In this document: in pieces, positions 1-48,661 of the stretch
Numbering within the stretch: position 1 is the stretch's first letter
Layout: the number at the start of each line of letters is the position of its first letter
Source of the DNA: Microbacteriaceae bacterium
GTDB lineage: Bacteria; Actinomycetota; Actinomycetes; Actinomycetales; Microbacteriaceae
Length of the DNA stretch: 48,661 bases
Direction of reading: 5' to 3'
Assembly: GCA_018666065.1 (NCBI GenBank)
Contig: JABJAO010000011.1
Location: forward strand, 1-48,661
The notes under the pieces: generated by a model
Told to the model about the DNA's origin: nothing
The model's input: the letters and a program-made list of their open reading frames with translations, nothing else
The model's database searches: none
Program-made: the position numbers and the translations under genes

Positions 1-3000
1 GCGCGCTCATCTGCGGAAAGAGAGGAAGCTGTGGAGCCCTGGCCGTGTGAGGAAGGTGCTGAGGATGCTCCTGCGCCAAATAGCCCGCTGACCACAACGC
101 TTCGCGCCTGGTGAGCGCTAGATCCTCCAATGCTCCAGCACTGGCCAACGCTTCAATGTGGGTGGAGCTAAGACCCACCCGCCTGGCAAGGTCAGAGGCA
201 TCCGCAAAAGGCCCACCCTGCTGACGTTCCTGCACAATCCGCGTAGCTGTTTCCAGCCCGACGCCCTTCACGCTGGCTAGACCCAACCTGGCCGCGAGCT
301 CCCCGTCTCGACGGTGAGACACAGTGGGATCCTCACCTGAAGGATCAAATACGGAGGTTGGGGTTGGTTGCTCATAGATCAGGCAGTCATCCCGTCCCGT
401 GGGGGCGGCGGATTTTCCTGTGAGGGGTTCCACAGACGCGTGCACTTCTGAATATTGCACGGACGGCCTCCGGATGGACACTCCGTGGCGTTCAGCGTCC
501 GAAACCAACGACGCCGGCGAGTAAAAGCCCATCGGCCAGGCACGAAGCAGTCCCGCGAGGAAAATAGCGGGGTAGTGCAACTTCAACCACGCACTGGCGT
601 ACACCAACAGCGCAAAACTCAGGGAATGGCTTTCGGCAAAACCAAAACTTGCAAACGCCTGGATCATGGCGTAGATCCGGTCCGAGGTTGCCTGATCGAG
701 ACCATGTTGCGCCATCCCGGTGTAGAGGGTCTCGCGCAACGATTCGATACGCTCTAGCCCTCTTTTCGAGCCCATTGCGCGGCGTAATAAGTCGGCGTCC
801 TCTCCTGTGCATCCTCCCACCGTCATCGCGATTTGCATCAGTTGCTCCTGGAAGACGGGGACACCCAACGTTCGCTTCAGACAGTCCTCGAGTGCGGGGT
901 GCGGATACTCCACAGGTTCTTTCCCCGCTTTGCGCCTGACAAAAGGGTGAACCGCTCCGCCCTGGATGGGTCCCGGGCGAATCATTGCAATCTGAATGGC
1001 GAGGTCGTAAAACCTTCGCGGTTGCAGCCGTGGCAGTAGGGACATCTGTGCACGCGACTCCACTTGAAAAACCCCAATGGAATCAGCCCGACAGAGCATG
1101 TCGTACACACCCTGTTCATCACGAGGGAGAGTGGCAAGATCCCACTGCTCACCAAGTTTTTCCGAGGCAAGGTCAAAGCTGTCTCTGATGGCTTCCAAAA
1201 TGCCAAGGCCTAAGAGGTCAAACTTCACCAACCCCATCCATTCACAGTCATCCTTATCCCACTGCAGCACCGTTCTCTTATCCATCCGAGCGGGCTCGAT
1301 CGGGACCACCTCCGACACGGGTCGGTCAGTAAGCACCATCCCTCCGGAGTGAATGCCCAGATGCCTGGGCATAGTGAGCGTGCGCAGCGCAAGAGCCGTC
1401 ACATCGGGGGGAATGGCATGAGATTGGCTCTCCCGCAACGCCCCAGAGCGTTCCACCTGTCGAGAAAACGCGTTTTGTTGCCCTGGGCTGTAGCCCAGGG
1501 CTCGGGCCATGTCTCGCACCGCGCTTTTTGCCTTGTACTCGATAACGGTCGCGACCTGGGCGGCGTTGGTGCGGCCGTAACGCTCATACACGTATTGAAT
1601 GACTTCTTCTCGCCGCCGGGATTCAAAGTCCACGTCGATATCGGGCTCCTCGTCGCGCAAGGCGGAGAGGAACCTTTCGAAAGGCAGGTTGTAGTAAATG
1701 GAATCCACCGCAGTGATGTCGAGAAGAAAACAGATGGCGGAATTCGCGGCAGAACCGCGTCCTTGACACAGAATTCCTCGCGATCTAGCGAAGGCGACAA
1801 TGTCGTGGACGATAAGAAAATACCCAGCAAAATCTTTGGTCTCAATCAGCGCAAGTTCGCGCTCAATACGTTCCATCACGGCAGAACCAGCTCCCGGATA
1901 CTTACGGGGAAGCGCCTGGGCAACAAGCTCCCGCAGGTAGCTGATTGTGGTGTGACCCTCAGGGCAGAGAGAACGCGGAAGGCCTGGGGATACCTTCTTG
2001 AGCGAGAAACTGAGCTCTCGGGCAATCTCAGCACTACGGATGACCGCGTCGCGATACTGGGGGAACCGTCGCACCTGCTCGCTCCCTGAGCGCATATAGG
2101 CGCTGGGGGCAGCAGGCAGCCACGTATGAAGTGAATCCATGCTGGTTCGGGCTCTCACCGCCGCCATGGCCTGTGCGAGATCTGCTTCCTCAGGTGTGGC
2201 GTAGTGCACAAGACCGGTCACGACCGTCGCGAGACCATGACGCGCTGCTACAGCAGCCAGAAAGTCGTTGTGCACGCTATCCAGTGGGTGCTGGTGATCA
2301 AAAAGCTCCACCACGACGTTCTCTGCCCCAAACCTTTCGACGAGGGCCAGCACAGCTTTTTCGCTCTGGTCTTGTTCAGCCCGGGACGGGGCGCGATGGT
2401 GGGGCAGAGGTGACCGAAGAGGGCCTTTTCTGCACCCAGTAAGAATCATCCACTGATCTCTGCCTCTCTCGGCAAGGCTGTCCAGATCACACCGCACGAT
2501 GCCCTTTTCTCCCGAAGTCAAATGGGCTTCAGTCAGCGCCGTAGACAGTGTGTGATACCCCTGCTCTCCTCGCGCCAAAACCAGGAGGTGCTCTCCCGGG
2601 GGGTCGGCCACATCGGTGCGAGGAGCCTGCGAGTCCACCGTAAATTCCGCGCCAAACACTGTGGGCATCTGATGGGCGGCGGCCGCTTCAGCAAACCGCA
2701 CAGCGCCGTAGAGTCCGTTGTGATCGGTAATTGCCAGTCCCCGAAGACCTAAACCCTTCGCTGTACTCACCAGCTTCTCCGGTGAGGAGACCCCGTCAAG
2801 AAAACTAAAACTGCTGTGGAGGTGAAGCTCCGCATACGGAATTGGGTCCTCTACTGCCTCACTCTTCTCGGGTGGCTCATACGGCGCCCGATGAGAAGAC
2901 CAGGCAGGGGAGTCTCCTGCGTCAGCGCCAACTGGAGGCGAGCTGCCCGGTCTCGATGCCTCTCGAAGCCTTCTCTCGTGTTCAGACCAGGGGATAGGGG

Positions 3001-3016
3001 GGTTATGCCACCCCAC
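1..3016 (-). CDS. dnaE2: Error-prone DNA polymerase III alpha subunit DnaE2 (partial, 3' end beyond window)
   Basis: Not in ORF track because no stop lies inside the window. Reverse-strand frame starting GTG at 3016 reads VGWHNPPIPWSEHERRLREASRPG...YAELHLHSSFSFLDGVSSPEKLV (PHP domain), ...GILCQGRGSAANSAICF..., DEEPDIDVDFESRRREEVIQYVYERYG (polymerase motif), ...PQLPLFPQMSA at the edge. Start overlaps the imuB stop (TAGTG). Confidence 0.93.
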   Translation of the reverse strand, partial: MGWHNPPIPWSEHERRLREASRPGSSPPVGADAGDSPAWSSHRAPYEPPEKSEAVEDPIPYAELHLHSSFSFLDGVSSPEKLVSTAKGLGLRGLAITDHNGLYGAVRFAEAAAAHQMPTVFGAEFTVDSQAPRTDVADPPGEHLLVLARGEQGYHTLSTALTEAHLTSGEKGIVRCDLDSLAERGRDQWMILTGCRKGPLRSPLPHHRAPSRAEQDQSEKAVLALVERFGAENVVVELFDHQHPLDSVHNDFLAAVAARHGLATVVTGLVHYATPEEADLAQAMAAVRARTSMDSLHTWLPAAPSAYMRSGSEQVRRFPQYRDAVIRSAEIARELSFSLKKVSPGLPRSLCPEGHTTISYLRELVAQALPRKYPGAGSAVMERIERELALIETKDFAGYFLIVHDIVAFARSRGILCQGRGSAANSAICFLLDITAVDSIYYNLPFERFLSALRDEEPDIDVDFESRRREEVIQYVYERYGRTNAAQVATVIEYKAKSAVRDMARALGYSPGQQNAFSRQVERSGALRESQSHAIPPDVTALALRTLTMPRHLGIHSGGMVLTDRPVSEVVPIEPARMDKRTVLQWDKDDCEWMGLVKFDLLGLGILEAIRDSFDLASEKLGEQWDLATLPRDEQGVYDMLCRADSIGVFQVESRAQMSLLPRLQPRRFYDLAIQIAMIRPGPIQGGAVHPFVRRKAGKEPVEYPHPALEDCLKRTLGVPVFQEQLMQIAMTVGGCTGEDADLLRRAMGSKRGLERIESLRETLYTGMAQHGLDQATSDRIYAMIQAFASFGFAESHSLSFALLVYASAWLKLHYPAIFLAGLLRAWPMGFYSPASLVSDAERHGVSIRRPSVQYSEVHASVEPLTGKSAAPTGRDDCLIYEQPTPTSVFDPSGEDPTVSHRRDGELAARLGLASVKGVGLETATRIVQERQQGGPFADASDLARRVGLSSTHIEALASAGALEDLALTRREALWSAGYLAQEHPQHLPHTARAPQLPLFPQMSA

Positions 3017-4569
3017 TAGTCATACCTGGCCTCAAGGGACCACGCCTGATCGCAGAGCGACATCAGCCAGCCCATGCCGTGTTCGTCAACAACCTGTAAC
3101 CGATGCACGAATCGACTTCGCGTGGGGTCCCACCATTTTTCCCAGACAGGCCAGGGACCCGCCCACGATGTGACCTTAAGTCGACTGGAACCAGAGACTA
3201 ACCAGGCAGGGGAACTGGACAGCTCCGCTCTCGAGGAAACACCCACCGCATGTCCGTCGTCGCCGACCAGAGAAATTTCTCGGGGAGTGGAAAAAATTGT
3301 TGCAGGAAGCGGACTGGGGAGAGAACCGGGGAGTGGACCCTGAGCAGACTGCTGCTCATGGTCTCCCCAGGTAGTCAACACATGGGTGTCACCGGCCAAT
3401 CGTCCCTGTCTGGAGCTGCCGGTGAGCACACCCTGTGCCCCCACGAGGCCTTGAACCCTAGAAAACACGTGGTGCACACGAGAATCAGGACCCGCCCCCC
3501 ACAAACCAGGTTCATGCGAAAGGGCATCTTCAGGCTCTAGTGCGTCACATTCAACCCAGGTGACACTGGGAGGAACCACATCAGAGGAAACTTCGGTGTT
3601 ACGAAAAGACTGTTCGAGTTGCCACCGCACACGATCGAGCAGGTCAGAAGGAGTAAAGAATCTAGGGTGCGTCCACACTTTTTCCTGTTGAGCACCATCA
3701 TCAAATCCGATGACCACGCGCACCCTGGTGATGACGACACCAGCGCGTCGCAATCTGTTGTCATACCGCTCCAGCGGTGCCTTGATGTTGAAGGCGACCT
3801 GCTCCACAAGAGAACAAGGCTCAGCCAGCTCCATTCGCTCACGAGTGTCCTCGGGCGCATCGCGAACCAACAAGGGAGCCTCGGCAGTTCCTCCCGCAAG
3901 CCGAAAAAGGCGCTCGCCAGGAACACCGAGCCTCTCACGAATAGCGTCAATACCTAGATTCACAAAGTCACCTAGTGTGCGAAGCCCTAAACGCAGCAGG
4001 AGAGAAACTGTTGCATCATCATCGAGCACGTCGAGGGGCATTTCGGAGAGGAAGAGGGCTGAGTTTTTGGGCTCCACCCTCCTGAACGGATAAGCCTCTG
4101 TGGTGTGCTTGGCAGCTGTAACTGCCGTGAATACGTCATCCGCAATTCCTATACGAGCCTCCGCCAAGGGTTCGCTCTGCACCAGAGCGTCACGGAGCAT
4201 GCGGCCAGCGGCTTCCTCGCTGCCATAAAAACGCTCTAACCCTCGGGCCCCAAAGGCAACAAGCCCGGGAGCAAGCACAGCGTGTTGGGGAACATACTCC
4301 GCGAGATCAGTGAGCACACGATCAAAAGCGCGTCTCTCGCGGTGCTCATCACGAGCGGCCATGACCAAGCTAGGACACAGAGTATGAGCCTCTCGAACCT
4401 TCATTCCCTGACGAACACCGGCGTGAGCGGCAGACGCGGAGCAGTCGGTGAGCACTCCACCGTGAACCAGAGCGAGTGGAACATCAGGGACTGCCTCCGG
4501 CAGCGCTTCATCTCGATACGCCGCCACAACAGACCATCTGGGAGACCACATGACAATGCTTCGCGCCAT
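3016..4569 (-). CDS. imuB: Y-family polymerase-like protein ImuB
   Basis: 517 aa; Y-family-like fold signatures without the DMDxFF/DE catalytic acids (MARSIVMWSPRWSVVAAYRD...; RGLERFYG), flanked by ImuA' and DnaE2. Confidence 0.9.
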   Translation of the reverse strand: MARSIVMWSPRWSVVAAYRDEALPEAVPDVPLALVHGGVLTDCSASAAHAGVRQGMKVREAHTLCPSLVMAARDEHRERRAFDRVLTDLAEYVPQHAVLAPGLVAFGARGLERFYGSEEAAGRMLRDALVQSEPLAEARIGIADDVFTAVTAAKHTTEAYPFRRVEPKNSALFLSEMPLDVLDDDATVSLLLRLGLRTLGDFVNLGIDAIRERLGVPGERLFRLAGGTAEAPLLVRDAPEDTRERMELAEPCSLVEQVAFNIKAPLERYDNRLRRAGVVITRVRVVIGFDDGAQQEKVWTHPRFFTPSDLLDRVRWQLEQSFRNTEVSSDVVPPSVTWVECDALEPEDALSHEPGLWGAGPDSRVHHVFSRVQGLVGAQGVLTGSSRQGRLAGDTHVLTTWGDHEQQSAQGPLPGSLPSPLPATIFSTPREISLVGDDGHAVGVSSRAELSSSPAWLVSGSSRLKVTSWAGPWPVWEKWWDPTRSRFVHRLQVVDEHGMGWLMSLCDQAWSLEARYD

Positions 4570-4572
4570 GAG

Positions 4573-5271
4573 CTACCCCGCCTTTCGGTGGTGGGCAAGA
4601 TCAATGACGGGAGCCATGCGAGTAGCTGTGCGCAGCCCCCCATGGTCGATCACCACATCACAGGAGAGCGCCGTCTGGCCTGGACGCGGTGTGGCCGTAA
4701 TGCGCAAGTGGTGCTCGCGCAAAATACCTCGACCTTGCTCAACACCATCCCACTGATGCTCTACCGCAAGCGCTGCGTCTACCCGGGGCCAGGAAGAGCG
4801 CACCAACAGTGTCGACTCTCTCTCGCGTAAGCGACCAGAGAGCGTGGAGAGCGCTCGTTCACTGGGCGCTGGAAACGCCCCCAGCGCGCACACTCCCACA
4901 ACGTCAATGAGTGCACCCAGTACGGCCATCCACTGCGAACCAGGGGAGGGAACAAGCACAAGCCGATCAACATTGACACCTAACTCTTCTGCGGCAGCCA
5001 CGCCCAAATCAGGCATCCCCACCACGGCACACCAGGTGCCCTGCTGGGTGGCTTCGGCCAGAAGGGCCCACAACAACGACGTAGAAGAGTCCACAGAGTA
5101 GACAGATCCCGTGTTGAGCCCCCCACGAGGAAAAATGCTGCTCACCGCAGAGTGCACCGGAATAACTCGGGAGCCCACGCGAGTGCTCTCCATCACCTGA
5201 ATGCGCTGGCGCAGGGCTTGCACATCAGCGCGAGTGGGTTCATGACTCTCGAGGGTCAAGGCGGGGGACAT
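4573..5271 (-). CDS. imuA': ImuA' (RecA-like SOS mutagenesis protein)
   Basis: ORF MSPALTLESHEPTRADVQALRQRIQV...SSIFPRGGLNTGSVYSVDSSTSLLWALLAEATQQGTW. Start revised from 5319 to ATG 5271 because the longer ORF would translate the LexA operator and promoter. Confidence 0.85.
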   Translation of the reverse strand: MSPALTLESHEPTRADVQALRQRIQVMESTRVGSRVIPVHSAVSSIFPRGGLNTGSVYSVDSSTSLLWALLAEATQQGTWCAVVGMPDLGVAAAEELGVNVDRLVLVPSPGSQWMAVLGALIDVVGVCALGAFPAPSERALSTLSGRLRERESTLLVRSSWPRVDAALAVEHQWDGVEQGRGILREHHLRITATPRPGQTALSCDVVIDHGGLRTATRMAPVIDLAHHRKAG

Positions 5272-5277
5272 AGAGCT

Positions 5278-5306
5278 ATATTCGAACATTTGTTCGATTC
5301 TGTCAA
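5278..5306 (-). promoter_or_regulatory. imuA' promoter overlapping the LexA box
   Basis: Minus strand TTGACA-N17-GAATAT-AGCTCT-ATG; perfect -35, 17-bp spacer, xAxxxT -10, 6 nt before the start codon. Confidence 0.7.
5282..5297 (-). promoter_or_regulatory. LexA (SOS) box upstream of imuA'-imuB-dnaE2
   Basis: TCGAACATTTGTTCGA: perfect CGAAC-N4-GTTCG actinobacterial SOS-box palindrome, 11 bp upstream of ATG 5271. Confidence 0.92.
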
Positions 5307-5427
5307 CATCCACTGACACGCAGTCAGTCCGTGGCCCCGCGAGAGACTCGATCTACCCCTGAGGTGCCTCCCCACCCCGGTCAGGAGGCGAAATTGAGGA
5401 GCGCGCTCATCAGGTTCAGAATTACTG

Positions 5428-6933
5428 TTACGCCTCTGATCCGAGGTTTCCGGCCAGTTTCCCGTGAATTCTGAGGCTTGCTGAGTTGAGTCCCTGAATG
5501 TCGACTCGCTTGCCGTGATTTTCATACTTTTCGGTAATCGAATCAAGCGAGGCCACGGTTGAGGCATCCCAAATGTGCGATTGCGACATGTCGATAACCA
5601 CCAACTCTGGGTCTTCCACATAGTCAAACTGGGTGTACAGGTCGTTACTTGAGGCAAAGAACAGCTCTCCGGTGACCGTGTAGTGGGCTTCAGTGCGCCC
5701 CTCGACGTCCTTAATTTCCCGTGTCACGTCGGTGAAATGGGCCACCCGCCGGGCAAAGAGGATCATCGCGGTCAGAACCCCGACGATGACACCAATTGCG
5801 AGATTGTGGGTCCAGACCACCGCGATAACGGTCAACACCATGACCGATGTTTCACTCTTGGGCATTCTCCTCAGCGTGGAGGGCAAAACGCTATGCCAGT
5901 TGAAAGTGGCCACGGAGACCATAATCATCACGGCAACCAGCGCAGCCATGGGAATCATGGATACCAGGTCGCCAAAACCCACGACCAAGACGAGCAAGAA
6001 GACCCCCGCCAAAAAGGTCGAAATGCGCGTCCTCGCGCCGGATACTTTGACGTTAATCATGGTCTGGCCAATCATCGCGCAGCCACCCATTCCTCCCAAG
6101 AGCCCCGAGAGGACGTTTGCTACGCCCTGCCCCAGTGCTTCGCGAGTCTTGCGAGAGTGCGTATCGGTGACATCGTCGACGAGCTTCGCTGTCAACAGCG
6201 ACTCCAACAAACCCACCAGGGCCATGGCCAGTGCATAGGGGGCGATGATGTTGAACGTCTCCACCGTGAGGGGCACATTCGGAATGAACAGCTCGGGAAG
6301 GCTACTGGGAAGATCTCCCTCGTCGCCCACCGTGGGCACGGTAATCGCCAGCGCTATCGAGGCGACTGTAATCAGCACAATCGATATCAGGGGCGCAGGA
6401 ATGACGCGGGTAATTCTGGGCACCAACACCATGATGATGATTCCCACAGCGACCATCGGATAGACCATCACCGGCACTCCGATGAGCTGAGGCATCTGGG
6501 AGAGAAAAATCAGGATTGCCAGGGCGTTGACGAACCCGATCATGACGCTTCGCGGAATGAAGCGCATGAGCTTGGCAAACCCCACAGCGCCCAGAACAAG
6601 CTGGAAAACCCCGGCGAGAATCACGGTCGCTATGAAGTAGTCCATGCCATAGTCACGGGCAATCGGCGCTATCACCAGAGCTACCGCTCCGGTTGCGGCG
6701 GTGATCATGGCAGGCCGGCCACCCACAAAAGCGATGGTGACGGCCATCACAAAGGAAGAAAACAGTCCCACTTTCGGGTCGACGCCGGCAATCAAAGAGA
6801 AGGCGATTGCCTCGGGGATGAGCGCGAGTGCCACAACCAAACCGGCGAGAACTTCGCGGGTGAGAAGTGCGGGGGATTTCAGGGCGTCGAAGACGCTGGG
6901 CTTTGCGGCATAACTGGGCGTCGTGAGTGTCAT
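5428..6933 (-). CDS. SulP/SLC26-family anion transporter with C-terminal STAS domain
   Basis: [58 protein letters not shown]...; C-terminal STAS ([23 protein letters not shown]). Track start at 7140 runs through the tRNA, so start set at ATG 6933. Confidence 0.9.
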
Positions 6934-7074
6934 GAATATCTTCTGTATCGATGTGTCGTGAGTGTGATGTGGCCAACGAGTGAGTGCACTGCCATTGTTC
7001 TGACGCCATCGATGCCTCGTTGAGCCTAGCTGACGGGGCCTGCGTGAGGCGCAGGGGGGAAGGGCGGAAACACG

Positions 7075-7106
7075 ACAGGGTCTCTCACCGTAGTGAAAGA
7101 CCCTGT
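7075..7106 (-). terminator. Hairpin terminator downstream of tRNA-Leu
   Basis: ACAGGGTCT-C-TCAC-CGTA-GTGA-A-AGACCCTGT: 9-bp outer plus 4-bp inner stem immediately 3' of the minus-strand tRNA. Confidence 0.75.
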
Positions 7107-7113
7107 TGTCGCG

Positions 7114-7198
7114 TGCGCGAGGGGGGACTTGAACCCCCACGCCCTAATACGGGCACTAGCACCTCAAGCTAGCGCGTCTGCCATTCCGCCACCCGCGC
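7114..7198 (-). tRNA. tRNA-Leu (anticodon GAG)
   Basis: Minus strand GCGCGGG-TGGCGGAATGGCAGACGCG-CTAGC-TTGAGGT-GCTAG-variable arm-GGGGG-TTCAAGT-CCCCC-CTCGCGC-A; acceptor, anticodon and T stems pair; long variable arm. Confidence 0.95.
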
Positions 7199-7291
7199 GC
7201 ACATCGTGTGAAAACACCACACGAAGCGACCGAGACACGACATTACCACTAAAGTCCCTCCGGCATGAGGCCGATGCTTTAGCGTAGGGAT

Positions 7292-8149
7292 ATGGGCTTA
7301 CTGGATGCGCTGATCCTGGGCATCATCCAGGGCCTCACAGAATTTCTTCCGATCTCCTCGAGTGCTCACTTGCGTATCGCGGGGGAGTTCCTCCCGGCAG
7401 CTACTGACCCTGGAGCCACCTTCACTGCGATAACCCAAATCGGCACGGAGCTGGCGGTGCTGGTCTATTTTGCGCGAGACATCGGAGCAATTCTGCGGGG
7501 CTGGTTCCGATCTCTCGGCCAGGGCTCACGCTGGTGGAGGGACGCCTCAGCCCAGGAACGCTCGCACGCGCGCATGGGCTGGCTCATCATCGTGGGCACC
7601 CTGCCGATTGTGATCGTGGGCTACACCGCGCAGGACTACATCCGCGGCGCGTTTAGGTCACTGTGGCTTGTCGCATCGGTTCTGATTGTCTTTGGCGTGG
7701 TGTTAGCAATTGCCGACTGGTGGGGGAAGAAATCTCGTGACCTCACATCGCTGAGCGTTTCCCACGGTCTGCTCTACGGTCTGGCGCAAACCCTCGCTCT
7801 GATTCCCGGTGTCTCCCGATCGGGCGCCACGATTGCCATGGGACGAACCCTCGGATACGACCGGGTGTCCGCAACCCGATACTCGTTCTTGCTGGCTATT
7901 CCGGCAGTATTTGGCAGCGGCCTGTATGAGCTCAACACTGCGCTCACTCGACCCGAGCTTTCGGGTCCCTTCACCTTGCTCGAGATTTCGGCAGCAACGA
8001 TGGTGGCCTTTGCTGTGGCACTAGCCGTGATTGCATGGCTGATGCGCTACATCGCCACACGAAGTTTTATGCCGTTTGTGACCTACCGCATTGCCTTGGG
8101 TAGCGCGCTGATGGTGGGGCTGGGCACCGGAGTTATCGCGCCACTATGA
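7292..8149 (+). CDS. uppP: Undecaprenyl-diphosphate phosphatase UppP/BacA
   Basis: MGLLDALILGIIQGLTEFLPISSSAHLRI and ALIPGVSRSGATIAMGRTLGYDR signatures. Confidence 0.95.
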   Translation: MGLLDALILGIIQGLTEFLPISSSAHLRIAGEFLPAATDPGATFTAITQIGTELAVLVYFARDIGAILRGWFRSLGQGSRWWRDASAQERSHARMGWLIIVGTLPIVIVGYTAQDYIRGAFRSLWLVASVLIVFGVVLAIADWWGKKSRDLTSLSVSHGLLYGLAQTLALIPGVSRSGATIAMGRTLGYDRVSATRYSFLLAIPAVFGSGLYELNTALTRPELSGPFTLLEISAATMVAFAVALAVIAWLMRYIATRSFMPFVTYRIALGSALMVGLGTGVIAPL

Positions 8150-8998
8150 CTCGGTAGAACCAGGCCGATCCGGTCTGCTCTGCAGGTATTTTTCAAATTC
8201 TTCCGCAATGGCCTCGCCCGAGGCTTCCGGGGCGTCCGCCGCATCCCGGGCTTGCTCGAGCTGGTCAATGTAGGCGGTCATATCGTCATCCTCGGCGGCA
8301 AGCGCGTCGATTCCCTCTTCCCAGCGCAGCGCCTCCACCTCGAGAGCTTCTCGCTCGGTGTCAATTCCGATCATCTCTTCGAGCTTTTCCAACAGCGCAA
8401 GGGTTGCTTTGGGCGAGGGAGAGGTGTGGACGTAGTGGGGGACGTGCGCCCAGAGGTGCACAGAGGGGATCCCCGCTTCTGCCGCAACGAGAGACAACAC
8501 AGTCAAGACACCCACGGGTCCCTCGTACGAGGACTTTTCAATATCGAAGTGGTCGCGGATATCAGCGTCATCGCTTGTCGCGGTGACGTGCACGGGGCGC
8601 GAATGGGGGACATCGGCGAGCATCGCCCCGAGGAAGACAATGGTTTCTATTCCATGCGTGAGCGCCAAATCCACCATCTCCGAGGCAAACGATCTCCATA
8701 GCCGAGAAGGTTCTTGGCCCACGAGAACATAGGGAGTCTCATCATCACCGGGTTCAGGCCCATAGAGCGTCACATCAGGCCAGGTGAGAAAGCGGGTCCC
8801 ATCATTCGCGTGCTCTACAAGCGGGCGGGTCAACTGAAAATCGAAATACTCTTCGGGATCAATCTGGGAGAGCACCAGATGCACACGCTGGTCGAGAAGG
8901 GTCTGCGCTGCCGTGGTGGCAGAGTCACCGGCATCGTTCCACCCCTCGAAAGCGACGATGAGCAGCTTGCTCGGGTCGCTGATAGGGCTTGTGGACAT
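8144..8998 (-). CDS. PAC2 (proteasome assembly chaperone-like) family protein
   Basis: LLIVAFEGWNDAGDSATTAAQTLLDQR and LWAHVPHYVHTSPSPKATLALLEKLE; start MSTSPISDP at 8998 with GGAGG RBS. Confidence 0.85.
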   Translation of the reverse strand: MSTSPISDPSKLLIVAFEGWNDAGDSATTAAQTLLDQRVHLVLSQIDPEEYFDFQLTRPLVEHANDGTRFLTWPDVTLYGPEPGDDETPYVLVGQEPSRLWRSFASEMVDLALTHGIETIVFLGAMLADVPHSRPVHVTATSDDADIRDHFDIEKSSYEGPVGVLTVLSLVAAEAGIPSVHLWAHVPHYVHTSPSPKATLALLEKLEEMIGIDTEREALEVEALRWEEGIDALAAEDDDMTAYIDQLEQARDAADAPEASGEAIAEEFEKYLQSRPDRPGSTES

Positions 8999-9059
8999 GC
9001 AACCTCCGGTGGGGTGAGACCAGCCTACCCCCTGAGCCTGGCCAGTAGACTTCGTCACT

Positions 9060-9749
9060 ATGAGCCAGGTGGGAATGACGGCGGTGCTGTTTGACATGGA
9101 CGGCACAATCATCGATTCCGAGCCCTACTGGATGAGTGCGGAGCGCGAGTTGGTCGAAAGCTTCGGGGGAACCTGGAGCGAGGAACAGGGCTATGCGCTC
9201 GTGGGTAGTGGGCTGTGGAACTCGGCCAGTCTGCTCCAATCAGCCGGTGTGGCCCTGGAACTTGACGACATCGTCCACCGCCTCAGCGACCGGGTTTTGG
9301 CCCAGATTGAGGAGACGGTTCCGTGGCGCCCCGGTGTTCGGGAGCTGTTCTCAGAAATTCTCGAACACGGAATTCCCTGCGCGCTGGTCACAATGTCGCT
9401 GCGAAAAAATGCTCTAGCGCTCGCGGATGCGGTAGCGAGAGAGATGGGTCAGCCTGTTTTCCAGGCTGTCGTCGCCGGAGATGACGTCATAGCGCCCAAG
9501 CCCAACCCTGAGGCATACCTGACAGGCGCAGCCGCTTTGGGAGTCGCCATCGGACACACCGTGGCGTTCGAGGATTCCGCCTATGGCGCGGCGAGTGCGT
9601 TTTCCGCAGGCGCCATCACGATTGGAATTCCCCTGCACGTGGGTATTCCCCACACCTCGGTCCACGAAATGTGGTCGTCACTCCAGGGCAAGACCCTGGC
9701 AGATGTGGAGGCAGTGTGGCGCACCCACCAGAAATCGGAGCAATCGTGA
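9060..9749 (+). CDS. HAD-superfamily hydrolase (phosphatase/phosphoglucomutase-like)
   Basis: VLFDMDGTIIDSEPYWMSAE; KPNPEAYLTGAAALGV; VAFEDSAYGAASAFSAG. Confidence 0.92.
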   Translation: MSQVGMTAVLFDMDGTIIDSEPYWMSAERELVESFGGTWSEEQGYALVGSGLWNSASLLQSAGVALELDDIVHRLSDRVLAQIEETVPWRPGVRELFSEILEHGIPCALVTMSLRKNALALADAVAREMGQPVFQAVVAGDDVIAPKPNPEAYLTGAAALGVAIGHTVAFEDSAYGAASAFSAGAITIGIPLHVGIPHTSVHEMWSSLQGKTLADVEAVWRTHQKSEQS

Positions 9750-10732
9750 GCGTCCGCCGTGGGCCACTGAGTGTGGGTGACCACGTTCAGCTCCGAGGGC
9801 CCAAAGGCGCGCTCCACACCATCACGTTGGAGCCTGGCGGAAGTTTTCACACCCATAAGGGACAGATTTTTCATGATGATTTGATCGGCCAACCCGAGGG
9901 TTCCATAGCGACGAGCGACCGAGGGAGTGCGTACTTAGCGCTTCGGCCGCTGTTGGCGGATTTTGTGCTCTCGATGTCTCGAGGTGCGGCAATCATCTAC
10001 CCGAAAGATTCCGCACAAATTGTCTCGCTGGCCGACATTCACCCCGGCCACCACGTCCTCGAAGCGGGGGTTGGTTCTGGAGCACTGAGCCTGGCAATCC
10101 TGAGCACCCTCGGATCCGAGGGAACACTCACCTCCATTGAACGGCGTGAAGAGTTCGCCGACATCGCTCGAGCGAACGTGGAAACCTTTCACGGCGGGGA
10201 AGTGGCCGGGTGGTCCATTGAGGTGGGGGACTTCCAAGACCTCGTCACCGCGCACCCTGAAGGCAGTGCTGATCGGGTTGTGTTGGACATGTTGGCACCG
10301 TGGGAGTGTGTCGATGCGGTCAGTCATGTCCTCATACCCGGTGGCGTCCTAGCCGTCTATGTCGCAACGGTGACGCAGCTTTCTCGAGTTGTCGAAGCGG
10401 TGAGGGCCTCGGGTCGGTTCACGAATCCGGAATCTCTCGAAGTTCTCCTGCGTCCCTGGCACGTCGAAGGGCTTGCGGTGCGCCCCGAGCACCGCATGAT
10501 CGGTCACACCGGGTTCTTGATGACCGCTCGGGCGCTCGCCCCGGGCGTCGAGCTTCCCGAAACAAAGCGCCGGGTCGCAAAGCCTGAGTACTCGGATGAC
10601 GACGTGGAGGCGTGGACGCCCGGGGCGACCGGTCAGCGTCACGCGAGCGATAAGAAAATTCGCAAGACCGTCAGAAAAGCACAAGATCGCGCGAGCAAAT
10701 CCGCGAAAGATTCCCCAGTTACCGGCCAGTAG
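9746..10732 (+). CDS. trmI: tRNA (adenine-N1-)-methyltransferase TrmI
   Basis: GTG start overlapping HAD stop (GTGA); VLEAGVGSGALSLAILSTLG SAM motif; typical actinobacterial TrmI N-terminus RRGPLSVGDHVQLRGPKG. Confidence 0.92.
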   Translation: MSVRRGPLSVGDHVQLRGPKGALHTITLEPGGSFHTHKGQIFHDDLIGQPEGSIATSDRGSAYLALRPLLADFVLSMSRGAAIIYPKDSAQIVSLADIHPGHHVLEAGVGSGALSLAILSTLGSEGTLTSIERREEFADIARANVETFHGGEVAGWSIEVGDFQDLVTAHPEGSADRVVLDMLAPWECVDAVSHVLIPGGVLAVYVATVTQLSRVVEAVRASGRFTNPESLEVLLRPWHVEGLAVRPEHRMIGHTGFLMTARALAPGVELPETKRRVAKPEYSDDDVEAWTPGATGQRHASDKKIRKTVRKAQDRASKSAKDSPVTGQ

Positions 10733-10741
10733 ACTTTCGGT

Positions 10742-11734
10742 ATGCCCCAGCTTTCCCTGCTCAGTGTTCTCGGTATTTCCGTCGTTGTGGTTGCAGTAGG
10801 TGGGGCTCTCGCTGTGGGAACCCTGCAAGCAGCAGACAACGAACGCTCCTGCGATATCCCCATCGCCAGTGGAAAGGCGTCGGGCCTGGTGAGTGTCACG
10901 ACCGCAGAGTCTGGTTTACCCGAAGTCTCATTCCCCACCCCTCTGGTTACCCAATCCCGTCAGCTGACTGTTCTGACAGAAGGGGAGGGCGAACCAGCTC
11001 GCGAGGGAGGCTACGTCGACTTCGACGTCAGTGTGTTCGTGGGGCTCGATGAAATGTATTTGACGGGCTCAAGTTACAACCCCACCAATCCAGTCCGCCG
11101 ACCCGTCAGCTCCGAGCTTCCAGATTTCTTTGGTCAGGTGTTGGAGTGCCAAAAACCCGGCGCCCAAATCGCCGTCACTGCCGCACTGTCCGATATTTTC
11201 GGCGAGGTCGAAGAGGACAACTACCTCCAAAATTCCTCCACCGTCGTCGTTGTTCTTGACGTGCGCGACACCTATCCGGGCCAGGCAACCGGGGCTGCCA
11301 GGCTTCCCCAATCGGGACTTCCCACCATTACGCAGGCGCCAACCGGCGAGCATGGTTTCGGTTTCCCCAATGCCCCTATTCCCGACGAGCTCCGCGTTTC
11401 TGTTCTCAAGATGGGATCGGGCGAGGCTGTGAGCGACGGCGACCTCATCACCGCACATTTCACCGGAGCAGTCTGGAACACCCGGAGCATCTTTGTCTCG
11501 AGTTTCGACCAGGGTGTCCCGATGGGAATCCTCGTGGAGGACCAAACGGTCTCCGCTACCGGGCAGGGAGTTGTCCCCGGCCTCGCTCAAGCGTTGATCG
11601 GCCAGACAGTTGGCTCTCAGGTCCTGGTGTCGGTTCCACCATCCCTGGGATACCAGCCAGGGACCCAGCCACCGGGCGTCAGTGAAAACTCCACGCTGGT
11701 CTTCGTGTTCGACATTCTCGGCGTGAACAAGTAA
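10742..11734 (+). CDS. FKBP-type peptidyl-prolyl cis-trans isomerase, membrane-anchored
   Basis: N-terminal hydrophobic anchor; C-terminal FKBP domain (GDLITAHFTGAVWNTRSIFVSSFDQGVPM...VVPGLAQALIGQTVGSQVLVSVPPSLGY). Confidence 0.85.
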   Translation: MPQLSLLSVLGISVVVVAVGGALAVGTLQAADNERSCDIPIASGKASGLVSVTTAESGLPEVSFPTPLVTQSRQLTVLTEGEGEPAREGGYVDFDVSVFVGLDEMYLTGSSYNPTNPVRRPVSSELPDFFGQVLECQKPGAQIAVTAALSDIFGEVEEDNYLQNSSTVVVVLDVRDTYPGQATGAARLPQSGLPTITQAPTGEHGFGFPNAPIPDELRVSVLKMGSGEAVSDGDLITAHFTGAVWNTRSIFVSSFDQGVPMGILVEDQTVSATGQGVVPGLAQALIGQTVGSQVLVSVPPSLGYQPGTQPPGVSENSTLVFVFDILGVNK

Positions 11735-11769
11735 CGAGTCGCGAATAGTCTCAGGCTTAGGATGAGCGC

Positions 11770-12756
11770 GTGACCAAAGCCCAGGCAGGTGTGAATCCAG
11801 AGGATCGGCTCTTTCACCTCATTCTCGCCCTGATGGCCACGCGGATGGGGCTGACGAAAGAACAGATTCTCTCGACTGTTCGTGGGTACCGCGAAGACAC
11901 CGAAGCCGGGATGGCCAGAGACAGCCTGGAGCGCCGATTCGAGCGCGATAAGGACGCACTGCGCGAGCTGGGAATCCCGCTCGAGGCGACAATCCCGCCT
12001 GAAGATGACGGCAACAACAAGAACACGCTGTATCGAATTCCCAAAGGAGACTATGACCTTCCCCAGGGCGTTGAATTTACCGGTCGTGATATCGCCCTGC
12101 TGAATCTCGCCGCGGCACTCTGGCGAGAGGGAACGCTGTCTCAAGAAGCTCATGTTGCCACGAGAAAACTGCAGTCCTATGGCGTTGACATTGATGAGCC
12201 GCTCTTGGGATTTGCGCCGCTGATTAGCACCCGAGACCCCGCACTCCGAGCACTGCGTGACGCTCTGGATGCAGGTGTGCAGGTGAGCTTTTCGTATCTC
12301 AAGCCGGGGGAGTCTGAAGCTTCCGTGCGGCAGGTGTCACCGCTAGCGCTCGTGAACCATGAGGGACGATGGCACCTCTACAGTCACGAAGCATCCACAG
12401 ACCAGACGAAGACATTTCTTTTGCGCAGAATCGTCTCGAGCGTGACCCTCCTGGCCGAGCCCGCGGCCCCGGGCGCTGACAACGCCTCAGCTGAGGCGCT
12501 GGCGGATCTGGAGCAGGTTTTCGCCAGGCAGGTCGCAACCCTGGACGTCGTGGCTGATTCCGACGCCTGGAGCGCCCTATCGCAGCGTCGGGACACGACA
12601 GCGTCGGGGGGTAGCCTCCAGGTTCACTACACAGACCTCGATATTTTCGCGGCGGATCTCACATCTTTTGGTGATGATGTGGTTGTTCGAGGGCCAGAGG
12701 AACTTCGCGAGCGCGTGATTGCTCACCTGAAGAATCTGGTGGCACACCATGGCTAA
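11770..12756 (+). CDS. pafB: WYL-domain transcriptional regulator PafB
   Basis: HTH plus WYL-type domain; tandem with second WYL protein upstream of tatA. Confidence 0.88.
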   Translation: MTKAQAGVNPEDRLFHLILALMATRMGLTKEQILSTVRGYREDTEAGMARDSLERRFERDKDALRELGIPLEATIPPEDDGNNKNTLYRIPKGDYDLPQGVEFTGRDIALLNLAAALWREGTLSQEAHVATRKLQSYGVDIDEPLLGFAPLISTRDPALRALRDALDAGVQVSFSYLKPGESEASVRQVSPLALVNHEGRWHLYSHEASTDQTKTFLLRRIVSSVTLLAEPAAPGADNASAEALADLEQVFARQVATLDVVADSDAWSALSQRRDTTASGGSLQVHYTDLDIFAADLTSFGDDVVVRGPEELRERVIAHLKNLVAHHG

Positions 12757-13738
12757 GCCTGCGTCTCGCCCCTCTACCTCCGACAACCTGCTGCTGTTAT
12801 TGGCCTTGGTGCCCTATGTACTTGACCGCGGAGAAGTATCTGTGTCGGACGCCGCGGTGCACTTTGGTCGCAGTGAAAAGGACATTGAGCGCGCTGTAGA
12901 GCTCATCGCCTGCGCGGGGATTCCCGGGGAAAATCTCGCGTACTCCCATCTCGATCTATTCGATATCGACTGGGATCTCTATGAAAATGACCGCACCATC
13001 ACGCTGTGGAACACCGTGGCGTTGGACAACAAACCCCGCTTCACCACGCGAGAAGCCTCAGCATTATTGGCGGGCCTGCAATATCTGGCAGCCCATCCCG
13101 CTTATTCGAGTAGGGCGGACTTGGATGAGGTCATGGCAAAACTCCAGGCAGGAACCGGGACGTCCACGCCCGTTCGCATAGCCGTCGCGGCTGCCACGGT
13201 TGCGGGACACGTCGAGATTCTCACTGACGCGATTGCTGCCAAGACCACGGTCACTGCGATGTATCACAACAAGCGAGGGGAAAGCGGGCAGCGCACACTC
13301 GACCCGCTCCTGCTGGAATCCCGCGATGCCACCTGGTATGTGCGCGCGTGGTGTCACACCCGGCAAGCGCTGAGAACTTTCCGCGTGGACTTTATGGAGA
13401 ACGTGGTGGCGACAGAGCACCCTCACGGCGACCACGCGTCGCTGATCGACGACATTTCCTCGGCGCTTTTCGACCCCTCGCCGACCGACGTCCTTGTCAC
13501 GGTGGAATGTCCTGCGCGGGCGCTGCCGATCATCGCGGACTACCTTCCCCGCGGGTTTAGTCCGCCCCAGGGGGACGAGACTCTCCGCATAGACATTCCG
13601 TTTGCGCACTATGGATCCCTCACCCAGTTCGTGGGAGCTCACCCGGGTCTTGTCACAGTGGTGGGACCAGCCTCAGCCAGAGAGGCCGTTGCGACGTTTG
13701 CCGCCCGCGCGCTCTCGCACTACGAACAGGTGTCCTAG
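12749..13738 (+). CDS. pafC: WYL-domain transcriptional regulator PafC
   Basis: LLLLALVPYVLDRGEVSVSDAAVHFG...; DPLLLESRDATWYVRAWCHTRQALRTFRVDFM (WYL); overlaps pafB by 8 bp. Confidence 0.9.
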   Translation: MAKPASRPSTSDNLLLLLALVPYVLDRGEVSVSDAAVHFGRSEKDIERAVELIACAGIPGENLAYSHLDLFDIDWDLYENDRTITLWNTVALDNKPRFTTREASALLAGLQYLAAHPAYSSRADLDEVMAKLQAGTGTSTPVRIAVAAATVAGHVEILTDAIAAKTTVTAMYHNKRGESGQRTLDPLLLESRDATWYVRAWCHTRQALRTFRVDFMENVVATEHPHGDHASLIDDISSALFDPSPTDVLVTVECPARALPIIADYLPRGFSPPQGDETLRIDIPFAHYGSLTQFVGAHPGLVTVVGPASAREAVATFAARALSHYEQVS

Positions 13739-13788
13739 AGTCCCCGGTGCTACACTCGTGCCATTGCACGCCATAGGGAGGCTTGAGA

Positions 13789-13992
13789 ATGTCGGGAAAT
13801 CTCGGAGGCTGGACCGGACTTATCGTCTTGGTCGTCATTGTGCTTCTTTTCGGTGCACCTAAGTTGCCCGCTCTCGCGAAGAGCCTCGGCCAGTCGTTGA
13901 AAATCTTCAAGAGTGAGGTCCGCCCTGGCGATGACTCCACCGACCAGGCTGAAAAACCCGGCTCTGAAGGTCCCGACGCTTCCGCTCGATAA
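13789..13992 (+). CDS. tatA: Twin-arginine translocase subunit TatA
   Basis: MSGNLGGWTGLIVLVVIVLLFGAPKLPALAKSLGQSLKIFKSEV; AGGGAGG RBS. Confidence 0.93.
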   Translation: MSGNLGGWTGLIVLVVIVLLFGAPKLPALAKSLGQSLKIFKSEVRPGDDSTDQAEKPGSEGPDASAR

Positions 13993-13994
13993 TC

Positions 13995-14786
13995 GTGGCT
14001 GCCAGTAGGCGCCGCTCGCCTGAAGGACGAATGTCCCTGGGGGAGCACCTCATTGAACTTCGTCGACGGCTGGGCATTATTGGTCTGTCCGTTGTTGCCG
14101 CAGCAATCGGGGGATGGTTTCTTGCCGACCCCGTCTGGGAGGCGCTCAGTCAGCCGATCCTGGAGATAGCTCGGGAGCGTAACCGTGATGCCGACATCAA
14201 CTACACCTCCGTCACCGAGGCGTTCGATACGAAGGTGGCCATTGCTCTAGTGCTCGGCATCGTGATGGCCGCTCCTGTCTGGCTGTATCAGGTGTGGGCA
14301 TTTTTTGTTCCAGCGTTGATGCGCAAAGAGCGGCGCTACGCTTTGGGCTTTCTTGCCGCAGCCGTGCCCCTATTTTTCTCAGGAGTCGCAATGGGCTGGT
14401 GGGTATTGCCCAACATCGTGGTGCTGCTCACGGGCTTTGCGCCCGAGCAGTCCTCCACTCTGCTCACCGCGCGCGTGTATCTGGATTTTGCGTTGAAGCT
14501 GGTGGTCGCGATTGGTATTGGCTTTGTTTTGCCCGTGTTCCTGGTGTTGTTGAACGTGATTGGGGTGCTCAGCGCGAAAGCCATCATCGGTGGATGGCGC
14601 TGGGCCATTGTCGTCATCTCCGTCTTCACCGCTCTTGCCACCCCCGCAGCAGACGTGGTGTCCATGATTCTGCTGGCGGTCCCCATGGTCATCCTCTATT
14701 TCGTGGCGGCAGGAATCGCGTGGCTCAACGACCGCCGCCAAGCCCGAAAGGCCGCGAAGCTTCTCGATAACGAGGTCTCGAGCTAA
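13995..14786 (+). CDS. tatC: Twin-arginine translocase subunit TatC
   Basis: MSLGEHLIELRRRLGIIGLSV; multiple TM helices; follows tatA. Confidence 0.95.
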   Translation: MAASRRRSPEGRMSLGEHLIELRRRLGIIGLSVVAAAIGGWFLADPVWEALSQPILEIARERNRDADINYTSVTEAFDTKVAIALVLGIVMAAPVWLYQVWAFFVPALMRKERRYALGFLAAAVPLFFSGVAMGWWVLPNIVVLLTGFAPEQSSTLLTARVYLDFALKLVVAIGIGFVLPVFLVLLNVIGVLSAKAIIGGWRWAIVVISVFTALATPAADVVSMILLAVPMVILYFVAAGIAWLNDRRQARKAAKLLDNEVSS

Positions 14787-14797
14787 CGCTCGCTCTC

Positions 14798-17209
14798 ATG
14801 ACCACTCTGAGCCCTGCCGATAAGTTTCAGGCAGCACAATCGCGATCCAAGCACCCGAAGCTCGAAGCGTTCCGGTCGGGTCTCAGTTTTGAGCTGGATA
14901 GTTTCCAGGTCGCCTCGTGCGAGTCCGTCGAAGACGGCAAGGGAGTACTCGTCGCGGCCCCCACTGGCGCAGGAAAGACGATCGTTGCCGAATTTGCCGT
15001 GCATCTGGCTCTGCTCCAACCACAGGTAAAAGTCTTCTACACCACACCGATGAAGGCGCTGTCGAATCAGAAGTTTCAGGAGTTAGTGGACACCTACGGA
15101 GCTGACGAGATTGGTTTGCTCACCGGCGATACGAGCATCAACCCTCGAGCACGAGTGGTCATCATGACCACCGAAGTGCTGCGCAACATGCTCTACGCCG
15201 ACAGTGAGCTCCTCCATGACCTGGGCTATGTGGTCATGGACGAAGTCCACTACCTCGCGGACCGCTTTCGAGGTGCAGTCTGGGAGGAAGTGATTATTCA
15301 CCTGCCCTCCAGCGTCCAACTGATTTCCCTCAGCGCCACGGTGTCTAATGCCGAAGAGTTTGGCGACTGGTTGCAGACCGTGCGCGGTCACACTGACGTC
15401 ATTGTCAGCGAAGATCGCCCCGTGCCTCTGCATCAGCACATGATGTTTGCCCACAAACTTCTGCCGTTGTTCTCCGCGCGCAAAGGCAAGCTCGAGGTGA
15501 ACCCCGAGGTGCTGCAAACATCTCAGATGCTCGGACGCGGCACGAGTACGCGCGGACACCGGGGGAGGGGAGCGCCTCGGTACCAGCGCTTTGAGGATAG
15601 GCGTCACCGGGTCTACCGCGCTGATGTTGTGTCGCTACTGGACGACAGTGCCCTACTTCCCGCTATTTTCTTTATTTTCTCCAGGGCTGGGTGTGACCAG
15701 GCAGTGGGACAGGTGCTCAATCGTGGAATCACGCTCACCACGGAAGAAGAACGTGTCGCAATCCTGGACCTGGTCGAGGATCGACTCGACAGACTCGATG
15801 ACGATGACCGAGACGTGTTGGGGTATGACTCCTGGCTGGATGGCGTTCTGCGCGGCGTGGCCGCTCATCACGCAGGAATGCTCCCCATGCTCAAAGAGGT
15901 CATCGAGGAGCTGTTTCGGCGCAAACTGCTCAAGGTCGTCTTCGCCACGGAAACATTGGCGCTGGGTATCAACATGCCCGCGCGAACCGTCGTTCTGGAA
16001 AAACTCGACAAGTTCAATGGCGAAGCCAGGGTTCCGATCACCGCAGGGGAGTATACGCAGCTCACGGGTCGCGCGGGACGGCGGGGAATTGACGATGAGG
16101 GACATTCGGTCATCATTTGGCAGACCGGCATCAACCCAGAAGCCGTGGCAGCACTGGCCTCCAGGCGCTCCTATCCGCTGAAGTCAAGCTTTAAGCCCAC
16201 CTACAACATGGCGGTTAACCTGATCGCTCAGTTCGGGGTCGAGAAGACTCGAAGCATCCTGGAATCATCGTTTGCCCAATTTCAAGCGGATCGTCACGTC
16301 GTGGAGCTCGCGCGCACTGTTCGCAAGAACGAAGAATCACTGGAGGGCTACACCGAAGCGATGACGTGCCATCTCGGAGATTTCTCTCTCTACGGCCGGC
16401 TTCGTCGGGAGGTGAGCGATCTCGAACGCCAACAGGGGACTCGGTCTCGGAAATCTGAGGCCATAAACCCCGCTGAAATCGCGCAGCGTCGTAAGGAACT
16501 CTCCCGCCACCCCTGCCACCAGTGTCCCGATCGGGAGTCACACGCGCGATGGTCAGAGCGCTGGTGGAAGCTGGAAAAAGAGACCGAGAAGGTTCGCTCT
16601 CAAATTCGTCGGCGCACGGGCGCTATCTCCACAATTTTCGACCGAGTGATGGACGTCTTGCTCGAAACGGGGTACCTCAGCCCCGGGGATGACGGCGTGA
16701 ACATCACCGAGCACGGGACCACTCTGCGCCGAATTTATGGTGAGCGGGATTTGCTCGTCGCTGAATGCCTGCGGCGCCAGGCGTGGCGCGATGTTGACGC
16801 ACCGGAGCTTGCAGCTATCGTCGCAACGCTTGTGTATGAACCCCGCCGCGATGATGGACCGGTAGACCCCCGCTTTTTACCCGGAGGAAACTATCCCAGT
16901 GCGCTGGATCACACCCGCAGGCTTCACCGAAAGCTCTCCGAGGTGGAGCAGGCGCACCAACTACCCAGCACCTCGGAATTATCGCCCCAGCTGGCTCTGG
17001 CAGTCCACCGATGGGCGCTCGGACACCACCTCGATGACATCCTCGAGGGCGATGACATTCAGGTTGGCGACTTTGTTCGCTGGTGCAAGCAAATCATCGA
17101 TGTACTCGACCAAATCATTACCGTCGGGGTTGGCCCGGTGCACGCGACCGCTCTCGAAGCCCGGGCACTGGTGTTCCGCGGCATTGTTGCTCTCAGTAGC
17201 GTCGCTTAG
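14798..17209 (+). CDS. helY: DEAD/DEAH-box RNA helicase HelY (Ski2-like)
   Basis: VLVAAPTGAGKTIVAEFAVHLAL; MDEVHYLADRFRG; QLTGRAGRRGIDDEG. Confidence 0.94.
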   Translation: MTTLSPADKFQAAQSRSKHPKLEAFRSGLSFELDSFQVASCESVEDGKGVLVAAPTGAGKTIVAEFAVHLALLQPQVKVFYTTPMKALSNQKFQELVDTYGADEIGLLTGDTSINPRARVVIMTTEVLRNMLYADSELLHDLGYVVMDEVHYLADRFRGAVWEEVIIHLPSSVQLISLSATVSNAEEFGDWLQTVRGHTDVIVSEDRPVPLHQHMMFAHKLLPLFSARKGKLEVNPEVLQTSQMLGRGTSTRGHRGRGAPRYQRFEDRRHRVYRADVVSLLDDSALLPAIFFIFSRAGCDQAVGQVLNRGITLTTEEERVAILDLVEDRLDRLDDDDRDVLGYDSWLDGVLRGVAAHHAGMLPMLKEVIEELFRRKLLKVVFATETLALGINMPARTVVLEKLDKFNGEARVPITAGEYTQLTGRAGRRGIDDEGHSVIIWQTGINPEAVAALASRRSYPLKSSFKPTYNMAVNLIAQFGVEKTRSILESSFAQFQADRHVVELARTVRKNEESLEGYTEAMTCHLGDFSLYGRLRREVSDLERQQGTRSRKSEAINPAEIAQRRKELSRHPCHQCPDRESHARWSERWWKLEKETEKVRSQIRRRTGAISTIFDRVMDVLLETGYLSPGDDGVNITEHGTTLRRIYGERDLLVAECLRRQAWRDVDAPELAAIVATLVYEPRRDDGPVDPRFLPGGNYPSALDHTRRLHRKLSEVEQAHQLPSTSELSPQLALAVHRWALGHHLDDILEGDDIQVGDFVRWCKQIIDVLDQIITVGVGPVHATALEARALVFRGIVALSSVA

Positions 17210-17221
17210 GCTTCCAGGCTG

Positions 17222-18793
17222 ATGACACCCTTCACCCTCGACCCCCGCAACCACCTGCGACTCGTTCCGAGCCTGCCGGTGGCCATCCTGATGGCTGTTC
17301 TGGCCGGATGGATCATGGATTTTGGGTTCCCCGATACCGATTGGTGGCCCGCGGCGCTCGTGGGAACTTTGGTGATGCTGTGGTCGGTGCGAGGATTACG
17401 ATTCCACCAATCACTGGCCGTGGGCGCCCTGGGCGGATTCTCCTTTTTTGGAATCCTGATTTGGTGGCTCACGGTCTACCTGGGTCTCATTCCCTGGATT
17501 GCACTCACCCTGGCTCAGGTGTTCTTCTTCAGTCTCGGGCTGGGACTCGTCGGGCTCGCCTGGCAGTTCGGATCCAGGCAGTGGAGCGGATTGGGCGGCC
17601 GTCTCGTGCTGGTTCCAGCTCTTGTTGCTGGCGCGTGGACGACACGAGAGGCAATCTCATCGGTGTTTCCCTTTGGCGGTTTTGCCTGGGCCCGCTTAGC
17701 GCAAAGCCAGTCAGAGAGTCCCCTTGCGCCCCTGGTTTCCTGGGTAGGGACATCCGGCATGAGTTTCCTCCTGGCTTTTTTTGTTGCGTTTGTGCTCGCG
17801 CTGATCACCGACAGACGAGTCGCGATCGACGCCAAAGCAACTCTGGCGTGGGCGAGCGCGCTCGCTCTGATTCTCTGGCCTGCCTGGCCTGTCACCGAAT
17901 CGGGTTCGATTCGAGTCCTCGCCGTCCAAGGAAATGCTGACGCCGGATTATTCGCCGACTACGACTGGGGAGATAACCTCGCAGATCACCACCGCGTCAC
18001 CATGCCGCTGTATGGCACCGAGGTTGACGTCGTTATTTGGCCCGAAAACGCCTCCGACGTTGACCCCCTTCGCTATCCCCAGGCAGCAGCCGTGGTCTCG
18101 GAGGTTTCGCGGGAGATGGACGCCCCCCTCGTTGTCGGGGCGATCACCCGCGATGGAGAAGAGACCTTCAACAGCATGTTGCTCTGGGAATATGACTCGG
18201 CAAGCCAGCGAGACATTGTTCGCGACCAATACGACAAGATTCACCCCGTGCCTTTCGCGGAATACCTTCCGTGGCGAAACTTCTTTTACCCCTTAGCCCC
18301 CAGCCTGTTTGACATGGTTCCAAGGGATTACTCCTTCGGAGAGCGGGACACCGTTTTTGATGTCGGGGGAGCGAGAGCAGGTATTGCGATCTGTTTCGAC
18401 ATTGTCGATGATGCGATTCTCTGGTCCATGATGGAATCCGGTGCCGATGTCATCTTCGCTCCCACGAATAATGCGGACTTCGGTCAGACAGACCAGAGCA
18501 TCCAGCAGTTATCTATTGCGCGGATGCGCGCGATCGAGACCGGGCGAAGCGTGGTGAACATCTCCACCGTCGGAACCAGCGCCATCATCGACCCTCGGGG
18601 GAGGGAGCTTGACCGGCTCCCCACCTACGAAGAGGGCTACATGCTGGTGGATGTTCCCCTCGCAACACACACCACCCCTGCGACCATGTTTGGCAGGACT
18701 ATCGAGCTCACCATTGTTGGCTTCACTCTTGCCGGTCTCGCTATCGCAGCACTGGGGGAGCGCAGTCGACGCAGTCGGGGTTCCCTCTCCTAG
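17222..18793 (+). CDS. lnt: Apolipoprotein N-acyltransferase
   Basis: Polytopic N-terminus plus nitrilase domain (VVIWPENASDVDP; YDKIHPVPFAEYLPWR; GIAICFDIVDD). Confidence 0.93.
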   Translation: MTPFTLDPRNHLRLVPSLPVAILMAVLAGWIMDFGFPDTDWWPAALVGTLVMLWSVRGLRFHQSLAVGALGGFSFFGILIWWLTVYLGLIPWIALTLAQVFFFSLGLGLVGLAWQFGSRQWSGLGGRLVLVPALVAGAWTTREAISSVFPFGGFAWARLAQSQSESPLAPLVSWVGTSGMSFLLAFFVAFVLALITDRRVAIDAKATLAWASALALILWPAWPVTESGSIRVLAVQGNADAGLFADYDWGDNLADHHRVTMPLYGTEVDVVIWPENASDVDPLRYPQAAAVVSEVSREMDAPLVVGAITRDGEETFNSMLLWEYDSASQRDIVRDQYDKIHPVPFAEYLPWRNFFYPLAPSLFDMVPRDYSFGERDTVFDVGGARAGIAICFDIVDDAILWSMMESGADVIFAPTNNADFGQTDQSIQQLSIARMRAIETGRSVVNISTVGTSAIIDPRGRELDRLPTYEEGYMLVDVPLATHTTPATMFGRTIELTIVGFTLAGLAIAALGERSRRSRGSLS

Positions 18794-19557
18794 CCCAGGG
18801 GCTGCTCGGGGAAGAGCTCACCTCGAACCTCGATGGCTAGGTCACTTCGGTCGGTGACGATTCCGTGGACGCCCATGCGCCAAAGGCGGCGCATCTGGTG
18901 TGGGTCGTTGATTGTCCACACATGCACCTCCAGGCCCTTGCGACGCGCAAGTGTGAGCATGCTCGGTGTCACCAAAGCCAGTCCGTAGGCCGAGGGCGGA
19001 ATTTGCATCGCCACGATTTCGGGCGGCACTTCCCAGCGCTCACTGGGGAGACCTAACCAGGAGCGCATTCGTGCGGCAATCACCATCGATTGCGAGGTAC
19101 TACTGACAACCTCGGGGAGAAGATTGATCACGGCCTGGCGAGTTGGTTCGTCAAACGAGGTCGCAAGGACCCGGTTCTCCGCGTTGTGAGCTTTCACAAC
19201 CTCGGCAAAGGGGCCGACTGCGCCGGGGGTCTTGAGATCGATATTGAATTTTCGATCGGGAAAAGCCCGCAGGGCTGCATCCAGGGTAGGAAAGCCTTCA
19301 CCCCAGCCAAGGTCAATGTCGGCAAGCTCTCGCTGCGTCAAATCGGAAACCAGACCCGGGCGCTGGGCAACACGGCCTAAATCCGGGTCGTGGGCGATGA
19401 TGACCGCACCGTCTTTGCTCAGATGCACATCTGTCTCCAGAATGTCGGCACCCACATCAATCGCAGCCTGAAAGGCCCCCACAGTGTTCTCGGCATGCGC
19501 CAGCGCTAACCCTCGGTGAGCAATGACTCGAGGAAAGACGCCCTCCAAGAAAGCCAT
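18790..19557 (-). CDS. Glycerophosphodiester phosphodiesterase
   Basis: VIAHRGLALAHAENTVGAFQAAIDVGADILETDVHLSKDGAVIIAHDPDLGR; start at MAFLEG. Confidence 0.93.
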   Translation of the reverse strand: MAFLEGVFPRVIAHRGLALAHAENTVGAFQAAIDVGADILETDVHLSKDGAVIIAHDPDLGRVAQRPGLVSDLTQRELADIDLGWGEGFPTLDAALRAFPDRKFNIDLKTPGAVGPFAEVVKAHNAENRVLATSFDEPTRQAVINLLPEVVSSTSQSMVIAARMRSWLGLPSERWEVPPEIVAMQIPPSAYGLALVTPSMLTLARRKGLEVHVWTINDPHQMRRLWRMGVHGIVTDRSDLAIEVRGELFPEQPLG

Positions 19558-19634
19558 TTTTCCCCCGATGCGTAATCCCAGCGCTCGCGGCAAGTATAGG
19601 CACCAAATTCACACCCGGCTTATAGGCTCGAGGC

Positions 19635-20399
19635 ATGACAAATCCGCTCACTCCTGGTCGACTCACCGGCGCACGAGCGCTCATTACGGGCTCATCTCGC
19701 GGCATCGGCGCAAAAACCGCCGAATATCTTGCGCACGCAGGTGCATCCGTGGTCATCAATTACCGCAACAAGGAAGCCCGGGCGCTCAAGCTTGTGGAGA
19801 CCATCGAAGCCACCGGTGGCAACGCCATGGCACTGGGAGCTGACCTCACAGATCCACTCGGTGTTGCGCGCATGATGGGTGCTATCAAAGACAGCTGGGG
19901 TGGGCTAGACCTCCTCATCTTGAACGCTTCGGGCGGAATGGAAGCGGACATGGGCGAGGACTACGCCATGAAACTGAACCGCGACGCCCAGGTTGGACTC
20001 TTGACCAGTGCTCTGCCGCTCATGGAGCGAGGCGCCCGGGTCGTCTTCGTCACCAGCCACCAGGCCCACTTCATTCGAGACGTCGAGACCATGCCGGAAT
20101 ATCTACCCGTGGCGTTGTCCAAGCGCGCGGGAGAAGACGCTCTACGGGGCATGAACGACCAACTGAAGAGCCTGGGCATCGACTTTGTCGTTGTCTCGGG
20201 AGACATGATTGAGGGCACTGTGACGGCAACCCTGCTCAACCGGGCAAACCCCGGAGTTATTGACCAGCGAAAAGAGCAAGTGGGCAAGCTCTACAACGTC
20301 GACGAGTTCGCCGCGGAGGTCGCTCTGGCTGCAATCGAGGACATTCCCGCCGATCACACGCGTCTCGTGGGCGATATTTCAACCTTCGTCGCCTCCTAA
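19635..20399 (+). CDS. SDR-family oxidoreductase
   Basis: GARALITGSSRGIGAKTAEYLAHAGASVVINYR; LILNASGG. Catalytic Y-x3-K region appears altered (YLPVALSKRAGED). Confidence 0.85.
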   Translation: MTNPLTPGRLTGARALITGSSRGIGAKTAEYLAHAGASVVINYRNKEARALKLVETIEATGGNAMALGADLTDPLGVARMMGAIKDSWGGLDLLILNASGGMEADMGEDYAMKLNRDAQVGLLTSALPLMERGARVVFVTSHQAHFIRDVETMPEYLPVALSKRAGEDALRGMNDQLKSLGIDFVVVSGDMIEGTVTATLLNRANPGVIDQRKEQVGKLYNVDEFAAEVALAAIEDIPADHTRLVGDISTFVAS

Positions 20400-20858
20400 A
20401 TGGCCGCGCACGAGCGCCTGCGCCTCACCAGTCGGGTTCTGCTGATGGATCCCACGGGTGCCTGCCTGCTGTATTTCACCGCAGCGCCTGATTCTTCGGG
20501 GTTTTCACGCTGGATAACGCCCGGTGGCGGCGTTGATCCGGGAGAAACGCACTCGGAGGCGGCGCTGCGAGAGCTCTTCGAGGAGACGGGACGACGGTTT
20601 GAGGATGCGGGAGGGCCAATTTGGACCTACAGCTTCGATGTTCACTTCGACCAGGCGGACCACAACAGGGGTTATGCAGAGTATTTCCTGGTACGCACCG
20701 AACGCTTTGAGCCGACGAACACGCATTGGACGCCAGAGGAACACGTCGATGTCACAGACTGGCGCTGGTTTACTGCCGACGATCTGGTAGCCACAGGAGA
20801 GCCGCTGGAGCCGGACTACCTGCCAGACCTCATGCGGCGCTACGCCGTATCGTTGTAG
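20400..20858 (+). CDS. NUDIX hydrolase
   Basis: Nudix box GGGVDPGETHSEAALRELFEETGRR. Confidence 0.94.
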   Translation: MAAHERLRLTSRVLLMDPTGACLLYFTAAPDSSGFSRWITPGGGVDPGETHSEAALRELFEETGRRFEDAGGPIWTYSFDVHFDQADHNRGYAEYFLVRTERFEPTNTHWTPEEHVDVTDWRWFTADDLVATGEPLEPDYLPDLMRRYAVSL

Positions 20859-20860
20859 CC

Positions 20861-20892
20861 TCCGATAATCTATATTATGTCAGTTTATCGGA
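20861..20892. repeat. AT-rich inverted repeat between convergent NUDIX and trpD genes
   Basis: TCCGATAA (20861-20868) / TTATCGGA (20885-20892), perfect 8 bp, 16-nt AT-rich loop. Confidence 0.65.
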
Positions 20893-20922
20893 TTCCACTC
20901 GGTGGGAAGCCCCTACCCCGGC

Positions 20923-21978
20923 TTAGGACTGGGTCGCAGCAACCCACTGCTCGAGCTTGGCCTGAGCAAGACCCGAGTCCAGCGTGGATTGTGCGAGTGC
21001 AATCTTTTCGGCAAGCCGGTCCATCAAACCGCGCTCAACCTCGGTGGGATCATTGGCCAAAGCAAACGACACCAACCCTGCAGCCGCATTGAGTACAACG
21101 ATGTCCCTGACGGGACCAGCGTCGCCGGCGAGCACACTGCGCGCTAGATCGGCGTTGTGTTCTGGACCCTCGCCGAGGATGTCCCCAGGTCGCGCTTTCG
21201 CTAATCCCAGGTCCTCAGAATTCACAGTGTGCTCGCGAATCGTTCCCTGGGTGACCTCCCAGACATGGGATTGGCCTGTTGTCGTCATTTTGTCGATGCC
21301 ATCGTCACCGCGATAAACCAGCGCCGTTGCCCCGCGGGTTCGAAAAACCCCAGCAACCTGCGGCACTCGTGTGAGATTGCTCACCCCGACCGCGCTGGCC
21401 TCAGGACGCACAGGGTTACACAGCGGCCCCAGGATGTTAAACACTGTGGGAATGCCGATCTCTTTACGCGCCGTGGCAGCGTGACGGAAGCCTGGATGAA
21501 ATTTGGCCGCGAAGACGAAGGTCAACCCCACCTCATGGAATACCCTCGCTACATCCGCAGGTTCTAGGTCGAGATTCACGCCGAGCGCTCCCAATACATC
21601 GCTGGCCCCTGAAGCGGAGCTCGCTGCCCTGTTGCCGTGTTTCACCACAGGAACTCCTGCCGCAGCGGCCACGATAGAGGCGATCGAGGACACATTAACC
21701 ACCGCGCCGTAGGGGTCTCCCCCAGTTCCGACAATGTCGAGCACCATCGGGTCGATGGGCAGCTCCACGGCGTTGTTCAGGATTGCGTCTCGAAAACCGA
21801 CAATCTCGTCCACCGTTTCGGTTTTGGCGCGAAGCGCAACCAAAAACCCTGCCAGCTGAGAATCTGTGACCTCACCGGCCATAACCGCTTCCATCGCCCG
21901 GCTCGCGTCAGTAACACTGAGATCTCGTCGCTCAAGCAGCTGCGTCAACGTCTCCGGCCAGGAGAATTCAGAAGGCAT
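20923..21978 (-). CDS. trpD: Anthranilate phosphoribosyltransferase
   Basis: DIVGTGGDPYGAVVNVSSIASIVAAAAGVPVVKHGNRAASSASGASDVLGALG; start chosen at MPSEFSWPETLTQLLERRDLS. Confidence 0.94.
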   Translation of the reverse strand: MPSEFSWPETLTQLLERRDLSVTDASRAMEAVMAGEVTDSQLAGFLVALRAKTETVDEIVGFRDAILNNAVELPIDPMVLDIVGTGGDPYGAVVNVSSIASIVAAAAGVPVVKHGNRAASSASGASDVLGALGVNLDLEPADVARVFHEVGLTFVFAAKFHPGFRHAATARKEIGIPTVFNILGPLCNPVRPEASAVGVSNLTRVPQVAGVFRTRGATALVYRGDDGIDKMTTTGQSHVWEVTQGTIREHTVNSEDLGLAKARPGDILGEGPEHNADLARSVLAGDAGPVRDIVVLNAAAGLVSFALANDPTEVERGLMDRLAEKIALAQSTLDSGLAQAKLEQWVAATQS

Positions 21979-22052
21979 AATTGCCATCGTATCGGCCGAA
22001 CTAGGCATGTCGTGCGGCAATGTCCCAGGCTCGTATCAGGCATAATGTAGGG

Positions 22053-22682
22053 GTGAGTAGCGCATCTCTAACCTCAGGTCTGTCTGCGCCCACAGTGAAT
22101 CGACCCAACGTCGTTGCTGTGGGCACCATTGTGTGGCTGGGAAGCGAGGTGATGTTCTTCGCCGGTCTTTTCGCGATTTACTTCACCCTTCGCTCCACAT
22201 CACCTGAACTCTGGGAATCTCGGGTTGAGTTGCTCAACATCCCCTTTGCCGCGGTAAACACCACGATTCTGGTGCTCTCCAGCGTGACTGCTCAGTTTGG
22301 TGTTTTTGCTGCAGAGCGCTTGCAAGCCCGCGCTACGGGATGGAAACCCACCCAGTGGGGCATGATCGAATGGTTCTTCCTCACCTATGCGATGGGTGCA
22401 GTATTCGTCGCCGGTCAGGTGTATGAGTACGCAGTCCTGGTATCAGAAGGGGTGACGCTCGCATCCGATGCATATGGGTCAGCCTTCTACTTGACGACCG
22501 GGTTCCACGGCCTTCACGTGACGGGCGGTCTCATCGCGTTCTTGCTGGTAATTGGCCGTGCATACGCCGTGAAAACGTTCACGCATCGCGAGGCAACGAG
22601 CGCCATTGTGGTTTCCTATTACTGGCACTTCGTTGACGTGGTGTGGATTGGTCTGTTCCTCGTCATTTACGTCCTGCGATAA
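22053..22682 (+). CDS. ctaE: Cytochrome c oxidase subunit III
   Basis: [57 protein letters not shown]. Confidence 0.95.
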
Positions 22683-22711
22683 CTCAGAGAAGAAAGTAGC
22701 TGCCCTCCCCT

Positions 22712-23512
22712 ATGTCATCATCACGTTCCGCTCGGCACTCTGGTCGGCGCCACCCGCTTATGGGTGTGCTTCTCCTTGTCATTGGGTTGTTCGCAACGGG
22801 GGGCGCGTACGCAGCGACGAGCGCCGGGATCGCGCACGCTCAGGACGCGCCCGTGTCCCAAGAAGCTTTGGTCGAAGAGGGCGAAAAGCTCTTTCTTGCC
22901 AACTGTGCGAGCTGTCACGGCCTGAACTCTGAGGGCACGGTGGCCGGTCCAACTCTCATCGGTGTGGGAGCGCTCTCGGTGGATTTCCAAGTGGGAACGG
23001 GTCGCATGCCGATGGCAGCGTCTGGTCCGCAGGCTGAAGTAAAGCCTGTCCAGTTCACCCAGCCGCAGATTGACGCGATGGCCGCGTGGGTTGCCTCTCT
23101 TGCGCCGGGACCTGGTATGCCCGATCCCCAGTACTACGCTGCTGATGGCGATGTGGCCAATGGAGCCGAACTCTTCCGCATCAACTGCGCCATGTGTCAC
23201 AATGTGGCCGGTGCAGGCGGCGCTCTCACCGAGGGAAAGTACGCTCCTCACTTGAGAGATCTAGATCCCATCCACGTCTACGGAGCGATGGTCACCGGGC
23301 CTCAGAATATGCCCGTCTTTAGCGACATGAACCTCACTCCAGAGGAAAAGAACGACGTCATTTCCTATCTCAAGTATTTGGACGAAAACCCATCAGTTGG
23401 TGGATTCTCCTTGGGAAGCCTTGGCCCCGTGTCTGAAGGACTCTTTATCTGGCTGATCGGTCTTGGCGGCCTTATTGCTGTTGCTGTGTGGCTGACGGCG
23501 CGCTCAAACTAG
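22712..23512 (+). CDS. qcrC: Cytochrome bc1 complex diheme cytochrome c subunit
   Basis: Two CxxCH motifs: NCASCHGLNSEG and NCAMCHNVAG; C-terminal TM anchor. Confidence 0.95.
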   Translation: MSSSRSARHSGRRHPLMGVLLLVIGLFATGGAYAATSAGIAHAQDAPVSQEALVEEGEKLFLANCASCHGLNSEGTVAGPTLIGVGALSVDFQVGTGRMPMAASGPQAEVKPVQFTQPQIDAMAAWVASLAPGPGMPDPQYYAADGDVANGAELFRINCAMCHNVAGAGGALTEGKYAPHLRDLDPIHVYGAMVTGPQNMPVFSDMNLTPEEKNDVISYLKYLDENPSVGGFSLGSLGPVSEGLFIWLIGLGGLIAVAVWLTARSN

Positions 23513-23537
23513 GTCTGACAGAAAGGGACACGCACCA

Positions 23538-24596
23538 ATGGTGAACAAGCCTCCTGCTTCCGGAGTCGAAGCCTCAGATCACGATGAGGTCATGGACCCC
23601 GGCACCGCCGTCGAGCGTTCCCGGGCGCCCCAGAATCCTGGCCTTCCCGAGGAGCACCAGCGGGTTACGGACCTGGACGAAAAGGAAGCTCGCGGCATGG
23701 AGCGGCGTATCTCCGGCTTCTTCGCGCTCTCCATCGTAGGCAGTTTCTTCGCCGCCTTTGCCTATTCGCTGTTCCCGATCATTCCCGGTGACATGGCGTC
23801 GGTTCGGATGAACAACCTGATGGTGGGTCTAGGACTCTCCGCAGCGCTGCTCGGAGTCGGAATCGGTGCGGTTCAATGGGCAAAAGCTCTCATGCACGGT
23901 CACGAGCTGGTGGAAGAGCGACACCCCACCCGCGGAACCGAAGAAGCACGGGAAGCTGCGGTAGAGACGTTCCAGCAAGCTAACAAAGAGTCAGGATTTA
24001 CCCGGCGCTCTCTGGTGCGCAACACCCTGATCGGTGCGCTCGTGGCGACCCCCATCCCCGCAGTAGCACTCTTTCGTGACCTGGCACCAGCTGATGACCC
24101 CAACGCTCGCATGAAGAAAACGATGTGGGCGGAAGGGATTCGTCTGACCCGTGACCCCAGTGGCGTTCCGATCAAAGCGTCGGAAGTGACAATCGGGTCC
24201 GCCTTCCACGTTGTGCCCGATGGGTGGAAAGACCTCGAGCACCACAAGCTGGAAGAAAAAGCGAAAGCAGCTGTTCTCCTGATGCGCTTACCTGTTGATG
24301 AACTCAACGAGGACCCCGCAAAGTCGTCATGGTCCTACCAAGGAATCGTGGCCTATTCCAAGATTTGTACTCACGTGGGCTGCCCTGTGGCCCTCTATGA
24401 GCAGCAGACTCACCACCTCCTGTGCCCCTGCCACCAGTCAGAGTTCGATGTGGCCAACCACTGCGAGGTCATCTTCGGACCTGCCGCCAGGCCACTCCCT
24501 CAGCTTCCTATCACCATTGATGCGGAAGGATATCTCGTAGCGCAAAGTGATTTCACCGAACCTGTTGGACCGAGCTTCTGGGAGCGTGAGCTGTGA
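23538..24596 (+). CDS. qcrA: Cytochrome bc1 complex Rieske iron-sulfur subunit
   Basis: CTHVGCPVALYEQQTHHLLCPCHQSEFDVANHCEVIFGPAARPLPQLP. Confidence 0.95.
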   Translation: MVNKPPASGVEASDHDEVMDPGTAVERSRAPQNPGLPEEHQRVTDLDEKEARGMERRISGFFALSIVGSFFAAFAYSLFPIIPGDMASVRMNNLMVGLGLSAALLGVGIGAVQWAKALMHGHELVEERHPTRGTEEAREAAVETFQQANKESGFTRRSLVRNTLIGALVATPIPAVALFRDLAPADDPNARMKKTMWAEGIRLTRDPSGVPIKASEVTIGSAFHVVPDGWKDLEHHKLEEKAKAAVLLMRLPVDELNEDPAKSSWSYQGIVAYSKICTHVGCPVALYEQQTHHLLCPCHQSEFDVANHCEVIFGPAARPLPQLPITIDAEGYLVAQSDFTEPVGPSFWEREL

Positions 24597-26206
24597 GTAA
24601 CACATTAGAAAGCACACCGAAGGCCGACATTGGCCGCGGAATGCGGTTTACGAACTGGGCTGCGAACTACGTCGATGAGCGCACCAGCGCCTCCACTGCG
24701 GTCAAAGCGCTCGGTCGGAAGATTTTCCCTGACCACTGGTCGTTCATGCTCGGTGAGGTTGCCCTCTACTCCTTCATCATCATTCTGCTCTCCGGAACGT
24801 TCCTGACATTCTTCTACGACCCCTCGATGACAGAAGTTCACTACGAGGGTTCCTACCTTCCCCTGAAGGGCATCGAAATGTCGGTGGCGTACCACACGTC
24901 ACTCGATCTATCGTTTGATATCCGCGGCGGACTGCTGATGAGGCAGGTGCACCACTGGGCTGCGCTGCTGTTCGTGGCGTCCATCGTGCTGCACATGTTG
25001 CGTGTCTTCTTCACAGGAGCCTTCCGCAAGCCCCGCGAGCTCAACTGGATTGTTGGATTCTTGCTCTTTGTGTTGGCCATGGCCGAGGGTTTCACCGGAT
25101 ACAGCCTTCCCGACGACCTGCTCTCTGGGAACGGACTTCGCATCATTGACGGAATGGTCAAGGCCTTCCCCGTGGTGGGTGTGTGGATCTCCTATCTGCT
25201 CTTTGGTGACGAGTTCCCGGGCATGGAGGTTATTCCACGCCTGTACGTGCTCCACATCATGCTCCTACCGGCGATCCTGATTGCCACTTTGGCCATCCAC
25301 ATGGTTCTTCTGGTGGTCAACAAGCACACCCAGTTCGCTGGCCCCGGTCGCACCAACGACAACGTCGTGGGATCCCCCGTCATGCCAGTGTTTGCGGCGA
25401 AGGCAGGTGGTTTCTTCTTCCTCGTCTTCGGTGTCGTGATGGTGATTGCGTCTCTCTTCACAATCAACCCGATCTGGAACTACGGACCCTATGACCCCTC
25501 CCCTGTCTCGGCGGGTACACAGCCTGACTGGTACATCGGCTTTGCCGATGGGGCCCTGAGGCTTGTCCCACCAGGGTGGGAGTATGTCCTCTTCGGCTAC
25601 ACCTGGTCGTGGAACATCCTGGCCCCCACACTCGTCCTCATCGCCTTCCTGGTAGCGGTGGCGCTGTACCCCTTCTTCGAAGCATGGGTCACAGGAGACA
25701 AGCGTGAGCACCACATCGCTGAGCGCCCCCGTAACGCCCCCACGCGCACCGGGATCGGTGCCGCGGGTGTTGTGTTCTACGCAGTGCTCTGGGCTGCGGC
25801 GAGCTCCGACCTGATTGCCACACACTTCAAACTCACCATTGAGGGCGTGATTGGCACACTCCAGGTACTGCTGTTGGTTGCACCGATTGCCGCGTTCATC
25901 ATCACCAAGCGGACCTGTCTGGCCCTCCAACGGAAAGACCGAGAGATCGCTCTGCACGGCTACGAGAGTGGTCGGATCGTGCGTCTCCCAGGTGGAGAGT
26001 ACGTCGAGGTCCACGAGCAGCTTGACGAGTTTGAGCGCTGGAAGTTGCTGGACTACAACGACTACCAGCCCCTCACCGTTCGCCCGAACGACCAGGGTCG
26101 CATCACCGTGGGTACGAGGCTTCGAGCAGGTGTGTCACGGTGGTTCTTCGAAGACCGTGTGCTCCCTGTGGAGGCCAAAGAGCTCGAGGGTGCGGCAAAG
26201 CACTAG
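24593..26206 (+). CDS. qcrB: Cytochrome bc1 complex cytochrome b subunit
   Basis: HHWAALLFVASIVLHMLRVFFTGAFRKPRELNW; GYSLPDDLLSGNGLRI; QPDWYIGFADGALR. Confidence 0.96.
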   Translation: MSNTLESTPKADIGRGMRFTNWAANYVDERTSASTAVKALGRKIFPDHWSFMLGEVALYSFIIILLSGTFLTFFYDPSMTEVHYEGSYLPLKGIEMSVAYHTSLDLSFDIRGGLLMRQVHHWAALLFVASIVLHMLRVFFTGAFRKPRELNWIVGFLLFVLAMAEGFTGYSLPDDLLSGNGLRIIDGMVKAFPVVGVWISYLLFGDEFPGMEVIPRLYVLHIMLLPAILIATLAIHMVLLVVNKHTQFAGPGRTNDNVVGSPVMPVFAAKAGGFFFLVFGVVMVIASLFTINPIWNYGPYDPSPVSAGTQPDWYIGFADGALRLVPPGWEYVLFGYTWSWNILAPTLVLIAFLVAVALYPFFEAWVTGDKREHHIAERPRNAPTRTGIGAAGVVFYAVLWAAASSDLIATHFKLTIEGVIGTLQVLLLVAPIAAFIITKRTCLALQRKDREIALHGYESGRIVRLPGGEYVEVHEQLDEFERWKLLDYNDYQPLTVRPNDQGRITVGTRLRAGVSRWFFEDRVLPVEAKELEGAAKH

Positions 26207-26239
26207 AACCCAAAGGCTCGTGAGGACGAGTGTCAGGCC

Positions 26240-26674
26240 CTAGAAAAGCCTGCGCATGTACTCTGCATGCTGGGTGTATCCCAGGCGGTCATAGAACCCT
26301 CCAGCGCGGCGAGAAGCCACCGTCAATTGGGTCACGCCCTGCTCCTCACAGGCTTTTTCGACCGCACGCACCAACGCCGTGCCAACTCCCGTGGTCTGCA
26401 GTGAGTCATCCACGACAATTTCCTGAAGCTGAGCGGAAGGTCCATTGGTGTAAAAGAGGGTGTTGATTGTGGTCAACGCGTACCCGGCGATGTCACCATC
26501 CACCTCGGCAACGTGCACGATCGAACGTGGAGAGTCAGCGAGAACGCGAGGGAAACTATCCTCGAACGCTGCCGGGTCCACCGCAATTGCGTTACCCAGA
26601 CGCTTCACGAGCGCCAGGATCCGGTCATGGTCGGCCTCTCGAGCCAACCGGATGACGGGAGAACTAGCGGGCAA
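26240..26674 (-). CDS. GNAT-family N-acetyltransferase
   Basis: LQEIVVDDSLQTTGVGTALVRAVEKACEEQGVTQLTVASRRAGGFYDRLGY. Confidence 0.88.
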   Translation of the reverse strand: MPASSPVIRLAREADHDRILALVKRLGNAIAVDPAAFEDSFPRVLADSPRSIVHVAEVDGDIAGYALTTINTLFYTNGPSAQLQEIVVDDSLQTTGVGTALVRAVEKACEEQGVTQLTVASRRAGGFYDRLGYTQHAEYMRRLF

Positions 26675-27080
26675 AATATCCCCGGTAGTACTCGAAGGTC
26701 CAGCCTGCTAGGGCAATCAGGACCAGGGGAATCGCGTAGAACGTCACCCAGACTCCTACCGCAAGCCCAGCGAAGGCCATCGCCGCACCGACAGCGAGCA
26801 CAATGGGCCACCAGCTCCACGGACTGTAAAACCCGAGCTCTGGGTCACCGTCGTCAATTTCGGCCTCCAGGCGGTCTTCTGGCAAGACTCCGCCCTGGTT
26901 CTTGTGCTGAACCTGCAGGTAGAAGGCAATAAATCCGGACAATCCCCCGCTCAAGCCAATTGCGAGGGTTCCAATCCACTCCACGCTGGCGTGGTCAATA
27001 AGCGACCACACGGTGTAGACGGCGGATAGGGCAAAGAAGTAGGCAGTCAGAATCCACATCAAGCCAATGTTTGTCTTCAT
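26664..27080 (-). CDS. ctaF: Cytochrome c oxidase subunit IV (actinobacterial CtaF)
   Basis: Small 4-TM protein next to ctaD; MKTNIGLMWILTAYFFALSAVYTVWS and PEDRLEAEIDDGDPELGFYSPWSWWPIVLA typical of CtaF. Confidence 0.9.
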   Translation of the reverse strand: MKTNIGLMWILTAYFFALSAVYTVWSLIDHASVEWIGTLAIGLSGGLSGFIAFYLQVQHKNQGGVLPEDRLEAEIDDGDPELGFYSPWSWWPIVLAVGAAMAFAGLAVGVWVTFYAIPLVLIALAGWTFEYYRGYFAR

Positions 27081-27086
27081 ACCCGG

Positions 27087-28796
27087 CTACTTCCCTGCCT
27101 TCGCGGTGGCCTTCTTCGGAGCTTCCACCGCCGGGAGGTTGACCTCGGGGTGGTTCAGGTCAAACGCGGGCGACTCAGACCGAATGCGAGGGATGGACGT
27201 GAAGTTGTGACGCGGCGGTGGGCAGGAAGTTGCCCATTCGAGGGACCGCCCGTAACCCCAGGGGTCATTCACGGTGACCTTCTGGCCGTTGCGTGCGGTC
27301 AGATACACGTTCAAGAAGAACGGAATCATCGACAGCGCGAGCAACATCGAACCCACGGTTGAGAGCTGGTTCATCCAGGTGAACCCATCCTCAGGCAAAT
27401 AGGTCGCGTAGCGACGGGGCATTCCCATAACGCCCAACCAGTGCTGGATGAGGAACGTCATGTGGAATCCGACGAAGAGGATCCAGAAGTGGACGTGACC
27501 GAGTGACTCGTTGAGCATCTTGCCGGTGAACTTGGGCCACCAGAAATAGAAGCCCGCGAACATCGCAAACACCACGGTTCCAAAGACCACGTAGTGGAAG
27601 TGGGCCACCACGAAGTAGCTATCGGAGACGTGGAAGTCCAACGGAGGAGAGGCCAGAATCACACCGGTCAAACCACCAAAGACAAAGGAGATCAGGAACC
27701 CGAGAGCGAACACAATGGGCGTGTCAAAGGTGACAGAACCGCGCCACATGGTGCCAATCCAGTTGAAAATCTTGACACCCGTTGGGACCGCAATCAGCAT
27801 CGTCATCAGGGCAAAGAAGGGCAAGAGCACCGATCCGGTGACATACATGTGGTGAGCCCACACGGTCATGGACAGCGCTGCGATGGCAATCGTTGCATAG
27901 ACCAGTGTCTTGTATCCAAAAATGGGCTTACGGCTAAAGACCGGGAAGATTTCCGACACAATCCCGAAGAAGGGCAGGGCAATGATGTACACCTCGGGGT
28001 GGCCAAAGAACCAGAACAGGTGCTGCCAGAGGATCGCCCCGCCATTGGCCGCGTCATACACGTGGGAACCAAATACACGGTCAGATCCCAGAGCCAACAT
28101 GGCCGCGGCAAGCACGGGGAATGCCAACAACACCAGGATGGAGGTGACCAGGGTGTTCCACGTGAAGATGGGCATACGCCACATCGTCATGCCGGGCACG
28201 CGCATCGTGATGATGGTGGTGATGAAGTTCACTGCACCCAGGATTGTTCCAAAACCGCTCAGGCCGAGACCGAAAACCCAGAGGTTTCCGCCAAGCCCCG
28301 GCGAGAACGTCTGACTGGACAGCGGCGTGTAGGCGAACCACCCAAACGACGCCGCTCCCTGGGGGGTAAGGAACCCGGCTACCGCGATCAGGGAGCCAAA
28401 GCTAAAGAACCAGTACGCGAGCGCGTTCAAACGCGGGAACGCAACGTCAGGTGCTCCGATCTGCAGAGGCATCAACACGTTGGCAAAGCCAGCGAACAGA
28501 GGTGTCGCGAACATCAACAACATGATGGTCCCGTGCATGGTGAAGAGCTGGTTGTACTGCTCCTTCGTCGCCACAATCTCGAGGCCCGGAGCGAAGAGTT
28601 GGGCGCGGATGACCAACGCCATAACTCCACCGAGGAGGAAGTAGAGGAAAGCAGTAATCAGGTAGAGGTAGCCGACTTTCTTGTGATCGGTCGTCGTGAC
28701 CCAATCCACAAAAAGATTTCCTTTGCGCGCCACCGTGGCGTTGGAGAAACCCTGAGGGGTTTCGGTAACGGAAGGGCGGGGTGCCGTAGTCGTCAT
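27087..28796 (-). CDS. ctaD: Cytochrome c oxidase subunit I
   Basis: [78 protein letters not shown]. Confidence 0.97.
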
Positions 28797-28802
28797 CTGC
28801 TT

Positions 28803-29663
28803 CTACTCGCTCTCACTGTTGAGGGACGTGCCGGGAAGGTTTTGCAAAACATTGACCTCGGGTCCAAGGCGTCCCACATTTCCTTGCGCCCGGAGCGCTT
28901 GGATTTGCTGGTTGTATTCCTGCTCAGACACGACGTGCACTTCGAAGAGCATCAAAGAGTGGTACTCACCGCACAGCTCCGCGCACTTGCCGCGGAATAC
29001 GCCTTCTTCCTGCGGAATGAAGTACCAGTAGTTGGTGCGCGCGGGGATCATGTCTTTCTTGTACAGGAAGTCAATAACCCAGAACGAGTGAATGACATCG
29101 CGAGATTCAATTTTGATCTCGACTTTCTGATCCACGGGAAGATACAGCTTGGGAAGAGCGTCAGCATCAACGCCGCCGCCCGGCAACTCCTGGGCTTGGA
29201 TGCCGGCGGAGTACACATTTTCGTTGAGGTAGTTGAAGTCCCACGCCCACCGCTTGCCATAGACCTCAATGGAGACATCCGGGTCTTCCAAGGGGGCTTC
29301 AATGATGGTTTGGTCTCTCGCGGTGAAGGCGAAAAAGCCCAGCACGAGAATGAGGGGAACCACCGTGTAGAACGTCTCAATGGGCATGTTATAGCGCAGC
29401 TGTGCAGGAAGCCCCGATTGCCCGCGGCGCCGGCGGTACACCACTGATGCCCAAATGATGAGCAACCAGGTCACGATGCCCACAATGAGCAACACGATCC
29501 AGGACACAACCCAAAGGTCAATCACGCGATCCACTTGGTTTGTCAGACCACGCTCTGTCGGCAACCAGCCCAATGCGGATTGAGAGGTGCACCCTGCGAG
29601 AACAAGAGCCAAAACAGTCAGGAGGGACGCGCCTCTAAAGCCGCGTTTCAGGGTGTGGCGCAC
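28803..29663 (-). CDS. ctaC: Cytochrome c oxidase subunit II (lipoprotein)
   Basis: Lipobox LVLAGC; CuA motif GKCAELCGEYHSLMLFEVHV. Confidence 0.95.
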   Translation of the reverse strand: MRHTLKRGFRGASLLTVLALVLAGCTSQSALGWLPTERGLTNQVDRVIDLWVVSWIVLLIVGIVTWLLIIWASVVYRRRRGQSGLPAQLRYNMPIETFYTVVPLILVLGFFAFTARDQTIIEAPLEDPDVSIEVYGKRWAWDFNYLNENVYSAGIQAQELPGGGVDADALPKLYLPVDQKVEIKIESRDVIHSFWVIDFLYKKDMIPARTNYWYFIPQEEGVFRGKCAELCGEYHSLMLFEVHVVSEQEYNQQIQALRAQGNVGRLGPEVNVLQNLPGTSLNSESE

Positions 29664-29767
29664 AAGAAACCTTTCACGTTCTCAACCAAGCGTTACCGCA
29701 CAAGTCTAAGGCATCCCCTCCGGAGAGCCCTCTCAGACAAGCGCGTTTGCGGAAGTAACTCGGGGCT

Positions 29768-30115
29768 TTAGGAGAAACTATCTCCGCAGGCGCAGCTGCC
29801 CTGAGCGTTGGGGTTGTCGATCGTGAAACCCTGCTTCTGGATCGTGTCCTCAAAGTCGACCGTTGCGCCATCCAGGTATGGAGAACTCATCTTGTCGACG
29901 ACGAGTTCAACCCCAGAAAAATCCCGGGTGAGATCGTCTTCCATGAGGCGCTCGTCAAAGAACAGCTGGTAAATCAATCCCGAGCATCCCCCGGGCTGCA
30001 CAGCGACCCGCAAACGCAGGTCATCTCGGCCCTCTTGTTCCAGCAAATTCCGAACCTTCGTCGCTGCCTGCTCGGTCAGCGATACACCGTGGGTCTGTTC
30101 CAGAGTTTCTGCCAT
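29768..30115 (-). CDS. erpA: Iron-sulfur cluster insertion protein (HesB/IscA/ErpA family)
   Basis: GGCSGLIYQLFFDERL and C-terminal GSCACGDSFS cysteine motif. Confidence 0.93.
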   Translation of the reverse strand: MAETLEQTHGVSLTEQAATKVRNLLEQEGRDDLRLRVAVQPGGCSGLIYQLFFDERLMEDDLTRDFSGVELVVDKMSSPYLDGATVDFEDTIQKQGFTIDNPNAQGSCACGDSFS

Positions 30116-30240
30116 GGGAATCCTTTCGACTATCTCGAGTGTAATGGGCGAAGCTTGAGGACACCTGGAACCCGAGCCCCCAGTTCCGGTTCGCTCCCGC
30201 TACCCTGGTGCTACCGAGTTTTGTCTACCGAGAGGCACCC

Positions 30241-30783
30241 GTGGTCCAGGAATCTTCCCCCATCGACGATGTTGACGCGCACGGCAAAGGTCGCCCCACC
30301 CCTCGGCGCCGCGACCGCGAAGCCGAGCTCAAGCGCCCCCTCGTCTCAAACAACCGCAAAGAAGCGCGTGCCCGAGTCTCCAAGGAGCGTGAACGCGCTC
30401 GCATAGGTTTGGCCAACGGTGAAGAGAAGTTTCTCCCCCTACGGGATAAAGGCCCGCAGAAAAAATGGGTTCGTGACTATGTTGATGCCCGGTGGAATTT
30501 TGGTGAGTTCCTCATTCCCATCATGTTTGCTGTCATCATCGCCACGTTCTTGCCCTCCATCGAAGCCCAATTCATCGCCATCATTGTGCTGTGGGCGTTC
30601 TTCCTCATCACCATCGTCGACGCCTTCTTCGTCGGCAACGCAGTCCGTAAGGGCCTCCGTGCAAAGTTCGGCGAGGACAAGGTCCAAACTGGTGTGCGCT
30701 GGTATGCGGCCATGCGAGCACTTCAGATGCGGGGCCTGCGCTTGCCCAAAGCGCAGGTAAAGCGAGGCGAAAAGCCGCGCTAG
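30241..30783 (+). CDS. DUF3043 membrane protein
   Basis: Basic N-terminus, KKWVRDYVDARWNFGEFLIPIMFAVII; conserved actinobacterial neighbour of the cytochrome oxidase genes. GTG start 30241 preferred over 30208. Confidence 0.8.
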   Translation: MVQESSPIDDVDAHGKGRPTPRRRDREAELKRPLVSNNRKEARARVSKERERARIGLANGEEKFLPLRDKGPQKKWVRDYVDARWNFGEFLIPIMFAVIIATFLPSIEAQFIAIIVLWAFFLITIVDAFFVGNAVRKGLRAKFGEDKVQTGVRWYAAMRALQMRGLRLPKAQVKRGEKPR

Positions 30784-31805
30784 CGGCTGCCGCCCATCTC
30801 TGTGAGAACCTTCCGGGCAAACAGCGGTCCCCGGTAGACGAAGGCTGTATACGCCTGGACAAGCGTTGCGCCGTGCTCAAGCAGGGTCTTCACATCGCTC
30901 CCGGTGAAAACCCCACCAACACTGATGACACAGAACTCTCTGGGCAGGGTTTGCCGAATGACGCGCAATACCTCGCCGGAGCGCTCAGCCAGGGGGCGTC
31001 CAGAAAGCCCCCCCTCCCCCATCGCCGCAACCTCGGTGGCTGAGGTCTGCAGACCCTGACGCGAGATGGTCGTGTTCGTTGCCACGATTCCAGCAAGCCC
31101 GAGCTGTGTTACCAACTCGACCACCTGTGAGATGGCGGAATCCGAAAGGTCCGGAGCAATTTTCACCAACACCGGAGTCTCCCCCGCGTGGTCCAGCACC
31201 GCCTTCAGGATGGGTTTCAACGACGCTCGGTCTTGGAGTCCTCGAAGGCCAGGAGTATTGGGCGAACTCACGTTGACCACAAGATAGTCAGCACACGGCG
31301 CCAGAATCTTCGTGCACGCAACATAATCGTCGACGGCATTGGCGGCGGGCGTGAGCTTGTTCTTTCCAATATTCACGCCGATGACCGGGAGGGCGCCACC
31401 GCTCGATCGCAGGCGGTTCAGCCTCTCGGCAACTTTCACGGCCCCGTCATTGTTGAAACCCATGCGGTTGATGAGTGCTTCATCGTGGGGCAAGCGGAAA
31501 AGACGAGGGGCATCGTTCCCCGGCTGCGGAAGCGGTGTGACGGTACCAACCTCCACGTGCCCAAATCCCAGGGCATGGAAGCCACGGATCGCCACCGCGT
31601 TTTTATCGAACCCGGCTGCAAGTCCCAGAGGTGAATCAAACGTCACTCCCAGTGTGTTGACCCGCAACGCAGGAGACAAAGCGCGATCATCCCGAAGAAG
31701 TCGTCGGCCAAGTGCGGTCCCGGCCGCCCGGACAGCAAGCATCCCGAGATGATGGGTGAATTCAGGATCTAGCCGCTTCAGGACTGCAAAGAGGGCCTGA
31801 TACAT
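30780..31805 (-). CDS. pyrD: Dihydroorotate dehydrogenase (quinone)
   Basis: SPLGLAAGFDKNAVAIRGFHALGFGHVEVGTVTPLPQPGNDAPRLFRLP; NVSSPNTPGLRGLQ. Confidence 0.95.
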   Translation of the reverse strand: MYQALFAVLKRLDPEFTHHLGMLAVRAAGTALGRRLLRDDRALSPALRVNTLGVTFDSPLGLAAGFDKNAVAIRGFHALGFGHVEVGTVTPLPQPGNDAPRLFRLPHDEALINRMGFNNDGAVKVAERLNRLRSSGGALPVIGVNIGKNKLTPAANAVDDYVACTKILAPCADYLVVNVSSPNTPGLRGLQDRASLKPILKAVLDHAGETPVLVKIAPDLSDSAISQVVELVTQLGLAGIVATNTTISRQGLQTSATEVAAMGEGGLSGRPLAERSGEVLRVIRQTLPREFCVISVGGVFTGSDVKTLLEHGATLVQAYTAFVYRGPLFARKVLTEMGGSR

Positions 31806-32272
31806 CAGCCGTCCTCTGGGGCGACATCCGCCGATGACCGCAGTGAATCGATGGCGTTCTCGAAGTCCTCCAGGTTTTCAAATCCTTGATAGACCGAGGC
31901 GAACCGGAGATAGGCGACCTCGTCCAACTCCCGCAGTGGTTCCAGGATTGCTAAACCAATCTCATTGGCCTCGACCTGCGATGCGCCCGTTTGTCGAATC
32001 GTCTCCTCGACCCTCTGCGCAAGCTGAGCCAAGTCCTGGTCGGTCACCGGCCGACCCTGACAGGCCTTCTTGACTCCTGCTGCGATTTTTTCTCGCGAAA
32101 AAGGCTCCGTCACCCCGCTGCGCTTGATGATGCTCAAGCTGGCAGTCTCCAACGTGGAAAATCGGCGGCCGCATTCAGGGCATTGGCGCCGGCGCCGAAT
32201 CGACACCCCATCATCACTCGTGCGGGAATCGATGACGCGACTATCGGGATGGCGGCAGAAGGGGCAATACAT
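31805..32272 (-). CDS. nrdR: Transcriptional repressor NrdR
   Basis: [42 protein letters not shown]. Confidence 0.96.
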
Positions 32273-32299
32273 GGTTCCCCAAGCCTATAGTTCCCCCGC

Positions 32300-33604
32300 T
32301 TAGGGGAAGCGTGTTGTCACGGCGTCGCCGTGGGCAGGCAGATTCTCTGCGTGTGCCAGAGTCACGATCGCGTCGGCTACCTGACCCAGAGCAGACTTGT
32401 CGTAGGTCACGACCTGCTGCGTGCGCAGGAACGTCATGGGCGAGAGTCCCGAGGTGAACTGCGCCGTACCGCCTGTGGGCAAGACGTGATTCGAACCGGC
32501 CAAGTAGTCACCTGCGCTCACCGGGGTGTAATCACCGACAAAAATCGCGCCAGCGTGCCGAATCGAGTGCACAACGGGTTCGGGGTTTTCGACCATCACC
32601 TCGAGGTGCTCGGCTGCGAGTGCGTTTGCCAAATCAACGGCCTGCTCCAACGAATCCACCACGATAAGAGCGGATTGTTCCCCCGCGAGCGCTGTTTCGA
32701 CGCGCTGTCTGTGGTGGGTGAGCCCCACCTGTCTCTGCACAGCAGACTCAACTCGTGTCGCAAGTTCCATGGAGGTGGTGATGAGGACCGCCGACGCGAG
32801 TTCGTCGTGTTCGGCCTGGGAGATCAGGTCCGCGGCAATGAACTCCGGGTGAGCAGTGTCATCGGCGAGAATCCCAATCTCGGTGGGTCCAGCTTCGGAA
32901 TCAATACCGACCTGGCCTTTCACCTGGCGCTTTGCCGCGGCGACGTAGCGATTTCCCGGCCCGGTAATCACCGACACCGGGCTCAAACCAATTTCGGGGA
33001 CACCCCAGGCGAGAGCGGCTATGGCACCCGCTCCGCCCATCGCATAGACCTCCGAAATTCCCAGCAATTCTGCCGCGGCAAGAATGGTCGGGTGTGGGCG
33101 TCCACCAAAATCTTTTTGCGGCGGACTCACCAGAACAATGTCGCTGACCCCGGCCGCCTGTGCTGCCACGACGTTCATGACGACACTGGAGGGGTAGACG
33201 GCTTTCCCTCCCGGGACGTACACGCCCGCTCTATCCACCGGGACAAAGCGCATGGTGACCTGCCCACCTGCGTGGAACGTAGTCGTCGTGGAGGAGGGAA
33301 CCGCATCGTCCGATGCTGCTCGAACTCGGCGAATTGATTCCTCGAGCGCCTTTTTTACCGACTTATCAAGGCCAGAGGCAGCCTCTCGCAGTTCCCGTGA
33401 GCTCACCTTCAGCTCCACGGTATCGACACCATCAAACTCAGCACTTTGGCGGGACAGGGCCTTTGCCCCGTCTTTTCTGACCTGAGTCATGAGAGAGAGC
33501 ACCTGGGCGTCCACCTCGTCGTGTCCCCGAGTCACGCGCGGCACAAAGCTGTGCGCACTCTCGGCGTTCAGTGCGATTCCGCGGAGGTCTGTCAGGCGAA
33601 TCAT
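32300..33604 (-). CDS. hisD: Histidinol dehydrogenase
   Basis: VYVPGGKAVYPSSVVMNVVAAQAAGV; ITGPGNRYVAAAKRQVKGQVGIDSEAGPTEI; start MIRLTDLRG. Confidence 0.95.
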   Translation of the reverse strand: MIRLTDLRGIALNAESAHSFVPRVTRGHDEVDAQVLSLMTQVRKDGAKALSRQSAEFDGVDTVELKVSSRELREAASGLDKSVKKALEESIRRVRAASDDAVPSSTTTTFHAGGQVTMRFVPVDRAGVYVPGGKAVYPSSVVMNVVAAQAAGVSDIVLVSPPQKDFGGRPHPTILAAAELLGISEVYAMGGAGAIAALAWGVPEIGLSPVSVITGPGNRYVAAAKRQVKGQVGIDSEAGPTEIGILADDTAHPEFIAADLISQAEHDELASAVLITTSMELATRVESAVQRQVGLTHHRQRVETALAGEQSALIVVDSLEQAVDLANALAAEHLEVMVENPEPVVHSIRHAGAIFVGDYTPVSAGDYLAGSNHVLPTGGTAQFTSGLSPMTFLRTQQVVTYDKSALGQVADAIVTLAHAENLPAHGDAVTTRFP

Positions 33605-33670
33605 GTCAGGACTATCGTACTCGGGGCTCATGGCGCTCGGCCCTCAGGCATCTGGCTTAAGATGGAACAA

Positions 33671-34168
33671 ATGACTACACCAGACGCCCTCAGCCCCTCG
33701 CAAGCCTTTCTCGAAGCGTTCCGCCGACATGGAGCAGGAATTGCCGTGGTGACCCTCCTCAAGAAGGACGGATCTCCCACCGGATTCATCGCCAGTTCTC
33801 TGGCTTCCCTCTCGGCAAACCCGCCAATCGCGAGTTTCAACATGGCCCAGACCGCCAGTTCATGGTCGTCGCTCACAGTCGACACCCCCGTAATCATCCA
33901 CATGCTCTCGACGACCAACCTCGATCTTGCACACAAAATGGCGGGTGAATCCGACCAGCGCTTTACCGGCGACCACTGGGAAGAAGGACCAGGTGGCCTT
34001 CCGGTTCTCAAGAACGTGCACGCGTGGTTGAGCGCCACCATCGTGGCAGTAACCGAGGTTGAATTCAGCGCCATGGTCGCCGCACGAGTAACCGGTGGGT
34101 CAATGGGTGCGCCCGCAACTCCCCTGGCCTATTCCGAAAAGGACTATCGGGCTGTCACGGCTTTCTAG
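33671..34168 (+). CDS. Flavin reductase-like domain protein
   Basis: GIAVVTLLKKDGSPTGFIASSLASLSANPPIASFNMAQTASSW; ORF track start 33446 is inside antisense hisD. Confidence 0.85.
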   Translation: MTTPDALSPSQAFLEAFRRHGAGIAVVTLLKKDGSPTGFIASSLASLSANPPIASFNMAQTASSWSSLTVDTPVIIHMLSTTNLDLAHKMAGESDQRFTGDHWEEGPGGLPVLKNVHAWLSATIVAVTEVEFSAMVAARVTGGSMGAPATPLAYSEKDYRAVTAF

Positions 34169-37100
34169 CTACTCAAGCAGCGTGAGCCCAACAGGCTCTT
34201 GACCTCACCGATGAGGTCCTCGGTCACGCTGACAGTTCGGGGAAGCTCAAACACTCGGGCAACGCCTGACTTCACAAGTCTCAGGCGAACGCTGGCGTGG
34301 CCCTCGTGGCGGCTGAGTGCTTCATCGAGTGCGGTAAGTACCGGCACGGTAGCGAAAGACTCGGGCACCGTCAGCGTCAAAGGTTCGTCGCTGGAGGGAG
34401 GGGAAATATCCAACGGAATGAGCTCAATGGCATGGAGCCCGATCCCGTCATCCCGCCTCGATACCCGTCCGCGAAGCGCCACGATGGAATCTTCCGCTAG
34501 CTCTGTTTGATAGTTCTTGTACGTCTTGCCAAGGAACATGATGGACACTTCGCCACCGAAGTCCTCAATGGTCACCTGTGCATAGGGGTTGCCGCTGGCT
34601 CTGGCGACTTTGTGATTCACCGCGGTGACAAGCCCCGCCACAGTGACAGTGTCCCCGTCCTCCTTGTCAGAGGCGAGGAGCTCGGCGAGGGAGATATCTG
34701 CCTCCCTGGCAATCGCGACCTCGAGCCCCGCCAGAGGATGGTCAGAAACATACAGTCCCAACATGTCCCGCTCGAGGCTCAGGAGCTCTTTCCTGGACCA
34801 CTCCGGCCGATCAGGGACGACATTCGTCGGAGCAGTGCCGGCCTGTTCGAACAAGCTGTCAAAATCAAATCCCACATCGCCGTGCTCTTGCGCTTTTTTG
34901 TCCCGCGACGCCGACTCCACGGCAGATTCGTGAATATCGAACAGGGACCGTCGGGTGTTGCCCAGCTGGTCGAAAGCGCCGCCCTTAATAAGCGATTCAA
35001 TGGTTCGCTTATTCAGAACGGTGGAGGGGGCCTTCTTGATGAAGTCATGAAAGGAGGTGAAATTTCCCTGTGACTCGCGTGCGTCGCGAATGCCCTGCAC
35101 GACCCCCACCCCGACGTTTCGAATTGCGGCCAAGCCAAATCGAATGTCATCTCCCACAGCACTGAAGGTTGCAATGGATTCGTTGACATCCGGCGGCAGA
35201 ACGTTGATGCCCATCCGACGGCATTCGTTGAGATATATCGCGGACTTGTCCTTCTGGTCACTCACACTGGTCAACAGTGCCGCCATGTACTCGGCCGGGT
35301 AGTGCGCCTTGAGATAGGCCGTCCAGTAGGAAATCATGCCGTAGGCGGCGGAGTGAGCCTTATTGAAGGCATAGTCGGAAAACGGAACAAGAACTTCCCA
35401 GAGCGCCTGGATCGACTGATCGGAGAACCCATTGCGTCGCATACCTTCTCGGAAGGTTTCGAACTGGATATCGAGTTCTTCTTTCTTCTTCTTACCCATT
35501 GCGCGACGGAGGAGATCTGCCTGCGCCAGGGTGTACCCGGCGAGCTTCTGGGCGATCGCCATGACCTGCTCCTGATACACGATCAGCCCATAGGTTTCGC
35601 CGAGCACCTCCTCCAACGCTTCTGCGAGTTCGAGGTGCAGCGGGGTGATGTCCTGGGCGCCATTTTTGCGCAGGGCGTAGTTGGTGTGCGAATCTGCGCC
35701 CATTGGGCCAGGGCGATACAGGGCCAGGACGGCCGAAATGTCTTGGAAGCTATCGGGCTTGAGCAGACGCAACAGACTGCGCATTGGACCACCGTCCAAC
35801 TGGAAGACTCCCAACGTGTCACCTCTGCTCAAGAGCGCATACGCGTCGGCATCGTCGAGGGTGAGCTCTTCCAGCACGGGACGGTGCCCCCGGTTGAGCT
35901 CGATGTTGTCGAGTGCGTCATCAATGATGGTGAGGTTGCGCAGTGACAGAAAGTCCATCTTCACCAAGCCCAACGCCTCGGAGGCGGGGAAATCGAACTG
36001 TGTGACGATCTGACCGTCCTGCTCGCGACGCATAATGGGCACGATGTCGAGCAGGGGGGTACTCGACATAATCACTCCGGCGGCGTGCACACCCCACTGG
36101 CGCTTGAGGTTCTCCAAACCGGTCGCTGTGTCAAACACCTGTTTGGCGTCAGGGTCAGTCTCTACGAGGACGCGTAAATCAGCGGCCTCTTTGTACCGCT
36201 CGTGTGATTTGGTGACGACTCCATCGAGGGACATCTCTTTACCCATCACACCCGCCGGCATGAGTTTAGTGAGCTTCTCCCCCATACCAAAGGGGAACCC
36301 CAGGACCCTGGCGGAATCCTTCAGGGCTTGCTTGGCCTTGATGGTTCCGAAGGTAACAATCTGCGCGACTCGATCGTCGCCGTACTTATCGCTGACGTAG
36401 CGAATTACTTCACCTCGGCGACGCTCGTCAAAGTCCACATCGAAGTCCGGCATAGAGACCCGATCCGGGTTCAAGAACCGTTCAAAGATGAGACCGTGCT
36501 CGAGTGGGTCCAACTCGGTGATGCGCATGGCGTAGGCGGCCATTGACCCCGCACCTGATCCACGGCCGGGACCCACACGGATACCGTGCTCCTTGGCCCA
36601 GTTGATGAAGTCCGCAACCACGAGGAAATAGCTGGCGAACCCCATCTGAGAGATAACGCCAATTTCGTACTCCGCTTGGGCTTTGACTCTCTCCGGAACG
36701 CCGGCGGGATACCGTTCTGCGAGACCGCGATGGACCTCTTTTTCAAAGAAGCTCGTTTCGCTTTCACCCTCGGGAACAGGGAACCGGGGCATGTAATTGG
36801 CGGTCTCGTCGAAAGTCACGGATGCCCTCTGGGCAATCAGCAACGTGTTGTCACAGGCCTCAGGGAAGTCAGCGAACAGCGCACGCATCTGCGCCGCAGA
36901 TTTGACGTAGAACTCATTGGTGTCAAATTTGAACCGCTTGGGATCATCCAACGTGGACCCCGATTGCACACACAGGAGCGCAGCGTGGGCTTCGGCGTCC
37001 TCAGCAGTGGTGTAGTGCAGGTCGTTCGTTGCCAGGAGAGGAATTCCTAACTCGCGAGAGATTCGAACCAGGTCTCCCATCACCCTTTTTTCAATGCCTA

Positions 37101-37692
37101 ACCCGTGGTCCATGAGTTCGACGAAGTAGTTGTCCTTGCCGAAAATGTCCCGAAACTCTGCCGCCGCTGCCAATGCCTGGTCATACTGACCCAAGCGAAG
37201 CCGCGTTTGCACCTCGCTGCTCGGACAGCCCGTTGTCGCAATGACACCGGATGAGTAGGTCTGGAGCAGGTCTCGATCCATTCGAGGTTTGAAGTAGTAG
37301 CCCTCCAAGGAGGCCAACGACGACATTCGGAAGAGGTTGTGCATTCCTTCCGTGTTTTCCGCCATGAGGGTCACGTGGGTGTAGGCACCCGCACCCGAGA
37401 CATCGTCCTCTCCTCCTGAACCCCATTTGACTCGGGTTTTCTCGGAGCGGGGTGTGCCGGGGGTGAGATAGGCCTCAATACCAATGACCGGATTAACCCC
37501 GGCTGCTGTGGCTTTTTTCCAAAACTCGTACGCACCAAACATCACACCGTGGTCTGTCATCGCGACAGCGGGCATCTCCTGCCGAGCTACTTCCTCGACA
37601 AGGTCAGAAATTTTTGCCGCCCCATCCAGCATGGAGTACTCGGTGTGCACGTGAAGGTGCGCAAACGAGTCGCGAGAGGACGCCACAAACAA
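34165..37692 (-). CDS. dnaE1: DNA polymerase III subunit alpha DnaE1
   Basis: FAHLHVHTEYSMLDGAAKISDLVEEVARQEMPAVAMTDHGVMFGAYEF; MPDFDVDFDERRRGEVIRYVSDKYG; 1175 aa; TTG start with AAGGAG RBS. Confidence 0.96.
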   Translation of the reverse strand: MFVASSRDSFAHLHVHTEYSMLDGAAKISDLVEEVARQEMPAVAMTDHGVMFGAYEFWKKATAAGVNPVIGIEAYLTPGTPRSEKTRVKWGSGGEDDVSGAGAYTHVTLMAENTEGMHNLFRMSSLASLEGYYFKPRMDRDLLQTYSSGVIATTGCPSSEVQTRLRLGQYDQALAAAAEFRDIFGKDNYFVELMDHGLGIEKRVMGDLVRISRELGIPLLATNDLHYTTAEDAEAHAALLCVQSGSTLDDPKRFKFDTNEFYVKSAAQMRALFADFPEACDNTLLIAQRASVTFDETANYMPRFPVPEGESETSFFEKEVHRGLAERYPAGVPERVKAQAEYEIGVISQMGFASYFLVVADFINWAKEHGIRVGPGRGSGAGSMAAYAMRITELDPLEHGLIFERFLNPDRVSMPDFDVDFDERRRGEVIRYVSDKYGDDRVAQIVTFGTIKAKQALKDSARVLGFPFGMGEKLTKLMPAGVMGKEMSLDGVVTKSHERYKEAADLRVLVETDPDAKQVFDTATGLENLKRQWGVHAAGVIMSSTPLLDIVPIMRREQDGQIVTQFDFPASEALGLVKMDFLSLRNLTIIDDALDNIELNRGHRPVLEELTLDDADAYALLSRGDTLGVFQLDGGPMRSLLRLLKPDSFQDISAVLALYRPGPMGADSHTNYALRKNGAQDITPLHLELAEALEEVLGETYGLIVYQEQVMAIAQKLAGYTLAQADLLRRAMGKKKKEELDIQFETFREGMRRNGFSDQSIQALWEVLVPFSDYAFNKAHSAAYGMISYWTAYLKAHYPAEYMAALLTSVSDQKDKSAIYLNECRRMGINVLPPDVNESIATFSAVGDDIRFGLAAIRNVGVGVVQGIRDARESQGNFTSFHDFIKKAPSTVLNKRTIESLIKGGAFDQLGNTRRSLFDIHESAVESASRDKKAQEHGDVGFDFDSLFEQAGTAPTNVVPDRPEWSRKELLSLERDMLGLYVSDHPLAGLEVAIAREADISLAELLASDKEDGDTVTVAGLVTAVNHKVARASGNPYAQVTIEDFGGEVSIMFLGKTYKNYQTELAEDSIVALRGRVSRRDDGIGLHAIELIPLDISPPSSDEPLTLTVPESFATVPVLTALDEALSRHEGHASVRLRLVKSGVARVFELPRTVSVTEDLIGEVKSLLGSRCLSS

Positions 37693-37758
37693 CTCCTTGA
37701 GGGTTGGAATCTCTAGAGTAAACCGCGCTGACCTTGGTCGTGGCAGGCGCCCCGAAAA

Positions 37759-38679
37759 TCAGGCTCTTAAGCGCTCAAGTGCAACATTAAGGTCGTCGGG
37801 AAAACCACAGCGAACGTGCACGGGCTTGCCGGTGACGGGATGAGCGAACTCCAATTCGCTGGCGTGCAGCCATTGCCTGGTCACACCCAATTTCTCCGCG
37901 AGCGTGGGATCAGCTCCGTACAGTGTGTCTCCCACAATTGGGTGGCGGTGCGCACTCATATGCACGCGGATTTGGTGGGTTCGCCCCGTTTCCAAGGTCA
38001 CCCTCAACAGCGCAGCCCCCGAAAAAGCCTCCAGGGTTTCGTAATGGGTCACTGAGTCCCGTCCCCCCGCAACGACGGCAAACTTCCACGATGAGCTCGG
38101 GTGGCGACCAATGGGGGCGTCGATGGTTCCGGTCGCGGGATCCGGGTGTCCCTGAACCAGAGCGTGGTAAATCTTGTGAACCTCTCGTGCCTTGAATGCG
38201 CGCTTTAGGCGGCTGTAGGCAACCTCGCTTTTTGCCACTGCCATCAAGCCTGATGTGCCCACGTCGAGCCGGTGCACAATTCCCTGACGCTCTGGGGGTC
38301 CAGAGGTTGAAATCCTGTACCCGGCGCCGGCCAGTGCACCAAGGACGGAGGGCCCATCCCAGCTTGGTGCGGGGTGTGCAGCCAGCCCTGGCGGCTTATC
38401 GACAATCACGACATCGTCATCGTCATACACGATGGCCATCGAATCCACGATGATCGGCTCGATGGTGGGTGCCTTCTTGGGCTCAAACGTCACCTCGAGC
38501 AGGGCACCCGATCGCACTCGATCGGACTTACCTCCGGCAACACCGTCGAGAACCGCCCCACCCTCGTCAATGACAGCTTGGGAAAAGCCGCGCGAAAAAC
38601 CAAACAGCCGCGACAGCACCACATCGAGCCGCTCTCCAGCGAGCCCTTCAGGGACCGGGATGGTCCGGGTCTCTGTCAC
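37759..38679 (-). CDS. RluD-family pseudouridine synthase
   Basis: S4-like N-terminus; [52 protein letters not shown]. Confidence 0.93.
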
Positions 38680-38736
38680 GAGTCAACGCCCAGAACAAGA
38701 GCCCACGAAGGGTTCACAGTGAGTGAATCGACGCTT

Positions 38737-39309
38737 CTACGCACCTGCTGGGGCTGCTGAAGGTGCGGAGGTGGACTCCAAGCCCTGAATTTGCTGGTTG
38801 ATGAAGGATTTCAGGCTCAAGCGATATTCGCGCTCGAATGCGCGAAGCTGCTCCACTTCACCCTCAATGACGCTTCGCTCACTGTGCAAGCGGGCAACCT
38901 CTTGAGCGTGCTGGGTTTGGGCTTCCTGGACAATGCGAGCCGCCTGCGCGTGACCCTCGGCGATGAGCTCATCGCGTTTTTGGATTCCCTCACGCACGTG
39001 CTCTTCGTGGAGACGGCGGGCCAGTTGCAGAAGATTGTTGGCGTTCTCAGTGTCGACGACATCTCCACCTGAGGCGGGCAGCGGGTTGACGCCCACTGCG
39101 CTAGCGGACCCTCCAGAGCGCTGAAGCTCTGCAATGCGGGCATCACTGGCGGCCAATCTCTGGGCCAATTCTTCGTTTTCGGCGAGAAGCCGACGCATCT
39201 CTACGACAACGGCATCCAGAAAGTCGTCGACCTCGTCCTGGTCGTATCCTTCGCGAAACTTGGTCGACTGGAACCGTTTGTTGACAATGTCCTCAGCTGT
39301 TAGCGCCAT
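38737..39309 (-). CDS. divIVA: DivIVA/Wag31 cell-division protein
   Basis: MALTAEDIVNKRFQSTKFREGYDQDEVDDFLDAVVVEMRRLLAENEEL and coiled coil. Confidence 0.94.
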   Translation of the reverse strand: MALTAEDIVNKRFQSTKFREGYDQDEVDDFLDAVVVEMRRLLAENEELAQRLAASDARIAELQRSGGSASAVGVNPLPASGGDVVDTENANNLLQLARRLHEEHVREGIQKRDELIAEGHAQAARIVQEAQTQHAQEVARLHSERSVIEGEVEQLRAFEREYRLSLKSFINQQIQGLESTSAPSAAPAGA

Positions 39310-39412
39310 GAGATGTACCTCGTTTGTTCACTCGGGGGTTTCGGATAGGTCGTCGGAGATTGCTGAAATCCCTCCCGATACCCTAGCGCGACGGGCAGAA
39401 AATCCTGGGATA

Positions 39413-39712
39413 TCAGCGAAGAGCCCCGACGACGGACATCATGATGAGGGTTCCGATCATCAGAGCACTCCAGCCCAGATCAATTCCTGCACCACCAAAG
39501 CGCAGGGTCGGGATGACCCTGCGGACTGCGGCGAGGGGCTTATCCGTAACGGTGTATGCCACTTCTGCGGCCATGAGAACCACGCCCTTCGGGCGAAAAT
39601 TCCGGGACAATACCCGCACCCAGTCAAAGATGAAGCGCACCCACATCGCAATAAAAAAGACGTACAGCGCGATATAGGCAATGGAAGCGAGAGCGGAGAC
39701 CATGGCCCCCAT
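39413..39712 (-). CDS. YggT-family membrane protein
   Basis: FIFDWVRVLSRNFRPKGVVLMAAEVAYTVTDKPLAAVRRVIPTLRFGGAGIDLGW. Confidence 0.93.
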   Translation of the reverse strand: MGAMVSALASIAYIALYVFFIAMWVRFIFDWVRVLSRNFRPKGVVLMAAEVAYTVTDKPLAAVRRVIPTLRFGGAGIDLGWSALMIGTLIMMSVVGALR

Positions 39713-39739
39713 TATGCCCGGCTAGGCCGGCAAAGACTC

Positions 39740-40183
39740 TCAGTCAAGCAGCGAGGCGTCGAGTTCAGACTCGACACCGTCACCCTCACCACTGACCAGC
39801 ACGTGAGAGGGAGACAGAAGGAAAACCTTCGGAGTCACCCGCTCGATGTGTCCGCGCAAGCCTTGGGAGAGCCCGCTGGAGAAGTCCACCAGGCGCCGTG
39901 CTTCTGATTCGCTCATCTGCGTGAGGTTGATGATGACAGGGATTCCCTCACGGAACGTCTCCGCGATCATCTTCGCGTCGTCATACTTCTTCGGGTGGAC
40001 GGTCAAAATCTCGTTCACATCACTCACCCCGTGCTTTGATCCCCGACGAAGGGGCGTAACGGTTGCGCGAGGAGCAGCCTGAGCGCTCTCGGGATGAGCC
40101 GGACTCTTCGATGACGGTGCGTCATCGTAAGACTCCTCGGCCAGACCGAGAAATTCCAGTGTTTTCCGTAGTGGATTTGCCAT
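39740..40183 (-). CDS. sepF: Cell division protein SepF
   Basis: [60 protein letters not shown]. Confidence 0.95.
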
Positions 40184-40218
40184 GAGTGCCCCTTATTTCG
40201 CAGGTTGACTCTTTAAGG

Positions 40219-40893
40219 CTAGGTGGCGGGGGGCCGTTTTCCCGTGATTGCCGTCCCGATGCGCAGGTGTGTCGCACCGGCGGCTATTGCCTCACGAAAG
40301 TCACCCGACATGCCCAAAGAGAGGTCGGTCGCCGCTGGCGCGATGGCCTGCACTCCCGCCTGGTACGACACCACGCGCTCAAATGCTCGTGCGGGCTCTT
40401 CGTCCTGGGGTGCAACCGCCATAATTCCGCGCAGACGCAGGTTCCCTGCCGCCAACACGTGCTCAGCAAGCTTCACCAGGTCCTCGGGCTCGACACCCCC
40501 ACGACCGGGCACATCGGTGAGGTTGACCTCGAGAAAAACGTCGACGTTACCCTCGTATTTCGCCAGTGCATCCACCAGCGACGTCCGATCAACGGAATGG
40601 ATGACATCGCAATACGCGGCCACGGCCCGGGCTTTGTTCGATTGCAACTGGCCGACAAAGTGCCAGGTCACATCGAGATCACTCAGTTCTGCGCTCTTAG
40701 CCGACGCCTCTTGATGGCGGTTCTCCCCCACGTTGCGAACACCCAGCTCATAAAGCTCACGAACGAGTTCGGCCGGGTGAAACTTGGTCACCACGATTGT
40801 GGTGACCTCCGCCGGAGAGCGCCCAACGTCGAGGCAGGCCACCTCCACGTCGCGCTGGATGGAATGCCACCGATCCGCGAGCGTGTCGGCCAC
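40219..40893 (-). CDS. YggS-family PLP-binding protein (PLPBP)
   Basis: VTTIVVTKFHPAELVRELYELGVRNVGENRHQEASAK; WHFVGQLQSNKARAV; LSLGMSGDFREAIAAGATHLRIGTAI. Confidence 0.94.
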   Translation of the reverse strand: MADTLADRWHSIQRDVEVACLDVGRSPAEVTTIVVTKFHPAELVRELYELGVRNVGENRHQEASAKSAELSDLDVTWHFVGQLQSNKARAVAAYCDVIHSVDRTSLVDALAKYEGNVDVFLEVNLTDVPGRGGVEPEDLVKLAEHVLAAGNLRLRGIMAVAPQDEEPARAFERVVSYQAGVQAIAPAATDLSLGMSGDFREAIAAGATHLRIGTAITGKRPPAT

Positions 40894-40901
40894 GAGTATC
40901 C

Positions 40902-42038
40902 CTACCGCAGGAATTCGGGAACGTCGAGTTCGCCGTCGTCGTCCGCTTCAGCAGCGAATGCCGGTGCTTCCTCGGCGGGAATGGAGGGCTGCTGCTCAGA
41001 AGGCAGAAGCCACGACTCCTCCGCCACCGGCTCTACGTTGTCGCTTGCGCTGACGGGCTGTGCGGCGGGCACTGGCGCTGCGGAGCGCTGCTGGGATTCG
41101 TCGAAGCCCGCGGCAACCACTGTCACCCGCACCTCATCTCCCAACGAGTCGTCAATGACAGCACCAAACATGATGTTGGCATCCGGGTGGACTGCTTCCT
41201 CGACCAACTTGGCAGCGTCGTTGATTTCGTAGAGTCCCAGGTTGGAGCCACCTTGAATCGAGAGCAGAACCCCCTGGGCGCCCTCGATGCTCGATTCGAG
41301 CAGAGGAGACGCTACGGCGAGCTCTGCAGCCTTGACAGCCCGGTCAGCGCCTCTGGCCGACCCAATGCCCATCAGGGCTGTTCCAGCATCCTGCATGACC
41401 GATTTCACGTCCGCGAAATCCAAGTTGATCAACCCGGGCGTGGTGATGAGATCGGTGATGCCCTGAACCCCGGCCAGCAGAACGTGATCGGCTGTCTCAA
41501 AGGCTTCCAGCATGCTGATGGTGCGATCTGAAATCTCGAGCAGACGGTCATTGGGAACGACAATCAGAGTGTCCACTTCGTCCTTGAGGGCCTGAACCCC
41601 GACCTCCGCTTGCGACATCCGACGCTTACCCTCAAACGCGAAAGGCTTTGTCACGATCCCAACGGTTAGGGCGCCGATGGATTTTGCAATGCGAGCCACC
41701 ACGGGTGCCCCACCGGTCCCGGTCCCGCCACCTTCGCCTGCAGTGACAAACACCATGTCGGCTCCCGCGAGGGCTTGCTCGATTTCTTCTTGGTGGTCCT
41801 CTGCTGCTCGACGACCCACCTCGGGGTCGGCGCCCGCGCCGAGTCCGCGAGTCAGGTCGCGACCAACGTCGAGTTTCACATCCGCGTCACTCATCAAGAG
41901 CGCCTGCGCGTCGGTGTTGATGGCGATAAATTCCACACCCCGCAACCCTCGATCAATCATGCGATTGACGGCGTTGACGCCACCACCGCCGACCCCCACT
42001 ACTTTGATCAAAGCGTGGTAGTTGTGTTGACCGGGCAC
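40902..42038 (-). CDS. ftsZ: Cell division protein FtsZ
   Basis: [56 protein letters not shown] start with AAAGGAG RBS. Confidence 0.97.
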
Positions 42039-42119
42039 CGGATCTCCTTTGAGGTAAACCTTAAAGCTTTAGTTGAAGATGAGAGTTTTATTCACTTTTG
42101 TTCTGCACTGACCGTACGG

Positions 42120-42153
42120 CGCCCGGAGTCATCACTCGGGCAGGCTCCGGGCG
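42120..42153 (-). repeat. Inverted repeat in ftsQ-ftsZ intergenic region
   Basis: CGCCCGGAG (42120-42128) / CTCCGGGCG (42145-42153), perfect 9-bp stem, 16-nt loop. Confidence 0.7.
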
Positions 42154-42183
42154 TGTCGCAGAACCCGAAAACACAAGGAAAAC

Positions 42184-43035
42184 TCAGCCCCTGGTGCGGA
42201 CGACCACACTGTCAGGGGTGGTGACGTCAATGATCTTCGTGTCGCCATCCCCCAGAGCGATGAGGCTTGCAGCGAGCACCCGCGCTTTCGCGGGAGAACG
42301 CTCGGAACTGCCCCACACGACCTCGTGAGAACTCCCACGAATGGTGAAGCGGACATCATCCAGAGTGGTTGCCGTGACGCCCTCTACCTGCACCAACAAC
42401 TCATCGGGGAGAGCCAGGAGCACGCGAGAAATAGCCGTAAAGCTCGGAGAGTCGGTCTCTGGCTGCACCAGGATCTGGGGCAAACCCTGCGGGAGAATCG
42501 CTTCCTCCCACAACACGACACCTGCCGCGTCTACGATCTCGAAGGCTTCGCGTCCTCGAAACGCGCCGAGTGGCTTGCGCTCCACAATGCTGACCACCAG
42601 CGTTCCCGGCGGCTCCAGGCGCGTTTCAAAAGCCTGAATCAGGGTGAGCGGCTCTAGAGCGCTGGCAACGCGCTCATCGCTCACCCGGGCCAGTGGCTCG
42701 CCGTATAGCCCGGCCAGCGCTTGCTCAATGTGAGCCGGAGTCACTCGAGTGCCTCCCTCCACGCGAACGTCCCGCAGCGCAAGAGCCGGGGAGAGCGTCA
42801 AGACGATGACGCTCAAGACCAAGAGACCCACACTTCCCAGCGAAATGGCCCACGTAATTCTCCGACACCGGGTGGCCTCGGTGAATCGCCGATACTCCGC
42901 CTTCTCCGCTGAGACACGCTGGCGCGAGGCCTGCTTGACCTTTGCCGAGGAGGGCGAGGGCTGGGCGCGCTTCGCTGGCGCTTTGCTGGGCCTGCGGGGC
43001 GAAAAACCCTCGGGTCTATCCACCCGAGGCCTCAT
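42184..43035 (-). CDS. ftsQ: Cell division protein FtsQ
   Basis: Single TM then POTRA-like region (LRDVRVEGGTRVTPAHIEQALAGLYGEPLARV); start at ATG 43035 overlapping murC end. Confidence 0.9.
   Translation of the reverse strand: MRPRVDRPEGFSPRRPSKAPAKRAQPSPSSAKVKQASRQRVSAEKAEYRRFTEATRCRRITWAISLGSVGLLVLSVIVLTLSPALALRDVRVEGGTRVTPAHIEQALAGLYGEPLARVSDERVASALEPLTLIQAFETRLEPPGTLVVSIVERKPLGAFRGREAFEIVDAAGVVLWEEAILPQGLPQILVQPETDSPSFTAISRVLLALPDELLVQVEGVTATTLDDVRFTIRGSSHEVVWGSSERSPAKARVLAASLIALGDGDTKIIDVTTPDSVVVRTRG
43002..43029 (-). terminator. Putative intrinsic terminator/attenuator at murC-ftsQ junction
   Basis: Minus strand CCTCGGGT-GGATAG-ACCCGAGG followed by GTTTTT; perfect 8-bp GC-rich stem, 6-nt loop containing the murC TAG stop. 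Confidence 0.6.
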
Positions 43036-44425
43036 CGCGACGCCTCTTCGCGGCCAAGAGCTGCGGGACGATTTGGTAGAGGTCTCCCGTGGACATCGTG
43101 AGAACAATGTCACCCGGCATAGCTCGCGTCACAGCGAGCTCGCACGCCGCGTCCCATGCAGGCTCAAACTCGAACGACGAACCCGAGGCCATCCGATCCA
43201 GAATCAGCTGCGTGGTGACGCCCTCGATGGGGTCCTCTCGGGATCCAAAAATATCGAGAAATATCGTGTGATCGCTTCCCTGGGAAAAAGCGTCGGCAAG
43301 CTCCCCGGCCATGTATTGCGTCCGGGAATACAGGTGTGGCTGAAACATCGTGATGACGGAGCCATCCCCGGCAACAGCGTGCGCAGTTTCCAGGGCAGCT
43401 GCGACTTCGGTGGGGTGGTGTGCGTGGTCGTCATAGAAACGAACTCCGCCAATCTCTGCGTGAAATTGGAACCGGCGATCGGCACCTTGGAAGCCACTGG
43501 CAGCATCCGCGGCATCCTGGAGTGAGAACCCAGTCGCAATCAGGGTTGCGATTACTCCCGTGGCGTTGAGCGCCGGGAGCCGACCGGGGACACCGAGCTC
43601 GCACTGAGCGCTCTCCCCCTGATACGTCACACTAAAGCGCGCTCGGGGACCCGCCACCAGATCGGTTATCTGGACGGTGGCATCGGGATGTACGCCATAG
43701 GTGATGACCCGCGCCGATGGTTCCATACGCGCGGCCAGGTGCCGAGTGCCCTCGTCATCGGCACACAGCACCACAGCCTCGCGCGCGGTGCGGGCAAAAT
43801 CGTCGAACGCGTCGTAAATCGCATCGAGCGTTCCATAAAAATCCAGATGGTCGGGTGCGATGTTGGTAATCATCACCACGGCAGGGTCGTATCCCACAAA
43901 CGATCGATCGGATTCGTCCGCTTCGATGACGAAAAGGTCGTCGGTGCCCCATCGAGAGGACACGCCCCACTCGCTGATGACTCCCCCGTTCACCGCTCCA
44001 ACCGGAAGTCCACAGCGATCCAACGCGGTAGCGAGCATGGCCGTGGAGGTGGTCTTCCCGTGGGAGCCCGCAACCGCCAGAACCCGTTTACCTCGGATTA
44101 TCCAGCGCAGCGCTTCGGAGCGATGAAGGATCGTGAGTCCGCGGGCTGTGGCTTCCGCGAATTCGGGATTGTTCTCGCGGACCGCACTCGAGACGACGAC
44201 CGTATCTGCCGAACCGAGGTGGCTGGCGTCGTGCCCAATGTGCACAGGTATGCCCGCTGATTCCAGCGACTCGGTCACCTCCGAGGCAAAGCGGTCTGAG
44301 CCGGTCACGACCAGGCCACGCTCTCTCAAGACTCGGGCAATTCCGCTCATCCCCGAACCGCCCACCCCAATGCAGTGAACCTGGCCAAGCTCCGCGGGGA
44401 TTTCTCTGCCTATCTCCGGTCTCAT
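43016..44425 (-). CDS. murC: UDP-N-acetylmuramate--L-alanine ligase
   Basis: HCIGVGGSGMSGIARVLRERG; VLAVAGSHGKTTSTAMLATAL (intact P-loop); DDHAHHPTEVAAAL. Confidence 0.96.
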   Translation of the reverse strand: MRPEIGREIPAELGQVHCIGVGGSGMSGIARVLRERGLVVTGSDRFASEVTESLESAGIPVHIGHDASHLGSADTVVVSSAVRENNPEFAEATARGLTILHRSEALRWIIRGKRVLAVAGSHGKTTSTAMLATALDRCGLPVGAVNGGVISEWGVSSRWGTDDLFVIEADESDRSFVGYDPAVVMITNIAPDHLDFYGTLDAIYDAFDDFARTAREAVVLCADDEGTRHLAARMEPSARVITYGVHPDATVQITDLVAGPRARFSVTYQGESAQCELGVPGRLPALNATGVIATLIATGFSLQDAADAASGFQGADRRFQFHAEIGGVRFYDDHAHHPTEVAAALETAHAVAGDGSVITMFQPHLYSRTQYMAGELADAFSQGSDHTIFLDIFGSREDPIEGVTTQLILDRMASGSSFEFEPAWDAACELAVTRAMPGDIVLTMSTGDLYQIVPQLLAAKRRRDEASGG

Positions 44426-45522
44426 GACCGCTCACCTTTCTTCGGGTCTCCGAGGGCCCCGGCCATCACCTGGACAAACGCTTCCGCGGCATCCGCCCGT
44501 CCCAGCCCCTTCGCGCGTGCGCGCATACTCTCCAGGGCGACATCGTCATTGAGTAGCGGGAGGACGGTCGTGCGCACAGCGGCGGGGGTGAAATCGGAGT
44601 CCCCCACCAGTACGGCAGCACCGGCCTGCAAGGAATTGCCTGCGTTCTTTTCCTGCTCACCGTTTCCCACGGGATAGGGAACAAATACGGCGGGCAAGCC
44701 TAAGAGCTGAATTTCAGACACCGTCGCCGCTCCCGCACGAGAGATCACGGCTGTGGCGGCGGCGAACGCGAGATCCATGCGGTCGCAGTAGCGAAGAGCC
44801 ACGTAACCCGGTCCCACAGAGGCTGGAAGGGGGTTTCGATTGCCCACGATGTGGAGAATTTGCCACCCGGCGGCCAGGAGATCGGCTGCAACAGCTTCGA
44901 TTGTCGAGTTGATCGTCACCGAACCCTGTGAGCCACCAGTCACCACAAGAGTCTTTTTCCGCGCCGAGAGTCCAAAGTGCTTGCGGGCATCAGAGACGCT
45001 CGTGCGTGTGGTGGGGTGAGTAATGGCGCGGGCCATCGGCATACCCAGCAGCTTCGCGCCGGGAAGGTTTGTCACAGAAAACGTGGTGACGACGTGGCGG
45101 GTGAGCCGTGCACCCCATCGGTTGGCAAACCCTGCGACAGCGTTCGCCTCATGAATAACGAGCGGCACCCGCGCTAGCCAGGCCGCAACATACACAGGTG
45201 CCGACACGTATCCACCGAAGCCGGCCACAATCTTCGCGCGATGGGAGCGGATGATGCGAAAACTTGCCACAACAGCGGCGATAAAGCGCGGCACAAACAT
45301 AAGCGCCCTCAACGACAATCGTCTCGGCAACGGCAATCTTCCGATGGTGACGAGGGCATACCCAGCCTCAGGGACAAGCCGCGTCTCTAACCCCTCCTTC
45401 GTGCCCACAACGAGAATTTCCGCGGGGGTCGCTACTTCGTGGCGGATGAGCTCGTGCGCTACGGCAAGCAGCGGGTTCACGTGCCCGGCGGTGCCTCCAC
45501 CGGCAAGAAGCACTCGAGTCAT
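44422..45522 (-). CDS. murG: UDP-GlcNAc--MurNAc-pentapeptide-undecaprenol transferase
   Basis: VLLAGGGTAGHVNPLLAVAHEL; GFGGYVSAPVYVAAWLARVPLVIHEANAVAGFANRWGAR. Confidence 0.96.
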   Translation of the reverse strand: MTRVLLAGGGTAGHVNPLLAVAHELIRHEVATPAEILVVGTKEGLETRLVPEAGYALVTIGRLPLPRRLSLRALMFVPRFIAAVVASFRIIRSHRAKIVAGFGGYVSAPVYVAAWLARVPLVIHEANAVAGFANRWGARLTRHVVTTFSVTNLPGAKLLGMPMARAITHPTTRTSVSDARKHFGLSARKKTLVVTGGSQGSVTINSTIEAVAADLLAAGWQILHIVGNRNPLPASVGPGYVALRYCDRMDLAFAAATAVISRAGAATVSEIQLLGLPAVFVPYPVGNGEQEKNAGNSLQAGAAVLVGDSDFTPAAVRTTVLPLLNDDVALESMRARAKGLGRADAAEAFVQVMAGALGDPKKGERS

Positions 45523-46751
45523 CGCGCAGATCTCTGCCGGGCAGGTGGCGCGCTGACGGAGACGGCATCATGGCGGTTGACCGCCATGACCACTCCCACC
45601 GCGATGAGCGAGGACATCAGCGCCGACCCGCCCACCGACATGAAGGGTAGCGGGACTCCGAGAACGGGAAGAACTTCGAGCACCACGGCGATGTTGATCA
45701 GCGCCTGTCCAATCAACCAGACCATGACTCCGCCGGTCACCAGACGCGCAAAAGGGTCCGGCTGGTTGCGCACCAGCCGTGCCATGGCGACGGCCAAAAC
45801 AACAAAGGACACAATGACCATGCTCGTGCCGATGAGGCCGAGTTCCTCCCCCACTATGGCAAAGATGAAGTCTGTTTCGGCCTCAGGTAGCCACGACCAT
45901 TTGGCGCGGGAATTTCCCAGTCCCACCCCGAAGACTCCGCCGGATCCCAGCGCAAATGTGGAGTGCACAATTTGCCAGCAGCTCCCCAAGTAGTCGTCCT
46001 CCGTGCAGCCGGAGAACCACGTCATGATGCGAGAAATCCTTGATGGACTGAGCAGCGCCAGGAACGCTACACCGGCTCCAATCACGGCGACCACGGTCAG
46101 CAGGTGACTCATGCGAGCGCCCGCCAGGAAAACAATGCCCAGGGCAATCAGGGTCATTACTCCCATAGTTCCCAGATCCTGGCCCATGACAACCAGGCTG
46201 AGGGCAATCAGGACCCCCAGGCCGAGGGATCGAACCAAGGTGCGGTAGTCCTCAACATCGTCTATTCGGTCCGCAAGAATCGCTGCCATCCACATGATCA
46301 TCGCGACCTTCAGAATTTCAGACGGCTGCCCTGTCAAACCCGCGATATTGACCCAGTTCGTGTTACCCCCTGAGGTAATACCCAGCGGTGTGAAGACCAA
46401 GCCCTGCAGGAGCAGAGCACCAAGAAAGAGTGTGGGTGCCATTTTCTTGAGACTTCGAGGGGGAAAGCGAGAAATGACGAGCATCATCGGAATACCCAAC
46501 AGGACCCAGATAACTTGCCGGAAAAAGGTGGCAAAGAAATTCCCATCGTTGCCAAGGGCTGAGCCCACAAAAGACGACGACAGCACCATGACCAGTCCAA
46601 AAATGACCAGGAAAAACACCATCGACACCATGACGACGAAGTCAGCAGATTCATGCCCGAAGAGCCGCTTCACCGTGACGGTGACACGAGGAGCGGACGC
46701 TCGAGCAGCCGTCTGGGTCATCGCCACCTCACCTGCCTCACGCTGACACAA
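45519..46751 (-). CDS. ftsW: Peptidoglycan polymerase/division protein FtsW
   Basis: SEDS signatures (SRAKWSWLPEAETDFIFAIVGEELGLIGTSMVI; GVPLPFMSVGGSALMSSLIAVG). Confidence 0.95.
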   Translation of the reverse strand: MCQREAGEVAMTQTAARASAPRVTVTVKRLFGHESADFVVMVSMVFFLVIFGLVMVLSSSFVGSALGNDGNFFATFFRQVIWVLLGIPMMLVISRFPPRSLKKMAPTLFLGALLLQGLVFTPLGITSGGNTNWVNIAGLTGQPSEILKVAMIMWMAAILADRIDDVEDYRTLVRSLGLGVLIALSLVVMGQDLGTMGVMTLIALGIVFLAGARMSHLLTVVAVIGAGVAFLALLSPSRISRIMTWFSGCTEDDYLGSCWQIVHSTFALGSGGVFGVGLGNSRAKWSWLPEAETDFIFAIVGEELGLIGTSMVIVSFVVLAVAMARLVRNQPDPFARLVTGGVMVWLIGQALINIAVVLEVLPVLGVPLPFMSVGGSALMSSLIAVGVVMAVNRHDAVSVSAPPARQRSAR

Positions 46752-46851
46752 CCTTCATCCCCTGCTTGATAGAGAGGACACCCCATAAGTGTGCGGGGAA
46801 AACCACCAAACAACGGCTAAGGCACGCCGAATGGACCAACGCCTTCAGGTC

Positions 46852-47859
46852 CTAGGGCAGGCTCAACACTCCGGCGATCAGGGCCGGTTCGACGTCACGA
46901 GAGCGGGCAATGGCCACAGCCGCCAATATCGCAGGAATGTCCCCGGGGATGTCCCATCCGGCTTCTGCAAGCTCGTCAACTGTTGAAATCTCGAGCGCCT
47001 GGTTGGCGCGGTCCTCCAGGAATGCGCGATCCACGATAATTCCTTCGACCACACCGATGTCGCTCATGCCCGGCGAGTCCAGGCCGATACCAATGGCCCT
47101 GGCGCCCTCCACAACATCGGCGTCAGCAACCTGAGATTCCGAGGGCCCCACCCCTTTGCGATAGACGCAGGCCAGTGTTGTTCCATCGAAGAACACTCCC
47201 GACTCTGCGGGACTGCCCTCACCCCAGGACACCGTAACCCTGGGGCTTACCGGACTGTCGGGAAAACGCTCTTTCCATACAAGTGAAGCTGGAGAGACCT
47301 GAATAATCAGAGCCGAATAGGGACGGGGCTCCCGCAGAGCATCCAGGAGGGGTGGCGCCTGAAAGCCAACCACCCTCGTGGGGTGCGAAGCAGCCTGGAA
47401 AATTCTCTGTGCGAGCCCCACCGTCGTGTCACTATCGCCGCTGTGCTGGACCAGAATCCACTCCGCGGGCTCACCGCTCTTATCTCGCAACCGCCACGCA
47501 AGATTGAGATCGGACAACACCGGGACACCCGCATGGGAAAGCTGGACCACCACGGGATCTGTCGGCGCAACCCCGGGTGACACAACAGCAAAATCAGGGT
47601 CGATTCCCTCAAGCGCCGCGTGCCGTTGAGTATCGTCAGATTCGACAATTACCCGAGCGCCCACCACTTCGGAGAGCTTCACAATGTCTGGAGCGGCTTC
47701 GGCCGCTATGACCGTGACATCACAGCCCAGCTCGCACAGTGTGTCGACGATGGCGAAGCCGGTGTGTCCAAGGCCGATGACAACGGCACGCAGACCCGAC
47801 CACGGCGAATGCCAACTTGTGAGATTTTCCGGGGCGGCACTACTCAACGACTGAGCCAC
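46852..47859 (-). CDS. Degenerate MurD-like protein (P-loop and C-terminal ligase domain missing)
   Basis: Occupies murD slot between mraY and ftsW; MurD-like N-domain (VVIGLGHTGFAIVDTLCELGCDVTV...FAVVSPGVAPTDPVVVQLSHAGVPVLSDLNLAWRL) and mid-domain (TTLACVYRKGVGPSESQVADADVVEGARAIGIGLDSPGMSDIGVVEGIIVDRAF) retained, GTNGKTT replaced by HSGDSDTT, stops at domain 2/3 boundary. Confidence 0.85.
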   Translation of the reverse strand: MAQSLSSAAPENLTSWHSPWSGLRAVVIGLGHTGFAIVDTLCELGCDVTVIAAEAAPDIVKLSEVVGARVIVESDDTQRHAALEGIDPDFAVVSPGVAPTDPVVVQLSHAGVPVLSDLNLAWRLRDKSGEPAEWILVQHSGDSDTTVGLAQRIFQAASHPTRVVGFQAPPLLDALREPRPYSALIIQVSPASLVWKERFPDSPVSPRVTVSWGEGSPAESGVFFDGTTLACVYRKGVGPSESQVADADVVEGARAIGIGLDSPGMSDIGVVEGIIVDRAFLEDRANQALEISTVDELAEAGWDIPGDIPAILAAVAIARSRDVEPALIAGVLSLP

Positions 47860-48661
47860 TCCAGGTAGAACAGGCCAGCTCCCACAGCTGCAAACAACCC
47901 GGCAATTAGCCAGAACCGCACCACGATCGTGACTTCTGCCCAGCCCTTGATTTCATAATGATGATGCAGCGGGGAGGAGTAGAAAATCCGTCGACCCCCG
48001 GTGGCCTTGAAATACAAGCGCTGAAGAATGACCGACCCGGTCAGAATGACAAAGAGTCCCCCGACAATCGGGAGGAGAATTTCGGTGCGGGAGAAGAGCG
48101 CTAACGCGGCAACTCCCCCACCCAGAGCCAGCGAGCCCGTATCGCCCATGAAAATCTTTGCAGGTGAGGTGTTCCACCACAGGAACCCAATCAAACTGGC
48201 AGCCGCTATCGCCGCCACAGCAGTGAGCTCCAGTGAGTCACGGACCTCGTAACACTTATAGAGGACGTCTTCATCGGGGAAGGCTCGGTAGCACGACTGG
48301 TTGAACTGCCAGAACGTAATCATCACGTAGGCGACAAAAACCAAAATGGTCGAACCGCTGGCAAGCCCATCAAGACCGTCGGTCAGATTCACCGCGTTGG
48401 AGGTTCCCACGATGATCAGCGTCGCCCAGATCGCAAACGCTACGACGGCAGCCCAGTACCCCCACTCCACAAACGACACGACATCGGCGCCCCGCACGAG
48501 GGAAATTCCCTGTGCAGCGGGCGTGACACCGTTGTCATCGGCGAACGAGAGTGCGCCCCACGCAAACGCAATAGAGACAGCCAGTTGGCCGATGACTTTG
48601 CCTCGCGGAGACAATCCCAATGACTGCTGGCGCCGGACTTTGGAAAAATCATCAAGGAAAC
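47844..48661 (-). CDS. mraY: Phospho-N-acetylmuramoyl-pentapeptide-transferase (partial, 5' end beyond window)
   Basis: Frame extends to the edge: FLDDFSKVRRQQSLGLSPRGKVIGQ; NAVNLTDGLDGLASG; MGDTGSLALGG; PLHHHYEIKGWAE. Confidence 0.96.
   Translation of the reverse strand, partial: FLDDFSKVRRQQSLGLSPRGKVIGQLAVSIAFAWGALSFADDNGVTPAAQGISLVRGADVVSFVEWGYWAAVVAFAIWATLIIVGTSNAVNLTDGLDGLASGSTILVFVAYVMITFWQFNQSCYRAFPDEDVLYKCYEVRDSLELTAVAAIAAASLIGFLWWNTSPAKIFMGDTGSLALGGGVAALALFSRTEILLPIVGGLFVILTGSVILQRLYFKATGGRRIFYSSPLHHHYEIKGWAEVTIVVRFWLIAGLFAAVGAGLFYLEWLSR

Follow-up and report, generated by a model that had tools for sequence, protein, structure and literature searches.

It is a long-debated question whether the Mur ligases also serve a structural purpose within a multi-enzyme complex, and such a role is hard to test because the deletion of a ligase also removes its catalysis. 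In M. tuberculosis, the Mur ligases bind FtsZ, FtsW, FtsQ, Wag31, and SepF and show no binding to each other (PMC3605390), while in other bacteria Mur ligases bind MurG (PMC6420597). The MurD2/MurL pathway described in Xanthomonas and Micromonospora (PMC8788868) resembles the system reported here in its L-Glu residues, in an adjacent MurL homologue, and in the absence of MurI; it differs in that the murI-rph slot here contains murL-murD2 and the old murD is kept in a dead form. The review of MurD2/MurL lists no Microbacteriaceae (PMC8788868), which are now added to the taxa with MurD2/MurL genes. CwlM, the mycobacterial regulator of MurA, is likewise a protein of the actinobacterial precursor pathway that resembles an enzyme but is retained for something other than catalysis; its fold, however, is unrelated and it is not a Mur ligase. 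MurT (of MurT-GatD) also has a Mur-ligase fold put to another job, yet it keeps its P-loop, unlike the protein described below; a separate MurT-like protein (L006, GSNGKS) is encoded in the same genome.

Live MurDs share with this protein, herein called pseudo-MurD, the slot between mraY and ftsW, the N-terminal domain, and a two-domain fold (TM about 0.7), and those of the family are about 40–47% identical to it over about 330 aa. Unlike them, it is devoid of the P-loop, the Mg/ATP residues, the catalytic Lys, DHLDWHG, and the C-terminal Glu-ligase domain. MurD2/MurL and pseudoenzymes in general are already known; an inactive or truncated MurD was not found in the open-access literature, and the open literature searched likewise yielded neither a dead MurD that is conserved, nor its repeated retention once displaced, nor a parallel MurF relic.

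The window, i.e., the whole stretch of 48,661 nucleotides that was analysed, makes up contig C14 of an actinobacterial genome (a MAG) of 1.30 Mb and 95% completeness, the closest named relatives of which are mostly MAGs of Pontimonas sp., a marine member of the Microbacteriaceae. Its dcw genes run on the minus strand in the order mraY, pseudo-murD, ftsW, murG, murC, ftsQ, and ftsZ (Table 1). Elsewhere in the window (1-5319), three consecutive minus-strand ORFs resemble, by eye, an error-prone polymerase cassette of the DnaE2-ImuB-ImuA type.

Table 1. Positions of the features discussed, in the window unless another locus (L) is named
Feature	Position	Strand	Description
pseudo-murD	46852..47859	minus	335-aa two-domain catalytically dead MurD homologue, murD slot of dcw cluster
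Degenerate P-loop	47422..47448	minus	QHSGDSDTT, residues 138-146, replacing TGTNGKTTT
Retained block	46969..47178	minus	residues 228-297, highest conservation
Retained N-terminal domain	47515..47802	minus	Rossmann-like, about residues 20-115
mraY	47844..48659	minus	cut by contig end; 3' end overlaps pseudo-murD start
ftsW	45519..46751	minus	next gene downstream of pseudo-murD; likely start near 46721
murG	44422..45522	minus	
murC	43016..44425	minus	catalytically intact, GSHGKTT
ftsZ	40902..42038	minus	
murD2	L136:3631-5040	minus	GSKGKST, PEHLDWH, GGHDRG, SPAAPSF
murF relic, window's own genome	L001 292-999 (contig C37)	complement	
murF relic	L137 about 6096-6728		
MurF-type ligase, window's own genome	L002 949-2523 (contig C106)	complement	524 aa, P-loop GSYGKT

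Losses and conserved parts of pseudo-MurD

The pseudo-murD gene is an open frame of 335 aa with a GTG start, and it overlaps the 3' end of mraY by 16 nt (47844-47859), much as the sequence-only reading had described an intact 335-codon ORF overlapping mraY. In the alignment, the P-loop columns TGTNGKTTT read QHSGDSDTT, so that the invariant Lys143, which is lost in all Pontimonas pseudo-MurDs, is a Ser; DHLDWHG is deleted, the column of the catalytic (carbamylated) Lys is lost, and the protein ends at residue 335, leaving the C-terminal glutamate-ligase domain absent. In a Pfam search, MurD-like_N (PF21799) is the sole family above its cut-off (36.9 bits), with no match to Mur_ligase_M or Mur_ligase_C, and the NCBIfam murD model TIGR01087 gives 62.6 bits over residues 25-198, short of its cut-off of 211.95 bits. 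The earlier claims of a degenerate P-loop without its Lys, an unrecognisable DHLDWHG, a missing C-terminal ligase domain, and a MurC that keeps GSHGKTT are thereby confirmed. Pseudo-MurD consequently has none of the features looked for in an active D-Glu ligase, namely the P-loop with the ATP/Mg residues, the carbamylated Lys with DHLDWHG, the C-terminal domain, and the family score; by descent it is a MurD homologue, as seen from its N-domain, its place between mraY and ftsW, and the fold search.

The losses are distributed unevenly along the protein. Live MurDs have a mean pairwise identity of 0.66 in the ATP-binding half (residues 136-227), against 0.40 for Pontimonas and 0.38 for the other dead MurDs; in the block of residues 228-297 the respective values are 0.56, 0.69, and 0.59, and in the N-domain 0.48, 0.43, and 0.44. 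The block 228-297 (LACVYRKGV...DADVVEGARAIG...DSPGMSDIG...VDRAF...ALEISTVDEL) is near-invariant across deeply diverged pseudo-MurDs, which bears out the earlier remark that mid-domain blocks such as ACVYRKGV are well kept. Since live and dead MurDs have 47 conserved residues in common, and only three (D267, I274, and V323) are conserved in dead but not live ones, the pattern is, on these alignments, apparently one in which one MurD function was lost and another kept, rather than a new one gained.

A structure model of the window protein from 39 aligned sequences (pLDDT 91, pTM 0.89) found MurDs as its best PDB matches in a fold search, with a TM of about 0.7 over about 330 columns, although the alignment included live MurDs and may steer the model. 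A model from the Pontimonas rows only (pLDDT 70) did not resolve residues 226-292, i.e., the conserved block, and is too weak to judge it. The deep Pontimonas branches do not conserve Thr33 and SPG94-96, and the canonical Asn166 is lost; these positions, like DHLDWHG, are presumed to contact the substrate, as we take from known E. coli MurD structures.

All 19 Pontimonas genomes have a dead murD in the interval from mraY to ftsW, among them a complete, single-contig genome of 1,760,810 bp that matches P. salivibrio. The full-length homologues of the genus (n = 18) are 33–70% identical to the window protein, all without a P-loop, and share its loss of the MurD motifs and of the C-terminal domain; the length of pseudo-MurD is similar over the whole genus, with frame breaks in two low-quality MAGs (split in G009, one TAG in G018). 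Absolute dN/dS values were taken from the three least saturated pairs, the remaining pairs being saturated at synonymous sites and set aside. For pseudo-murD they are 0.091 (G002/G006), 0.099 (G015/G018), and 0.140 (G094/G255, a pair from another genus with the same dead-murD state); in the same order, murG gives 0.231, 0.101, and 0.113, and ftsQ 0.192, 0.065, and 0.021. Purifying selection on pseudo-murD is comparable to that on its neighbours murG and ftsQ.

Three circumstances that could have undone the sequence-only reading were examined. A frameshift, sequencing, or assembly error is rejected, as the DNA itself gives an uninterrupted ORF and the same form recurs in 19 genomes, including a single-contig one; a normal murD occurs in none of the 19 Pontimonas genomes, while almost every other genus in the family has one; and dN/dS is not neutral but about 0.1 in the closest pairs, therefore excluding a young neutral pseudogene. 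The view of a non-catalytic pseudoenzyme with a retained frame is thus supported, in that catalytic residues have been lost under continued purifying selection.

MurL, MurD2, and the state of murD in other genomes

In the genome of the window, the PF01177 and TIGR00067 profiles found no MurI, so an unusual MurI was rejected. Contig C94 carries a murL homologue, then a full-length MurD-type ligase, then rph. The MurL homologue matches NF041275 over its whole length (residues 8-446) with 329 bits, below the equivalog cut-off of 700 bits of this model, which is named for xanthomonads, and it is therefore a homologue outside the curated xanthomonad group; the absence of MurI from the genome is in keeping with a MurL. 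The ligase has the active-site motifs listed in Table 1, among them an intact P-loop (GSKGKST), and, at the E. coli MurD positions D182, K348, A414, and L416, the L-Glu residues E, R, P, and F of a MurD2; the same four differences have been reported for X. oryzae MurD2 and tied to the use of L-Glu (PMC8788868). By homology, the pair would act as a putative L-Glu ligase and a putative MurL. Six Mur_ligase_M proteins are encoded in the genome (MurC, MurE, a MurF-type ligase, MurD2, FolC, and the MurT-like protein), and a second canonical murD was rejected because there is no MurD-like ligase among them beyond MurD2. Of the two routes by which D-Glu addition had been expected to proceed elsewhere, the MurD2/MurL route thus stands, with both genes present and MurI absent, and the second MurD falls.

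Directly upstream of rph, murI is found in 11/11 of the MurL-less relatives checked, and MurL genomes have murL-murD2 in its place, with rph next in nearly all; because the same slot holds murI in MurL-less relatives, murL-murD2 appear to have replaced murI in situ. The replacement of murI beside rph, together with a dead murD in the dcw cluster, provides a simple genomic signature of the switch, and annotation could mistake such dead murD genes for those of active D-Glu ligases.

MurL was detected in 24/400 Microbacteriaceae genomes (8/85 genera) and in eight Pontimonas genomes outside the 400-genome draw, bringing that genus to 19/19. MurI above its cut-off is absent from every MurL-bearing Microbacteriaceae genome tested, and present in 32 of the 33 MurL-less genomes of one panel, with the exception of G033; two further MurL-less genomes, G077 and G084, are without MurI at the cut-off. 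These three genomes have an intact murD, and the panel gave no MurL match for them. Of the 13 MurL genomes outside Pontimonas, 12 have a dcw murD that is dead, truncated, or disrupted, versus 0 of 31 MurL-less genomes, whose aligned dcw MurDs all (31/31) keep the P-loop, DHxxWH, the catalytic Lys, and SKATN. A plain Fisher test of MurL against dead murD gives p = 6e-10, a value that ignores kinship and serves for orientation only. In a core-gene tree of five neighbouring proteins, the MurL lineages are placed apart, with at least seven changes of MurL state and at least six of murD state, and its supported branches offer six independent comparisons, of which five agree and one shows no change (sign-test p = 0.0625). 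A single common ancestor of all dead murDs is not favoured, given the number of MurL state changes and the more distant MurL/MurD2 of G200, G217, and G261.

Of the roughly seven MurL-bearing Microbacteriaceae lineages, only G200 has a dcw murD that looks intact, and the damage in the others is graded. Nine genomes have a truncated, P-loop-less MurD (G047, G049, G068, G094, G118, G153, G217, G255, and G294), G261 has a truncated one that keeps the P-loop, and G058 has a full-length one that has lost the catalytic Lys. In the single-contig genome G211, a frame break within the relic (L217, between about 9100 and 9600) reflects either a sequencing error or ongoing loss. G200 has MurL and no MurI, and its full-length dcw MurD (L213) keeps the P-loop and SKATN but reads EEHLDWHG where relatives have DHLDWHG; it is perhaps the earliest stage of the replacement. 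Read from their sequences, this series suggests an order in which the enzyme may have died.

Beyond the family, a second actinomycete family (f31/g132; G739, G536, and G485) retains a dead murD with N-terminal and central domains. The genomes of f33, f38, f12, and f24/g164 lack murD, and their mraY lies directly against ftsW; in f24/g115 murL-murD2 lie between mraY and ftsW. An arrangement of murL-murD2 inside the dcw cluster, at murD's place in the mraY-ftsW interval, was noted at L342 and L343 (G422 and G549). The sole murD remnant of f24/g147 is a C-terminal fragment. A 135-aa open frame follows mraY at L329 6795-7200 and L330 7275-7680 (G574 and G647) and matches only the C-terminal part of MurD, i.e., the opposite type of relic. 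Beside MurL, G456 and G662 have an intact MurD and a MurI-like gene that scores close to the cut-off (146.8 and 141 bits), in line with the reading favoured below. In G647, by contrast, a MurI above the cut-off accompanies the C-terminal MurD fragment; the link between the loss of MurD and MurI is therefore imperfect. Since murD has been deleted outright in several actinomycete families after the arrival of murL, any adaptor role would not be universal but lineage-dependent.

Readings of the retained MurD and MurF parts

The death and replacement of the dcw MurD are well supported, as judged from the sequence comparisons, and the reading of pseudo-MurD that we favour, and hold to be rather probable, is that of a replaced, dead enzyme kept for a role that is not catalytic, likely that of an adaptor within the precursor/division complex encoded by the dcw genes. 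The catalytic parts of MurD would have been lost because another enzyme pair took over its reaction: MurL and MurD2 would take on the D-Glu step, and the dcw MurD, no longer needed for catalysis, has lost ATP binding and its C-terminal domain, while the sequence comparisons show its N-terminal domain and the second half of its central domain to be under purifying selection. The retained part may then be an adaptor surface joining the Mur precursor enzymes to MraY, MurG, FtsW, or other division proteins. That catalysis is lost while strong selection maintains the gene in all relatives examined hints at a further, non-enzymatic task of MurD in the cell-wall and division machinery, and we infer an adaptor in particular because the gene has kept its place between mraY and ftsW, because binding of Mur ligases to division proteins or to MurG is reported from other bacteria, and because the substrate-contact positions are not kept. 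The scaffold for MraY, FtsW, and MurG that the sequence-only reading proposed would fit this retention and the published interactions. On several occasions, evolution has here stripped MurD of its catalysis and spared the remainder; the residues still conserved indicate which part of MurD may be important for non-catalytic contacts, and P. salivibrio is culturable, so a direct test of pseudo-MurD is possible.

The drift of those contact positions (Asn166 and DHLDWHG lost, Thr33 and SPG94-96 unconserved in deep branches) also speaks against the main rival, which we regard as unlikely, namely that pseudo-MurD is a regulator that binds a precursor or MurD2, MurL, or MurC and tunes flux in the manner of CwlM. 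It fits this rival that the N-domain fold is kept and that CwlM is an amidase-like regulator of precursor synthesis in actinobacteria (PMC6180346, PMC12723410). Slow decay, in which a relic ORF is kept mainly for mraY-to-ftsW translational coupling and its protein is functionless, is in our estimate less likely again: the 16-nt overlap with mraY, the frame breaks in G211, G009, and G018, and the deletion of the gene in other families would all be expected under it, but not the purifying selection at the amino-acid level, of the kind also seen on murG and ftsQ, the near-invariance of block 228-297, the similar length throughout the genus, or the retention of the same domains in separate lineages.

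The strongly conserved polar block D277, R278, R284, and E290 might indicate a ligase or transferase of new function that lacks the Mur ATP site; however, these residues are equally conserved in live MurDs, the residues conserved in dead MurDs alone are just the three given above, and no new nucleotide-binding motif was seen, which makes a new enzymatic function very improbable. That the window is a MAG contig could raise the suspicion of a sequencing or assembly artefact, or of a MurD that is still active, but the ORF is intact, the same state occurs in 19 genomes including a complete one, and TIGR01087 gives 62.6 against 212 bits, so that this explanation has next to no probability.

The adaptor reading of pseudo-MurD has a possible counterpart in murF. 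In Pontimonas, the murF slot between murE and mraY, upstream of the window, holds a P-loop-less protein of 150-229 aa that matches the C-terminal region of MurF with the motif EGSWDGES...AYD; similar relics occur in G081, G141, G200, G088, G047, and genus g77 (327-348 aa in g77), and dN/dS values of 0.08-0.20 in close pairs indicate purifying selection. The two kinds of relic are also found apart (G049, G058, G068, and G118 versus G081, G088, and G141), and a composite ligase assembled from the MurD and MurF relics was rejected because each occurs without the other. More tentatively than for pseudo-MurD itself, and with the balance slightly against it, the Mur ligases of these actinobacteria may have important non-catalytic parts that are separable from catalysis and left as pseudo-subunits after replacement from outside the dcw cluster, with the N-terminal and central domains of MurD and the C-terminal domain of MurF together forming an adaptor surface of the precursor/division complex. 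The ligase at L002 in the genome of the window has a hydrophobic N-terminus and scores 180 bits with TIGR01143 against a cut-off of 288.6. Its close relatives accompany the murF relic in nearly all genomes that have one, and no genome with a normal dcw murF has such a relative. Related full-length MurF-type ligases are present in Pontimonas, g77, G081, G141, G200, and G088, and genomes with a normal dcw murF give weak matches only to it; in G047, a weaker MurF-like match on another contig stands in place of an L002-type ligase.
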